This document shows, one piece after another, positions 1 to 47,706 of a DNA stretch of 47,706 bases. The DNA lies in assembly GCA_014237975.1 (NCBI GenBank), contig JABACA010000018.1, positions 1 through 47,706 on the forward strand. The letters run 5' to 3'. The number at the start of each line of letters is the position of its first letter. Position 1 is the stretch's first letter. The notes under the pieces were generated by a model. The model was not told the DNA's origin, ran no database searches, and was given only the letters and a program-made list of their open reading frames with translations. Both the position numbers and the translations under genes were made by a program. This DNA comes from Mariniblastus sp. Lineage in GTDB: Bacteria; Planctomycetota; Planctomycetia; Pirellulales; Pirellulaceae.

Positions 1-1
1 T

Positions 2-562
2 CAACCGTTGAACCAATGGATGTTGCGGGGAGTTTGCGGTTGCCAGCTGGGGGATGTTGTCAGCTGGTCCATCGGTGCACAAGGACATGTTTACGTCTTG
101 GCTGCCGAATTTGACGGACAGAGTGACGTTGAGTTGTCCAGCGTTTCGCGCAATTTACAGTCCGTTTTTCGGGCTGGCGTTGCTGCCGGTTTGCCGTTTG
201 GGTCCTTGAAAACGATGCTGGAATTTAATTTGGCGGACACTGTAGACGATGTGGAACTGCTCGGCATGACGTTCATTGAATTTGAGCCCGAGGAGGGGCA
301 CTTTCAGGTTCACCAGGTCGGTTACCATCATCATGCGGTCTTGCTGGATATGGAGGCAGGATCTGTCCAGCCACTCGATCCTGAAGCGACAGGGAATTGT
401 GTCCACTCCCACCAACTGATTGTGATGGGAGATCCCCAAGGTGATTCGGTTTCCCATTGGGTGGACGACTCGTCGAATCGGGATCGGACTTTTGAAAAGG
501 CAGTTGGGCAGCTCGATAATCTGCCGTTGGTTGCGCCCTGTGTGGGAATTTTTCGAGCTTGA
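2..562 (+). CDS. C-terminal part of a PP2C/SpoIIE-like serine phosphatase (partial)
   Basis: The reading frame is open from the first bases of the window, so the true start lies outside; about 186 residues are visible. The pattern resembles the C-terminal half of SpoIIE/RsbU-type PP2C phosphatases: a helix with LSSVSRNLQSVFRAG, then a strand pair around MTFIEFEPEEGHFQVHQVGYHHHAVLL, which matches the family layout where a strand is followed by an Asn/Gly-His-x-Pro-like turn. Known members dephosphorylate anti-anti-sigma factors. The metal-binding Asp residues of the N-terminal half are not in the window, so activity cannot be judged. The family call is by pattern only; another two-layer sandwich protein is possible. 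Confidence 0.45.
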   Translation, partial: QPLNQWMLRGVCGCQLGDVVSWSIGAQGHVYVLAAEFDGQSDVELSSVSRNLQSVFRAGVAAGLPFGSLKTMLEFNLADTVDDVELLGMTFIEFEPEEGHFQVHQVGYHHHAVLLDMEAGSVQPLDPEATGNCVHSHQLIVMGDPQGDSVSHWVDDSSNRDRTFEKAVGQLDNLPLVAPCVGIFRA

Positions 563-637
563 GGCAAGACAAGCCGACGCCTCTTCCAGCGGTTACCTAA
601 GCCGTTGGCGGGCCCATGTTAAACTGGCCAACGTCAC

Positions 638-665
638 TTGACCCCATACAGACAGTTCGTAACAT
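638..665 (+). promoter_or_regulatory. Candidate sigma70-type promoter of tRNA-Leu
   Basis: TTGACC (638-643) and TAACAT (660-665) are separated by 16 nt, and the predicted start near 672 lies just before the tRNA at 679. It is a consensus match only; planctomycete promoters are poorly defined. Confidence 0.4.
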
Positions 666-678
666 GGAGGGTCCCTCA

Positions 679-764
<86 letters not shown>

Positions 765-788
765 TTTCTCTTCTTGGGTTGATCTGGC

Positions 789-2303
789 CTACCCGAATTC
801 GATTCCCTGGGCCAGCGGCAGATCGTCGGACCAATTAATCGTATTGGTCTGCCGACGCATATACAGTTTCCATGAATCGGAACCGGATTCACGACCGCCC
901 CCCGTATCCTTTTCACCGCCAAAGGCGCCACCGATTTCGGCGCCACTCGTTCCAATGTTGACGTTGGCAATCCCGCAATCGGAACCAGTCGCCGCCAGGA
1001 ATTTTTCAGCGGCTTGCAAGTGGGTCGTGAAAATGGCACTCGACAAACCCTGGGGCACGTCGTTTTGGAGTTCGATTGCGTTCTCAAGCGAATCGTATTC
1101 CATGACATAGAGAATGGGTGCAAAGGTCTCTTGGTGAACCTGCGCCGTTTGCGATGGCATCCGGATGATGGTCGGAGAAACGAAGTTGCCAGGTTGTTCT
1201 GGTAACGGGCCGCCGCCACAAACGATCTCGCCGCCCTGTGCAACAGCATTTTTGATCGCTTGGTCCATGGTTTCTACGGACTGTTTCGTGATGAGGGGAC
1301 CCATCAGTGTGCCCGCTTCCATCGGGTTGCCAATGGAAACCTGGCTGTAGGCTGTTTTCAGGGCGTCGATTAACTCGGCAGTAATCGATTCGTGCACAAA
1401 AACGCGTCGCGTCGAAGTGCAGCGTTGGCCTGCTGTGCCGACCGCTCCAAACAGGATCCCCCGCACGGCCAGATCCATGTTGGCATCGGCTTCCACGATA
1501 ATGGCGTTGTTGCCACCGAGTTCCAGCAGCGATTTCCCCATTCGTGCACCCACCACTTCGGCAACCCGTTTTCCAATGGAACAGGATCCAGTGAAACTAA
1601 TCAGCGGTAAACGTCGATCGGCCACCATCCGGGCAGCAATCAAATCGTTGGAGCCAATGGACAGGTTGAACACGCCTGGAACGTTGTGATCGGCCATGAT
1701 TTCATTGCAAACATGTTGAACCGCGACGGCGGTCAAAGGAGTTTGGGGCGAAGGCTTCCAGGTCATCGTGTCGCCGCAGACTGCGGCCAATGCCGCGTTC
1801 CATGACCAGACGGCAACCGGGAAATTGAACGCACTGATGATCCCGATTGGTCCCAACGGATGCCATTGTTCGTACATGCGATGCCCGGGACGTTCCGAGT
1901 GCATCGTGCTGCCGCAAAGCTGGCGAGACAGCCCAACGGCAAAATCGCAAACGTCGATCATCTCCTGAACTTCGCCGATCCCCTCGGCCTTGATCTTGCC
2001 CATTTCCAGCGTCACCAATTCGCCCAACGGCTCGCATAGTTCCCGCAGGCGATTTCCCAAATCGCGAACGACGTGACCCCGCACGGGTGAGGGTGTCGTC
2101 CGCCAGCTTTGGAAAGTCTCGACGGACTGATCGACAACCGCGTCGTAGTTCGCGGCGCTCACCATTTCGACTTCTGCAATCGGCTCACCGCTGTTTGGAG
2201 AGTACGAAACCAGACGTTCACCGCCACCCAGCCATTGCTCCATTCCCATGCAGCCGCCCAGGTTGGTCGCGCCGATTTTGAGTTTGTCGAGTAAATTTTG
2301 CAT
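789..2303 (-). CDS. ALDH7-type aldehyde dehydrogenase (alpha-aminoadipic semialdehyde dehydrogenase-like)
   Basis: A 504-residue NAD(P)-dependent aldehyde dehydrogenase of normal family length. Visible landmarks are the cofactor-binding SAFNFPVAVWSWN (from residue 158), the general base in LLELGGNNA (Glu261), the catalytic cysteine in GTAGQRCTS (Cys295) and the C-terminal GAFGGEKDTGGGRESGSDSW signature. These are typical of the antiquitin/ALDH7 branch, whose known members oxidise alpha-aminoadipic semialdehyde in lysine catabolism. It lies 26 bp downstream of the KamA-like gene on the same strand and is very likely co-transcribed with it, which points to a shared amino-acid pathway. The exact substrate is inferred, since ALDH specificity is not readable from these motifs alone. 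Confidence 0.88.
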   Translation of the reverse strand: MQNLLDKLKIGATNLGGCMGMEQWLGGGERLVSYSPNSGEPIAEVEMVSAANYDAVVDQSVETFQSWRTTPSPVRGHVVRDLGNRLRELCEPLGELVTLEMGKIKAEGIGEVQEMIDVCDFAVGLSRQLCGSTMHSERPGHRMYEQWHPLGPIGIISAFNFPVAVWSWNAALAAVCGDTMTWKPSPQTPLTAVAVQHVCNEIMADHNVPGVFNLSIGSNDLIAARMVADRRLPLISFTGSCSIGKRVAEVVGARMGKSLLELGGNNAIIVEADANMDLAVRGILFGAVGTAGQRCTSTRRVFVHESITAELIDALKTAYSQVSIGNPMEAGTLMGPLITKQSVETMDQAIKNAVAQGGEIVCGGGPLPEQPGNFVSPTIIRMPSQTAQVHQETFAPILYVMEYDSLENAIELQNDVPQGLSSAIFTTHLQAAEKFLAATGSDCGIANVNIGTSGAEIGGAFGGEKDTGGGRESGSDSWKLYMRRQTNTINWSDDLPLAQGIEFG

Positions 2304-2329
2304 CCGTTTATTTTCCGCTTCGATAATCG

Positions 2330-3730
2330 TTAATAGTTGCTTTTCTCGAACAGGCCCGCTTCGTCAAAAATGACACGGTCTTCGTAATCGTTGAACCAGA
2401 TCGCCTCGGGGTTGCGACCCACGATCGCAATCTTCCCGCGGTGTTCGGCCGCCCCCGCGTTGCGATAAAGCTTGAAAACGACGACGCCATTTTCACCGCC
2501 CTGAATCCCGTTCGCTTCACTCGTGACGGCACAGACTTCCGTTTTGCCTTTGTAGTGCGTGATCGACAATCGGGCGTGGGATTCAATTCCGGAGAGTCCT
2601 TTTTGCGACTCGTTGAGGACTTTCCAGGCATCTTCGATCGTCAGATTGAACGCGCGGTGGCCGACGATATCTCGACCGCAGTAGAAACGTGAGTTTTCGA
2701 TTCCATTTCGTTTCAACTCGCATTGAAGAATTCTCAGCGCATCCGGGTCATCGTTGATGCCTTTGATAATGGGAGACTGGTTGTCAATATTGACCCAGTT
2801 TCGGCTGGCCAGCTGTTTGACCGATTTCGAAGTATTGTCCAGCCACGCCAGACCGCCTCCATCGTTCTGGATATAGTTTCCGGCATCGTCTTTTTTCAAA
2901 AACTCGTCCGGGTGATTGAAATGCACCACGAAACGGATGTTGGTATGAGGGTAGTTTTCATGAAACTGGTCCAGCATTTCAAAAAACGTGGCATCGAATC
3001 GGTCTGGGAAAAAGGCAAGTTCTTTGGTGCCGAGGCGAATGTTTTCGATACCCGCTTCCGACAAAGAGGCCCACCAGTTGCCAATGATTTTATTGCTCAA
3101 CACCATCGGGTCGCCCCCCGACATGAGGATTTCGCGAAGCTTTGGGCGTCCCGTTTCCGGATGAACACCCCCGTTGGCGGCAACCATTCGATTGTGTTCA
3201 ACAATGTATTGGCAAATGTCGCCGACCTGGGCCAACCCCTTGGGTGCGATTGCGCCGTCGGGACGAGCCACGTCTTTTCTGGCAATCAGTTCCTCGCGGT
3301 AACAGAACCTGCAGTGCGCCGAGCAAGTGGATGCGACATAAAGCAGTCCGATTTCGTACTTGTGCAGTAAACCCTCAACAGGACTGTAGTCCATCTGTTT
3401 GCCCGGATCCTGCGAGCCAGCCAAGTCAAACGTTTCGGCGGGGCTAGCCTTGATCAGCTGTTGCATCGCTTTGCTGTTGCGCGCCTGTTCGAAGTAGTGC
3501 CTCGTCATTTTTACAGGCATTCGCGATTCGATATCTCGCTCCGTTCCCTTCAACTCGACCAGCGCATCGAGTTCGTTTTGCGAGTAGAAACGTTTCATGT
3601 CCTCGTCGACCTGTTCGTTCACGAACTTGTCAACGCCGGCAGTGATTTTCCGATCGTATTTCCCTTTGGAAATCGATTTGACAAAGTTCTGGGCTTTTTC
3701 GGAGATCGGAAAAACCGTGGTCGCTGGCAT
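2330..3730 (-). CDS. KamA-like radical SAM, PLP-dependent aminomutase family protein
   Basis: A 466-residue protein of the lysine 2,3-aminomutase family. The [4Fe-4S]-binding CSAHCRFC (Cys136, Cys140, Cys143) is followed by SGGDPMVL for SAM binding, NQSPIIKGIND, and YKGKTEV, whose Lys396 aligns with the PLP lysine of lysine 2,3-aminomutase. The two aspartates that hold the substrate epsilon-amine in the clostridial enzyme appear to be replaced: the CDLSEG-like segment reads CGRDIVG, and the VDAPGGGGK-like segment reads ITHYKGK. The substrate is therefore probably not lysine. An N-terminal segment of about 120 residues precedes the core. The gene is the first of a two-gene unit with the ALDH at 789-2303. 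The family call is firm; the reaction is open. Confidence 0.85.
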   Translation of the reverse strand: MPATTVFPISEKAQNFVKSISKGKYDRKITAGVDKFVNEQVDEDMKRFYSQNELDALVELKGTERDIESRMPVKMTRHYFEQARNSKAMQQLIKASPAETFDLAGSQDPGKQMDYSPVEGLLHKYEIGLLYVASTCSAHCRFCYREELIARKDVARPDGAIAPKGLAQVGDICQYIVEHNRMVAANGGVHPETGRPKLREILMSGGDPMVLSNKIIGNWWASLSEAGIENIRLGTKELAFFPDRFDATFFEMLDQFHENYPHTNIRFVVHFNHPDEFLKKDDAGNYIQNDGGGLAWLDNTSKSVKQLASRNWVNIDNQSPIIKGINDDPDALRILQCELKRNGIENSRFYCGRDIVGHRAFNLTIEDAWKVLNESQKGLSGIESHARLSITHYKGKTEVCAVTSEANGIQGGENGVVVFKLYRNAGAAEHRGKIAIVGRNPEAIWFNDYEDRVIFDEAGLFEKSNY

Positions 3731-3868
3731 GTCGAGTCCTCGTTAGGTTTGTGTTAGTAATGTGATTGTAAACGATGAAGGGATGCCTGAATTCGCCTGT
3801 CCTGACGCCATCACGGTAAATTTTGGTTATGGCTGGTACTCCCGAAATGGATCTTGCCGGGGGCTTTC

Positions 3869-3899
3869 GGAGGTTCCAATCCTCTCACCTGTTTTTCTC
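3869..3899 (+). repeat. tRNA-Leu 3'-end fragment (degenerate direct repeat of 740-770)
   Basis: This 31-bp stretch matches the T arm, 3' acceptor and flank of tRNA-Leu at 27 of 31 positions, in the same orientation and about 3.1 kb downstream. No matching 5' half of a tRNA is seen before it. It brackets the ALDH/KamA pair. It could be an old attachment-site scar or the remnant of a duplicated tRNA. Confidence 0.6.
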
Positions 3900-3958
3900 G
3901 GCGCCAAGTGATGCCTAAATCAGGCTGTGGGACGCTTGGTCTTGTTCGAAGCTTACTT

Positions 3959-5356
3959 CTACTTTTTTTGATCTACTCCGGCTTCTGCCATTCGCTGATC
4001 GAGCTGGCTGCTCATCGCTTTACGGGTGTTTTGGTAGTCGGGGTTTGGCGCCAGGTTCTGAAATTGCTCGGGGTCCTGCCGCATGTCGTACAGTTCCTCG
4101 GTCCCATCGGTGTACCGGATATAGGCGAAGTTTTCGGTCCGCAAGGCGTTCCCCTTTTTGAACAGGGAAAGGGCTGCCGTTCTAACGGCCTGCTGTGGGT
4201 CTGCCAGGACGGGGACCAGGCTCTTACCCTGCACCGACGTGGGGATCGGTAGGCCAGCCAATTCGGCAGCGGTCGGGTAGAGGTCGACCAGTTCGACCAG
4301 GCTCTGAGTGCGACCCGGTTTCATGCCGGGAGCGGCGATGATCATTGGCACCCGTGTCACCTCCTCGTGCAGGTTGCTCTTCAGCCAGAATTCGTGTTCA
4401 CCCAAGTGGTAACCGTGGTCGCTGATAAAGACGACGGCCGTGTTGTCGTCGAGTCCCAGCCGCTTCAGTTCATCCAGGATCCGGCCGACCTGCTGGTCCA
4501 TGAAGGTGACCGAGGCGTAGTAGGCGGCCCACATCCGTTTCTGGTTGTCCACGTACTGCCCAATCCCGTTCTTGGTACTGGTCGAATTGGGTATGCCGAA
4601 TTTGGGGATGTCCTGTTGATCGTTTTCGACCGTCTCCGGCAGTTGCATCGAGGCCCACGGGTATTGGTCAAAAAAGGGTTGCGGAGCGACCATCGGGTAA
4701 TGCGGTCGGACCAACCCGGCCGCGATAAAGAACGGTTCGTCCTTGTGCTCTCGCAACAGTTCGATCGTCTTGGCCGCCGTCTTGGCATCCGGTTGATCCG
4801 ATCCGTCACCCTCATGTGAGACCGAGACAAACGCCCGGTGCGGCATGCCGGTCGATTGGCGGCCCTCCAGCTCGGTGGTGAAAATGTTCTGGTTGAGACA
4901 GGCATAATCGCCCGGCGTGTGCGCCTCGCGGCCCGGTGAGTTAAATCGCTCGGTCCAGCTGCTGGCCACATCCTGGCCGTCGGTGCCGTCGATAATGTCA
5001 CCCGGCACCCGCATATGATAGATCTTACCGACCCGGGCGCTGTACCGTTGGTGGTTGCGGAAGTGCTCGCCCAGGTTGGTCCCCTGCTTGCCCTGGTAAC
5101 GGCTATACATGAACGATTGGCGCGACGGGGCACACCACGTTCCCTGGCAATAGGTTCTCTCAAACACCATTCCCCGCTTGGCAAGCCGATCGATATTGGG
5201 GGTTTGGCAGACCGTGTTCCCATAGCAACCGAGTGCGCTCGCCTTCAGATCATCCGAGACGATCAACAGGACATTGCGAACCGGCTCGTCGGCCGACACG
5301 GTTAAAGAACTGCCGAGGAACAACAGGAGGCTGAGAGCGAGCAGGGGTTGTTTCAT
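3959..5356 (-). CDS. Secreted sulfatase (iduronate-2-sulfatase-like)
   Basis: A type I sulfatase of about 465 residues that hydrolyses sulfate esters, probably on sulfated polysaccharides. The N-terminus from MKQPLLAL is a signal peptide with cleavage likely near VSA-DEP. Metal-binding Asp residues occur in LLIVSDDLKASALG, and the formylglycine motif reads CAPSRQSF (Cys75 from the ATG), matching C-x-P/A-S-R. Later FISDHGYHLGEH and LVELVDLYPT match the iduronate-sulfatase branch. I use the ATG at 5356; a TTG three codons upstream is also open. It follows the PH-like gene on the same strand by 25 bp and may share its transcript. The sulfated substrate cannot be read from sequence. Confidence 0.92.
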   Translation of the reverse strand: MKQPLLALSLLLFLGSSLTVSADEPVRNVLLIVSDDLKASALGCYGNTVCQTPNIDRLAKRGMVFERTYCQGTWCAPSRQSFMYSRYQGKQGTNLGEHFRNHQRYSARVGKIYHMRVPGDIIDGTDGQDVASSWTERFNSPGREAHTPGDYACLNQNIFTTELEGRQSTGMPHRAFVSVSHEGDGSDQPDAKTAAKTIELLREHKDEPFFIAAGLVRPHYPMVAPQPFFDQYPWASMQLPETVENDQQDIPKFGIPNSTSTKNGIGQYVDNQKRMWAAYYASVTFMDQQVGRILDELKRLGLDDNTAVVFISDHGYHLGEHEFWLKSNLHEEVTRVPMIIAAPGMKPGRTQSLVELVDLYPTAAELAGLPIPTSVQGKSLVPVLADPQQAVRTAALSLFKKGNALRTENFAYIRYTDGTEELYDMRQDPEQFQNLAPNPDYQNTRKAMSSQLDQRMAEAGVDQKK

Positions 5357-5380
5357 GATTGCCAACGCGCGGAACGAGGG

Positions 5381-5869
5381 TCAGGGTGTCGGGTTCAAGG
5401 CGCGGACCAACGCCTTCGGTTCGTCGGTCCCGATCAAAGTCGTCTTGCCGGTCGTATCGGTGACCTGGACGGCATCCAGTCCTTGCACATTATAGAGCCA
5501 ACCGTGGGGTGTCAAACGAATCCCAAAGCCGTACCAAAACTTTGTCCGTGTCGCTTCGGCGCTGGCAATTTCATCGCGGGCGATCGATTTGTTCCAGAAT
5601 CCGGGACCAAAATGCCATTTCAAAGTTGTCGGTGTCACCTGGACGGTCAGGGAGCCAAACACCCAGGCGATCAGGAACAGGAAAGCGACCACGATGCCGC
5701 TGACCACATTCATGGTGGTTCCCAGGTTGAGCAGTAAGAGGACCAGGTAGAAGAGGGCACCTGCGCATAAACCGATTCGCAGGATATAGCCGACCTGGGT
5801 GTGGGAATAATTGGCCTCCACGCGATCGGCTGGCATACTGGCCGGCGCCTTATACAGGTTGTTGTTCAT
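5381..5869 (-). CDS. Bacterial PH-like domain membrane protein
   Basis: A 162-residue protein with two transmembrane helices (about residues 28-48 and 54-75) followed by a beta-rich C-terminal domain containing GFGIRLTPHGWLYNVQGLD and a final helix. This resembles the bPH-type domains of small bacterial membrane proteins, which have no assigned enzymatic role. The ATG at 5869 is supported by an AGGAG sequence 7 nt upstream. It sits between the MscS gene and a sulfatase on the same strand. Function is unknown. Confidence 0.75.
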   Translation of the reverse strand: MNNNLYKAPASMPADRVEANYSHTQVGYILRIGLCAGALFYLVLLLLNLGTTMNVVSGIVVAFLFLIAWVFGSLTVQVTPTTLKWHFGPGFWNKSIARDEIASAEATRTKFWYGFGIRLTPHGWLYNVQGLDAVQVTDTTGKTTLIGTDEPKALVRALNPTP

Positions 5870-5940
5870 CGGTCACTCCTGGGAAGGAATCGATTCGGTT
5901 TTTGTGGTTAGCCCATCGATTTGAATGTCGATGGTTGCAA

Positions 5941-7257
5941 TCAGGATGTCGGGTCGGGCTCGACCGCTTGAGCTTGTTGATAAAGGTGGACATCCCGCTG
6001 GGGATAAGGGATGGAGATCCCCTCTTGATCGAAGGTCTCCTTGACAGAGCGGGTGATATCCCAGTAAACGGTCCAGTAGTCGGCGGTTTTGGTCCATGGT
6101 CGGCAAATAAAGTTGACCGATGAATCTGCCAGTTCGTGCAATTTCACAACCGGGCTTGGGTCCTTCAAAACGAGTGGATGTTGCTTGAGCAACGACTCCA
6201 ACGCATTCTTGGCGGTCCCGATATCGTCTTCGTAGCCAATACCAAAGATCATGTCGACTCGGCGCGTATGGCTGGCAGTTGTGTTGGTGATGATGTCCCC
6301 CCAGATTTTATTGTTGGGAACGATCATCAGTTGGTTGTCGAATGTCCGTATATGAGTTGCAAAAAGGGAGACCGACTCAACCAATCCGGTGACTCCGGCC
6401 GCCGAGACCTGGTCGCTCACATCAAACGGCCGATAGGCAAGAATCATCGTTCCACTGGCGAAATTACCTATCGTATCTTTCAGTGCGAAACCGATGGCAA
6501 ACCCAGCCGCGCCAAGTGCAGCCAGGATAGGCGTAATGTCGACTTCCATCGCGTTGAGTGCCATGACCAGTCCCAACACCATGATCAGCTGCTTGGTAAA
6601 TGTGCGCAGGAACGATATCAGCAACTGGGAAGCACCCTTCACATGCCGAACGAACCGGCAGACGATATTGGCAATGACGGATGCCCCGATATAAAACGCA
6701 AACAGAATCAACAGGAATTTCACCAGGTTCCAGCCCCACCGTTTTCCCCCGTCATCGGACCTGAGCCAACCGGTAAGGACTTTCCAGATCGTCCGGAAAT
6801 TTGCATACTCGACAGTTATACCTGCCGTTGCTAACGCATATTGACGGAACTCTTTGACGTCGCCGCCTTTGGATTCCAGTTCATCGATGACGATTTCAAA
6901 ATGCCTGACAATACTGGTTTTCTTTTCAATCAACGACAAGAGCCTGTCTTCCATCTCGGGCGTGCCTGATTTCTTCATTTCAATTCGCAACTTGGCTATC
7001 TCAAGCATGTTGGATTGAAGCAGGTTCTGCCAGGAATTGGCTTCTGTGACCAATTCACTTTGAGTGAGAGGCGTGATCAACAGCTGCAGATCTGTTAACG
7101 GGATCGATGGATCCGCGGCTACAATCTGGGCTGGCTTGGCGGCCTTGTCGTCAGCCTGGAAACCGAATCCAACCTGGGGGACGGAAGTCCAACAGGAAGC
7201 GATGCCGATGATCAGCCAGGAAACAGCCAAGGAATTTCGTTGTATCATTCGAACCAT
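5941..7257 (-). CDS. MscS-family mechanosensitive ion channel
   Basis: About 438 residues. A signal-peptide-like start (MVRMIQRNSLAVSWLIIG) leads to a periplasmic segment with coiled-coil character (roughly 60-140), then membrane helices and the MscS pore region AALGAAGFAIGFALKDTIGN, then the beta domain (MIVPNNKIWGDIITN) and the C-terminal alpha/beta domain. Gly/Ala-rich TM3 packing and the PFDVSDQV exit are typical. MscS channels release osmolytes on hypo-osmotic shock. The start is uncertain: ATGs exist at 7317, 7272 and 7257. I chose 7257 because a GGCAGG lies 8 nt upstream and the signal sequence then begins at the N-terminus. Confidence 0.9.
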   Translation of the reverse strand: MVRMIQRNSLAVSWLIIGIASCWTSVPQVGFGFQADDKAAKPAQIVAADPSIPLTDLQLLITPLTQSELVTEANSWQNLLQSNMLEIAKLRIEMKKSGTPEMEDRLLSLIEKKTSIVRHFEIVIDELESKGGDVKEFRQYALATAGITVEYANFRTIWKVLTGWLRSDDGGKRWGWNLVKFLLILFAFYIGASVIANIVCRFVRHVKGASQLLISFLRTFTKQLIMVLGLVMALNAMEVDITPILAALGAAGFAIGFALKDTIGNFASGTMILAYRPFDVSDQVSAAGVTGLVESVSLFATHIRTFDNQLMIVPNNKIWGDIITNTTASHTRRVDMIFGIGYEDDIGTAKNALESLLKQHPLVLKDPSPVVKLHELADSSVNFICRPWTKTADYWTVYWDITRSVKETFDQEGISIPYPQRDVHLYQQAQAVEPDPTS

Positions 7258-7840
7258 CGTGGAACCTGCCATGAAAACGGGGGCGTTATTTAATCTCGAC
7301 AACGTGACCAATGGCATCGGCAGTTGCCGGGACTTGATTTGCCTGCACAGAATGTATCATCGCATTTTTGTAGCTCAAGACCAAGCCGCTGACGGCGGGT
7401 TAAAAGAGATGGTAGAAGGGGCCATCATCGACGTCCGCAATCGGTCGAAAATCCGTTTGTGTTTTCGATTGCAAGGAGCGTCTCAACTGCTAACCTGGGC
7501 CGTCGAGAAGAGCTGAAGAGCTCGAATCAGATCGAACGAGAGGGCGTTTGAAACGCAATGAATTCCCTGCCGAGAATAGTGGCCGGAAGACATGGGAGCC
7601 AGGATATTTGACCTTAGGCCGGTTCGTCGAATACCCGTCAACAATGAGAAGATGGGATAAGCGGGGACGGGATACCCGAAGCTCGACGGGTGACGGTATC
7701 CGCTGCCCCTGGCAACGGATATAAAACCACCGGGCAGGAGCGATCCACCGTTGCCAGACTAGCCCGTGACGTATCGTAACGTTCCAACGAACAGCAACAG
7801 TGGATTCGAACCTGGTAGCCCAAACATCTGCGACTTGAAC
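7258..7840. other. Intergenic region with a strong hairpin, no credible gene
   Basis: No reading frame here looks like a protein; short frames on both strands have random composition. The right half (about 7660-7740) is GC-rich and self-complementary; see the inverted repeat at 7697-7721. The left end is the upstream region of the MscS gene. Confidence 0.6.
7697..7721. repeat. Perfect-arm hairpin with a competing upstream partner
   Basis: TATCCG-C-TGCC-CCT-GGCA-A-CGGATA forms a 10-bp stem with one mismatch and a 3-nt loop. The 5' arm (GGTATCC, 7695-7701) is also complementary to GGATACC at 7670-7676, so two mutually exclusive stems can form. No T-run follows on either strand, so it is not a standard terminator. 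Confidence 0.5.
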
Positions 7841-8806
7841 TTACCGCAGCACATAAACTGTCGGGTCGTCGATGATGAACTCGGTTGACCTGGTCTTTCC
7901 ATCATCACCACTGCAGGAGTTGAAGAAAAAGTTCCTCATCCGAAGCGAACGACGGCCGAAGGGATAGGCCGAAGCTACGTGGTCAGCCTGAGTCAAATCT
8001 TCGATCCCGGGCTTGGCATAGTAATGGACTTTACCATCGGGAGTCATGCTGATTCCCAGAGTCCACCAACCCGTGGTGGTAACTTGAGGTCCGCGAATCT
8101 GATTGCCGTTATTCGATGCCTTAAACCAGAAGAAGGCGTTGTCACTGTCCTTGCCGGTCGCTCCTTTACCTTCCTTACTGTTGAAATGCAGGAACATTCC
8201 CGGCCACATGTCAGAGGTCTCATCCGTATTCCGTCCAAAGAACCCGGTCGAGCGTGGTTGGTAGTTTGTTTCAGCGGCGATTCGGAATGCGAAATGACAT
8301 CCGGTTCGGTTTTCCCACTGATCTACCGGCGGCATCCAGACTCGCGTTACCACGTTGGGTGAACGGGATGCCGATAATTTCCCAACCCTGGGAGCGATGT
8401 TTGCGATAAAGTCATCTTGCTGTTGCTGATAACTTGGACGCGAGGATCCCGTCTTGATCGAGCTGATGGCCAGAGCCCCGGTACTTCCCTCAAGTCCACC
8501 TGCCGGTGTCGAAACTCGATGGATGAAGTCGGGTTGACCTCGCTTTGAACCTTCATACCAACGGCCATTCTTGGATTGGCCGCCTGGACCATTCGAAGCA
8601 ACCGTATCTTCCTTGTGGTTGTAGACCTTGGGAAGTTTCAGGTCGTAGGCCCATTCCGGGTCCTCGAAATCATCCCCGACCTTGTTGAGTGGCGTTCCGG
8701 TTCCGGGGACCACCTGCCCGACAGTCGCGATCGGTGAGGCGCAGACGAGGCCAATCATGGCGAACAAAAGAAAACAGATTTTTTGCAGTTGCGTTGTTAT
8801 TTTCAT
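7841..8806 (-). CDS. Secreted protein of unknown function
   Basis: 321 residues. The ATG at 8806 has a strong GGAGGA ribosome site 7 nt upstream and starts a clear signal peptide (MKITTQLQKICFLLFAMIGL, cleavage near VGQ). The frame extends farther upstream, but that part overlaps the neighbouring gene region and looks non-coding. The mature protein is beta-rich, with Trp and aromatic residues (FEDPEWAYDL, GRWYEGSKRGQPDF, MWPGMFLHFNS, GWWTLGISM). This composition would suit a concanavalin-like or polysaccharide-lyase-like jelly roll, but I recognise no catalytic motif. It follows another secreted unknown (8844-10160) by only 37 bp on the same strand, so the two are probably one operon. Confidence 0.8.
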   Translation of the reverse strand: MKITTQLQKICFLLFAMIGLVCASPIATVGQVVPGTGTPLNKVGDDFEDPEWAYDLKLPKVYNHKEDTVASNGPGGQSKNGRWYEGSKRGQPDFIHRVSTPAGGLEGSTGALAISSIKTGSSRPSYQQQQDDFIANIAPRVGKLSASRSPNVVTRVWMPPVDQWENRTGCHFAFRIAAETNYQPRSTGFFGRNTDETSDMWPGMFLHFNSKEGKGATGKDSDNAFFWFKASNNGNQIRGPQVTTTGWWTLGISMTPDGKVHYYAKPGIEDLTQADHVASAYPFGRRSLRMRNFFFNSCSGDDGKTRSTEFIIDDPTVYVLR

Positions 8807-8843
8807 AGTCAAATTCCTCCCTGAATTTGATGGAGTAAAACGG

Positions 8844-10160
8844 TTACTTGCGACGGAAAATTCCCCTTTGACGCAATTGTCCCGGTTCACGTTTTTGTCG
8901 ACTTCCGATCCGATCAAGGTATTTCTCTTGATGGGCAAGAGCTTGTTGAGCGATGTTGAAATCACGAATGATGTTCTCATCTGAAGCAAATTTTTGGTGG
9001 TTCGACGACTCACCAAACATGGCTGTTTCATATAGCCGAAGTGCCCGCAGTGCATGCCCCTTGGGGCCGACGTCCATGGGGCCAACACCAAACTTGTTTT
9101 TTGGCACATCCAACATCACATCAACCAGGAAATCGACCGCTGCGTCAATTTGTGGATCGTGAAGTTGGTCGGTGGGCATCGAGTACGCCAGCCATTCGAG
9201 AATGTGGCCGGTGGTCTTCAATTTATCAGCATCTTTTCCTGAATCACTTAAACCCTCGAACCAGTCAGTACTGAAACTCCCGTCAGGATTCTGCAGTTTC
9301 ATCGTGTATTCGTGATACTGTTTGATATAGTTTTCGGCCCGTTTCCATTGGCCTTCGACCGGTTTGTCGTCGTCCATTCGCTTTTGGACGGCGTAACTGA
9401 GTCCCATCAAACGGTGAGTCCCTCCACAGGCTGCTCCATTGATCGGTTGTACAATTTCTTCACTGATCATCTTGGGGATGTTCCAGTTCTGTCCCAGGCT
9501 GTTTTTCCAGCGTGAATCAGAATCCAGGTAGTGTGCAAGACCAATCAGCTGAAACGTCAATTCACTTCTTGAACGACAACTTTTCTTTTCCAGCTCCACG
9601 AGGTCGCCAACGGTAAACAATTGGTCGTCGACCTGAATCGGGTGGTCGATCGGTACATCCGACTGGGCGAACATGGCGAGTAACTGGCCGTGATGCCCTT
9701 GGTACCCATCACCCTTGCGAGCTTGTAACTTGCCATTCTTGACCGAAAGGATGCGTCGGTCGTTTCCAACACCATTGGCGCAAAGGTAATCCACGGCATC
9801 GATTCTCTTCTTGCCGGTCAATACCAGTGTGTCTTGACCATAGGCGATCAGGCCGTGCATGATGCTCCAGGGTCGCAAGATGTCTGCATTGACATGTGCG
9901 GGGTAATAACTGGCCAAACAATGTTCTATCTTGTCACGTCGGACGATCATCTCTGGAGTCAAAGCCTGATTTTTCTCGCTGCCAGGCATGATGATTTTTA
10001 CCTTGACAATCGGGGCTTCTTGAGTGGAGCCGGATTTCGATTCGCCATCATTTTGTTTTCCCGAAACCAAGTCTTTGGTTTCCTCCAAAGAGAACGTCCT
10101 TGGAGTCGGAGCCAAGAGGCAAATCAGGCATAAGCCACTGATTAAAACGAGTCGAAGCAT
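8844..10160 (-). CDS. Secreted protein, possible alpha/alpha-toroid fold, unknown function
   Basis: 438 residues, starting with MLRLVLISGLCLICLLAP as a signal peptide. The mature part is helical with repeated motifs such as WSIMHGLIAYG, GYQGHHGQLLAMF, ELTFQLIGLAHYL, CGGTHRLMGLSYAV and LKTTGHILEWLAYSM. Helices starting with His-Gly/His-Arg at regular spacing are reminiscent of terpenoid-cyclase-like alpha/alpha toroids. The C-terminal 40 residues are basic. It is upstream of, and likely co-transcribed with, the secreted protein at 7841-8806. I have no functional assignment; a secreted helical barrel is the most that can be said. Confidence 0.78.
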   Translation of the reverse strand: MLRLVLISGLCLICLLAPTPRTFSLEETKDLVSGKQNDGESKSGSTQEAPIVKVKIIMPGSEKNQALTPEMIVRRDKIEHCLASYYPAHVNADILRPWSIMHGLIAYGQDTLVLTGKKRIDAVDYLCANGVGNDRRILSVKNGKLQARKGDGYQGHHGQLLAMFAQSDVPIDHPIQVDDQLFTVGDLVELEKKSCRSRSELTFQLIGLAHYLDSDSRWKNSLGQNWNIPKMISEEIVQPINGAACGGTHRLMGLSYAVQKRMDDDKPVEGQWKRAENYIKQYHEYTMKLQNPDGSFSTDWFEGLSDSGKDADKLKTTGHILEWLAYSMPTDQLHDPQIDAAVDFLVDVMLDVPKNKFGVGPMDVGPKGHALRALRLYETAMFGESSNHQKFASDENIIRDFNIAQQALAHQEKYLDRIGSRQKREPGQLRQRGIFRRK

Positions 10161-10226
10161 CAACCAGTCATTCCTTGTTTTATCCGTCGCAGGTGCGAAG
10201 CCGGAACCTACTTATTTTTCCTACCG

Positions 10227-10268
10227 AAGACTTGCGAAAGGTTAAAGTCGACGCAAGTCGCAAGTCTT
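10227..10268. repeat. 11-bp perfect inverted repeat in a gene leader
   Basis: AAGACTTGCGA (10227-10237) and TCGCAAGTCTT (10258-10268) are exact reverse complements with a 20-nt spacer. It lies 67-108 bp upstream of the start of the minus-strand gene at 10160, so it could be an operator or an RNA leader hairpin. Confidence 0.55.
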
Positions 10269-10452
10269 AACAAAGCGAACTTTTTTTGACGGTTCACCCG
10301 TTAAAAAATGATATCGGTCGATTGCTAGGCAGACTGAATTGTCAGTATTGGCAACCGTTATGACTGGCGCAATTGGTTAGATTCACGTCCGCCGACTGGT
10401 TGTAAACGGGTTCTGGTACGGCATTTGGGGCCGCAACATTAATCAAATCCAT

Positions 10453-10480
10453 AAAAAAAAGCCCGAATTGTGATTCGGGC
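10453..10480 (-). terminator. Rho-independent terminator of the metallopeptidase gene
   Basis: GCCCGAAT-TGTG-ATTCGGGC is an 8-bp perfect stem followed, on the minus strand, by eight U residues. It begins 25 nt after the stop codon of the minus-strand gene ending at 10505. Confidence 0.9.
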
Positions 10481-10504
10481 CAAGGTTTGCCTTAAGGCGG
10501 AAGT

Positions 10505-13500
10505 TTAGTATTCGACTTTCCAGTTGAAATGGTCCCAGCTCATCCTGACTTCTCCCACCGGTGGTTGCCAGAATTTCCGGGGTGCCAGTTTATGAGTCAA
10601 CCGGGCTTCCATTTTCCCAGTGCCCGGCTCGATGAATCGAGTCAGATCTCCGGATAGCTGGAGCAGTACGGATTCATCTTCGGTAATCGGCATACTGGCC
10701 GACCGAACGATTTCATAGGTGGCAGTCTGGAAATCATACAGGGCAATTTCCTGGATGATCACAGGCCGCTGCGTAAGCGAATATCCTTCGAAGGTGAGCT
10801 CGATGGCCGTGGGAGATTCTGAAGGGGAAGCCCCGTCAACAACTGCGGTCAGCCCGCGCCGTATCTGGGTTTGCAACAACATGCTTTGGTCGTCACTGAA
10901 GTCCAAATCCGTAACATCCCCTTCCAGAATGCTCCCGAAGGTGAGATTCAAATTATCTGCCACGACGTTCTTTGAGCAATGAACCCGGATAATCTTGAAT
11001 GCATCCAGTCCGGCCTCAACGATGGAACCATCGTCGAGGTCCGATGCTGTAAACCGGAATCGCATCTGGTTGGTCGGTTCGATGACATCACTTATCCTGA
11101 ACGATTTGGTATACCAGCCGCCGCTTACTTCCGAACCACCCGGGCCAACGGTCTCCAAATTCGTCCAAGTACTACCGTTGTTGTTGGAAACTTCAACCAC
11201 GAATTCATCTGCCTCGGGAGAATCTCCTTCCGTGTTGGAATACCATCGGCTGTAGGAGACCAGTACCGGGCCGGAGGCAACCGCATCAATTACCGGAGAC
11301 GTCAAGATTGTACTGCCGCCATCGACATCCGAGTTGCCATCGACGCTGTCAGTCAAATAGCAAATCCCCGAGCCGTCGGAATCAGTGGGTGGGTCACCAC
11401 GATCACCACCTCCGTCTGGAATCTCACGATCCCACTCTCCGTCCTGGGCATCCCCGGACACACTCCACCCTTTGTCCGTCTCAAAATCGTCCTCGAACAA
11501 GACGGTAACGCCATCGGCGCTCACCGCAGTGTAATACTCGGTCGGAGCGCTCGAAGGTGAAGTTTGAGAACTGCCTTCCAGTGTCGAGCAACTGAAGTAG
11601 TACTTTAGCTCGGTTGTGCATTCACTCGACGGGAAATGCGCTTCATAGACGCCGGTTGAAATTTCGATTAACTCGAACATCTCGAAGCCACTGCCGCGAT
11701 CGACATGCAACGTCGCCGTAGAAGGGTCTTGAGATTCTTCCAGATCGGTAATTTCCACGTTGAATGCGAATCCGCCCAACGGGCTTACCAGTTCAGGAAG
11801 ACCTTGTGGAAAACTGAATTCCACCAAGTTCAGATCGGGGGCGTCCATGCTGTGAGCCCCAAAGCCGGCTGCAATTTCTGCGTAGTGGGGGGTGCCATTG
11901 CCAATATTCGCGTCATCATCATCCAGTCCCAGGTAGATGACGGTAATGCTTGGATCAATGGTGGACGATCCAGGGTCCGTTTGTCCACGGACGATCAACA
12001 TGCCCAGGAATAACGCGGACGAGATTTCCTGGAAATCAGTCGGTTCGGTCGACCGTAGTTCGTTGAGCGTATCCCAGACGCATCCCGATATGAGCTGGCC
12101 ACAATCGTGAATTCCGCCGGAGCAGGGATACTGCTTGCTGTTGTCGGCAGTACGAATCCCCGTGTTGCAGTTTTCCTGGAATCCATTTCCCGTGATCGGG
12201 TCATCGTGAATCAGTACGCCGATGCAATCACCAGCGCCTTCGCCAAATTGACCTTGCCCGTTGCCAGTGACGCTGACCAGATGATGGCCGTATTCGTGCC
12301 AGATGACATCGGCGAACGACGTGTTGTTGCAGCCACTGCCCGCCTGGTAAAAGTTGATGGATGAACCATTGTAAAAAGCATTGCACGAATCATCGATATT
12401 GGTATTGATGGTGAATGATTCTTGATTGTAAATGGTAGGAAACGTCGGTTCATAGCTAAGGACGAAATCCCTGACAACATTTGATTCGTAGTAGGCATTG
12501 ACGTTGGCCGTTGACAAATCCTGGTTGGCGTTCGGGTTGTGCAGGAAATTGGCAGGTCCCGGTGGTGTCACGGTGTCATTCAACGAAGGTGTGGTGTCCC
12601 CGGCGGACTGGTCAAAAACAACAAACCATTTCCCGCGCAGAGGCGAGTTGACGACGACACTGCCGGTTCCACTATGCGGGATCGTGAAATCACCATTCAC
12701 GTCGGCATAGACGGTGCTACCCCCGGTAATTGAAACTTCTGCGTAAGGTAAACCTACCGCCGTTTCGGGGTCACATTCCAAAGTGGCGATCCCGTTGGTC
12801 GCTCGGCCACTGACATTGCCCTCAACATCCAGATTGTGGATCTGGTTCTCGGAATAGAGGATTTCACCCGTTTCAGCCGATGCCAAAACCAGCAATTTGT
12901 CGTAATCCGGGTAAGTCCGGACCGAACCGCGCTCGGCCATGAACGAGACGGCGATGGTGGGCTCTTCGGCGATACCGTTGATCCCGGCCCAGATAACCAG
13001 TTCTTCGTCGCCGACCTCGATGACTGGCGCCCGCAACGCTTGTCGAGCCCCTCTCAACGCCTGACCTACCGGCCCTGCCAGCGGTCCTGGCTCAATTGGG
13101 GAATCCAGGACGGATTGCGCGGCGTCCGACTCAAGCGAGTTCTCCCCGTCCATCAGTTGCTTAACATTGGCTAACATCCCGGCAGTCACCTTGGGCTGCA
13201 AGACCCCGGCAGCAACCACATTAAAACCATTCATCTCTTTGACATCAAAGCCGGTCATCACCAGTGGGTTCTGGTCCTCGTTGCGAACCAGGAACCCGAC
13301 CCCTGACCGGAAGACGGGTAGACCCGCATACGTCTGTTCAAATCGGAACGTGTAAAATTTATAATCACCCGTTTCGCGGTTTTGCATCACGCCCTGCATG
13401 ACTTCCCCGTCGGCGTTCGCCTTGGGCACCAGCGTCCCGATATCATTTCCATACAGGTTTTGCCACTGGTTGAGATGGTTCCAGGCACTATGCAAAGGTG

Positions 13501-13687
13501 AATCACCGGTAGAAAAAGTCGTCCCGTAGATCATCGAGACCCGCTGATCCTGTTCGTAGAACCGGATCCCCGGGTTCGCATCCTGGAGTAACCCCAGGCT
13601 TCTTTCCTGGATTTGAGCGGTACCATCTTGAGCGACCAAGCTCGCCAAGAAAACAAAGGTCAGCGATAACAACATTCGACTTTGCAT
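10505..13687 (-). CDS. Large secreted zinc metallopeptidase (M36/thermolysin-like) with accessory domains
   Basis: 1060 residues. A signal peptide (MQSRMLLSLTFVFLASLVAQ) leads into an FTP-like propeptide (about 45-290; KFYTFRFEQTYAGLPVFRSG). The catalytic domain has the zinc site WHEYGHH (His464, Glu465, His468) and a likely third ligand in GEGAGD (Glu483), the M36-type arrangement. A carboxypeptidase-regulatory-like insert (GRATNGIATLECDPETAVGLPYAEVSITGG) sits before it. After the peptidase come a Cys-containing beta domain and a jelly-roll domain beginning DDFETDKGWSVSG. The last 130 residues form another beta domain without an obvious sorting signal. It probably degrades extracellular protein. 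Monocistronic, with its own terminator. Confidence 0.88.
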   Translation of the reverse strand: MQSRMLLSLTFVFLASLVAQDGTAQIQERSLGLLQDANPGIRFYEQDQRVSMIYGTTFSTGDSPLHSAWNHLNQWQNLYGNDIGTLVPKANADGEVMQGVMQNRETGDYKFYTFRFEQTYAGLPVFRSGVGFLVRNEDQNPLVMTGFDVKEMNGFNVVAAGVLQPKVTAGMLANVKQLMDGENSLESDAAQSVLDSPIEPGPLAGPVGQALRGARQALRAPVIEVGDEELVIWAGINGIAEEPTIAVSFMAERGSVRTYPDYDKLLVLASAETGEILYSENQIHNLDVEGNVSGRATNGIATLECDPETAVGLPYAEVSITGGSTVYADVNGDFTIPHSGTGSVVVNSPLRGKWFVVFDQSAGDTTPSLNDTVTPPGPANFLHNPNANQDLSTANVNAYYESNVVRDFVLSYEPTFPTIYNQESFTINTNIDDSCNAFYNGSSINFYQAGSGCNNTSFADVIWHEYGHHLVSVTGNGQGQFGEGAGDCIGVLIHDDPITGNGFQENCNTGIRTADNSKQYPCSGGIHDCGQLISGCVWDTLNELRSTEPTDFQEISSALFLGMLIVRGQTDPGSSTIDPSITVIYLGLDDDDANIGNGTPHYAEIAAGFGAHSMDAPDLNLVEFSFPQGLPELVSPLGGFAFNVEITDLEESQDPSTATLHVDRGSGFEMFELIEISTGVYEAHFPSSECTTELKYYFSCSTLEGSSQTSPSSAPTEYYTAVSADGVTVLFEDDFETDKGWSVSGDAQDGEWDREIPDGGGDRGDPPTDSDGSGICYLTDSVDGNSDVDGGSTILTSPVIDAVASGPVLVSYSRWYSNTEGDSPEADEFVVEVSNNNGSTWTNLETVGPGGSEVSGGWYTKSFRISDVIEPTNQMRFRFTASDLDDGSIVEAGLDAFKIIRVHCSKNVVADNLNLTFGSILEGDVTDLDFSDDQSMLLQTQIRRGLTAVVDGASPSESPTAIELTFEGYSLTQRPVIIQEIALYDFQTATYEIVRSASMPITEDESVLLQLSGDLTRFIEPGTGKMEARLTHKLAPRKFWQPPVGEVRMSWDHFNWKVEY

Positions 13688-14211
13688 AAGAGATGCTCCG
13701 GAACTAGCGATTCTGGTTGAATGGGCAGGAAGTCATGGAAGTCAGTTTGCCTTGAATCCGTTTCAGTGTGTTGGCTCCAATAACCGAGTTAGACCCGGGA
13801 GGGTCAGGACGGGAACGCCGTGGGGTGTGAACAGAGTGAGACGTTGGAATAAGTGCAAAGCTGGAATTGAGACCGTCCGTGAAGTGGGCCCTGCCCGCAG
13901 CAGCGGGGAGCCGAGCAACACTAACGTGTTACAAATGTTGGCTTTACGCCCTTAATCTATATTCCAGCCGATCCAATTACAAGCATCGGGCAGGTTCTTT
14001 CGTGTCGAAAAATTCCTTGTGGGCGACGGAGGATTCAAAGGAAGGCCACTTGATGGGTGCCATCTGCAAGCTGGCGGGAAGCGACAGGGACTATCAAACT
14101 CAAATTTTGCCGAATAGTATTGATGTTCAGAATGTCGTGGCAACGGATCCAGCTTGTCGTTTTTCTTATTGTCAGGAGCCGGATTTTGCTGGGTTGTTAG
14201 GAGTGAATTGA
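13688..14211. other. Divergent intergenic region, no gene seen
   Basis: This is the shared upstream region of the minus-strand peptidase and the plus-strand MFS gene. Short frames are present but have random composition and no ribosome site. A small AACAC-TAAC-GTGTT repeat near 13917-13931 is too short to interpret. Confidence 0.6.
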
Positions 14212-15783
14212 GTGGCAAAGCGTGTCGGAGCGGGTTTTTATTTCTTGAACGTCACTCAGTTCCTGGGGGCATTCAACGACAATATCCTCAAACAGGTGCT
14301 GATGTTCGGCCTGCTTTCGGGAGGCGTCTGGTCTCTTTACCTGGGGCAAGGAGGGCAAGCTTGGGCTTCAATCTGTTTATGCATCCCGTTTATTCTTTTT
14401 TCCGGTTTTGCCGGGCAATTTTCGGACAAGTACAGCAAGCGGCGGATTAGCGTTGTGACCAAGTGGTCGGAAATCCCGATCGCCCTGTTCGCGATGGTCG
14501 GATTGTGGTTCAGTTACCTTCCGATCGTAATGTTCGCGCTGTTCGCCATTGCCTTGCAGAGTACGTTTTTTTCGCCAGCCAAGTTCGGCATTTTGCCGGA
14601 GATAATCCCTGACAATAAATTGAGCCGGGCCAATGGCACGATGAACATGTTCACCTGGTTCTCGATCATCCTCGGATGTGCGCTGGGTGGAGTCGTCTAT
14701 GATGGCTACGCGGCAGATCCAACCCAGGGCGCAGCCAAACGGGTCGCCCGGGCGGTTAACCTGATTGAGTCGCCCTGCAATGTCCTGATTGCAGCGTCTG
14801 CGGACAAAAAGAACGATAAGTTTGTCGGCGAGCTAAAACAGGCATTGGCCAAACGGCACACCGTCAATCCGGTGGTTCAAACGAATTCGAACGGTGTCCG
14901 CTCGGCACTGCAACAGGCGGATGCATCAGAGCACCCTGTTAATGTGATTGCCTGCACTTGGGCAGCGGCCAAGTGGGATTCCGTCGCGCAATCTCAAGTT
15001 GAAGTAATCAAGCCGGTTCGCATGTTGTGGCTGCCCGGTATCGTGCTGCTGATCGTCGGGGCCCTGGGGACAATCGCGTCGCATGGGATCAGCGTAGTTC
15101 CGGCCCAGAATCCGAAACGGAAAATCAGTTTTTGGATATTCGAGGAGTACCAGAAAGCGTGGCGCACGTTTGGCGGGACAACCGTGATGACCGTGCTGTT
15201 TGCCTACGCGTTTTTCTACATGATCGCCGTGGGAATCGGTGCCATGATTGTAATCGATTACAAGCCGATTCTGGGGATCTCCGCAGCCAAGGCCAGCGCT
15301 TTGATGGTGATATTGGTAATTCCGATGGGGATCGGAGACTACGCGGCCGGCCTGGCCTCGAGAGGCCGCATTCGACCCGAGCTAATAAATTTTGGAGCGA
15401 TTGGCGCGGCTGCAGCGTTTCTGGCACTCGGTTTGATACCGGCCAACTTTTACCTCATTGCAACCATCTTGGCCTTGGGTGGTTTTATGTGTGGATTTGT
15501 CATGGTCCCGTTGCAAACGATGATTCAGCATTTGGCCGGCGATGAACAACGGGGCCAGCTCCTCGGTTTTTGGAACTGTATTACTTTTAGCGGGGTGGTG
15601 ATTGGCAACGTGTTTTATTTAGGCCTTCGAAACCTGGATGTTCTTAAAATTGACTGGCTGCAAACGGTGTCGCCCACTCACGTCTGGATCCTTTGCTCCC
15701 TATTAACCATCCTCTTTCAATTGTTTTATTTTTTCCGCTGGCGCAAGCCGTTTGCCAAGGCAGTTGAGGGTATTAAAGGATGA
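14212..15783 (+). CDS. MFS transporter, LplT-like
   Basis: 523 residues, starting at GTG with TAGGAG about 10 nt upstream. The N-terminal half carries the LplT/acyl-glycerophosphoethanolamine flippase hallmark QFLGAFNDNILKQVL at 17-31, then FAGQFSDKYSKRR and QSTFFSPAKFGILPEI. Known relatives move lysophospholipids across the inner membrane. Between the sixth and seventh helices lies a hydrophilic insert of about 100 residues (roughly 165-270) containing VLIAASADKKNDKF and PVNVIACTWAAA, which looks like a small alpha/beta domain. No acyltransferase partner is adjacent. Transport substrate is inferred only. Confidence 0.82.
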   Translation: MAKRVGAGFYFLNVTQFLGAFNDNILKQVLMFGLLSGGVWSLYLGQGGQAWASICLCIPFILFSGFAGQFSDKYSKRRISVVTKWSEIPIALFAMVGLWFSYLPIVMFALFAIALQSTFFSPAKFGILPEIIPDNKLSRANGTMNMFTWFSIILGCALGGVVYDGYAADPTQGAAKRVARAVNLIESPCNVLIAASADKKNDKFVGELKQALAKRHTVNPVVQTNSNGVRSALQQADASEHPVNVIACTWAAAKWDSVAQSQVEVIKPVRMLWLPGIVLLIVGALGTIASHGISVVPAQNPKRKISFWIFEEYQKAWRTFGGTTVMTVLFAYAFFYMIAVGIGAMIVIDYKPILGISAAKASALMVILVIPMGIGDYAAGLASRGRIRPELINFGAIGAAAAFLALGLIPANFYLIATILALGGFMCGFVMVPLQTMIQHLAGDEQRGQLLGFWNCITFSGVVIGNVFYLGLRNLDVLKIDWLQTVSPTHVWILCSLLTILFQLFYFFRWRKPFAKAVEGIKG

Positions 15784-15830
15784 AGTTTCTGGCGATCAAA
15801 CAACCTTAATTTGGAAATCCGGTAGAAAAT

Positions 15831-16157
15831 ATGACTGTGACCACCATCAAGAAACCGGATGCCGACCCCACAGTCGCATTGTTGCTGACGCTCTTCGTCA
15901 TACAGATCGGCCACTACGTGGTCAATGGTCAACAACGAAAGTGGTTGTTTTGTCTCCTGGGTGTATTTGTAGGCGGTGCGCTTTGTGTTTTGCCGGGGAT
16001 TTTCATGAACGTCCTCAGCACCATCGATGCGTATCAAACGGCCGAACGTTTGAAAAAGGGCGAAACCATTGGAGAAAATGAGTATACGCTTCCTTTGCTT
16101 TACAAGATTGTCAAGATCGTGGACAGCGAAGCCACCTGTACCGCGGTCGTCGACTAA
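15831..16157 (+). CDS. Small membrane protein of unknown function
   Basis: 108 residues with two predicted transmembrane helices (about 14-32 and 38-60), followed by a cytoplasmic or periplasmic tail rich in charged residues (TAERLKKGETIGENEYTLPLL). It starts 47 bp after the MFS gene in the same direction and may be co-transcribed. The topology, two helices separated by a short basic NGQQRK turn, resembles TM2-like small proteins, but I do not recognise the family. Confidence 0.65.
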   Translation: MTVTTIKKPDADPTVALLLTLFVIQIGHYVVNGQQRKWLFCLLGVFVGGALCVLPGIFMNVLSTIDAYQTAERLKKGETIGENEYTLPLLYKIVKIVDSEATCTAVVD

Positions 16158-16270
16158 ATGGCAGGGATCGTTGTTGAAGGCAAAAGAAAAACGGGCATCA
16201 TCTCCAATGGAAATTGAAAACGGACGTCCATCAAGATCCGCCAGTTTTGCGAACCGGCCGGGAGAGTCCC

Positions 16271-17821
16271 TTAAGCGGTATCAGAATTGAGTGCCTGTTC
16301 CCATTGAACGTGGACCTCCAGCAGTCGGGTGTAGCGTGCATAGACCAGCTCGTACTGCGAAACGGCCACGGCGTCGGGCCTGAAACGGGTATCGTTCTCC
16401 GAAGCATGCGACGCAAGGAACTCGGACCAGTCCCCTGCTCCGCCCTGCTCTGTCAGATGCCGGAAGCGACCCAGCATCGCTGCGCCCCAGGCGGAGCCCT
16501 CGGCCGCGCTGTCGAGTAAACGGACATCCGTGTTAAACACGTCGGCCAGGATCTGCCCCGTTTCCGGGGTCTGAGTCAATCCGCCTGCCAGGATCAACTC
16601 GGTTCGACTAAAACCTTGTTGGTCAAGGACTTCGCGGCCCCGTCGCAAGTTGAACATGGTTGCCAACAAGCTGGCCTTGACCTTGTTGCCGGCGGTCGCG
16701 TTGTCGGGATTCAAGCCGGTCACCGTAGCGGTGCCTCCCCGCTGGATACCGAGGCCCGGTTCGTCATCCATAAAGGGAAGCGCCAGCAGGCCACCACAGT
16801 CGGGATCCGCCTGGATCGCCTCGGCCATCATTTTTTCGAATGCCTCGGAGCGGTCCATGCCGGCAGCCTGTCCGAACATCTCGACCAATGTATTCATGAA
16901 CGTTGTTCCATTTCGCAGCCAGACCATGTTGATCGGTTTCCCGTCGGGCGCACAAAAATGATCGACGGCCGGGCTGACTCCCTCAAACGGTCGGTCCCCT
17001 ACAGAGTTTGCGCAAACCGAGGTTCCAAAGCTGACGGAAACCATCCCGGCATCCCCAATCAATGACCCGGCCAGTGAGCACGGTTGATCGCCCTCGGCCG
17101 GGGCGACCAGGGTACCAATCGGCAATCCAAGTAATTGGGCACCTGCTTCGTTCAAGCTCCCTCCACTTTGACCCGCTCGTCGAACGTTCGGTAGTAGTTC
17201 GGCTAATGGGCGGACGGGTTTGTCACCCACCAGTTGATCAAATGCTTCGATCATCGACTGATCGTAATCGAGGGTGCTTTGATCGATTGGAAACATCCCG
17301 GCTGCATCGCCAATCCCCAGGTTCCACTCCCCCGTCAGACGGTAAGCCAGCCAGCCACCGGGTGTTGTGATGTGGGCCGTCGCTTGCGCCCGGTCGGGCT
17401 GATTGCGAATGGTCCATAACCAACGGGCAACCGTGATCCGTTTGGGCATCTTGGCTCCCAGCCGATCGGTCAGTTCATTTCCCTCGTCATCGTTTCTGGC
17501 GTCGCACCATAAACGGACGGGTCCCAATGAACGTCCCTTTTCGTCGGCCAGCACTTCACCGTGCATTTGGCCCGAGATCCCGATCGCCAACACATCGATG
17601 GTGTCGATATCGTTGGGCAGCGCCGATCGCATCGCTTGCATGGCGGATCTTAATGCGTTTTCCCAATCCTCAGGCTGTTGCTCGTAACAGCCTTCGGCCA
17701 GGTTGGGCACCATCTCGTAATCCGACGTTCCCGTTGCCAGCACGTTCATCGTTTCATCTGTAAAAACGACGGACAAACCTTGGGTTCCAGCATCAATTCC
17801 AATGTAGCCTGCGGTGGTCAT
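16271..17821 (-). CDS. xylB: FGGY-family carbohydrate kinase, xylulokinase-like
   Basis: 516 residues. The ATPase-fold motifs of FGGY kinases are in order: GIDAGTQGLSVVF at the N-terminus (phosphate 1), ISGQMHGEVLADE, LWCDARND with the catalytic Asp region, TTPGGWLAYRLTGEW, VSFGTSVCAN and GGLTQTPETGQILADVF near the C-terminus. The SGQMHG motif is typical of xylulokinases, which phosphorylate D-xylulose to D-xylulose 5-phosphate. The isomerase partner is not adjacent, so another ketose could be the substrate. The ATG at 17821 has an AGGA about 10 nt upstream. Confidence 0.82.
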   Translation of the reverse strand: MTTAGYIGIDAGTQGLSVVFTDETMNVLATGTSDYEMVPNLAEGCYEQQPEDWENALRSAMQAMRSALPNDIDTIDVLAIGISGQMHGEVLADEKGRSLGPVRLWCDARNDDEGNELTDRLGAKMPKRITVARWLWTIRNQPDRAQATAHITTPGGWLAYRLTGEWNLGIGDAAGMFPIDQSTLDYDQSMIEAFDQLVGDKPVRPLAELLPNVRRAGQSGGSLNEAGAQLLGLPIGTLVAPAEGDQPCSLAGSLIGDAGMVSVSFGTSVCANSVGDRPFEGVSPAVDHFCAPDGKPINMVWLRNGTTFMNTLVEMFGQAAGMDRSEAFEKMMAEAIQADPDCGGLLALPFMDDEPGLGIQRGGTATVTGLNPDNATAGNKVKASLLATMFNLRRGREVLDQQGFSRTELILAGGLTQTPETGQILADVFNTDVRLLDSAAEGSAWGAAMLGRFRHLTEQGGAGDWSEFLASHASENDTRFRPDAVAVSQYELVYARYTRLLEVHVQWEQALNSDTA

Positions 17822-18335
17822 CGACGTATTTCCTGATCAGTAAGTGTCTCGGCCTGCGGGGAATCGTATCAGAAGTCGCGATGAGTGTTCAAGTTTCTTC
17901 TCGGTAGAAGATGAAACACGCTTGTCAAAAAAAGAAATCGGAACGGTCTGGGGCAGAGAATACTCCCCGCCAACTTGGTTTGGCTTGCAGATGCTAAATC
18001 AGCCAACGAATGTCAAACCGGGCCCGTTTTCAGCTGGACGAGGGTGGCCCTGGCAATGCAAACGACATTTGGTTTTCGTCGACTCAACCAACCTGGCGTG
18101 TCCGTATTCTGCCAGCCCCAAGTCAGGGCAGCCTGCTGCCGCGTATCAATTTGGTTTTAATCCCTTTTCGAGACCCATCGAGCCGTTGTTTTTTGATATT
18201 TGCGACGAGTTAGGGGTTGAATAGTATGCTTAAAATGTCAAAATATATTGAGATTCAGTCTCAATATGTTTATTCACATATTTGGCTGTCAAAATTTCAT
18301 GTAACGGTTTTGATCGACTTAGGCGGGCCTTGGTG
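17822..18335. other. Divergent intergenic region containing a metal-operon operator
   Basis: It separates the xylulokinase from the metal ABC operon. A 126-codon frame is open here but its composition is random and it has no ribosome site. The only strong signal is the palindrome at 18245-18267. Confidence 0.65.
18245..18267. promoter_or_regulatory. Palindromic operator candidate (Fur/DtxR-type) before the metal ABC operon
   Basis: ATATTGAGA-TTCAG-TCTCAATAT has perfect 9-bp arms. The core TTGAGA-n5-TCTCAA is similar in style to Fur boxes. It lies 69 bp upstream of the ATG of the binding-protein gene. TTGAGA (18248-18253) and TATTCA (18271-18276) are 17 nt apart, so the palindrome could overlap a -35 box, as expected for a repressor site. 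The regulator is inferred, not seen. Confidence 0.65.
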
Positions 18336-19286
18336 ATGCGGAATTTGTTTCTTTTAGTAATCGGTTTGATTCTAATTGGTTGCGCTGCGGAGTTGACGCT
18401 GAACTCGGGTCATCCGGCTGCCGAGGAAAAACAGGGAGCTCTGAATCTGGTTGCGACGACCGGACAAATCAACTCGGCCCTGTTGAAATTGACCGAGGGC
18501 ACCGACACTCACATCAAGTTGTTTTGCGGTCCGGGCGTCGATCCTCATTCGTTTCGTGCGAGTACACGTGACATTCAGGCGATGAATCATGCCGATGCCA
18601 TTTTCTATAATGGTTTCCATTTGGAAGCAAAACTGTCTGAGCATTTAAGCGACACGTTTCAATCCAAAGCTTGGTCGATGTCATCTGCATTTCCGCGTGA
18701 ATACCGATTGCAATGGGAAGAAGAAGGAGAAGTAGATCCAGGGGCTCCCTTTGATCCCCATATCTGGAATCACTTGCCGGGCTGGTCGATGTGTGTCAAA
18801 GGCCTTTCGGACCAGCTGATCAATCTTGACCCGGCTAACAGGGAAACGTATCAGCAGAACTGTGACGCTTACGTTGCTGAAATCATGGACCTGCACCGAT
18901 GGTCTCAAGCGCGGTTAAAAGAAATCCCGTCGGGCCGGCGGTACCTCGTGAGTGCCCATGATGCATTCAACTATTTCGCCGAAGTCTACGATATGAAGAC
19001 GATGGCCGTTTTGGGTATCGGGAATGATCCGGAGGCCGATATCAAAACCATGCGTCAAGTGGCGGAAAACGTTTGTGAACATCGGGTGCCGGTGATTTTT
19101 TTGGAAACGATCACTAATCCCAAGGTGACGATGGCGTTACAGGAGGCCTGCCAGGCGCGTGATTGGGAGGTCCAAATCGCCTCCCATTCACTGTATTCAG
19201 ATGATCTTGGCGAGTCCGCTCCCTACGACACGTTTCTGGGTGCGTTCAAATCGAATGTCGAGCTCATTTCGGCATCTCTCAGGTAA
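18336..19286 (+). CDS. Metal-binding lipoprotein of an ABC importer (TroA/ZnuA family)
   Basis: 316 residues. The ATG at 18336 gives a lipoprotein signal, MRNLFLLVIGLILIGC, with lipobox Cys16. The four metal ligands of the cluster A-I binding proteins are in place: His71 (VDPHSF), His142 (FDPHIW), His208 (SAHDAFNYF) and Asp289 or Asp290 (LYSDDLG). A His at the third position is found in TroA and zinc proteins, whereas dedicated Mn proteins usually have Glu. It captures Zn(II) or Mn(II) outside the membrane and delivers it to the permeases encoded downstream. First gene of a four-gene operon; the next starts 8 bp later. A palindrome upstream suggests metal repression. Confidence 0.92.
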   Translation: MRNLFLLVIGLILIGCAAELTLNSGHPAAEEKQGALNLVATTGQINSALLKLTEGTDTHIKLFCGPGVDPHSFRASTRDIQAMNHADAIFYNGFHLEAKLSEHLSDTFQSKAWSMSSAFPREYRLQWEEEGEVDPGAPFDPHIWNHLPGWSMCVKGLSDQLINLDPANRETYQQNCDAYVAEIMDLHRWSQARLKEIPSGRRYLVSAHDAFNYFAEVYDMKTMAVLGIGNDPEADIKTMRQVAENVCEHRVPVIFLETITNPKVTMALQEACQARDWEVQIASHSLYSDDLGESAPYDTFLGAFKSNVELISASLR

Positions 19287-19294
19287 GGCAGGTC

Positions 19295-20101
19295 ATGTTG
19301 GACAACGATCCTGCATTGAGCCTCAAGGGGCTGACCGTTGCTTATGATACCGAGCCTGTTCTGTGGAACGTCGACTTGGAAGTGCCCGCCGGTGTGTTGA
19401 TGGGAGTGGTCGGTCCCAATGGGGCAGGCAAGAGTACGTTGTTAAAAGCCGTGTTAGGCATCCTTCCCTCCTTGGCTGGTGCGATCCGTGTTTTTGGTCA
19501 GCCGTATTCCGCTCAACGAACCCTTATCGGCTATGTACCGCAACGCTCCAGCGTCGATTGGGATTTTCCAACGACAGTCCTGGATTTAGTTTTAATGGGA
19601 ACCTATGGCCGGCTTGGCTGGTTTCGTCGTCCCGGCAACGCCGAACGGAAAGCGGCCCGCCAGGCTCTGGAGCGAGTACAAATGGCGGAATTTGCAAATC
19701 GTCAAATCGGGGAATTATCTGGAGGGCAGCAACAACGAGTTTTCCTGGCTCGCGCCTTTGTTCAGGATGCGCCGCTATTGTTGATGGACGAACCATTTGC
19801 CGGGGTGGATGCGACCACGGAACAAACGCTTGTCGATTTGATGCGAGAGTTGCGGCAGAAGGGGAAAACGTTGGTCATCGTTCATCATGATTTGACGACG
19901 GTTTGTGAGTACTTTGACCAGGTTGCATTGCTCAACAGGAAAGTCATTGGCGCTGGCCATGTGTCGAACGTTTTCACTACTGAATTGCTGGAAAAGACCT
20001 ACGGCGGTTCGTTAAATCAATGCAAGGTCGCTTGCCGGCAATTTTCCACGTTGACCTCCGAGTCCATTTCCAGGAATCAGGATGGTCATGCTGATGATTG
20101 A
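19295..20101 (+). CDS. Metal ABC transporter ATP-binding protein (TroB/ZnuC type)
   Basis: 268 residues. Walker A GPNGAGKST, Q-loop VPQRSSVDWDFP, signature LSGGQQQR, Walker B LLLMDEPF and the switch histidine in VIVHHDL are all present. The VPQRSSVDWDFPTTV segment is typical of manganese/zinc importers. The ATG at 19295 has a GGCAGG site just upstream. It drives import through the two permeases encoded next; its 3' end overlaps the first permease by 20 nt, indicating translational coupling. Confidence 0.95.
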   Translation: MLDNDPALSLKGLTVAYDTEPVLWNVDLEVPAGVLMGVVGPNGAGKSTLLKAVLGILPSLAGAIRVFGQPYSAQRTLIGYVPQRSSVDWDFPTTVLDLVLMGTYGRLGWFRRPGNAERKAARQALERVQMAEFANRQIGELSGGQQQRVFLARAFVQDAPLLLMDEPFAGVDATTEQTLVDLMRELRQKGKTLVIVHHDLTTVCEYFDQVALLNRKVIGAGHVSNVFTTELLEKTYGGSLNQCKVACRQFSTLTSESISRNQDGHADD

Positions 20102-21026
20102 GCTGCTGACTGACTATACGTTTCGAACCGTGCTGCTGGGAACCGCCATGATTGGTGCCGTGAGTGGTGCATTGGGCTGTTTTGCCTACCTGCGGCGGCA
20201 GAGTTTGATTGGCGATGTTGTTTCCCACTCGTCCCTGTTTGGCGTCATGTTGTTCTTCCTGGCCAGTTACTGGTTGACGGGCCAAGGCAGCAAATCGCTT
20301 GTGGTTTTAATTCCAGGCGCGATTTGCGCCGGGACGGCCGCACTCTTGTTGACCCGAACGGTGGTTCAGAGAACTCGACTCAAACAGGACAGTAGCCTGG
20401 GTGTCATGTTGGCGATATTTTTTGGAGCGGGAATCGTCTTGTTGCGGTGGGTCCAGCGCGTGGATCCACCGATTCCGGGAAGGCGTGGGCTGGAAGACTA
20501 TCTGTTTGGCATGGCGGCGGCCATGACACAGGATGATCTGTGGATGATTGGCATTCTCGGATTCCTGGCCATTCTGGTGATGTTGTTGCTCTGGAAAGAG
20601 CTCAAGGTGTATACCTTCGACCCACTTTTTTCACACAGCCTGGGGTATCGCACCGCGAAACTCGATACGTTGCTGGTCATGATACTGGTTGTCGGGATCG
20701 TGATTGGAATCCAGTCGGTCGGCGTTGTGTTGATGATTGCGCTCCTGATTACCCCGGCCAGTGCTGCCAGGCAATGGACGCGGCGATTGGGGACGATGGT
20801 CATTCTTGCCTCGTTGACAGGGGCTGTTTGTGGACTGGTAGGGTCGGTCATCAGTGCCACCTATTCGCATGTTCCAACTGGCCCGGTCATTGTATTGGCA
20901 TCGACACTTATTTTTGTTGTCTCGCTGATGTTGGCGCCCGGTCGTGGCATCGTGTCGCGAATGCTTCATCGTAGCAAGTTGATGTCGACGATTCGCCAAC
21001 CGAATGCCGGGGGCGATCTGCCATGA
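20082..21026 (+). CDS. Metal ABC transporter permease 1 (ABC-3 family)
   Basis: 314 residues with eight or nine hydrophobic helices. The N-terminus has FLGTAMIGAVSG-like and DVVSHSSLFGVML segments, and the middle has LGVMLAIFFGAGIVLL and LKVYTFDPLFSHSLG, all matching ABC-3 (TroC/TroD/ZnuB) permeases. Three in-frame ATGs at 20082, 20088 and 20094 are possible starts; AGGA precedes the first. It overlaps the ATPase gene by 20 nt and the next permease by 4 nt. It forms the membrane channel, probably as a heterodimer with that partner. Confidence 0.92.
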   Translation: MVMLMIELLTDYTFRTVLLGTAMIGAVSGALGCFAYLRRQSLIGDVVSHSSLFGVMLFFLASYWLTGQGSKSLVVLIPGAICAGTAALLLTRTVVQRTRLKQDSSLGVMLAIFFGAGIVLLRWVQRVDPPIPGRRGLEDYLFGMAAAMTQDDLWMIGILGFLAILVMLLLWKELKVYTFDPLFSHSLGYRTAKLDTLLVMILVVGIVIGIQSVGVVLMIALLITPASAARQWTRRLGTMVILASLTGAVCGLVGSVISATYSHVPTGPVIVLASTLIFVVSLMLAPGRGIVSRMLHRSKLMSTIRQPNAGGDLP

Positions 21027-22129
21027 GTCTTGTTTTTTGGACACTGGCCATTGCCCTGATCACCGCGGTGACGTGTGCTTTGTGTGGTACTTACCTGGTT
21101 GTCAAGAAAGAGGCGCTGGTATCGGAAGGAATCAGCCATGCCGTTCTGCCCGGAATCATTGTCGGTTACCTGGTGTTTCAAGATCGCAGTTCGCCGTTGT
21201 TGATTCTGGCGGCGGCAGCCACCGGCTTGCTGATGGTCGGTTTGGTCCAGTTAATCAAACGGACCCGCCTGGTGGATGGGGATGCATCCCTGGGAATTGT
21301 ATTTTCTGCCATGTTCAGCGGCGGCGTGATTTTGGCCAGTCAAAATCTGCGCAATGTTCACTTCCATGCGCAGTGTATCATTGATGGGAATCTGGCGACG
21401 GCAGCCCTGAAAACAGTGCAATGGGGTGATGTCGACCTGGGGCCCCAGGCATTCTGGATGATGGCATTGACGTTGGCCCTGGTGCTTACGTTCATCCTGA
21501 CGTTTTACAAAGAGCTGAAGCTGATGGCGTTTGATGAATCGCTCGCTCGCAGTATGGGATTTCGGCCCGTACTGATGCATTTGGTCTGGCTGGGGCTGGT
21601 TTCGATAACGACTGTCAGTGCCTTTGAAGCGGCCGGTTCGATCCTGGTGGTGGCCTTGATGATTGCTCCACCGGCGGCCGCCTATCTGTTGACGAAGAAT
21701 CTGTTTCCGATGTTGAACTGGAGTGTCGTTATCGCTGTGGCTAGTTCGGTGGTCGGGGTTTATGCCGGGTATCACCTCGATATTTCGCCGACCGGTCCGA
21801 TCGCCTTGGCGGCCGGCCTGTTCTTTTTGGGTGTTGCCCTGTTTGCACCGGGTCAAGGAATTTATTCGCGTTGGCAATTGCGACGGCAGCAAAAGTCATC
21901 CGTCTTCGAGCAATTGTTGTTGGTTCAACTGGCGGGAAAAACGGATCATGCCGCCGCTGCTGAAACACCGAGAAGCCCGGAGTCGTTGTTCCGGCAAGTG
22001 GCCTGGAGCCGGCGTCAATTCGAGGCGGCACTGGGGCGATGCCTGGAACGCAAGTGGATTCTCCGCCAGGGCCAGCAGTACCTGATTACCCAGGATGGCA
22101 GGGTTCACGTTGAGAAAGACCTCTACTGA
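21023..22129 (+). CDS. Metal ABC transporter permease 2 with C-terminal winged-helix-like domain
   Basis: 368 residues. The first 280 form an ABC-3 permease (LVVKKEALVSEGISHAVLPG, LGIVFSAMFSGGVIL, KELKLMAFDESLARSMG). The last 86 residues are soluble, starting at RWQLRRQQKSSVFEQLLL and continuing SPESLFRQVAWSRRQFEAAL and CLERKWILRQGQQYLITQDG. That reads as helix-turn-helix plus a beta wing, like the N-terminal half of a DtxR-type regulator. Chlamydial YtgCR is a known permease-repressor fusion of this type. The protein may therefore sense metal or regulate the operon, but no metal ligands of DtxR are evident. ATGA overlap with the preceding permease. Confidence 0.9.
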   Translation: MSLVFWTLAIALITAVTCALCGTYLVVKKEALVSEGISHAVLPGIIVGYLVFQDRSSPLLILAAAATGLLMVGLVQLIKRTRLVDGDASLGIVFSAMFSGGVILASQNLRNVHFHAQCIIDGNLATAALKTVQWGDVDLGPQAFWMMALTLALVLTFILTFYKELKLMAFDESLARSMGFRPVLMHLVWLGLVSITTVSAFEAAGSILVVALMIAPPAAAYLLTKNLFPMLNWSVVIAVASSVVGVYAGYHLDISPTGPIALAAGLFFLGVALFAPGQGIYSRWQLRRQQKSSVFEQLLLVQLAGKTDHAAAAETPRSPESLFRQVAWSRRQFEAALGRCLERKWILRQGQQYLITQDGRVHVEKDLY

Positions 22130-22362
22130 ATCTGTGGACGCGGTAGAAGCGGCGTGTTGATGGCTCTTCGTCGAACAGACACCACCTGCCTGCCGGTTCC
22201 CTCTCTTTTTTGGTGACACGTGATCTGGTTCTTTCAGTCGCCCGCTTCGACATGGATGCCTAAGTGCAGCCTGGCCAGCCATTTGATTTTTTCATGGACG
22301 ATTGTTTTGCCAACCGAGTCACGTCACAATATGACTCTACGTGTCTTTTTAAGGTGATCAGT

Positions 22363-23019
22363 ATGGGAAGTGAAAAAATCAATCGTCGGTCGTTTGGAAT
22401 CGGTTCGCTGGGTTTGGCTTTGGTCGTGCCGTTTGCATCTGAACAGAGTGGTTTTGGGCAGGACGATGAACTGGTTCGTGGGCCGACGGAAGCGGAATTC
22501 GAACGCGACTACCCCGCCCCATCGTTCAAACCAAAATGGGCCAAACCGCAAATCAACCGGTTGATGGCCCAGGATTTTGTCATCTATGCCCATTCGGATC
22601 TGGAGATGGTCAAAAAACTTCACCAGCGGGAACCTAACCTGTTGAATGCAACGCTCGACTGGGGCAATGGCGATTGGGAAACGGCGCTGGGTGGGTCGTC
22701 TCACATGGGCCGCAAGGACATTGTCAATTACCTGCTTGCGCAAGGTGCCAGGATGGATATTTTCTGCGCGACGATGATGGGCATGCTGGAGGTGGTTCAA
22801 TCGATGTTGACGCTGCAGCCGGCCTTGATCGATGCGCGGGGGCCACACGGTTTCAATCTTCATTTTCATGCCCAGGTTGGCGGGGATGAAGCGAAACCCG
22901 TATTGGATTATTTGCAGTCGATCAAAGAACGGGAACTCCGCCCGGTCCCTTTCCTGAAGAATCGAAAATCGAGTTCTGGTTCTGGCAAAGGGGATAGCGA
23001 AAAATCAACCGGCAAGTAA
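22363..23019 (+). CDS. Tat-exported ankyrin-repeat protein
   Basis: 218 residues from the ATG at 22363, preceded by AAGGTG. NRRSFGIGSLGLALVVP is a twin-arginine signal. The mature part has about three ankyrin-like repeats: DLEMVKKLHQREPNLLN, GRKDIVNYLLAQGARMD and MLEVVQSMLTLQPALID, with HGFNLHFHAQVGG following. The tail is Ser/Gly/Lys-rich and disordered. Frames continue upstream to 22264, but the sequence before the ATG is not protein-like. Ankyrin proteins mediate protein contacts; the partner is unknown. The gene stands alone between the metal operon and the selenoprotein candidate. Confidence 0.8.
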   Translation: MGSEKINRRSFGIGSLGLALVVPFASEQSGFGQDDELVRGPTEAEFERDYPAPSFKPKWAKPQINRLMAQDFVIYAHSDLEMVKKLHQREPNLLNATLDWGNGDWETALGGSSHMGRKDIVNYLLAQGARMDIFCATMMGMLEVVQSMLTLQPALIDARGPHGFNLHFHAQVGGDEAKPVLDYLQSIKERELRPVPFLKNRKSSSGSGKGDSEKSTGK

Positions 23020-23259
23020 ATCGATTGAGCTTCCCTCTGGTTTTAGAGCCTGAAAACCCGTCCAGATAAAACGATTCGCCGGTTAAATTAGGTGTGGAGA
23101 CGTTTTGAATGAGCCGACGTTTCCCCGAAAGCCGCTTTCATAACAGAAAAAGGGTGCAAATTCAGGGTAAACTTGCTGCCGATATTTACTGGGAATCTGG
23201 CTCAATTGCTGTACAATTACGCGTTGGGAATAAGGTTTTGTTTGGCGAAGAGTAATATC

Positions 23260-24678
23260 ATGATTCACTTTCCTGTATGTGTTGTTCAACGAGTCTGTTT
23301 CTCGTCGGCATTGTTAATGGTCTTTGCGTTGGGATGCCAACGATCGGCCGAACCGGTAGCGGATCAGACGCAGCCGTCGGCTCCGGCTAATCCAACTGCT
23401 TCCAGTTCGCCCGATTCGGCGGTACCACCGGCCGCGACTAGCAATCAGGGTTTGCCCGCTGCGAATTCCGCTCCGGGGCAACCGCCAGGTGGTGTAACAC
23501 CTCCCAGTGGTACGAATCCTGGCTCTACCAACGGTAACACCCCTCCATCTGGTAATACCACACCCGCTGAAACTCCCGCCCCTCCATCCGGTAATAGCAC
23601 ACCTACTGAAACTCCTACCCCTCCGGCCAATGCTGGAAATACGAACACGCCCAATCCACCTGGACAGGTGCCTCCGCGTGAACCCAATATGGTAAATAAA
23701 CCAGGGGATGCGGATACTGCTGGAACCGATGCGAGTTCCAATCAACCGGGTTCCGGTGCGGGTAATAATCCGTCCGGAGCAGGAATTCCAGGAGCTCCTA
23801 AAAGACCGGCAGCTCCGGCGGGCGCCGGAGTTGGCGACAAGATCCAGATCATTGAAGGCAAGGATCTGGATGGCGTAGAATTTTCTCTGGAAGATTACCA
23901 GGGCAAGGTGATGATGATCGATTTCTGGGGCGATTGGTGACCTCCCTGCCGTGCGATGTACGATCACGAGCGGTCGCTCGTCAACAAGTATAGTGGACGC
24001 CCCTTTGTGTTACTGGGGATTAATAATGATGAAGAAGCTGATATTGCCCAGGAAGCTGTCAAGACCAACAACCTGAATTGGCGTTCCTGGTATGACGGAT
24101 CAGGGTCGATCGCCAAGGCATTTTCCATCGTGGGCTATCCCACGATTCTTCTGGTGGATCACCATGGCGTGATTCGTTACCGATCACCTTTTCAGGTCGA
24201 TCTGGATGATGCGATTGCCGAGTTGGTTAAAGAGGCCGAGGGAGAAGGCGTGACGGGTGGCGCTGAGCCGAAGCCCAAGCTGCGCGAATTTGTGGACTCG
24301 ACCGGTGAACACAAGACGGTTGCATCCTATGCTGGCTATGCGGATGGCAACGTTGCGTTAGAAACCGAAGAGGGTAAAACCGCTCAGGTGCCTTGGTCCC
24401 GCTTGAGCCTGGAGGACCAGCGGTATGTTGCCAACCAGCGTCTCAAGGCGGCCGATTTGGGGAGGATTGCCAAGGAGGAAATCGCGTTTCCGTTCGACAA
24501 TCCGCAACAGTTCTGGGACGAAAGTGGGCAACACTCCATCACGGGAACCTACATTACGCTTGACAACCGACAGGCCATTATTTGGCAGGAGGACGGCTCC
24601 GAAGTTCGTGTCTCCTATAGCAAGTTGAGCGATGAAGCGAAAGAACTGATCAAGAAAGAACTCAAAAAACGAAAATGA
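23260..24678 (+). CDS. Thioredoxin-like (TlpA-type) lipoprotein with in-frame TGA at the active-site Cys: candidate selenoprotein, SHD1 domains
   Basis: 472 residues if TGA at 23938-23940 is read as selenocysteine (Sec227). The start gives a lipoprotein signal ending LMVFALGC (Cys26). Residues 27-190 are a Pro/Thr/Ser/Gly-rich linker with a 13-residue repeat. A TlpA-like thioredoxin domain follows (about 195-330): MMIDFWGDW, then TGA, then PPCRAMYDHE, and later the cis-Pro GYPTILLVD. TGA sits exactly where the first Cys of WCxxC belongs; the resolving Cys230 is kept and the frame stays open to 24678. Two SHD1-like domains follow (about 337-392 and 408-468). A SECIS-like hairpin is at 23966-23981. 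Without Sec, the product would stop before the redox motif. It probably acts as an anchored extracytoplasmic thiol/selenol oxidoreductase. Confidence 0.82.
23542..23619 (+). repeat. Two 39-bp tandem repeats coding a Pro/Thr linker
   Basis: Two adjacent 39-bp units encode PPSGNTTPAETPA and PPSGNSTPTETPT. They form part of the extended linker between the lipid anchor and the thioredoxin domain of the surrounding gene. Confidence 0.75.
23957..23992 (+). promoter_or_regulatory. Candidate bacterial SECIS element
   Basis: ACGAGC-GGUC-GCUCGU (23966-23981) is a 6-bp stem with loop GGUC that begins 32 nt after the TGA. A lower stem UGUAC/GUAUA (23957-23961 with 23988-23992) extends it across an internal loop. 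Bacterial SECIS loops carry a G in the first two positions within about 16-37 nt of UGA, and the E. coli fdhF loop contains the same GGUC. Binding by SelB is inferred. Confidence 0.68.
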
Positions 24679-24980
24679 TCAGATGCAAGTCGGCAGTGGG
24701 GGCAGGCGTTGGAATTCCACGGTGCTAGTTTGGTTTGAGACCGTGCGGGTTTAAGATTCGGCGGTAAACGTTGCTCCACGGGCAAAGCGAATTGGGCAAG
24801 TCGCCTTTTGATTCGTGAGTGTTCGAGTTCTCACCTGGATACTCACCCGAAGAAAATCGGAGAGGTAAAGCGGATCCGTTTCCGTCTTGATTCATGTGGC
24901 AATAATCGATCCTCAAGGTGTAGGTTGCTCTGAACGATGGCACAGGCTTTTCTACCTGATGAACGACAAGGAGTGGTAAG
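24679..24980. other. Intergenic region, no gene seen
   Basis: No protein-like frame, tRNA or strong hairpin was found. A ribosome site AAGGAG at 24968-24973 belongs to the next gene. Confidence 0.6.
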
Positions 24981-25844
24981 TTGACGCAAATCGACGAATT
25001 TGAAAGTCTCTTCAAGTCAGCGTCCAAACCCGTTTTTCACATCGAGCCGGTGACCGTCAACCGGGTGATGGTCGTGCTGGATGAGGCGGCACCGTTGTCG
25101 CCAGAATATGTCCCCAGCGTGATGAAATTTCTGTCCGTGTTGAACAACATTGAACAGGACATTGAAACGTTGATTGTGACCGGCGAGCAATATCACAGTG
25201 TTGGCAACTTGTTGGAACGGATTCAGGATTTTGAACCGGATTTGGTTTGCACTTACCGCAACCTGCGTATACCGGCCACCGAATTCCCCTTCAGCCTGGG
25301 GGTGTTTGTCGATGTTTTGACCCAGGCAACTTCGATTCCCGTCCTGCTGTTACCGCGACCCGACATGGTGAATGGACCGGAACATGTGTTGACCAATACC
25401 GATCGAGTCATGGCGGTGACGGATCACCTGGCTGGCGATTCGCAGTTGGTAACCTATGCTGCCCTGTTCACCCAGGACGGCGGTCAGCTGACTTTGGCGC
25501 ATATCGAGGACGAACAGACGTTTGACCGATTGATCGACGTGATTGGAAAGATTCCGTCCATCGATACGGAACCTGCCAGGATCGCCATACGCGATCAATT
25601 GCTGAAAGAACCTGCCGATTTCATCGAGTCCTGTCGGATGGGCATTCAACAGGCGGGCATTCCGATTGAAGTCGAATCGGTGGTGACGATGGGCCATCAT
25701 CTATCTGACTACCGTAACTTGATTCGTGAATCCGAAACCGACTTGTTGGTTTTCAATACGAAAGACGAGGATCAGCTGGCCATGCATGGATTGGCCTATC
25801 CGTTGTCCGTGGAGTTCCGTGATTTACCTTTACTGCTGATTTAA
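24981..25844 (+). CDS. UspA-like universal stress protein
   Basis: 287 residues from a TTG start with AAGGAG 7 nt upstream. The sequence has the alternating strand/helix pattern of UspA domains: RVMVVLDEAAPLSPE, PDLVCTYRNLRIP and IPVLLLPRPD in the first half, then LVTYAALFTQDGGQLTLAHIED and TDLLVFNTKDEDQLAMHGLAYPLSVEF in the second. The last segment corresponds to the usual Gly-rich ATP loop, but no full G-x2-G-x9-G-S/T is seen, so nucleotide binding is doubtful. Cytoplasmic, likely stress-related. It is followed by a DUF6807 gene 12 bp later, possibly co-transcribed. Confidence 0.7.
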   Translation: MTQIDEFESLFKSASKPVFHIEPVTVNRVMVVLDEAAPLSPEYVPSVMKFLSVLNNIEQDIETLIVTGEQYHSVGNLLERIQDFEPDLVCTYRNLRIPATEFPFSLGVFVDVLTQATSIPVLLLPRPDMVNGPEHVLTNTDRVMAVTDHLAGDSQLVTYAALFTQDGGQLTLAHIEDEQTFDRLIDVIGKIPSIDTEPARIAIRDQLLKEPADFIESCRMGIQQAGIPIEVESVVTMGHHLSDYRNLIRESETDLLVFNTKDEDQLAMHGLAYPLSVEFRDLPLLLI

Positions 25845-25856
25845 AACCGGTGATGT

Positions 25857-26816
25857 ATGAAGAATTTTTCGACGACGATGATTGCGATCCTGGTTTTGGT
25901 GCTGCAGGTCCGTTGCGGGGTGGCCGCTTGTCCGCAATCGAATGAAGTTTCGATTGAAAAACAGGATGGAGTGGTGGTGGTCAACGTGGGCGGGGAGCTG
26001 TTTACCAAATACGATTTTAAAAGTTACAAGCGGCCTATCTTTTTCCCGGTTCTTGGGCCGGGCCAGGTGTCGATGACGCGCTGCTACCCGATGCAAAAGG
26101 TTCCAGGCGAAGCGAGTGATCACCCGCACCACAAGTCGATCTGGTTTGCTCACGGGGTGGTCGACGGTGTGGATTTCTGGAAAGAGGATGGTTCCATTAA
26201 ACATCGTTCTTTTGATGCCTTCGATCCTGCCAAGGGATTTACGGTCACCGATCACTGGCTCGATCCGACGACGCAAAAACCACTGTTGGTGGTGACAGGA
26301 AAATTCGAATTTGGTACCAGTCAATCGGCGCGATGGATCGACTGCGAGTATGTTCTCCAGGCGCCGGAAAAAGAGGTTTTGCTGGGTGATACGAAAGAGG
26401 GGACGTTTGCCATCCGGACCCATCCCGATTTGCGATTGAATGCCAATAAAAAACAGGGTGTCAAGGAAGTGTTCGGCAGTGCTCGAAATAGTGCGGGAGA
26501 TACGGGCAAGTCGGTCTGGGGGAAATCAGCCAAGTGGGTTGATTATTTTGGAGCGGTTGACGGCCAAGCGGTTGGGATCACCATGTTGGATCATCCCGCC
26601 AACTTGCGGCATCCGACGACTTGGCATGCCCGGGAATACGGATTGGTTGCGGCTAACCCGTTCGGTTACCATCATTTCAAACAGCAGAAAAAAGGGGCCG
26701 GTGATTACCGCTTGAAGCCGGGAGAACCACTCACCCTCCGCTACCGTGCCGTCTTCTATGAAGGTGAGCGATCGGTCGACGAGGTGGAAGCTTGCTTCCA
26801 GGAATTTGCCAACTGA
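25857..26816 (+). CDS. Secreted DUF6807 (PmoA-like) family protein
   Basis: 319 residues with a signal peptide (MKNFSTTMIAILVLVLQVRC). The signature HPHHKSIWFAHGVVDGVDFW with four His in a row, then GTFAIRTHPDLRL, AKWVDYFG and MLDHPANLRHPTTWHARE, mark the DUF6807 family, often labelled PmoA in planctomycetes. The name is misleading: this is not methane monooxygenase. Family members are abundant in carbohydrate-degrading bacteria and the His-rich site suggests metal or sugar binding, but the reaction is not established. It starts 12 bp after the UspA-like gene. Confidence 0.85.
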   Translation: MKNFSTTMIAILVLVLQVRCGVAACPQSNEVSIEKQDGVVVVNVGGELFTKYDFKSYKRPIFFPVLGPGQVSMTRCYPMQKVPGEASDHPHHKSIWFAHGVVDGVDFWKEDGSIKHRSFDAFDPAKGFTVTDHWLDPTTQKPLLVVTGKFEFGTSQSARWIDCEYVLQAPEKEVLLGDTKEGTFAIRTHPDLRLNANKKQGVKEVFGSARNSAGDTGKSVWGKSAKWVDYFGAVDGQAVGITMLDHPANLRHPTTWHAREYGLVAANPFGYHHFKQQKKGAGDYRLKPGEPLTLRYRAVFYEGERSVDEVEACFQEFAN

Positions 26817-26865
26817 AACCAGGGCAGGGTCAAATGGACGGGGCGCTCGGTTTCCCGTGGCCGCG

Positions 26866-27792
26866 TCATTTGCGCAGTTGACCGGCCGGTGTTCCCTCGG
26901 CCAGTTGCGCGATCGTCTCTTCGGTCGCCCGCTCGACCGCCGCTTGCCAGTCGTTCATGCCGGAGTATTCTTCCCGTTCGTAGGCAAAAATGATCGCCCG
27001 CGAACTGTTGACCACGGCACCCAGTCCCTGTGGGTCGAATCCCCCCGCCACATCGGCGGCCGTTCCTCCCTGGGCTCCCAAACCGGGGACCAGGAAAATC
27101 GTATTGGGCATTAACTGCCGCAGCTCGGCCAGTTGCTGTGGATAGGTTGCGCCGACGACGGCGCCAATCGAACCGTAGCCGTGCTGGCCCAAATGGGCGC
27201 TGTTTAATTCTTGTACCATCTGGGCGACCTGCTGGTAAACGGGTGTTCCAGATTCGACGACCTGTTCCTGCAACGTTTGGCTGCCGGGATTAGATGTCTT
27301 GACCAGTACGAAAATACCTGCCCCCGTGATGCGGCATTGCTCGACAAAAGGTTGCAGGCTATCGGCACCGAGGTATGGGTTGACGGTAAGTGAATCACAA
27401 CCCCATGGACTTGTTGGTTTCCTGCCAAGAAAACCGGCAGCATAAGCTTGCGCCGTTGAACCGATGTCTCCCCGCTTGGCATCCATGATGACCAACAATT
27501 GGTTTTGCTGCGCGTAGTCAACCACATGGGCCAGCGCGGCCATTCCCGCAGGACCTAGTTGTTCAAAAAATGCGGCCTGCGGTTTGACGGCCGGAACCAT
27601 GCCACAAACAGCGTCGATGATTTCACAACAGAACTGTTGATACGCCGCAGCCTTGACATTCCAATCAGCCGGTTCCAGATCTTTACGAATCGCTGGAGGT
27701 AATTGGTCCCACCGCGGGTCGAGCCCGACGATCAAGGGTGTTTGTTTGGATTGAATGGCCGCGATCAGGCGGTCGGCGAACTGGTTTTCCAT
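26866..27792 (-). CDS. pyrF: Orotidine 5'-phosphate decarboxylase (type 2)
   Basis: 308 residues from the ATG at 27792. The last step of UMP synthesis: OMP is decarboxylated to UMP. The catalytic motif [10 protein letters not shown] (Lys106, Asp104, Asp109) and the substrate loop [20 protein letters not shown] (Lys70) and [12 protein letters not shown] are all present. Length and the AFFE motif match the longer subfamily 2. The frame extends 28 codons upstream, but that part (from 27876) has no ribosome site and is not conserved-looking. Divergent from the SLC12-like gene. Confidence 0.95.
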
Positions 27793-27922
27793 CGTGCCTG
27801 GTTTTCTTGCATTGGCAATAAAATCGATTAATTCAGTGTCTACATTTGATACAAAACGTGGAAAAACTGGAAGCATAGTATGAAACCCGGGATTTGGCCG
27901 TAGATCAGCGGATGGATCAGTA

Positions 27923-27949
27923 TTGATCAGTGGTTCTGCTTGGTATAAT
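27923..27949 (+). promoter_or_regulatory. Candidate promoter of the SLC12-like gene
   Basis: TTGATC (27923-27928) and TATAAT (27944-27949) are separated by 15 nt. The -10 box is perfect; the spacer is short. It would start transcription about 35 nt before the TTG start codon at 27991. Confidence 0.4.
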
Positions 27950-27990
27950 CCGAAGCTTTTCCTGTTCCCTGTCTCGCCCCAGTAACCACT

Positions 27991-30195
27991 TTGGATTCCC
28001 GGATCAAACCCAATTCGACTAACGGCATCGCCGCAGGATTCGGAACGTTGGGTGGCGTTTTTACGCCTTGCACGCTGACGATTTTAGGCGTCATCATGTT
28101 TCTGCGATTCGGCTATGTCGTGGGAAATGCGGGCGTGTTTTACGCGCTGTTGATTGTGGCCGTTTCCAAGGTCATTACGCTGTTGACCAGTTTTTCATTA
28201 TCGGCCATTGCCACCAATACACGGGTTGAAGGGGGCGGGGCCTATTTTTTGATCAGTCGCAGTTTGGGTGCCGAGTTTGGTGGTGCGATCGGGATCGTTT
28301 TCTTTTTTGCGCAGGCAATCGCCGTTGCCTTGTACGTGATTGGTTTCTCGGAAGTTCTCGTCAAGATGTTTGACGGTGTACCCATCGTTCTGGTGGGAAC
28401 ATTGACCAACGTGGTGGTCTTTGCCTGTGTTTACCTGGGCGCTGGTTGGGCGATTCGTATTCAGTACTTCATCTTGACCGTGCTGGGCCTGAGTTTACTT
28501 TCGTTTTATATCGGAGCGGTGGGGTCTTTCGATCCGGAATTGTTACGAGCTAACTGGAAGCCCGACTACCAGCCCGATCAAAGTTTTTACACGATGTTCG
28601 CCCTGTTTTTCCCAGCGGTGACCGGCATCATGGCGGGTGCCAACATGTCGGGTGACTTGCGGGAACCTTCCAAATCGATTCCACGCGGGACGATTGCGGC
28701 CGTCCTGGTGACAGCGGTTATCTACCTGAGCCAAGCCGTTTTGATGGGAGGTGCCAGTACCCATGATGAATTGGTGCACAATAACCTGGTGATTTCCGAG
28801 ATTGCCATCTGGCCCCTGTTGATTACGGCTGGAATTTTTGCCGCCACGTTGTCATCGGCGTTGGCCAGCATGATGGGCGCACCGAGGATCCTGCAGGCGG
28901 TTTGTAAGGACGGGATATTTCCTCGCATCAAGTTTTTCTCCAAGGGAAGTGGGCCCGCCAATGAGCCTCGTCGGGCCATTGTCCTTTCGTTTGTGATTGC
29001 ACAAGTCTGTATTTTGTTGGCCGATTTGAACACCATTGCTCCCTTGATCACCATGTGCTTCATGATCACGTATGGACTGTTGAACCTGGCCACGTTTTAT
29101 GAAGGGATTACCAAGAATCCAAGTTACCGGCCAAAGTTTCGGTTCTCGCATTGGACGTTGTCATTGGCGGGCGCGGTGGGGTGTTTTGCCGTGATGATCC
29201 TGATCAACTGGCTGTGGGCGCTGGTGTCCGTATTGGTCATGGCCGTCATCTATGCGTTTATTGCTCAAAAGCAGGTAGAGACCCGTTGGGGTGATGTCAA
29301 CAGTGGTCTGTTATTTGAGCGAACAAGAAAAAGTCTTCTCAAACTCGAAAAACAACTTTACCATCCCAAGAATTGGCGGCCCATTATTCTGGCACTCAGC
29401 GGAGCGAGTCGCGCCCGTCCCAGGCTGGCGATTTATGGTAACTGGTTTACTTCCGGCAGTGGCATCCTGGCCATTGGTCACGTCATCGAAGGTGATGTGG
29501 ACCAACGGATCGAGCGTCGGACCAACCAGGAACGGCTGATGCGCAGCTTTATTCGCGAGCAGTCGCTGGAGGCGTTCCCGGCCGTCATTGTTTCGCCGAC
29601 GCTGGCCGATGGTGTTGAATCGTTGGTCCAATGTCACGGGCTGGGTTCCCTGCGACCGAATACGGTTTTGATCGGTTGGCCCAGCGAAGATACAAGAGCG
29701 GATATTTTTTCTGCCAACCTCCGCACGGTTGCCAATCTTGGTCGCAGTATTATCGTCATGCGGCTGGCCGACTCGGTGGATGATCCCTGGCAAATACCGA
29801 TGGGCACTATCGATGTTTGGTGGAGAGGGGAGAAGAATGGCGAGTTGATGTTGATTCTGGCACACCTGTTGGTTAACAACACGGGCTGGCGTGGCCGGAC
29901 AATTCGGCTGATGCGGGTGATCGAATCGGAGGCCGGTCGAGAGGATGTGTTACAGCACTTGATCTCCTTGACAAAATCATCCCGGATCGATGCCGTCTGT
30001 GCAGTTCATGTAGGCAACGATCCCGCCAATATCATTCAGGAAGTTTCCAGAGACGCGGCGGTCGTTTTTCTGGGATTCGAGGTGGCTGATGAAGGTCGCG
30101 AATCCGATTTTATCCACCACATTCGCCACTTCAGTGGAGGACTTGAGCGGATTGCGTTTGTTTCCAGCGCGGGAGAAGTCTCGATTCACTCCTGA
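27991..30195 (+). CDS. SLC12-like cation-chloride cotransporter
   Basis: 734 residues. About 12 transmembrane helices occupy residues 15-430. The first is [20 protein letters not shown], followed by [20 protein letters not shown], which are hallmarks of the SLC12 (NKCC/KCC) branch of the APC superfamily. The remaining 300 residues are cytoplasmic and read as two alpha/beta halves ([19 protein letters not shown] and [15 protein letters not shown]), like the C-terminal domain of eukaryotic cotransporters. Known relatives move K+, Na+ and Cl- together. The start is TTG at 27991: a stop lies upstream and no ATG is available before the first helix. Confidence 0.85.
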
Positions 30196-30447
30196 TTCCA
30201 CCGGGCGGGGCCATTTCAAAAAAGTTGAAATTATCCTGGTTTTCAGAGATTCATAAATAACTTGTGCAAGGCTGGTGGCTTGGTAGAATTTCCTGAGGCG
30301 GTTCTTCGATTTCCGGCTGGCTCGACCAGCACGGATTTCAAGTCGCCACCCCAACTGAATGTTCTGATTGAATGAGTCTTTTCCAACGGTTATGGCTTTC
30401 TACCTTCCAATTCCTGGTGTCTTAATAAGCCCTGCAGGAGCGCTACG

Positions 30448-31659
30448 ATGGCTCGATGTTTAATCTTTGCTTTAACCGTTTGTTTGGCGCTGGCTTCGGT
30501 TGTCCCCGCTCAAACGTTAACCACCGTGTTAGACAATGGTGCTTCGTCGAACCGAGTCGACATGATTTTTGTCGGTGACGGTTACCAGGACTTTGAGATT
30601 GAGACGACTTACGCCGGCCATGTGGACAACACGCTCGGGGCTTTTTTTAATCCCGGCATCAGTCCCTTTCCCCGCTACCAGAATTTCTTTAATGCTCACC
30701 GGGTCAATGTGATTAGCAATGAATCGGGGGCCGATGATCCTGTCAATAATATTTTTGTCGATACGGCACTGGATGCGTCCTACAATATGGGCGGGATCGA
30801 TCGATGTCTTTACTTTAGCACTTCCAAAGCCAACGCGGCCGTGACAACCGCGTTGAGTGGAACCGGTATTGATATCGACATGCGGCTGGGCAGTGTGAAC
30901 TCGGAGAAATACGGTGGTTGTGGTGGTCAGTGGGCGGTCTGGTCAGCCGGTAACAGCGCTGCCCTCGATATTGCCATCCATGAAGTTGGCCACTCGTTTG
31001 CCAATTTGGCTGACGAGTATTTCTACAGTGGTGATACATGGGGCGGGGGTGAGCCCGGCGAGGTAAATGTCACGTCTGACCCGGCTCTTGGTAAATGGGA
31101 TCGCTGGCTCGGCTACACCGATCCCGATTCGGACATCGGGGTCATCGATTATTATGAAGGAGCGCGGTACTACGATTTTGGACTGTATCGTCCCAGTGAT
31201 AATTCGATGATGCGTGCGCTAGATCGTCCGTTTGATGCGATCAGCCGCGAACGCTTTATCGAGGAGATCTACGAAGAAGTGGACCCGCTGGACGACTGGC
31301 AGAGTGAGGGCCCCGCTTATACATCGGGTGACGTCTTGTGGGTCGATTCCGTAGATCCATCGGTGATCAATGTTGAATGGTTTGTGGACGGAGTTTCTGT
31401 CGGGTTGCTTGGTGAATCAGTGACGGTTGACTCACTGGGACTGTCGAACGGGACGTTTACGGTCGAGGCCTTTGGCTATGATTCGATTCTTGATCATTCG
31501 TTTAGCGGAGATTCACTCGATTGGTGGCGACTTGCCGATACCACACCGCTGGAACAGACGGTGACGTGGAGCGTTTTCATGTCTGTCCCAGAGCCGGTAA
31601 CGGCGCCGCTACTCGGTGTTTTCATGATAACGATGGCTTTGGGCCGCCGTAGAAAATGA
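30448..31659 (+). CDS. Secreted M64-like metallopeptidase with PEP-CTERM-like tail
   Basis: 403 residues. A signal peptide (MARCLIFALTVCLALASVVP, cleavage near AQT) precedes an IgA peptidase M64-type domain. The active site HEVGHSFANLADEY carries zinc ligands His178 and His182 and catalytic Glu179; upstream VDMIFVGDGYQDFE is also typical. After it comes a beta domain (SVIN-VEWFVDGVSVG). The end reads VPEPVTAPLLGVFMITMALGRRRK: a PEP motif, hydrophobic stretch and Arg-rich tail, the layout of PEP-CTERM sorting signals processed by exosortase. Probably exported and surface-anchored. Confidence 0.85.
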   Translation: MARCLIFALTVCLALASVVPAQTLTTVLDNGASSNRVDMIFVGDGYQDFEIETTYAGHVDNTLGAFFNPGISPFPRYQNFFNAHRVNVISNESGADDPVNNIFVDTALDASYNMGGIDRCLYFSTSKANAAVTTALSGTGIDIDMRLGSVNSEKYGGCGGQWAVWSAGNSAALDIAIHEVGHSFANLADEYFYSGDTWGGGEPGEVNVTSDPALGKWDRWLGYTDPDSDIGVIDYYEGARYYDFGLYRPSDNSMMRALDRPFDAISRERFIEEIYEEVDPLDDWQSEGPAYTSGDVLWVDSVDPSVINVEWFVDGVSVGLLGESVTVDSLGLSNGTFTVEAFGYDSILDHSFSGDSLDWWRLADTTPLEQTVTWSVFMSVPEPVTAPLLGVFMITMALGRRRK

Positions 31660-31741
31660 TCACTGGTTCCATGCCACCCGAGATTGCCGGGGAACTTGTG
31701 CAGAACCGGGGCAATGCTAAAATCTCGTATTACGTTGCACA

Positions 31742-31756
31742 TTCCGCGGTGCGGAA
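31742..31756 (+). repeat. Perfect short hairpin 10 nt before tRNA-Pro
   Basis: TTCCGC-GGT-GCGGAA forms a 6-bp stem with 3-nt loop in the likely tRNA leader. A TTGTGC/TAAAAT promoter pair (31696-31701, 31718-31723; spacer 16 nt) sits upstream. The hairpin may affect leader processing. Confidence 0.45.
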
Positions 31757-31766
31757 CCAATGCAAA

Positions 31767-31841
31767 CGGGCTGTGGCGCAGTCTGGCTAGCGCGTTTGAC
31801 TGGGGGTCAAAAGGTCGCAGGTTCAAATCCTGTCAGCCCGA
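31767..31841 (+). tRNA. trnP: tRNA-Pro (anticodon GGG)
   Basis: 75 nt. The acceptor CGGGCTG pairs with CAGCCCG, with discriminator A. The anticodon stem TTTGA/TCAAA encloses CTGGGGG, giving anticodon GGG. The T arm is GCAGG-TTCAAAT-CCTGT with one G-U pair. CCA is not encoded. It reads CCC and CCU codons. Confidence 0.96.
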
Positions 31842-31950
31842 TTCGATTTTTCTGGAACAGATTCCAGGAACGAACATATTTTTCAAGTGGCCGTCGGCCA
31901 AGTCTCTGGCAAATCGGTGGAACAAATTATTCAGTGAAGGCTGGACCAAA

Positions 31951-32529
31951 GTGAATAGCGAAGAGGAAAATAACGATGATGGCAAGGCGTTGGTGATGGT
32001 ATTCGAGGACTTCGATACGGCTGCCGCTGCGGTCCATGCGCTGAATGACGGGAACTTCCCGACCGATCGAGTCGAGCTCGTGACGCATGATTTCAACCAA
32101 GAAACGCATGATGTGAAAACTCCAGCCGTTCATGAGACGTCGACCAGTTCGACCGTCTCACAAGGCGAGAAATGGGCTGCCGTTGGTGGAGGGGTTGGAG
32201 CTGTCGGTGCCATCATTGCGGCTGTCCTCACGCCGTTTCCGGGAGTCGGTTTGGCGATGATTGTCGTTGGTGGCGTGGCGGGGGGCCTGTACGGAGCAGT
32301 CGCCGGTTTGGAACATGCGGGCGAGGACGATGCGGTGGACTTGCCGACCCCTGGCGACTATCAAGAACTGGTCAAGCGAGGTCACAAGTTGGTAGTGGTG
32401 CATGGTACCCACGACGAAATGATGCAAGCCAGGGACCTGATTGAACACCTTCCATCCATTCATCGCCATTTACACTCGATCCGGGGACGTGAATTTCACG
32501 AGCACCCGGAACATTTAGATAGCGAGTGA
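31951..32529 (+). CDS. Small protein with central glycine-rich membrane segment, stress-type
   Basis: 192 residues from a GTG start with GAAGG about 10 nt upstream. The frame is open farther upstream, but that part covers tRNA-Pro, so the GTG is preferred. The N-terminus (VMVFEDFDTAAAAVHALNDG, VELVTHDF) resembles the ferredoxin-like fold of YflT/general stress proteins. The middle is a glycine-zipper-type hydrophobic segment (AAVGGGVGAVGAIIAAVLTP, VVGGVAGGLYGAVAG). The C-terminal half (HKLVVVHGTHDEMMQARDLIEHL) repeats the fold. Function unknown. Confidence 0.7.
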   Translation: MNSEEENNDDGKALVMVFEDFDTAAAAVHALNDGNFPTDRVELVTHDFNQETHDVKTPAVHETSTSSTVSQGEKWAAVGGGVGAVGAIIAAVLTPFPGVGLAMIVVGGVAGGLYGAVAGLEHAGEDDAVDLPTPGDYQELVKRGHKLVVVHGTHDEMMQARDLIEHLPSIHRHLHSIRGREFHEHPEHLDSE

Positions 32530-32695
32530 CATTCAATAATGGATAACCGAGTGGTTATTCAAACGGAGAAACAACGTCGAATCCAGGAACCAACTGCGTC
32601 TGTTCATCGTGTTGGAATAAACGAATCGCAAACCATTTATCCTTTCCATCAACTCGGGTGTTTTTTTCAGCTATCGGGTTGTTTTTCTTTGCCCG

Positions 32696-34030
32696 CTAGT
32701 CTCGCCCCGCCTGCCTGGTTTCCGTCTGGCTTTTCTTGATAAGCCTGACCCCACCCTTGGGAGCCATCGTGATGCTTCGTCTCACCATCGGTAAATCCGG
32801 TGGATCCAAAAGTTCCCACTCGGCTGAAGAGAGTAGCACACCCAGGGCAATTTTCAATTCAAACTCGGCAAACGCAGAACCGAGGCAGTGCCGGTGCCCG
32901 CCACCAAAGGGGATGAATTCATACGGTTTGTATTTTGTTTCCAGGAAACGCTCCGGTCTGAATGTTGCGGGGTCCTCGTACACGTCCGGGTTGAAATGAA
33001 GCAAGCTGATCGAAAAGCCGACATTATGCCCTGCCGGTACTTCGTAGCCGAGCAATTCCATCGGTGTGGTCAGTAACCGCATCATTTCCGTAATGATGGG
33101 CCGAATCCTCAGCGTTTCTTTGACAACCGCAGACAGGTAATCGAGTTGCGTGTAGGCAACCGGATCCGGGTCGGGTCCGAGTTGATCGATCTCCGATTTT
33201 GTCTTGGCAAACACGGCGGGGTTAAGCAGGATCCAGTACATGGCCCAGGCCATGGCAATCGCCGTTGTTTCGTGGCCGGCAATCAGCAACGTGTTCAGTT
33301 GGTCCGTCAGCTCATCTTCGGACATCCGGGAGCCATCGTCATACGTCGCCGCCATCAACAAGCTGAGGATGTCCTCTCCCATTTCGGTTTCGGTCCGCAG
33401 CGTTTCAATCTTATTTAAGATTTGGGAATAATATTCCTGTCGGTAGTTGGAAAAACGCCGCCAAGGGGGCCAGAATCTGTTCTGCAAAACGGTCGCAAAC
33501 ATGAAACTTGGGTGCAGGTTCTCCAGCATCCCTCGCACCAGATGCTTCATGGGTTGCACCGATTCACGTTGATGGAAACCAAATACAGTCTCCAGAATGA
33601 TCCACAGCGAAATAGCATGCCCTGTCTCCAGCATGTTGATCGGTTTGCCGGTTTCTACTTCACTCAGTACTTGCCTGGTGATCCTGGCCATTGAGTCGGC
33701 GTAGGCGTTCATTCGTTTTCCGGAGAAGGGAGGTCGCATCAACTTCCGGTCGTTACGGTGCTTTTTTCCATAACTGAGCAGGATCGATCCCTTGCCCAAG
33801 TAGGTGCTGGCGTTTTCCATGGCAAACGGTTTTAGATGTTCGGGGTTTTCCCGGAAGATCTGGGCCACGCCTTCGGGATTGCCCGTCATCACAATCGGGC
33901 CGTTTAAAGAATTGCAGAAGAAAGGATCGCCATATTTCGCTTTCCATTTTTCCATCGACCCGACGGGGTCTCTCAGCACCCGCATGCTCGTTAAAACAGC
34001 GGAAGTCGTACCTGGGGGAAGCTTGCTCAT
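32696..34030 (-). CDS. Cytochrome P450
   Basis: 444 residues. The heme-thiolate loop FIPFGGGHRHCLG has Cys382; the I-helix oxygen motif is LLIAGHETTAIAM; the K-helix ExxR is ETLRIRP; and PERF follows. The length and ordering match a soluble class bacterial P450, similar to CYP110-type enzymes. P450s insert oxygen into lipids, terpenoids or xenobiotics using electrons from a ferredoxin. No ferredoxin, reductase or terpene gene is adjacent, so the partner and substrate cannot be inferred. Start MSKLPPGTT at 34030. Confidence 0.93.
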   Translation of the reverse strand: MSKLPPGTTSAVLTSMRVLRDPVGSMEKWKAKYGDPFFCNSLNGPIVMTGNPEGVAQIFRENPEHLKPFAMENASTYLGKGSILLSYGKKHRNDRKLMRPPFSGKRMNAYADSMARITRQVLSEVETGKPINMLETGHAISLWIILETVFGFHQRESVQPMKHLVRGMLENLHPSFMFATVLQNRFWPPWRRFSNYRQEYYSQILNKIETLRTETEMGEDILSLLMAATYDDGSRMSEDELTDQLNTLLIAGHETTAIAMAWAMYWILLNPAVFAKTKSEIDQLGPDPDPVAYTQLDYLSAVVKETLRIRPIITEMMRLLTTPMELLGYEVPAGHNVGFSISLLHFNPDVYEDPATFRPERFLETKYKPYEFIPFGGGHRHCLGSAFAEFELKIALGVLLSSAEWELLDPPDLPMVRRSITMAPKGGVRLIKKSQTETRQAGRD

Positions 34031-34234
34031 GGTTGGCTCCTGGAATGGTTTTAGGCCATCTGAGAACTATCGAAAATAATACACGCTTAGTTCAGGGTAT
34101 TCCATCAGCCTGTTTTTTTCCGCTACACTGGGGGCACCCAGAAATTTGTTTCTTACAGCCAGGCAGTCTGCTAACCTCACCGCTGCTACCCGGAACTGTA
34201 TTCCAGCTGAACTATCGTTGAGAACGGAAAAATC

Positions 34235-35257
34235 ATGAAACGGAAATACTTTTTTAGCATTCTCCTCGCCGCGGCCGCGAGCTTGTCGATTCTGCCGGTT
34301 GAAGCCTGGAGTCAATCGAGTGCCAGCGATAACAATGCGGTTGTCCGGTTCGACTTCAACCTGAAACGGCTACGTCAAAATCCACTCGTGGGCAATTCAG
34401 GTGCGGAGCAAATGCTTGAGCAATTGGGTTCCAGCACCGACCTGAGCCAAGTGGACCTGAAAAAAGTTGAAAGGGTTTACGGTGGCATGGAAGCACCCGC
34501 CAACATGCAGGAAATTGAAAACATCGATCCGCCGGGCTCTAATCCGCAGCTCCTGCCAATCAATTTTTTTGTTCGGGTCATATTTTCTGACAAGGAAGCC
34601 GCTAACGCGATGTTAGATGCGCTGAAAAACAATAGCCGAACTTTTGAAGTCAATGGCAAGACGTATTACGGGCCACCCGCCGGCAGCAATCCAGAAAACA
34701 TCCGGGCCCACTTGGTCGACGGTAACCTATTTGAAATAGGCACCACCGATTACGTGCTCCGCTCCGGCCGGGATGTCTACACCAAGGAGCTGGACGCAAA
34801 CTGGGCCCTAATGCCAGAAACGGACGCCGTTCGAATCGCCGCCGATGTGGGCGGGATGCAGGCGCTGTTCGACGAAGGAATGGGGATGGCTCGTGATCAA
34901 GCCCCACCGGCAATGATGGGTCTGGTCCAAATGGGTTCGGATCTGGCTGGACTATCTGTCTCGATGGACATGGACTCCAAGCAGATGTTGGGCCTAACGT
35001 TTATCGCCAAGGATGCGAAAGGGGCTGAAAACATGAAAGACGGTGTGAACGGTCTTTTAGGCCTGGCCAAAATGCAAGCTCAACAGGGCATGGCCATGCT
35101 GCAGGATGAGCAGAAAGCCGCCGCGGAACAGGTCATGGATGCCCTGAAGGCGAAGACCGATGGGACCGCAGTCATGATTCAGCTCCCCAAGCCAGACGGC
35201 TTTGAAAAGATGATCGGCGGGATGTTGCAAGGCTTTGGGCCAGGTTCCGATTTTTAA
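34235..35257 (+). CDS. Secreted protein of unknown function
   Basis: 340 residues with a signal peptide (MKRKYFFSILLAAAASLSIL, cleavage near EAWSQ). The mature part is alpha/beta with no recognisable catalytic motif; segments include NPLVGNSGAEQMLEQLG, INFFVRVIFSDKEAANAML, LVDGNLFEIGTTDYVLRSG and a Met/Gln-rich helix (LLGLAKMQAQQGMAMLQ). The layout, with repeated FIAKDAKGAENMKDGV-like segments, resembles DUF3352-type secreted proteins, but that is not certain. It ends 31 bp before a strong terminator, so it is monocistronic. Confidence 0.75.
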   Translation: MKRKYFFSILLAAAASLSILPVEAWSQSSASDNNAVVRFDFNLKRLRQNPLVGNSGAEQMLEQLGSSTDLSQVDLKKVERVYGGMEAPANMQEIENIDPPGSNPQLLPINFFVRVIFSDKEAANAMLDALKNNSRTFEVNGKTYYGPPAGSNPENIRAHLVDGNLFEIGTTDYVLRSGRDVYTKELDANWALMPETDAVRIAADVGGMQALFDEGMGMARDQAPPAMMGLVQMGSDLAGLSVSMDMDSKQMLGLTFIAKDAKGAENMKDGVNGLLGLAKMQAQQGMAMLQDEQKAAAEQVMDALKAKTDGTAVMIQLPKPDGFEKMIGGMLQGFGPGSDF

Positions 35258-35287
35258 TCCACCCCGACCCGATTTCAAACAATTGAG

Positions 35288-35316
35288 CGCGTGGCTAGCC
35301 CAGCCACGCGTTTTTT
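35288..35316 (+). terminator. Rho-independent terminator after the secreted protein
   Basis: CGCGTGGCT-AGCCC-AGCCACGCG is a 9-bp perfect stem followed by TTTTTT (35311-35316). It begins 31 nt after the stop of the gene ending at 35257. Confidence 0.92.
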
Positions 35317-35580
35317 ATTTACCAACGGAGAAATTCAGGATCGAGTTCTGAAGTTGGCTAATCGCTGCCGCAATTTGCTCCCAGCCGACTACGGGCGACT
35401 GGCAAGCGTGTTGTTGACAGATATAAAGCGTGGGCTGCTCTTCTATCATCTGCAGTACCTGTTCTCGCGGTATCACCGTAGCGGGCAAGATCTTCTCATA
35501 TGCTGGCAAACCGTGCGTTTTTCAGGCATCGGGATGAACGATCTTGCGTGGGTCGGAAAAGTCGATTACCAAGGCAATAA
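35315..35580 (-). pseudogene. Decayed C-terminal end of a DUF255/YyaL-type thioredoxin-fold protein
   Basis: On the minus strand one frame reads IIALVIDFSDPRKIVHPDA, then a TGA, then KTHGLPAYEKILPATVIPR and TLYICQQHACQSPVVGWEQI up to a stop at 35315. The PTLYICQQHACQSPV segment matches the C-terminal ...AYVC-x-n-F-x-C-x-x-PV ending of DUF255/YyaL family proteins (about 700 residues when intact). Only about 90 residues remain and the frame is broken at 35522. Nothing upstream supports the rest, which would overlap the endonuclease gene start. Remnant is the best reading; a small Sec protein is unlikely. Confidence 0.5.
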
Positions 35581-35708
35581 TGTTTCTGCCTATTTCTGTC
35601 TGGCGGGGGAGCGGGAGTCGCTCCGATCGCCAGTACGGAAGAGGTGAAGCATTGAGGCAATTACCGGGTGGGACGCCCGGTTTTCGTAATTGGCAGGGAG
35701 GCCCGTGG

Positions 35709-36812
35709 GTGGCTAACAAGAAATCGCGCTCGAAACGCCGCCGGTCCCGCAACAGGGGTGGCCTTGGCAGGACGATTCTCTGGCTGCTGATGACGGTCGT
35801 TAGCCTCGGTGCAATGGGTGGGTACCTTTACCCGGACCTGCCGTTCGCCGGACCACTGGTGCAAAGCGTGCAGCGCGTGCTAGGCGCCGCTGTTGCCAAG
35901 CTGCCGGCTGCCGATTCAAGCCAAGCCGATGATCGGGCCGCGCTGTCGCGCATCAATGCCTCGGTACCCGCATCGCTCGCCTCCAGCCAACGGCCGGCGG
36001 ACAAGCTGTTAATCGCATCTTTTAATATCCAGGTATTCGGTCAAAGTAAGTTGGCTAAGCTGGATGTGATGCCGGTGATCGTCCATACGATTCGTCAATT
36101 TGATATTGTGGCGATCCAGGAAATCCGTGGCAAACAGGATAACATTCTGCCGGACCTGGTCGCGATGTTGAATTCGGACGGCAGTCGCTATGACTTCGTG
36201 ATCGGGCCGCGCCTGGGCCGCAGTGTCAGCACCGAGCAATACGCCTTTGTCTTCGATACGAATCGGGTAGAACCTGATCCGACCTCGGTTGGCACGATCC
36301 AGGATCCCCAGGATTTGATGCATCGGGAGCCGCTGGTGGCCCGATTCCGATCCCGAACACCGGCGCCCGAACGCGCCTTCAGTTTTTGGCTGGTCAACAC
36401 ACATACCGACCCGGATGATGTACCGACGGAAATCGCTGCCTTGACGGATGTGTTTGAAGTCATGCAGCGAGCGCGACCGTATGAAGACGACGTGATTTTA
36501 TTGGGTGACCTGAACGCCAGCGAGCGACAGATGGGCCGATTCGGTCAGATGCCCGGCCTCCACTGGGTGGTGGCCGGGGGCGTTAAGACCAACACGCGCC
36601 AGACCAAGGCGTATGACAACATTCTATTTCACGCGCCGAGTACCGGTGAGTTTACAGGTCGTTGGGGTGTCTTTGATTTTGAGTCCGTATTCAACCTTTC
36701 GCCAGAGCAGGCGTTGCGGGTCTCCGATCACCTGCCGGTGTGGGCCGAATTCGATGTTTGGGAATCGGGCTCTAACCGCCATGCGGAGAGAGAGTCGGGT
36801 TTCCGCCGTTGA
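35709..36812 (+). CDS. Endonuclease/exonuclease/phosphatase (DNase I-fold) protein, membrane-anchored
   Basis: 367 residues from GTG at 35709 with GGAGG 7 nt upstream. A basic N-terminus (KSRSKRRRSRNR) is followed by one transmembrane helix (TILWLLMTVVSLGAMGGYL). The EEP domain begins IASFNIQVFGQSK and has VAIQEIRG (metal-binding Glu), a Tyr-rich middle, FWLVNTHTDP (catalytic His), VILLGDLNAS (Asp/Asn pair), and SDHLPVWAEF at the end, the full set of DNase I-family motifs. It probably cuts nucleic acid or phosphoesters outside the cytoplasm, given the anchor. Substrate unknown. Confidence 0.88.
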   Translation: MANKKSRSKRRRSRNRGGLGRTILWLLMTVVSLGAMGGYLYPDLPFAGPLVQSVQRVLGAAVAKLPAADSSQADDRAALSRINASVPASLASSQRPADKLLIASFNIQVFGQSKLAKLDVMPVIVHTIRQFDIVAIQEIRGKQDNILPDLVAMLNSDGSRYDFVIGPRLGRSVSTEQYAFVFDTNRVEPDPTSVGTIQDPQDLMHREPLVARFRSRTPAPERAFSFWLVNTHTDPDDVPTEIAALTDVFEVMQRARPYEDDVILLGDLNASERQMGRFGQMPGLHWVVAGGVKTNTRQTKAYDNILFHAPSTGEFTGRWGVFDFESVFNLSPEQALRVSDHLPVWAEFDVWESGSNRHAERESGFRR

Positions 36813-37057
36813 TGGATTGCGTCCCGGGGACTTGGTCGAACATGCCTTGGTCCGGTGTGGATTTTGCCGTGCGACGGGATAGTGCGGGTCGCTAAAGTCT
36901 GTATCAAACCAAACCGCGGTCTTTTCTTTGTTCCGTTTCCTGCCACGGTAATTGCAAAATGTGGCGTCATGGATTGAAATAATGTCTCCCAACCCACCTG
37001 GGTGTCGAGTGAGTCGATTCATCCAGGTGGCGAATTTTCGAGTCAGGAGAGTTTCCA

Positions 37058-37843
37058 TTGCGTTTCAGTCAATCTTCCATCCACGGTCTGAGAAACGTTT
37101 TCCGGAGTGGGTTCTCTGCGCACGACATTACGGAATCACTGGTCTCCTGTGATTCATCCGAGTCACGGGAGTGGATTCGGGAATTCATGGATGCTCACAA
37201 GTTGGCCGTGATTGGAGTCAGGGACCACGGGCACGTGATCGGTTACATCGATCGTGACCACCTGGAAACGGGGGACGGCCAGGTGGCCATCCAGCCTTTT
37301 GAGAAAGAGCAGGTGATTCAGACGTCAACGCCGCTGGTCGAAGTAGTTACCCGCTTGCAGGATCAGCCCCGTCTGTTTGTTTCCGTTTTTGGTTTTGTCG
37401 GTGGCATTGTAACGCGGACGGACTTACAGAAGCCGCCGGTTCGGATGTGGCTGTTTGGTATTATCACCTTGATTGAAATGCGGATGACTGATTTGATCAG
37501 CGACAGCCTGGAAATCGAACAATGGAAACAGCACTTGTCCGACAGCCGCCTGGCCAAGGCGGAGGAGCTGCGGGCAGAAAGGACCAGGCGGCAGCTGCCG
37601 GTCGCGTTACTTGACTGTCTGCAGTTTTCCGACAAATGCCAGATTGTCGCCCGCAACGAATCGTTGCGCAATCAAACAAGGTTTAAATCGCGACGCCAGG
37701 TGGAAGATGCGGGCAAGAAGATGGAACGATTGCGAAACGATCTGGCACATTCCCAGGATATCATCGCCAATGACTGGGATGCGGTAGTTGAACTTTCCAG
37801 TAATCTTGAGACGATGTTGCAAAACACGTTTGCGTCGGATTAA
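37058..37843 (+). CDS. CBS-like plus HEPN-like domain protein
   Basis: 261 residues from TTG at 37058 with AGGAGA 7 nt upstream. Residues 20-125 form a CBS-pair-like region (AHKLAVIGVRDHGHVIGYID, PRLFVSVFGFVGGIVTRTDL), which usually binds adenine nucleotides. Residues 130-261 are helical. The segment KMERLRNDLAHSQDI contains R-N-D-L-A-H (Arg226 to His231), the RX4H motif of HEPN ribonucleases. The combination suggests nucleotide-sensing RNase or nucleic-acid-binding activity, as in some toxin or stress systems. No antitoxin-like partner is adjacent. Function is inferred. Confidence 0.72.
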   Translation: MRFSQSSIHGLRNVFRSGFSAHDITESLVSCDSSESREWIREFMDAHKLAVIGVRDHGHVIGYIDRDHLETGDGQVAIQPFEKEQVIQTSTPLVEVVTRLQDQPRLFVSVFGFVGGIVTRTDLQKPPVRMWLFGIITLIEMRMTDLISDSLEIEQWKQHLSDSRLAKAEELRAERTRRQLPVALLDCLQFSDKCQIVARNESLRNQTRFKSRRQVEDAGKKMERLRNDLAHSQDIIANDWDAVVELSSNLETMLQNTFASD

Positions 37844-37891
37844 ATTTTCCGGCAGTCGTGAGACACCCCTTTTACCCCGACTTCATTCAAG

Positions 37892-39139
37892 ATGCCTTTC
37901 GATCTCAATTACCCCGTTTTGGTTGCCGGTTTGCTGCTGTTTGTTGGTGTCTTGGCCAGCAAATTTGCCAATCGGGTCGGGGTTCCTTCTCTGTTGTTGT
38001 TTCTCTTTGTCGGGATGATGGCTGGATCGGAAGGAATTGGCGGGCTGGTCGGCATGACGGGCATCGACTTTGAAGATTACGAGGCCGCCAAGCATTTCGG
38101 TGAGCTTGCCCTGTTAGTCATTCTGTTTGCCGGGGGCCTGGAAACCAAGTGGAAAACGGTACGCCCCGTTCTGCTGCCAGGAATTGCCCTGTCGACGGTT
38201 GGCGTTCTTCTGACGACGTTCCTGCTGGGTCTTTTTTCCTGGTTTGCGCTGACGGTGTTGACGAGGTTTGATATCGGATTGGGTGGACTGAGTTTCATGG
38301 AAGCGCTATTGCTGGCTGCGATTGTTTCATCGACCGATGCGGCGGCCGTGTTTTCAGTTTTCCGATCGACTTCAGTTCAGCCCAACCCGAAACTCCGCTC
38401 ACTGTTGGAATTCGAGTCCGGAAGCAATGATCCCATGGCTGTGTTGCTGACGACCACGATTCTGGGAATCATGACGGGTGTCGCGGGTTCAGCCTGGCAT
38501 ATCATTGGTAACTTGCTTCAGCAACTCATTCTTGGTGTTGCAGTTGGTGGTCTGATCGGTTGGGCCGGGGCGGCGATGGTCAGCCGATTAAAGTTTTCGG
38601 CGCGGGGTATTTACCCGATCTTTGTACTCTCTTTCGGGCTTTTGTCATTTGGGTTTGCCGACCTGCTCAATGGCAATGAGTTTCTCAGTGTTTACGTGGC
38701 CGGGGTAGTGATTGGAAATCGGTTAAAGAAAAACCAGGAAGGCGTTGTTGGGTTTCACGACGGGCTAAGTTGGTTATCACAAATCTCGATGTTTATCGTG
38801 TTGGGGCTGTTGGTGTTTCCCAGCCAACTGTTGTCTGTGGCCTGGGCTGCCAGCGCGATGGCGCTGTTTTTGATTCTTGTAGCGCGCCCTCTGAGTGTGT
38901 TTAGTTGCCTGTTGCCTTTGCGTGTTAAACCGAAAGAAATCACCTACATTTCCTGGGTTGGGTTGCGTGGTTCCGTTCCGATTGTATTGGCAACCTATCC
39001 CTATCATTATGGCGTCAAGAACTCGGAACAGATTTTCAACATCATCTTTTTTATTGTCATTCTTTCCATTCTGATTCAAGGCTCGACGTTGGTCTTAAGT
39101 GCCCGCTGGCTCAAGGTAACGGCCCAGGATGATGAATAA
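37892..39139 (+). CDS. CPA1-family K+(Na+)/H+ antiporter, NhaP2-like
   Basis: 415 residues with about 12 transmembrane helices. Characteristic segments are GVPSLLLFLFVGMMAGSEG, LLVILFAGGLET, LLLAAIVSSTDAAAVFSV (the ion-binding Asp pair of CPA1) and LEFESGSNDPMAVLLT. It exchanges cytoplasmic cations for protons. NhaP2/CvrA proteins usually carry a cytoplasmic TrkA-C-type regulatory tail; here the protein ends at about residue 415 with SARWLKVTAQDDE, so the tail is absent. It starts 48 bp after the CBS-HEPN gene in the same direction. Confidence 0.9.
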   Translation: MPFDLNYPVLVAGLLLFVGVLASKFANRVGVPSLLLFLFVGMMAGSEGIGGLVGMTGIDFEDYEAAKHFGELALLVILFAGGLETKWKTVRPVLLPGIALSTVGVLLTTFLLGLFSWFALTVLTRFDIGLGGLSFMEALLLAAIVSSTDAAAVFSVFRSTSVQPNPKLRSLLEFESGSNDPMAVLLTTTILGIMTGVAGSAWHIIGNLLQQLILGVAVGGLIGWAGAAMVSRLKFSARGIYPIFVLSFGLLSFGFADLLNGNEFLSVYVAGVVIGNRLKKNQEGVVGFHDGLSWLSQISMFIVLGLLVFPSQLLSVAWAASAMALFLILVARPLSVFSCLLPLRVKPKEITYISWVGLRGSVPIVLATYPYHYGVKNSEQIFNIIFFIVILSILIQGSTLVLSARWLKVTAQDDE

Positions 39140-39440
39140 GTTTGCAATATGATTTTGGTTCCCGGTCTGGCGTCGCGATCCGCCAGGTTGGCCCAAACAG
39201 GGTTAGCTGCGAGACGGTTTGGGCCGTCCGGTTATGGCAATCGGAGCGGCAGGATCCTGGCGGTTTGGAAGTCTGGCCGTTCCATCGAAGGTTAGCCGTC
39301 CTGCTGGGCAAATATCCCGTTATTTTGCCTCAATTTTCCTGTCAACGTTGTTGACTTGTGAAAGCGGGTTAGTCATTTTGACTGTTGGTAGAAGCCCTTT
39401 TTTAACTTACACCTCTGAGAATTTTGTTGGAGAACTACAG
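39140..39440. other. Intergenic region with a 9-bp inverted repeat
   Basis: No gene seen. GGCCCAAAC (39190-39198) and GTTTGGGCC (39217-39225) are a perfect inverted repeat with an 18-nt spacer, but there is no T-run after it. The downstream part is the upstream region of the Cys-rich gene. Confidence 0.6.
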
Positions 39441-39833
39441 ATGAAAATGTTTGTCGCACTTACCTTTGTCGTTGCAGTCCTTTTTTGCTGCAGTCCACTG
39501 TTGGCTCAAGATGCCGCCAGTCAAGCCTCGCCCAGTGATGGGACAACCGTTGTCGTCGGCGATTGCTGTGGCAATTCATGTTGTGCCCCCAAACGCCGTT
39601 GTTGCAATTTGTTCAAACGTCGTAATGCCTGCTGTTGCCAGCCCGCACCGGTTACCACTTGTTGTCCAGACCCGTGTTGCGCTCCCAAGCGCCGCTGCGG
39701 ATTGTTGCAGCGTCGAAACCGAGGTTGTGGTTGTGAAACAGCTTGTGATCCCTGCGCGGCGACAAACGACTGCTGCCCGCCAGCCCGTAAAAAATGTTGC
39801 CTGTTCAAACGGCGCAGTTCCTGCTGCAACTGA
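39441..39833 (+). CDS. Small secreted cysteine-rich protein with repeats
   Basis: 130 residues from the ATG at 39441 with GGAGA 7 nt upstream. A signal peptide (MKMFVALTFVVAVLFCCSPL, cleavage near LLAQ) leads to a mature part with 24 Cys in about 107 residues. The repeats are CCAPKRRCCNLFKRRN, CCAPKRRCGLLQRRN and the variant CCPPARKKCCLFKRRS. Basic KRR clusters between CC pairs suggest a metal-binding or disulfide-rich knotted surface protein. It has its own terminator at 39871-39906. I recognise no family; planctomycetes encode many Cys-rich secreted proteins. Confidence 0.82.
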   Translation: MKMFVALTFVVAVLFCCSPLLAQDAASQASPSDGTTVVVGDCCGNSCCAPKRRCCNLFKRRNACCCQPAPVTTCCPDPCCAPKRRCGLLQRRNRGCGCETACDPCAATNDCCPPARKKCCLFKRRSSCCN

Positions 39834-39870
39834 TGCTGGTAACCCCGTCAATACGGGTAGCGAATTTCTT

Positions 39871-39906
39871 AAAACGCCTGGTCCTTCGAGACGGGGCGTT
39901 TTTTTT
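39871..39906 (+). terminator. Rho-independent terminator of the Cys-rich gene
   Basis: AAAACGCC (39871-39878) pairs with GGCGTTTT (39895-39902), with an inner GTC-CTTCGA-GAC stem, followed by continuing T residues to 39906. It lies 37 nt after the stop codon of the gene ending at 39833. Confidence 0.9.
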
Positions 39907-40031
39907 GTGATATTGGTAATGAAATTCTGTTTAGGCAAGCCGGCAGCATTTCCTGCGCGAGTCCGGTATAATCGAGTTTCCAAGTTCCCGTTGACGATTG
40001 AAATCTGGGCTCACACTCTAGAAAGGTAACG

Positions 40032-40649
40032 ATGAAAACGTCTGTTTTTGCGCTGTCACTCTGCATGATCCTTTCAGCCACCGGCATGGCGCAGGACGAA
40101 TGGGTTTCCATGTTTAATGGAAAAGATCTTTCTGGTTGGCGAGTGAATGAGAACAAGGACTCTGTCTATATCGAAGACGGGGCGCTGGTCACTCATGGAC
40201 CTCGGGCCCACGCGTTTTTTGTTGGCAAGGACGGCAAGGCCGATTTCAAGGATTTCCATTTTAAAGCAAAGGTGATGACGCATCCGAAGGCCAATTCGGG
40301 CATCTATTTTCATACTCGTTACCTCGAGTCCGGTTGGCCGGACAAAGGCTATGAAGCTCAAGTCAATAATACCCAGGGCGATCCCAAGAAGACGGGTGGC
40401 CTGTATAACGTCAAAGACAATTTCAAGGCACCGGTCAAGGACAACGAGTGGTTTGATTATGAAATCATCGTGAAGGGAAAACATATCGTCGTCAAAATCA
40501 ACGGCAAGACCGTTTCTGACTATACCGAACCGGATGGTCTGGACCGCCCCGAGCGGCAGCTGTCCAACGGGACCTTTGCCCTGCAGGCACACGATCCGGG
40601 CAGCAAAGTAATGTATAAAGATTTGAACTACAAACTGTTTGCGGATTGA
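40032..40649 (+). CDS. Secreted DUF1080 (3-keto-disaccharide hydrolase type) protein
   Basis: 205 residues with a signal peptide (MKTSVFALSLCMILSATGM, cleavage AQ-DEW). The start of the mature protein, WVSMFNGKDLSGWRVNENK, followed by VTHPKANSGIYFHTRYLE, KGYEAQVNN and TGGLYNV, is the DUF1080 jelly-roll signature; characterised members hydrolyse 3-keto-glycosides. It overlaps the following sulfatase by 1 nt (TGATG), so translation is coupled. The DUF1080-sulfatase-sulfatase group suggests breakdown of a sulfated sugar outside the cytoplasm. Confidence 0.92.
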   Translation: MKTSVFALSLCMILSATGMAQDEWVSMFNGKDLSGWRVNENKDSVYIEDGALVTHGPRAHAFFVGKDGKADFKDFHFKAKVMTHPKANSGIYFHTRYLESGWPDKGYEAQVNNTQGDPKKTGGLYNVKDNFKAPVKDNEWFDYEIIVKGKHIVVKINGKTVSDYTEPDGLDRPERQLSNGTFALQAHDPGSKVMYKDLNYKLFAD

Positions 40650-42004
40650 TGATGCATCCAACCAGACCTGTTTCTGTCCTATGTGTTGCGCTTGCGGTGG
40701 TGATCACCCAGTCAGGCGTTCTGATCGCCCGTCAGGATGCCAAGCCGACCAGTGCCGAACCGAATTTTGTGATCATCATGGCGGATGATTTGGGATATGG
40801 CGACCTGAGTTGTTATTGGCAGGACTCCCCTGCCCCGACCCCCAACCTCGACCGGATGGCGGCCCAGGGTCTGCGGTTTACCGATTTTCATTCGAGTGGC
40901 AATGTCTGCAGCCCGACACGGGCCGGTTTGCTGACAGGCAGGTATCAACAACGGGCCGGGATCCCCGGTGTGATCAACGCCGACCCGAAGGTGGCGGCGC
41001 ACTTCTTTGGCCTCGGCCGCAACGAAACGACGTTTGCCGAATGCCTGAAAAAAATCGGGTACAGGACCGGGATCTTTGGCAAATGGCATCTCGGTTACGA
41101 TGTCTATTTCAATCCACGTGAGCATGGTTTCGATGAATTCCGCGGTTATGTCAGTGGCAACGTCGATTACCAGTCCCATTACGATCGAATGGAAAAGTTT
41201 GATTGGTGGAACGGTCGTGAACTCGAAGATCAACCGGGCTACGTGACGCACCTGGTCACGAAGAACGCGATCGATTTTATCGAGAGGAACAAGGCTCGCC
41301 CGTTTTGTTTGTATGTTGCCCACGAGGCCGTTCATTCACCCTGGCAGGGGCCTGGAGACCCCCCGTTAAGGGGGCCAAACAAAAAGAAAGGAGTGAAAAC
41401 CGACAAAAAGAAAGCCTTGTCCGCAATGCTGATTGAAATGGACAAGAGTGTGGGTGAGATTTTGACAACGATTGAAAATTGCGGGATCGCGGATCGTACG
41501 CTCGTTGTTTTTTTCTCTGATAATGGCCCGGCCGGTGGCTCGGCGGGTCCGTTGCGAGGTCGTAAAGGGAGCAACTACGAAGGTGGACATCGCGTTCCGG
41601 CGATCGCCTGGTGGCCATCCCGCATTCAAGCCGGGCAACAGACCGACTCGCTGGCGATCAGCCTGGATATCATGCCGACGTTGCTGTCGATTGCGGGTTA
41701 CGATGACCAGGCGAAACTGGCCCTGGATGGTGCGGATCTTTCACCGGTCCTGTTCGACAGTCAATCGCCAGGGGACCGGCAGTTGTTCTGGAATGGCCGG
41801 GCGATACGTGATGGGAAATGGAAACTGGTGCTCGGCAACAAGCAACAGGGCGCGGTCGAGCTGTTCGACCTGTCACAGGACTTGGGTGAAAAAGTGAACC
41901 TGGCCAGCCGGCATCCCGAGCGGGTTGACCAGTTGCGAAAGGCGTTGGACGGTTGGGAACAGCAGGTTGCCCGTGGTGCGACCGCGCAACCGGTTCAACA
42001 TTAG
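40649..42004 (+). CDS. Secreted sulfatase (arylsulfatase A-like)
   Basis: 451 residues from the ATG at 40649, overlapping the DUF1080 stop codon by 1 nt. After a signal-like start (MMHPTRPVSVLCVALAVVIT) the metal site IIMADDLGYGDLS and the formylglycine motif CSPTRAGLLTGRY (Cys87) are intact. FSDNGPAGGSAGPLRGRKGS and IFGKWHLGYD match the A-type sulfatase branch. Removes sulfate from a sulfated substrate outside the cell or in the periplasm. Confidence 0.94.
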   Translation: MMHPTRPVSVLCVALAVVITQSGVLIARQDAKPTSAEPNFVIIMADDLGYGDLSCYWQDSPAPTPNLDRMAAQGLRFTDFHSSGNVCSPTRAGLLTGRYQQRAGIPGVINADPKVAAHFFGLGRNETTFAECLKKIGYRTGIFGKWHLGYDVYFNPREHGFDEFRGYVSGNVDYQSHYDRMEKFDWWNGRELEDQPGYVTHLVTKNAIDFIERNKARPFCLYVAHEAVHSPWQGPGDPPLRGPNKKKGVKTDKKKALSAMLIEMDKSVGEILTTIENCGIADRTLVVFFSDNGPAGGSAGPLRGRKGSNYEGGHRVPAIAWWPSRIQAGQQTDSLAISLDIMPTLLSIAGYDDQAKLALDGADLSPVLFDSQSPGDRQLFWNGRAIRDGKWKLVLGNKQQGAVELFDLSQDLGEKVNLASRHPERVDQLRKALDGWEQQVARGATAQPVQH

Positions 42005-42084
42005 AAGTTGTCCCCGCCGGCTGAAGAGGGTCGGAATGGGTGGCGGACAAAGCCGTTGATCTGAACGAGAGAGAAGGACATTTT

Positions 42085-43512
42085 ATGATGTGCCGAACAA
42101 TGATGGGTAGGTGGTTGCGGTGGACGGCCGGTTGGCTGGTTTGCTGCAGTGCAGTGTTTGCGTGTACAGCCGAGGGGAACGATCGACGGGGTGAGAGATC
42201 GATCGAAGATCGCCCCAATATCGTACTCATTATCTCCGATGATCAGCGCTGGTCGGATTACGGTTTTATGGACCACCCGTTAATCGAGACTCCCAACCTG
42301 GATCGACTGGCTCGTCAAAGTGCATTGTTTAGCCGCGGGTATGTCCCAACGGCCTTGTGCCGTGCTTCGTTGATGACGTTGATAACCGGGCGATACGCAT
42401 TTGAACATCGCACATGCGGCAATGATCCGTTTGTCAAGAAAGGTTCGGGGGTTGATGGTCGAGAATTGAAGGAATCAGTGATTGCCAATCTTGACCGTTT
42501 TGAACCGATACCAAAGGTCCTTGGCCGTTTGGGTTACCTCAGCCACCAATCGGGTAAATGGTGGGAGGGGCATTTTTCGCACGGTGGGTTTACCCATGGG
42601 ATGACGTTGGGACTGGGCAACACTCCCCGAGGCAGACATGGCGACCTCGGGTTGACCATTGGTCGAAAAGGAATGCAGCCGATCGAGGATTTCCTGGACG
42701 AGGCGGTAACCAAGCAGAAGAATTTTTTCATGTGGTACGCACCCTTCCTGCCGCACACCCCGCACAACCCGCCGGAAAGGTTGTTGGCCCGGTACGCCGA
42801 CAAGGAGCTGCCCATGCCGATCCAGAAGTACGCCGCGATGTGCACCTGGTTTGACGAATCGTGCGGGCAGCTGATTGAGTTACTCGAACAAAAAGGATTG
42901 CGTTCCAATACGATGATTGTTTACGTTTGCGATAACGGCTGGACGTCCACCGTCAAAGGTGTTAATGCACCGGCTGATTGGAAAGCACCATACGCACCGG
43001 GTACCAAGCGTTCTCCCTATGATGGTGGAGTGCGAACCCCCATGATGTTCAACTGGCCTGGCAAAATTAAGCCGCAGGAACGCAGTGAACGAATTTCCAG
43101 CCTGGATATCTACCCTACGATTCTGTCGGCCGCCCAAGCGCCGATGGCCCAGGATCTTCCCGGACTTGACCTGTTGCCCTATTTGGAATCAGGCCAAGAG
43201 ATTCCACGTAAGACACTTTATGGAGAGGCCTTTGGACATGATATCCAGGAAATTGACAATCCCGAGGCATCCTTGTTGAACCGCTGGTGTATTGACGGGG
43301 ACTGGAAACTGATTGTCAGTTACGAGGACGAGCTTCAGGGCGGGTCACCCAGTGTCCGACGAGCTCATTCAAAACCTCCTCAGCTGTTCAATCTGAAAAA
43401 CGATCCTGAAGAACAAAACAATATGGCTGCGTCTCATCCCGATCGCGTCCAGCAGTTATCCGGGAAACTGGAAAACTGGTATCCCGTTAAAAAGAACGTG
43501 ATCGATCGTTAA
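42085..43512 (+). CDS. Secreted sulfatase family protein with atypical maturation motif
   Basis: 475 residues from the ATG at 42085, with GAAGGA 6 nt upstream. The frame opens at 42040, but that part is not protein-like. An N-terminal hydrophobic stretch (WLRWTAGWLVCCSAVFAC) is a signal or lipoprotein signal. Metal residues lie in VLIISDDQRWSDYGFMDHP. The formylglycine position reads LCRASLMTLITGRY: the Cys92 is present, but the usual C-x-P/A-S-R has Leu96 in place of Arg, so maturation is uncertain. IYVCDNGWTS and YDGGVRTPMMFNWPG follow. It lies 80 bp after the preceding sulfatase, likely the same transcript. Confidence 0.9.
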   Translation: MMCRTMMGRWLRWTAGWLVCCSAVFACTAEGNDRRGERSIEDRPNIVLIISDDQRWSDYGFMDHPLIETPNLDRLARQSALFSRGYVPTALCRASLMTLITGRYAFEHRTCGNDPFVKKGSGVDGRELKESVIANLDRFEPIPKVLGRLGYLSHQSGKWWEGHFSHGGFTHGMTLGLGNTPRGRHGDLGLTIGRKGMQPIEDFLDEAVTKQKNFFMWYAPFLPHTPHNPPERLLARYADKELPMPIQKYAAMCTWFDESCGQLIELLEQKGLRSNTMIVYVCDNGWTSTVKGVNAPADWKAPYAPGTKRSPYDGGVRTPMMFNWPGKIKPQERSERISSLDIYPTILSAAQAPMAQDLPGLDLLPYLESGQEIPRKTLYGEAFGHDIQEIDNPEASLLNRWCIDGDWKLIVSYEDELQGGSPSVRRAHSKPPQLFNLKNDPEEQNNMAASHPDRVQQLSGKLENWYPVKKNVIDR

Positions 43513-43539
43513 CACCTGAAAATGTGGTTGCCGATTTGT

Positions 43540-43917
43540 TTACTGCTCAAAGAAAACACCGCCGTAGCGAACGAACAGGTAGATGCTGTAAATCACGACG
43601 CACAGCGTAATGAACGACCCTGCGTACAGTAAACGTCGGGCCGTTTTGATTTGACGCGTGGCAATGAACTGGGAAATGACAACTACGACGAGGACCAGGG
43701 CAAATTTAAAATAAACCATGCCCCTGAATCCGAATTTTGTCAGGATCCAATTGGCAATCCCGTTGGATTCTCTGAAATTATCCATGTTCAACAAAATGAA
43801 AGTCATGAACACGTCGAACGCGCTGACCAGAATGAAAACACAGGTTGCGGTTTCCAATGGCAACTTGCGGGTGAAGAAATGCCCTTTTTCTTCGGATGGT
43901 GATTCTGAATCGTTCAT
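43540..43917 (-). CDS. Small membrane protein of unknown function, DUF5658-like
   Basis: 125 residues. A hydrophilic N-terminus is followed by three predicted transmembrane helices, roughly at TATCVFILVSAFDVFMTFIL, VYFKFALVLVVVVISQF and RRLLYAGSFITLCVVIYSIY. The F-D-V-F-M-T-F-I-L helix and second-helix pattern resemble DUF5658-type proteins, whose function is unknown. It is convergent with the sulfatase at 42085-43512, with only 27 bp between stops. Confidence 0.7.
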   Translation of the reverse strand: MNDSESPSEEKGHFFTRKLPLETATCVFILVSAFDVFMTFILLNMDNFRESNGIANWILTKFGFRGMVYFKFALVLVVVVISQFIATRQIKTARRLLYAGSFITLCVVIYSIYLFVRYGGVFFEQ

Positions 43918-44053
43918 GGATGCAAATAGGCCCTTTGTTTCAAACTAGAATGATCGCGTCAGTTTAATGACTGTCGTTGCAGACGGCATGAGCATTTATT
44001 CGTTTTTAATCGAGAAACTTTGCCTTGGCAACGGTTGTCTTATATTCTGTTCC

Positions 44054-44752
44054 CTAAGAGAGGCGAGATTCCTTTGGGATTTCAGGAATTTCCACATGGG
44101 GTGAAATGAGTTTCTGAACAAGGTCACGCCCAATCACTTCGTGAATTGCAGATTTGAGTTCGATTTTGGAATGAAATAGTTTTTCAAGCTTCTCCCGTTG
44201 CCAGGAAAGGTATTTGATCGGTCCCTTGGAAATGACATCGGCAACCGTTTTGCCCTGTGTCAGAAAACTCATTTCGCCGACCAGGTCCCCAGAGCCAAGT
44301 TGCGCGACTTCTTTGCCGTCGACTTCGACGGTCGCAGCGCCGGTGTGAATCAGTAGCAGCTGGTCAGGGTTCGTGTTCTTTTCAATCAGTTTGGTGCCGA
44401 GGCTGGCGTCCTTCCATTCGGCGTGATGCAGTAATCGCAACATGTCCTTGGCGGAACAACATCCCTCGAAAACCGTGTTGTACAACGAACGTTGATCTGC
44501 CGTCATTACCGGTGGCCGACGTTCCATTAGGATCAGGATGATCCAGAAAAGATTAATGGCCATAAATACCAGTTGCCAGTAAATACAACCGTACATATTA
44601 AACATGTAATAATACGGCAGCAACAATAACATGGCGGCGACTGCCAGGATTCGCAGCCATAATACGTCCCTGACCCCATAACAGAAGACGTAGAGAACGT
44701 TGGCAGCGTTAAGTAACCAAATGTCGAGAGAAGGAAATTCATTGGGTAACAT
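44054..44752 (-). CDS. Popeye-like membrane protein with cyclic nucleotide-binding fold
   Basis: 232 residues. Three hydrophobic segments (about 11-82: LLNAANVLYVFCYGVRDVLW, LRILAVAAMLLLLPYYYMFN, WQLVFMAINLFWIILILM) precede a cAMP-binding-type beta barrel (LGTKLIEKNTNPDQLLLIHTG, LGSGDLVGEMSFLTQG, ADVISKGPIKYLSW). The pattern Y-N-T-V-F-E-G before it matches Popeye (POPDC) proteins, which in animals are membrane cAMP receptors. The phosphate-binding residues of the cassette (GEMSFL with no Arg two residues on) are only partly as in CAP, so ligand is inferred. Confidence 0.78.
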   Translation of the reverse strand: MLPNEFPSLDIWLLNAANVLYVFCYGVRDVLWLRILAVAAMLLLLPYYYMFNMYGCIYWQLVFMAINLFWIILILMERRPPVMTADQRSLYNTVFEGCCSAKDMLRLLHHAEWKDASLGTKLIEKNTNPDQLLLIHTGAATVEVDGKEVAQLGSGDLVGEMSFLTQGKTVADVISKGPIKYLSWQREKLEKLFHSKIELKSAIHEVIGRDLVQKLISPHVEIPEIPKESRLS

Positions 44753-45003
44753 TTTTTGTTCTCAAGTGAGGGGTGTGGTATCGTGACATGAAGTTGTCAT
44801 TTGCGGCAGGAACGTTTTGTCAGACATTTGGTTTTTCCCGTTCAAAGCGCAGTCCTGCAAGCGGGTACCTTGCAAACAAAATGGAATCGCGGACATAATG
44901 TAATTTGTATTGTTACCGCCTTGGTAAATGTTCTCAATCGACCCAGCCCGTTGAATCCGTGACATTTCTTGGCATTAGTCGGTTTTGCCGAAATGGAGTT
45001 GAG

Positions 45004-47706
45004 ATGAACCCGACGAATTGCAGTAACTTAAGGCTGATGGCACCGGTATGCGTACTCCTGTGTTCGCTGGTGATTGTGTTGCTGTTGCGGGCCGGAACCG
45101 CTTTGGAGGATTCAGGCGTTTCGGTTTTAGAGACGCAGCAACCGCAGCCCGTTTCCTTTGCGGCAGACCAAGGAGCGGGGGCCTTGGTTGGTCTCAACCC
45201 GCCTTTGGTTGAGACAACGGCTGACGACGATTCCGAACAGGAGTTGCCGCGTGATTTTGGCAAGCCCAACCCCCTGCCGCTACCCAGTTCGATGTCAGTT
45301 CCGGCCTTCGAAGAATTACTGTTTGAGTTTCTCAACAAACGGGAGTATGCCCTCAACCTGGGTTGGCTTGCTGACAAGGCGTTGAGAGATACGGGGCCCT
45401 ACATTAACGGCAAATATTATGGGACGCATCCTGCAGTTAGGATTTATTATTCACCGGGGATCATTCAATGGTTGATCGATGGTCGCCAGGGTACGATTCC
45501 CGATGGTGAGATGATTATCAAAGAGCAATATTTGCCGCCGGCGATTCGGCATGCAGGTAAATCGGAAGAAGAACTAAACTCCGACATGCTGTCGTGGACG
45601 ATCATGATCAAGGATTCGGCCGGGTCCCAGGATGGCTGGTTTTGGGGGAATCCTGCCAAGGACCAATGTGTCGTCGACAATCATCAATTCCCGTTTGATC
45701 ATCCGTTGACTGGTTTTGGCCATTACTGTGTCCGCTGTCACGGCTCGACTCAGTCACCCAATATCGAGTCGCCCAGTAGTCCCAACAATGAATTTACGTT
45801 TGCGGCCTTGCGCAATATCGAGGGGTTTCCCGGTGAACCGATTATTTTCCGTGTCGATGATTCGTGGCGACGGGAAGTTGCTGAACAGGCGCGGCTCGCG
45901 GAAAAAGCAAAAAATGAAGGTAAGCTGGTCGCCCTGGTTGAGGACCACGATTCGCATCCCAAGTGCACCCAGACCGAACCGCCCCCCCGTTTGCCGTTGG
46001 TGTTAAACCATCCATTCCTGGAGCAATTTTCCAGTATCCCACAGCAGCAAAAAAACAACATTTTGGCCATTCCACCGGTTACCTATGATTGGGTGGTCAA
46101 GCGTCCCGATAGTCAGCAAAGTCTGGTGACATCAAACCAGTGCATGAGTTGTCATTCCGGATTGGTCGATCCGTTCGGACCCTCCATGTTTTTGCCGACC
46201 AAAGAATCAGAGACCGGTTATGGTGCGCTGGGATGGAGTGTTGCTCCTTATGAAGAATGGCGTTGGAGCCCGATGGGGCTGGCAGGGCGCGATCCGGTTT
46301 TCTATGCACAACTGGAGAGTGAACTGGCCATTCTTAACCAGGATTTTGAGCCGGAGACCGCCAAGGAGGTATCCAGGCATGTGGTCGATACGTGTCTGCG
46401 CTGTCATGGCGCGATGGGTAAACGGCAGTTTGATATCGACAAAACCAACCCGGAAGACAAGTTTACTCTGCAACATGTCTATCAGACGGCAAGCGAGGAT
46501 GAGCACATCGGGATGGGACACAGCAAGTATGGGGCCCTGGCCCGTGATGGAATCAGCTGTGTCGTCTGTCATCAAAGTCAGCCTCGACCTCAGCCCGAAG
46601 ACGATGACCGCCCCTATTTACAGTTTTTCCTGGAGACCTCGATTACGGGTAATTATTACCACGGTAACACCAATGAGCTTTATGGACAGTTCAAGGATGA
46701 CGAGTTGTCGCCGTATGTCATGGAGCATGTTCTCGCCATGAAACCAAAGCATAGTGACTACATCAGCTCCTCGCGGATGTGTGGTACCTGTCATACGGTT
46801 AACTTGCCCAACGTCGACGAACCGTTTACCGGAGATGAATCGCCTGCTGAATTGCAGCCGGACCTGACGGCCAGTGAAAACGTTGAAATTTTTAAGAAAT
46901 TCAAACACCATGTCGAACAGGCCACCTACCTGGAATGGCTGAATAGTGAATTTGAAAACGAGATCGACAAGGAAAACCCCAAGGCTCGGTCGTGCCAGGA
47001 TTGTCATATGTCAAAGGGCCTGCATGATCCGCAAAACGGTATCGATGTGGAGCAGATTAAAACCCGGATCGCTGCCGTGCAGGATACGACCTACCCCGAT
47101 GCAGAAAACCTGACCGAGCTTGAAAATCTGAATATTCGGATGCGGGAACAAGGTTTTCGTCGCCACAATTTCGTCGGTCTCAATGCCTTTTTGCTGGAGA
47201 TGTTTAATCAGTTCGACGACGTGCTGGGTGTCCGTAAACATGATTTCATGACTGGGTCTCGGATTGATGTGGACAACATGCTCGAGAATTTTCAGATGAC
47301 GGCTCAAAATGATACGGCGGATCTTAAGGTGGAAGCCACTGTTGCCGGCCAGGAGCTCACGGCGGAAGTCGAGATGCAAAACAAGGCAGGCCATCGTTTT
47401 CCCAGTGGGGTCGGTTTCCGAAGGGCGTTCCTCGAATTCCTGGTCGTCGAGAACGCGGGGCAAGATGACGAGAAAATTGTTTGGTCGTCGGGGCAAACCA
47501 ATGAACTGGGCATTCTGCTGGGCGAAGATGGCCAACCGCTGGCTACCGAATTTTTCGCCAAGGATGCAACTGGCGCGCAACAATACCAACCCCATTACCA
47601 GGTGATCACGTCGCCGGATCAGGTCCAAATATACGAGACCTTGTTGTGGAATGCCAAGGAAGAGTTTACGACCAGCTTTTTCCATGGATGTGAAGTTGTC
47701 AAAGAC
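45004..47706 (+). CDS. Large multiheme c-type cytochrome with P460-like domain (partial)
   Basis: At least 901 residues; the frame is still open at the window end. After an N-terminal membrane/signal segment (APVCVLLCSLVIVLLL) and a linker, a P460-like region (GPYINGKYYGTHPAVRIYYS, IPDGEMIIKEQYLPP, GWFWGNPAKD) is followed by six CxxCH heme motifs: CVRCH 242, CMSCH 380, CLRCH 464, CVVCH 519, CGTCH 593, CQDCH 664. The C-terminal part (NKAGHRFPSGVGFRRAFLEF) is a beta domain typical of multiheme cytochromes. It acts outside the cytoplasmic membrane in electron transfer or as a redox enzyme. The heme count beyond 664 is unknown. Confidence 0.88.
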   Translation, partial: MNPTNCSNLRLMAPVCVLLCSLVIVLLLRAGTALEDSGVSVLETQQPQPVSFAADQGAGALVGLNPPLVETTADDDSEQELPRDFGKPNPLPLPSSMSVPAFEELLFEFLNKREYALNLGWLADKALRDTGPYINGKYYGTHPAVRIYYSPGIIQWLIDGRQGTIPDGEMIIKEQYLPPAIRHAGKSEEELNSDMLSWTIMIKDSAGSQDGWFWGNPAKDQCVVDNHQFPFDHPLTGFGHYCVRCHGSTQSPNIESPSSPNNEFTFAALRNIEGFPGEPIIFRVDDSWRREVAEQARLAEKAKNEGKLVALVEDHDSHPKCTQTEPPPRLPLVLNHPFLEQFSSIPQQQKNNILAIPPVTYDWVVKRPDSQQSLVTSNQCMSCHSGLVDPFGPSMFLPTKESETGYGALGWSVAPYEEWRWSPMGLAGRDPVFYAQLESELAILNQDFEPETAKEVSRHVVDTCLRCHGAMGKRQFDIDKTNPEDKFTLQHVYQTASEDEHIGMGHSKYGALARDGISCVVCHQSQPRPQPEDDDRPYLQFFLETSITGNYYHGNTNELYGQFKDDELSPYVMEHVLAMKPKHSDYISSSRMCGTCHTVNLPNVDEPFTGDESPAELQPDLTASENVEIFKKFKHHVEQATYLEWLNSEFENEIDKENPKARSCQDCHMSKGLHDPQNGIDVEQIKTRIAAVQDTTYPDAENLTELENLNIRMREQGFRRHNFVGLNAFLLEMFNQFDDVLGVRKHDFMTGSRIDVDNMLENFQMTAQNDTADLKVEATVAGQELTAEVEMQNKAGHRFPSGVGFRRAFLEFLVVENAGQDDEKIVWSSGQTNELGILLGEDGQPLATEFFAKDATGAQQYQPHYQVITSPDQVQIYETLLWNAKEEFTTSFFHGCEVVKD

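Follow-up and report, generated by a model that had tools for sequence, protein, structure and literature searches.

A gene of the planctomycete Mariniblastus sp. can be assigned with high confidence to the true selenoproteins, and its product would be an exported oxidoreductase of the TlpA/ResA type that receives selenocysteine (Sec) by SelB- and SECIS-driven insertion. The gene lies in the window, a stretch of 47,706 nucleotides that is contig C99 of a 5.0-Mb draft genome of 404 contigs. Its otherwise open frame contains one internal TGA, which is almost certainly read as Sec. This TGA falls within a thioredoxin-fold domain and is conserved in homologues, a hairpin follows it, and the genome carries genes for Sec insertion. 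The gene appears to belong to a widespread, unnamed subfamily, whose SECIS is unusually constant.

When a ribosome reaches the UGA, SelB with Sec-tRNA(Sec) would be docked on the hairpin with the GGUC loop, 31 nt downstream, and would deliver Sec at the UGA, whereby termination is avoided. The product would be a probably lipid-anchored thiol-disulfide oxidoreductase in which Sec227 attacks and Cys230 resolves, the pair being re-reduced by an extracytoplasmic electron donor. Sec insertion itself, export, redox activity and the donor are predicted from the sequence. Likewise, fold and a signal recognized by eye point to disulfide reduction outside the cytoplasm.

The gene, its product and the selenocysteine genes

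The initial annotation had proposed a TlpA-like selenoprotein whose frame runs across a single TGA at the first Cys of a WCxxC motif, with the second Cys, the cis-Pro and the C-terminal domains intact. Each of these points holds (Table 1). In translation, the first position of W-U-P-P-C is the TGA, and both Cys230 and the cis-Pro are in place. Three Pfam matches span the TGA, AhpC-TSA (PF00578, 66.8 bits, cut-off 26), Redoxin (PF08534, 62.7 bits) and Thioredoxin (PF00085, 37.0 bits), and SHD1 (PF03983, 51.0 bits) follows in frame, its two stretches being the C-terminal domains of the initial annotation; all four exceed their cut-offs. ResA, TlpA and DsbE are among the PDB sequence matches. With its CxxC-type site, cis-Pro motif and thioredoxin fold, the protein is TlpA/ResA-like as judged by sequence alone. 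The mechanical ORF list cuts the gene into 23173-23940 and 23956-24678, and a plain list of this kind splits such genes in two.

Table 1. Parts of the selenoprotein gene, in window coordinates
Feature	Position	Strand	Basis
Complete coding region: 472 residues including Sec227, ended by a normal TGA stop (24676-24678)	23260..24678	+	translation
Hydrophobic N-terminus ending ALGC, lipoprotein-like signal (C26)	23260..23337	+	by eye from translation
Pro/Gly/Asn-rich linker	23338..23829	+	by eye from translation
Thioredoxin-fold domain, residues 191-309, TlpA/ResA-like, Pro294 of GYPT	23830..24186	+	PF00578, PF08534, PF00085; PDB sequence matches
In-frame TGA, predicted Sec codon 227 of W-U-P-P-C	23938..23940	+	translation; TGA at aligned codon in 115 sites
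Bacterial SECIS hairpin ACGAGC-GGTC-GCTCGT, loop 31 nt after TGA	23966..23981	+	
SHD1, best stretch, residues 339-392; Pfam counts a second stretch	24274..24435	+	PF03983

Upstream in the window lies an ABC uptake set of zinc/manganese type (18282-22129), consisting of a ZnuA-like binding protein, an ATPase and two ABC-3 permeases. Downstream, a DUF6807 protein (25857-26816) and a Peptidase_M64-like protein (30448-31659) are encoded. The immediate neighbours with Pfam matches suggest no redox partner among them.

The genome encodes a tRNA-Sec with anticodon TCA (70.2 bits, gathering score 47), and SelA (576 bits), SelB (271 bits) and a SelD domain (264 bits) all score above their cut-offs. The selB gene is truncated at a contig end, being cut at the contig start with about 45 residues missing. 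SelD forms the C-terminal part of a 733-residue fusion (L089:16-2217, on C356 of the same genome, G000) with a pyridine-nucleotide oxidoreductase domain (371.8 bits, cut-off 310); the NCBIfam model fusion_not_SelD also matches this fusion, though its 417 bits fall short of the 700 required. A formate dehydrogenase alpha subunit (FdhA; L321, G000 C133:11397-13406) carries a TGA in AATUHAP and a hairpin with loop GGGCT 18 nt after it. As noted in the initial annotation, no Sec machinery lies within the window: selA, selB, the SelD domain and tRNA-Sec, as well as the TGA-containing FdhA gene, are all located elsewhere in the genome, where that annotation had advised looking for the four sel genes. 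As far as its genes tell, the cell would be able to insert Sec.

Conservation of the TGA and alternative readings

Four further genes of the same genome carry TGA at the aligned codon, two on C351 and one each on C11 and C72. A paralogue with Cys (L002; C166:29536-30063, minus strand) has TGC at this position. Altogether 115 TGA sites were read, 33 from a family sample of 60 genomes and 82 from a phylum sample of 244 genomes; 110 are in other genomes, and with the five genes of this genome all have their TGA at the aligned codon. No other stop is found at that codon in the sites read. The orthologue comparison advised by the initial annotation accordingly yields TGA or a Cys codon at the aligned position, the pattern of UGA aligned with Cys.

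The domain is matched in 42 of the 60 family genomes (own genome included), and the 33 distinct TGA sites fall in 15 of them. The family sites derive from 30 loci and 29 further regions, comprising the stronger matches and the weak ones flagged for TGA; other weak matches lie outside this set. All 15 family genomes with a TGA gene possess tRNA-Sec, as against 22 of the 45 others (Fisher p 1.8e-4). In the phylum sample, strong matches occur in 53 of 244 genomes, and tRNA-Sec is found in 50 of these versus 119 of the 191 others (p 1e-6); none was seen in three genomes with the gene (G087, G120 and G198). Outside the own genome, this sample holds 83 distinct sites, 82 with TGA and one with TGC, taken from 82 loci; some are neighbours below the threshold of that search.

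A tree built from 61 domains of the family set requires 10 changes of the Sec label, compared with 20.4 in shuffles, and 24 of its 58 inner branches are open. Sec and Cys look to have been exchanged several times on this tree.

A Cys gene hit by a nonsense mutation or misread in sequencing, and hence a pseudogene or an artefact, would fit the draft state of the genome and the existence of Cys homologues. The TGA is shared at this codon by five genes of one genome and by 110 sites elsewhere, with no other stop there in the sites read, which rules this out as a general account and leaves it extremely improbable; the initial annotation had already thought a random hit at this codon unlikely. Reassignment of TGA to an ordinary amino acid throughout the genome, for which no supporting point was found, has next to no probability and is rejected, since TGA is a common stop in the window: 30 of its ORFs, picked from the ORF list, end with 13 TGA, 12 TAA and 5 TAG. 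Moreover, selA and the whole remainder of selB read without an internal TGA.

Termination and Sec insertion compete at UGA, which can act as a stop or as a Sec codon. The hairpin and the Sec genes would let the UGA act both ways, as a regulated stop at which a linker-only product of 226 residues is the main form and the full Sec form arises only with plentiful selenium. However, the short product would be without most of the thioredoxin domain, and the parts preceding this domain all differ between the paralogues, which makes such a stop unlikely. A true selenoprotein gene with SelB-driven Sec insertion is the reading we prefer.

A nearly constant hairpin behind the TGA

Published rules for bacterial SECIS (bSECIS) elements describe a loop of 3-9 nt with G in the first two positions, a stem of 4-16 bp, a loop 16-37 nt after the UGA and an energy of -7.5 kcal/mol or lower (PMC13188914). 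The window hairpin agrees with them, having 6 bp, a GGTC loop, a distance of 31 nt and -7.9 kcal/mol. Its core, GAGCGGTCGCTC (GAGC-GGTC-GCTC), is shared without change by 97 of the 115 TGA sites (32 of 33 family rows and 65 of 82 phylum rows), in which 31 nt separate TGA and loop. The rules are obeyed by 96 of the 97 core sites and by 2 of the 18 TGA sites that lack the core; among Cys homologues and codon shuffles the numbers are 1 of 32 and 41 of 485, respectively, as scored by a script that allows no bulge and that, in the positive control (E. coli fdhF), finds the GGTC loop at -2.0 kcal/mol, which fails the -7.5 rule. These results, together with the sel genes, tRNA-Sec and the TGA or Cys of the orthologues, uphold the proposal of a selenoprotein.

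The genome contains five copies of the exact 14-mer: four belong to TGA genes, of which there are five, and one to the Cys paralogue L002. L006, also of this genome, keeps the stem with loop AGTT. A single hairpin common to all selenoprotein genes of the genome is rejected, as the 14-mer is present in only four of the five TGA genes and the FdhA hairpin differs. L002 keeps the exact hairpin despite its TGC and groups on the tree with a Sec row (L074), as if Sec had recently given way to Cys and the SECIS had been left behind.

Among the 18 TGA sites without the exact core, two pass the rules and six more do so only if the loop may lie at 38-39 nt from the TGA, slightly beyond the published 16-37 nt. 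A strong hairpin at this spacing is found in 6 of 17 coreless phylum sites, compared with none of 32 Cys homologues and a single one of 65 core sites. These six Sec relatives (L289, L292, L293, L303, L314 and L318) have strong hairpins of varying sequence. Ten of the 17 coreless phylum sites yielded no good hairpin; L312, L313, L290, L296, L301 and L315 are TGA relatives without one in either spacing range. A longer fold was rejected as support for a SECIS, the 81 nt around the TGA being no more stable than shuffles (z 0.40). The hairpin belongs to no Rfam family at gathering score, and a loose-threshold search gave six matches, to snoRNA and lncRNA families, none of which reached its gathering score.

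A scan of GTDB for TGA, 24 nt and CAYGAGCGGTCGCTCGT returned at least 118 stretches, against an estimated chance expectation of about one. Among the matches listed, 80 loci were fetched, with 81 matches between them; 80 of these are the thioredoxin-like Sec family in frame, and the single unrelated match is L135 (Myxococcales). By their titles, which are labels of metagenome bins, 60 of the 80 fetched loci are from Planctomycetota, 12 from Verrucomicrobiota, 2 from Bacillota, 2 from Myxococcota (one being L135) and 1 from Pseudomonadota, and 3 are unplaced. These matches have the hairpin by construction and were therefore kept out of all measures of conservation. The near-constant hairpin is a DNA word that picked out this family in 80 of 81 matches in the fetched loci.

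Some relatives, from planctomycete and verrucomicrobial bins, have two TGAs three codons apart (UxxU), followed by one copy of the same hairpin. They comprise six of the 81 GTDB matches (L129, L134, L155, L175, L196 and L197) and L077 of the family set.

The constancy extends to synonymous positions. The ERSL codons have a single spelling in all 97 core sites, out of 432 possible. In the 33 family TGA rows, synonymous diversity at codons +9 to +13 is 0.06, 0, 0, 0 and 0, with 0.23-0.79 at other degenerate codons; the same five codons give 0.22, 0.36, 0.79, 0.59 and 0.70 in 21 Cys homologues (score of at least 110, L002 included; weaker Cys rows and Ser/Tyr rows left out). The Val codon just after the stem has a free third base in family rows (0.75), which in phylum rows, where G can lengthen the stem, is mostly G (57 of 65, 0.23).

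These letters might be held simply by a need of the protein for HERSLV, with RNA structure playing no part. The segment lies close behind the active site and is often HEREL-like in Cys homologues, and in the 65 phylum rows two codons that lie beyond the stem likewise show almost no variation (Cys +3, 0.06; Tyr +7, 0.07). Such a need would hardly impose one ERSL spelling on every core site, however, and Cys homologues with similar residues use many spellings. Changes in codon 9 hit the first base, which is not part of the stem, with Tyr or Asn as the result in 3 of the 97 sites, and L305 changes both partners of one pair (GAACGGTCGTTC), replacing Leu by Phe. A requirement of the protein alone is consequently very improbable, and a hairpin acting as SECIS is preferred.

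The constancy of this SECIS can be explained if most stem bases double as codon bases, so that most single stem changes alter a residue or a pair, and if the loop and closing pair are, as is probable, what SelB reads. Planctomycete FdhA genes served as a control, with 19 of the 20 control regions coming from genomes that also carry the thioredoxin-like Sec gene. GGTC stands at the loop start in 19 of 20 fetched sites, the best loop mostly being GGTCT. The hairpin top contains three nearly constant codons (0.0, 0.1 and 0.1) between varying ones (0.47 and 0.37), in a profile of 21 rows of which one (L321) is in the wrong frame. Since this control likewise has a constant hairpin top, the constancy in the thioredoxin-like family is greater in extent and perhaps not different in kind; much of it probably reflects ordinary SelB recognition and double coding.

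A more tentative and rather doubtful proposal is that selection acts on the primary sequence of the SECIS as well as on its structure, the 12-nt core being kept without a changed letter across Planctomycetota and Verrucomicrobiota and dictating ERSL. The core is kept even where AGG with TCT, CTT or a loop letter conforming to the rules (CGT) was open: the silent two-sided change AGG/TCT, silent CTT and silent CGT are all absent from the 97 sites. Under such selection, the hairpin may have a second role beyond SelB docking, for example in readthrough tuning or mRNA control, and the core would serve as a DNA tag for finding selenoprotein genes. The family offers a natural experiment on how residues of a protein are dictated by an RNA signal within its gene: codons and residues loosen once Cys stands in for Sec.

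Comparison with known systems

Sec proteins with UxxC sites of the PF00578/TlpA type are already in print, and the kind is known. Table 1 of PMC13188914 lists Prx-like thiol:disulfide oxidoreductases (PF00578; UxxC, UxxU), Redoxin (PF08534, UxxC) and thiol-disulfide isomerase-like proteins (cd02966, UxxC). Related Sec families appear in PMC1794560, PMC1088965 and PMC2398784, the last with a UxxC family in COG0526, and selenoproteins of two planctomycetes in PMC4807772. PMC12013277 does not contain the terms sought. Titles and abstract openings in the literature searched hold no description of the subfamily or its constant hairpin; supplementary selenoprotein lists (PMC4807772) lie outside that search and may hold such genes. 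The present gene adds a widespread, multi-copy selenoprotein subfamily in bacteria whose selenoproteins are little described in this literature.

The window protein resembles the families of PMC13188914 in its PF00578 and PF08534 matches, its UxxC site (UPPC) and the UxxU of some relatives. It differs in its constant hairpin and SHD1 tail, which the descriptions there, the sole basis of this comparison, do not mention for them. The Cys proteins ResA (NF002854) and TlpA (NF047696) have the same type of domain, although Sec replaces the first Cys here and the window protein scores 58.8 and 40.9 bits, far below their cut-offs of 170 and 230. DsbE is similarly missed (39.5 bits, cut-off 123), and the window protein and two relatives stay below the cut-off of every NCBIfam model. 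The protein would therefore work like these enzymes at most, standing outside the named models. The ResA-like WAxxUGC family (WAxxUGC_long, NF041054) also contains Sec, but is matched weakly (22 bits, cut-off 300) and has the motif UGC instead of UPPC. The bSECIS elements of E. coli fdhF and planctomycete FdhA share GGTC at the loop start with the present hairpin, yet have another stem and place the loop 18 nt from the TGA instead of 31, and the FdhA of the same genome has the loop GGGCT.
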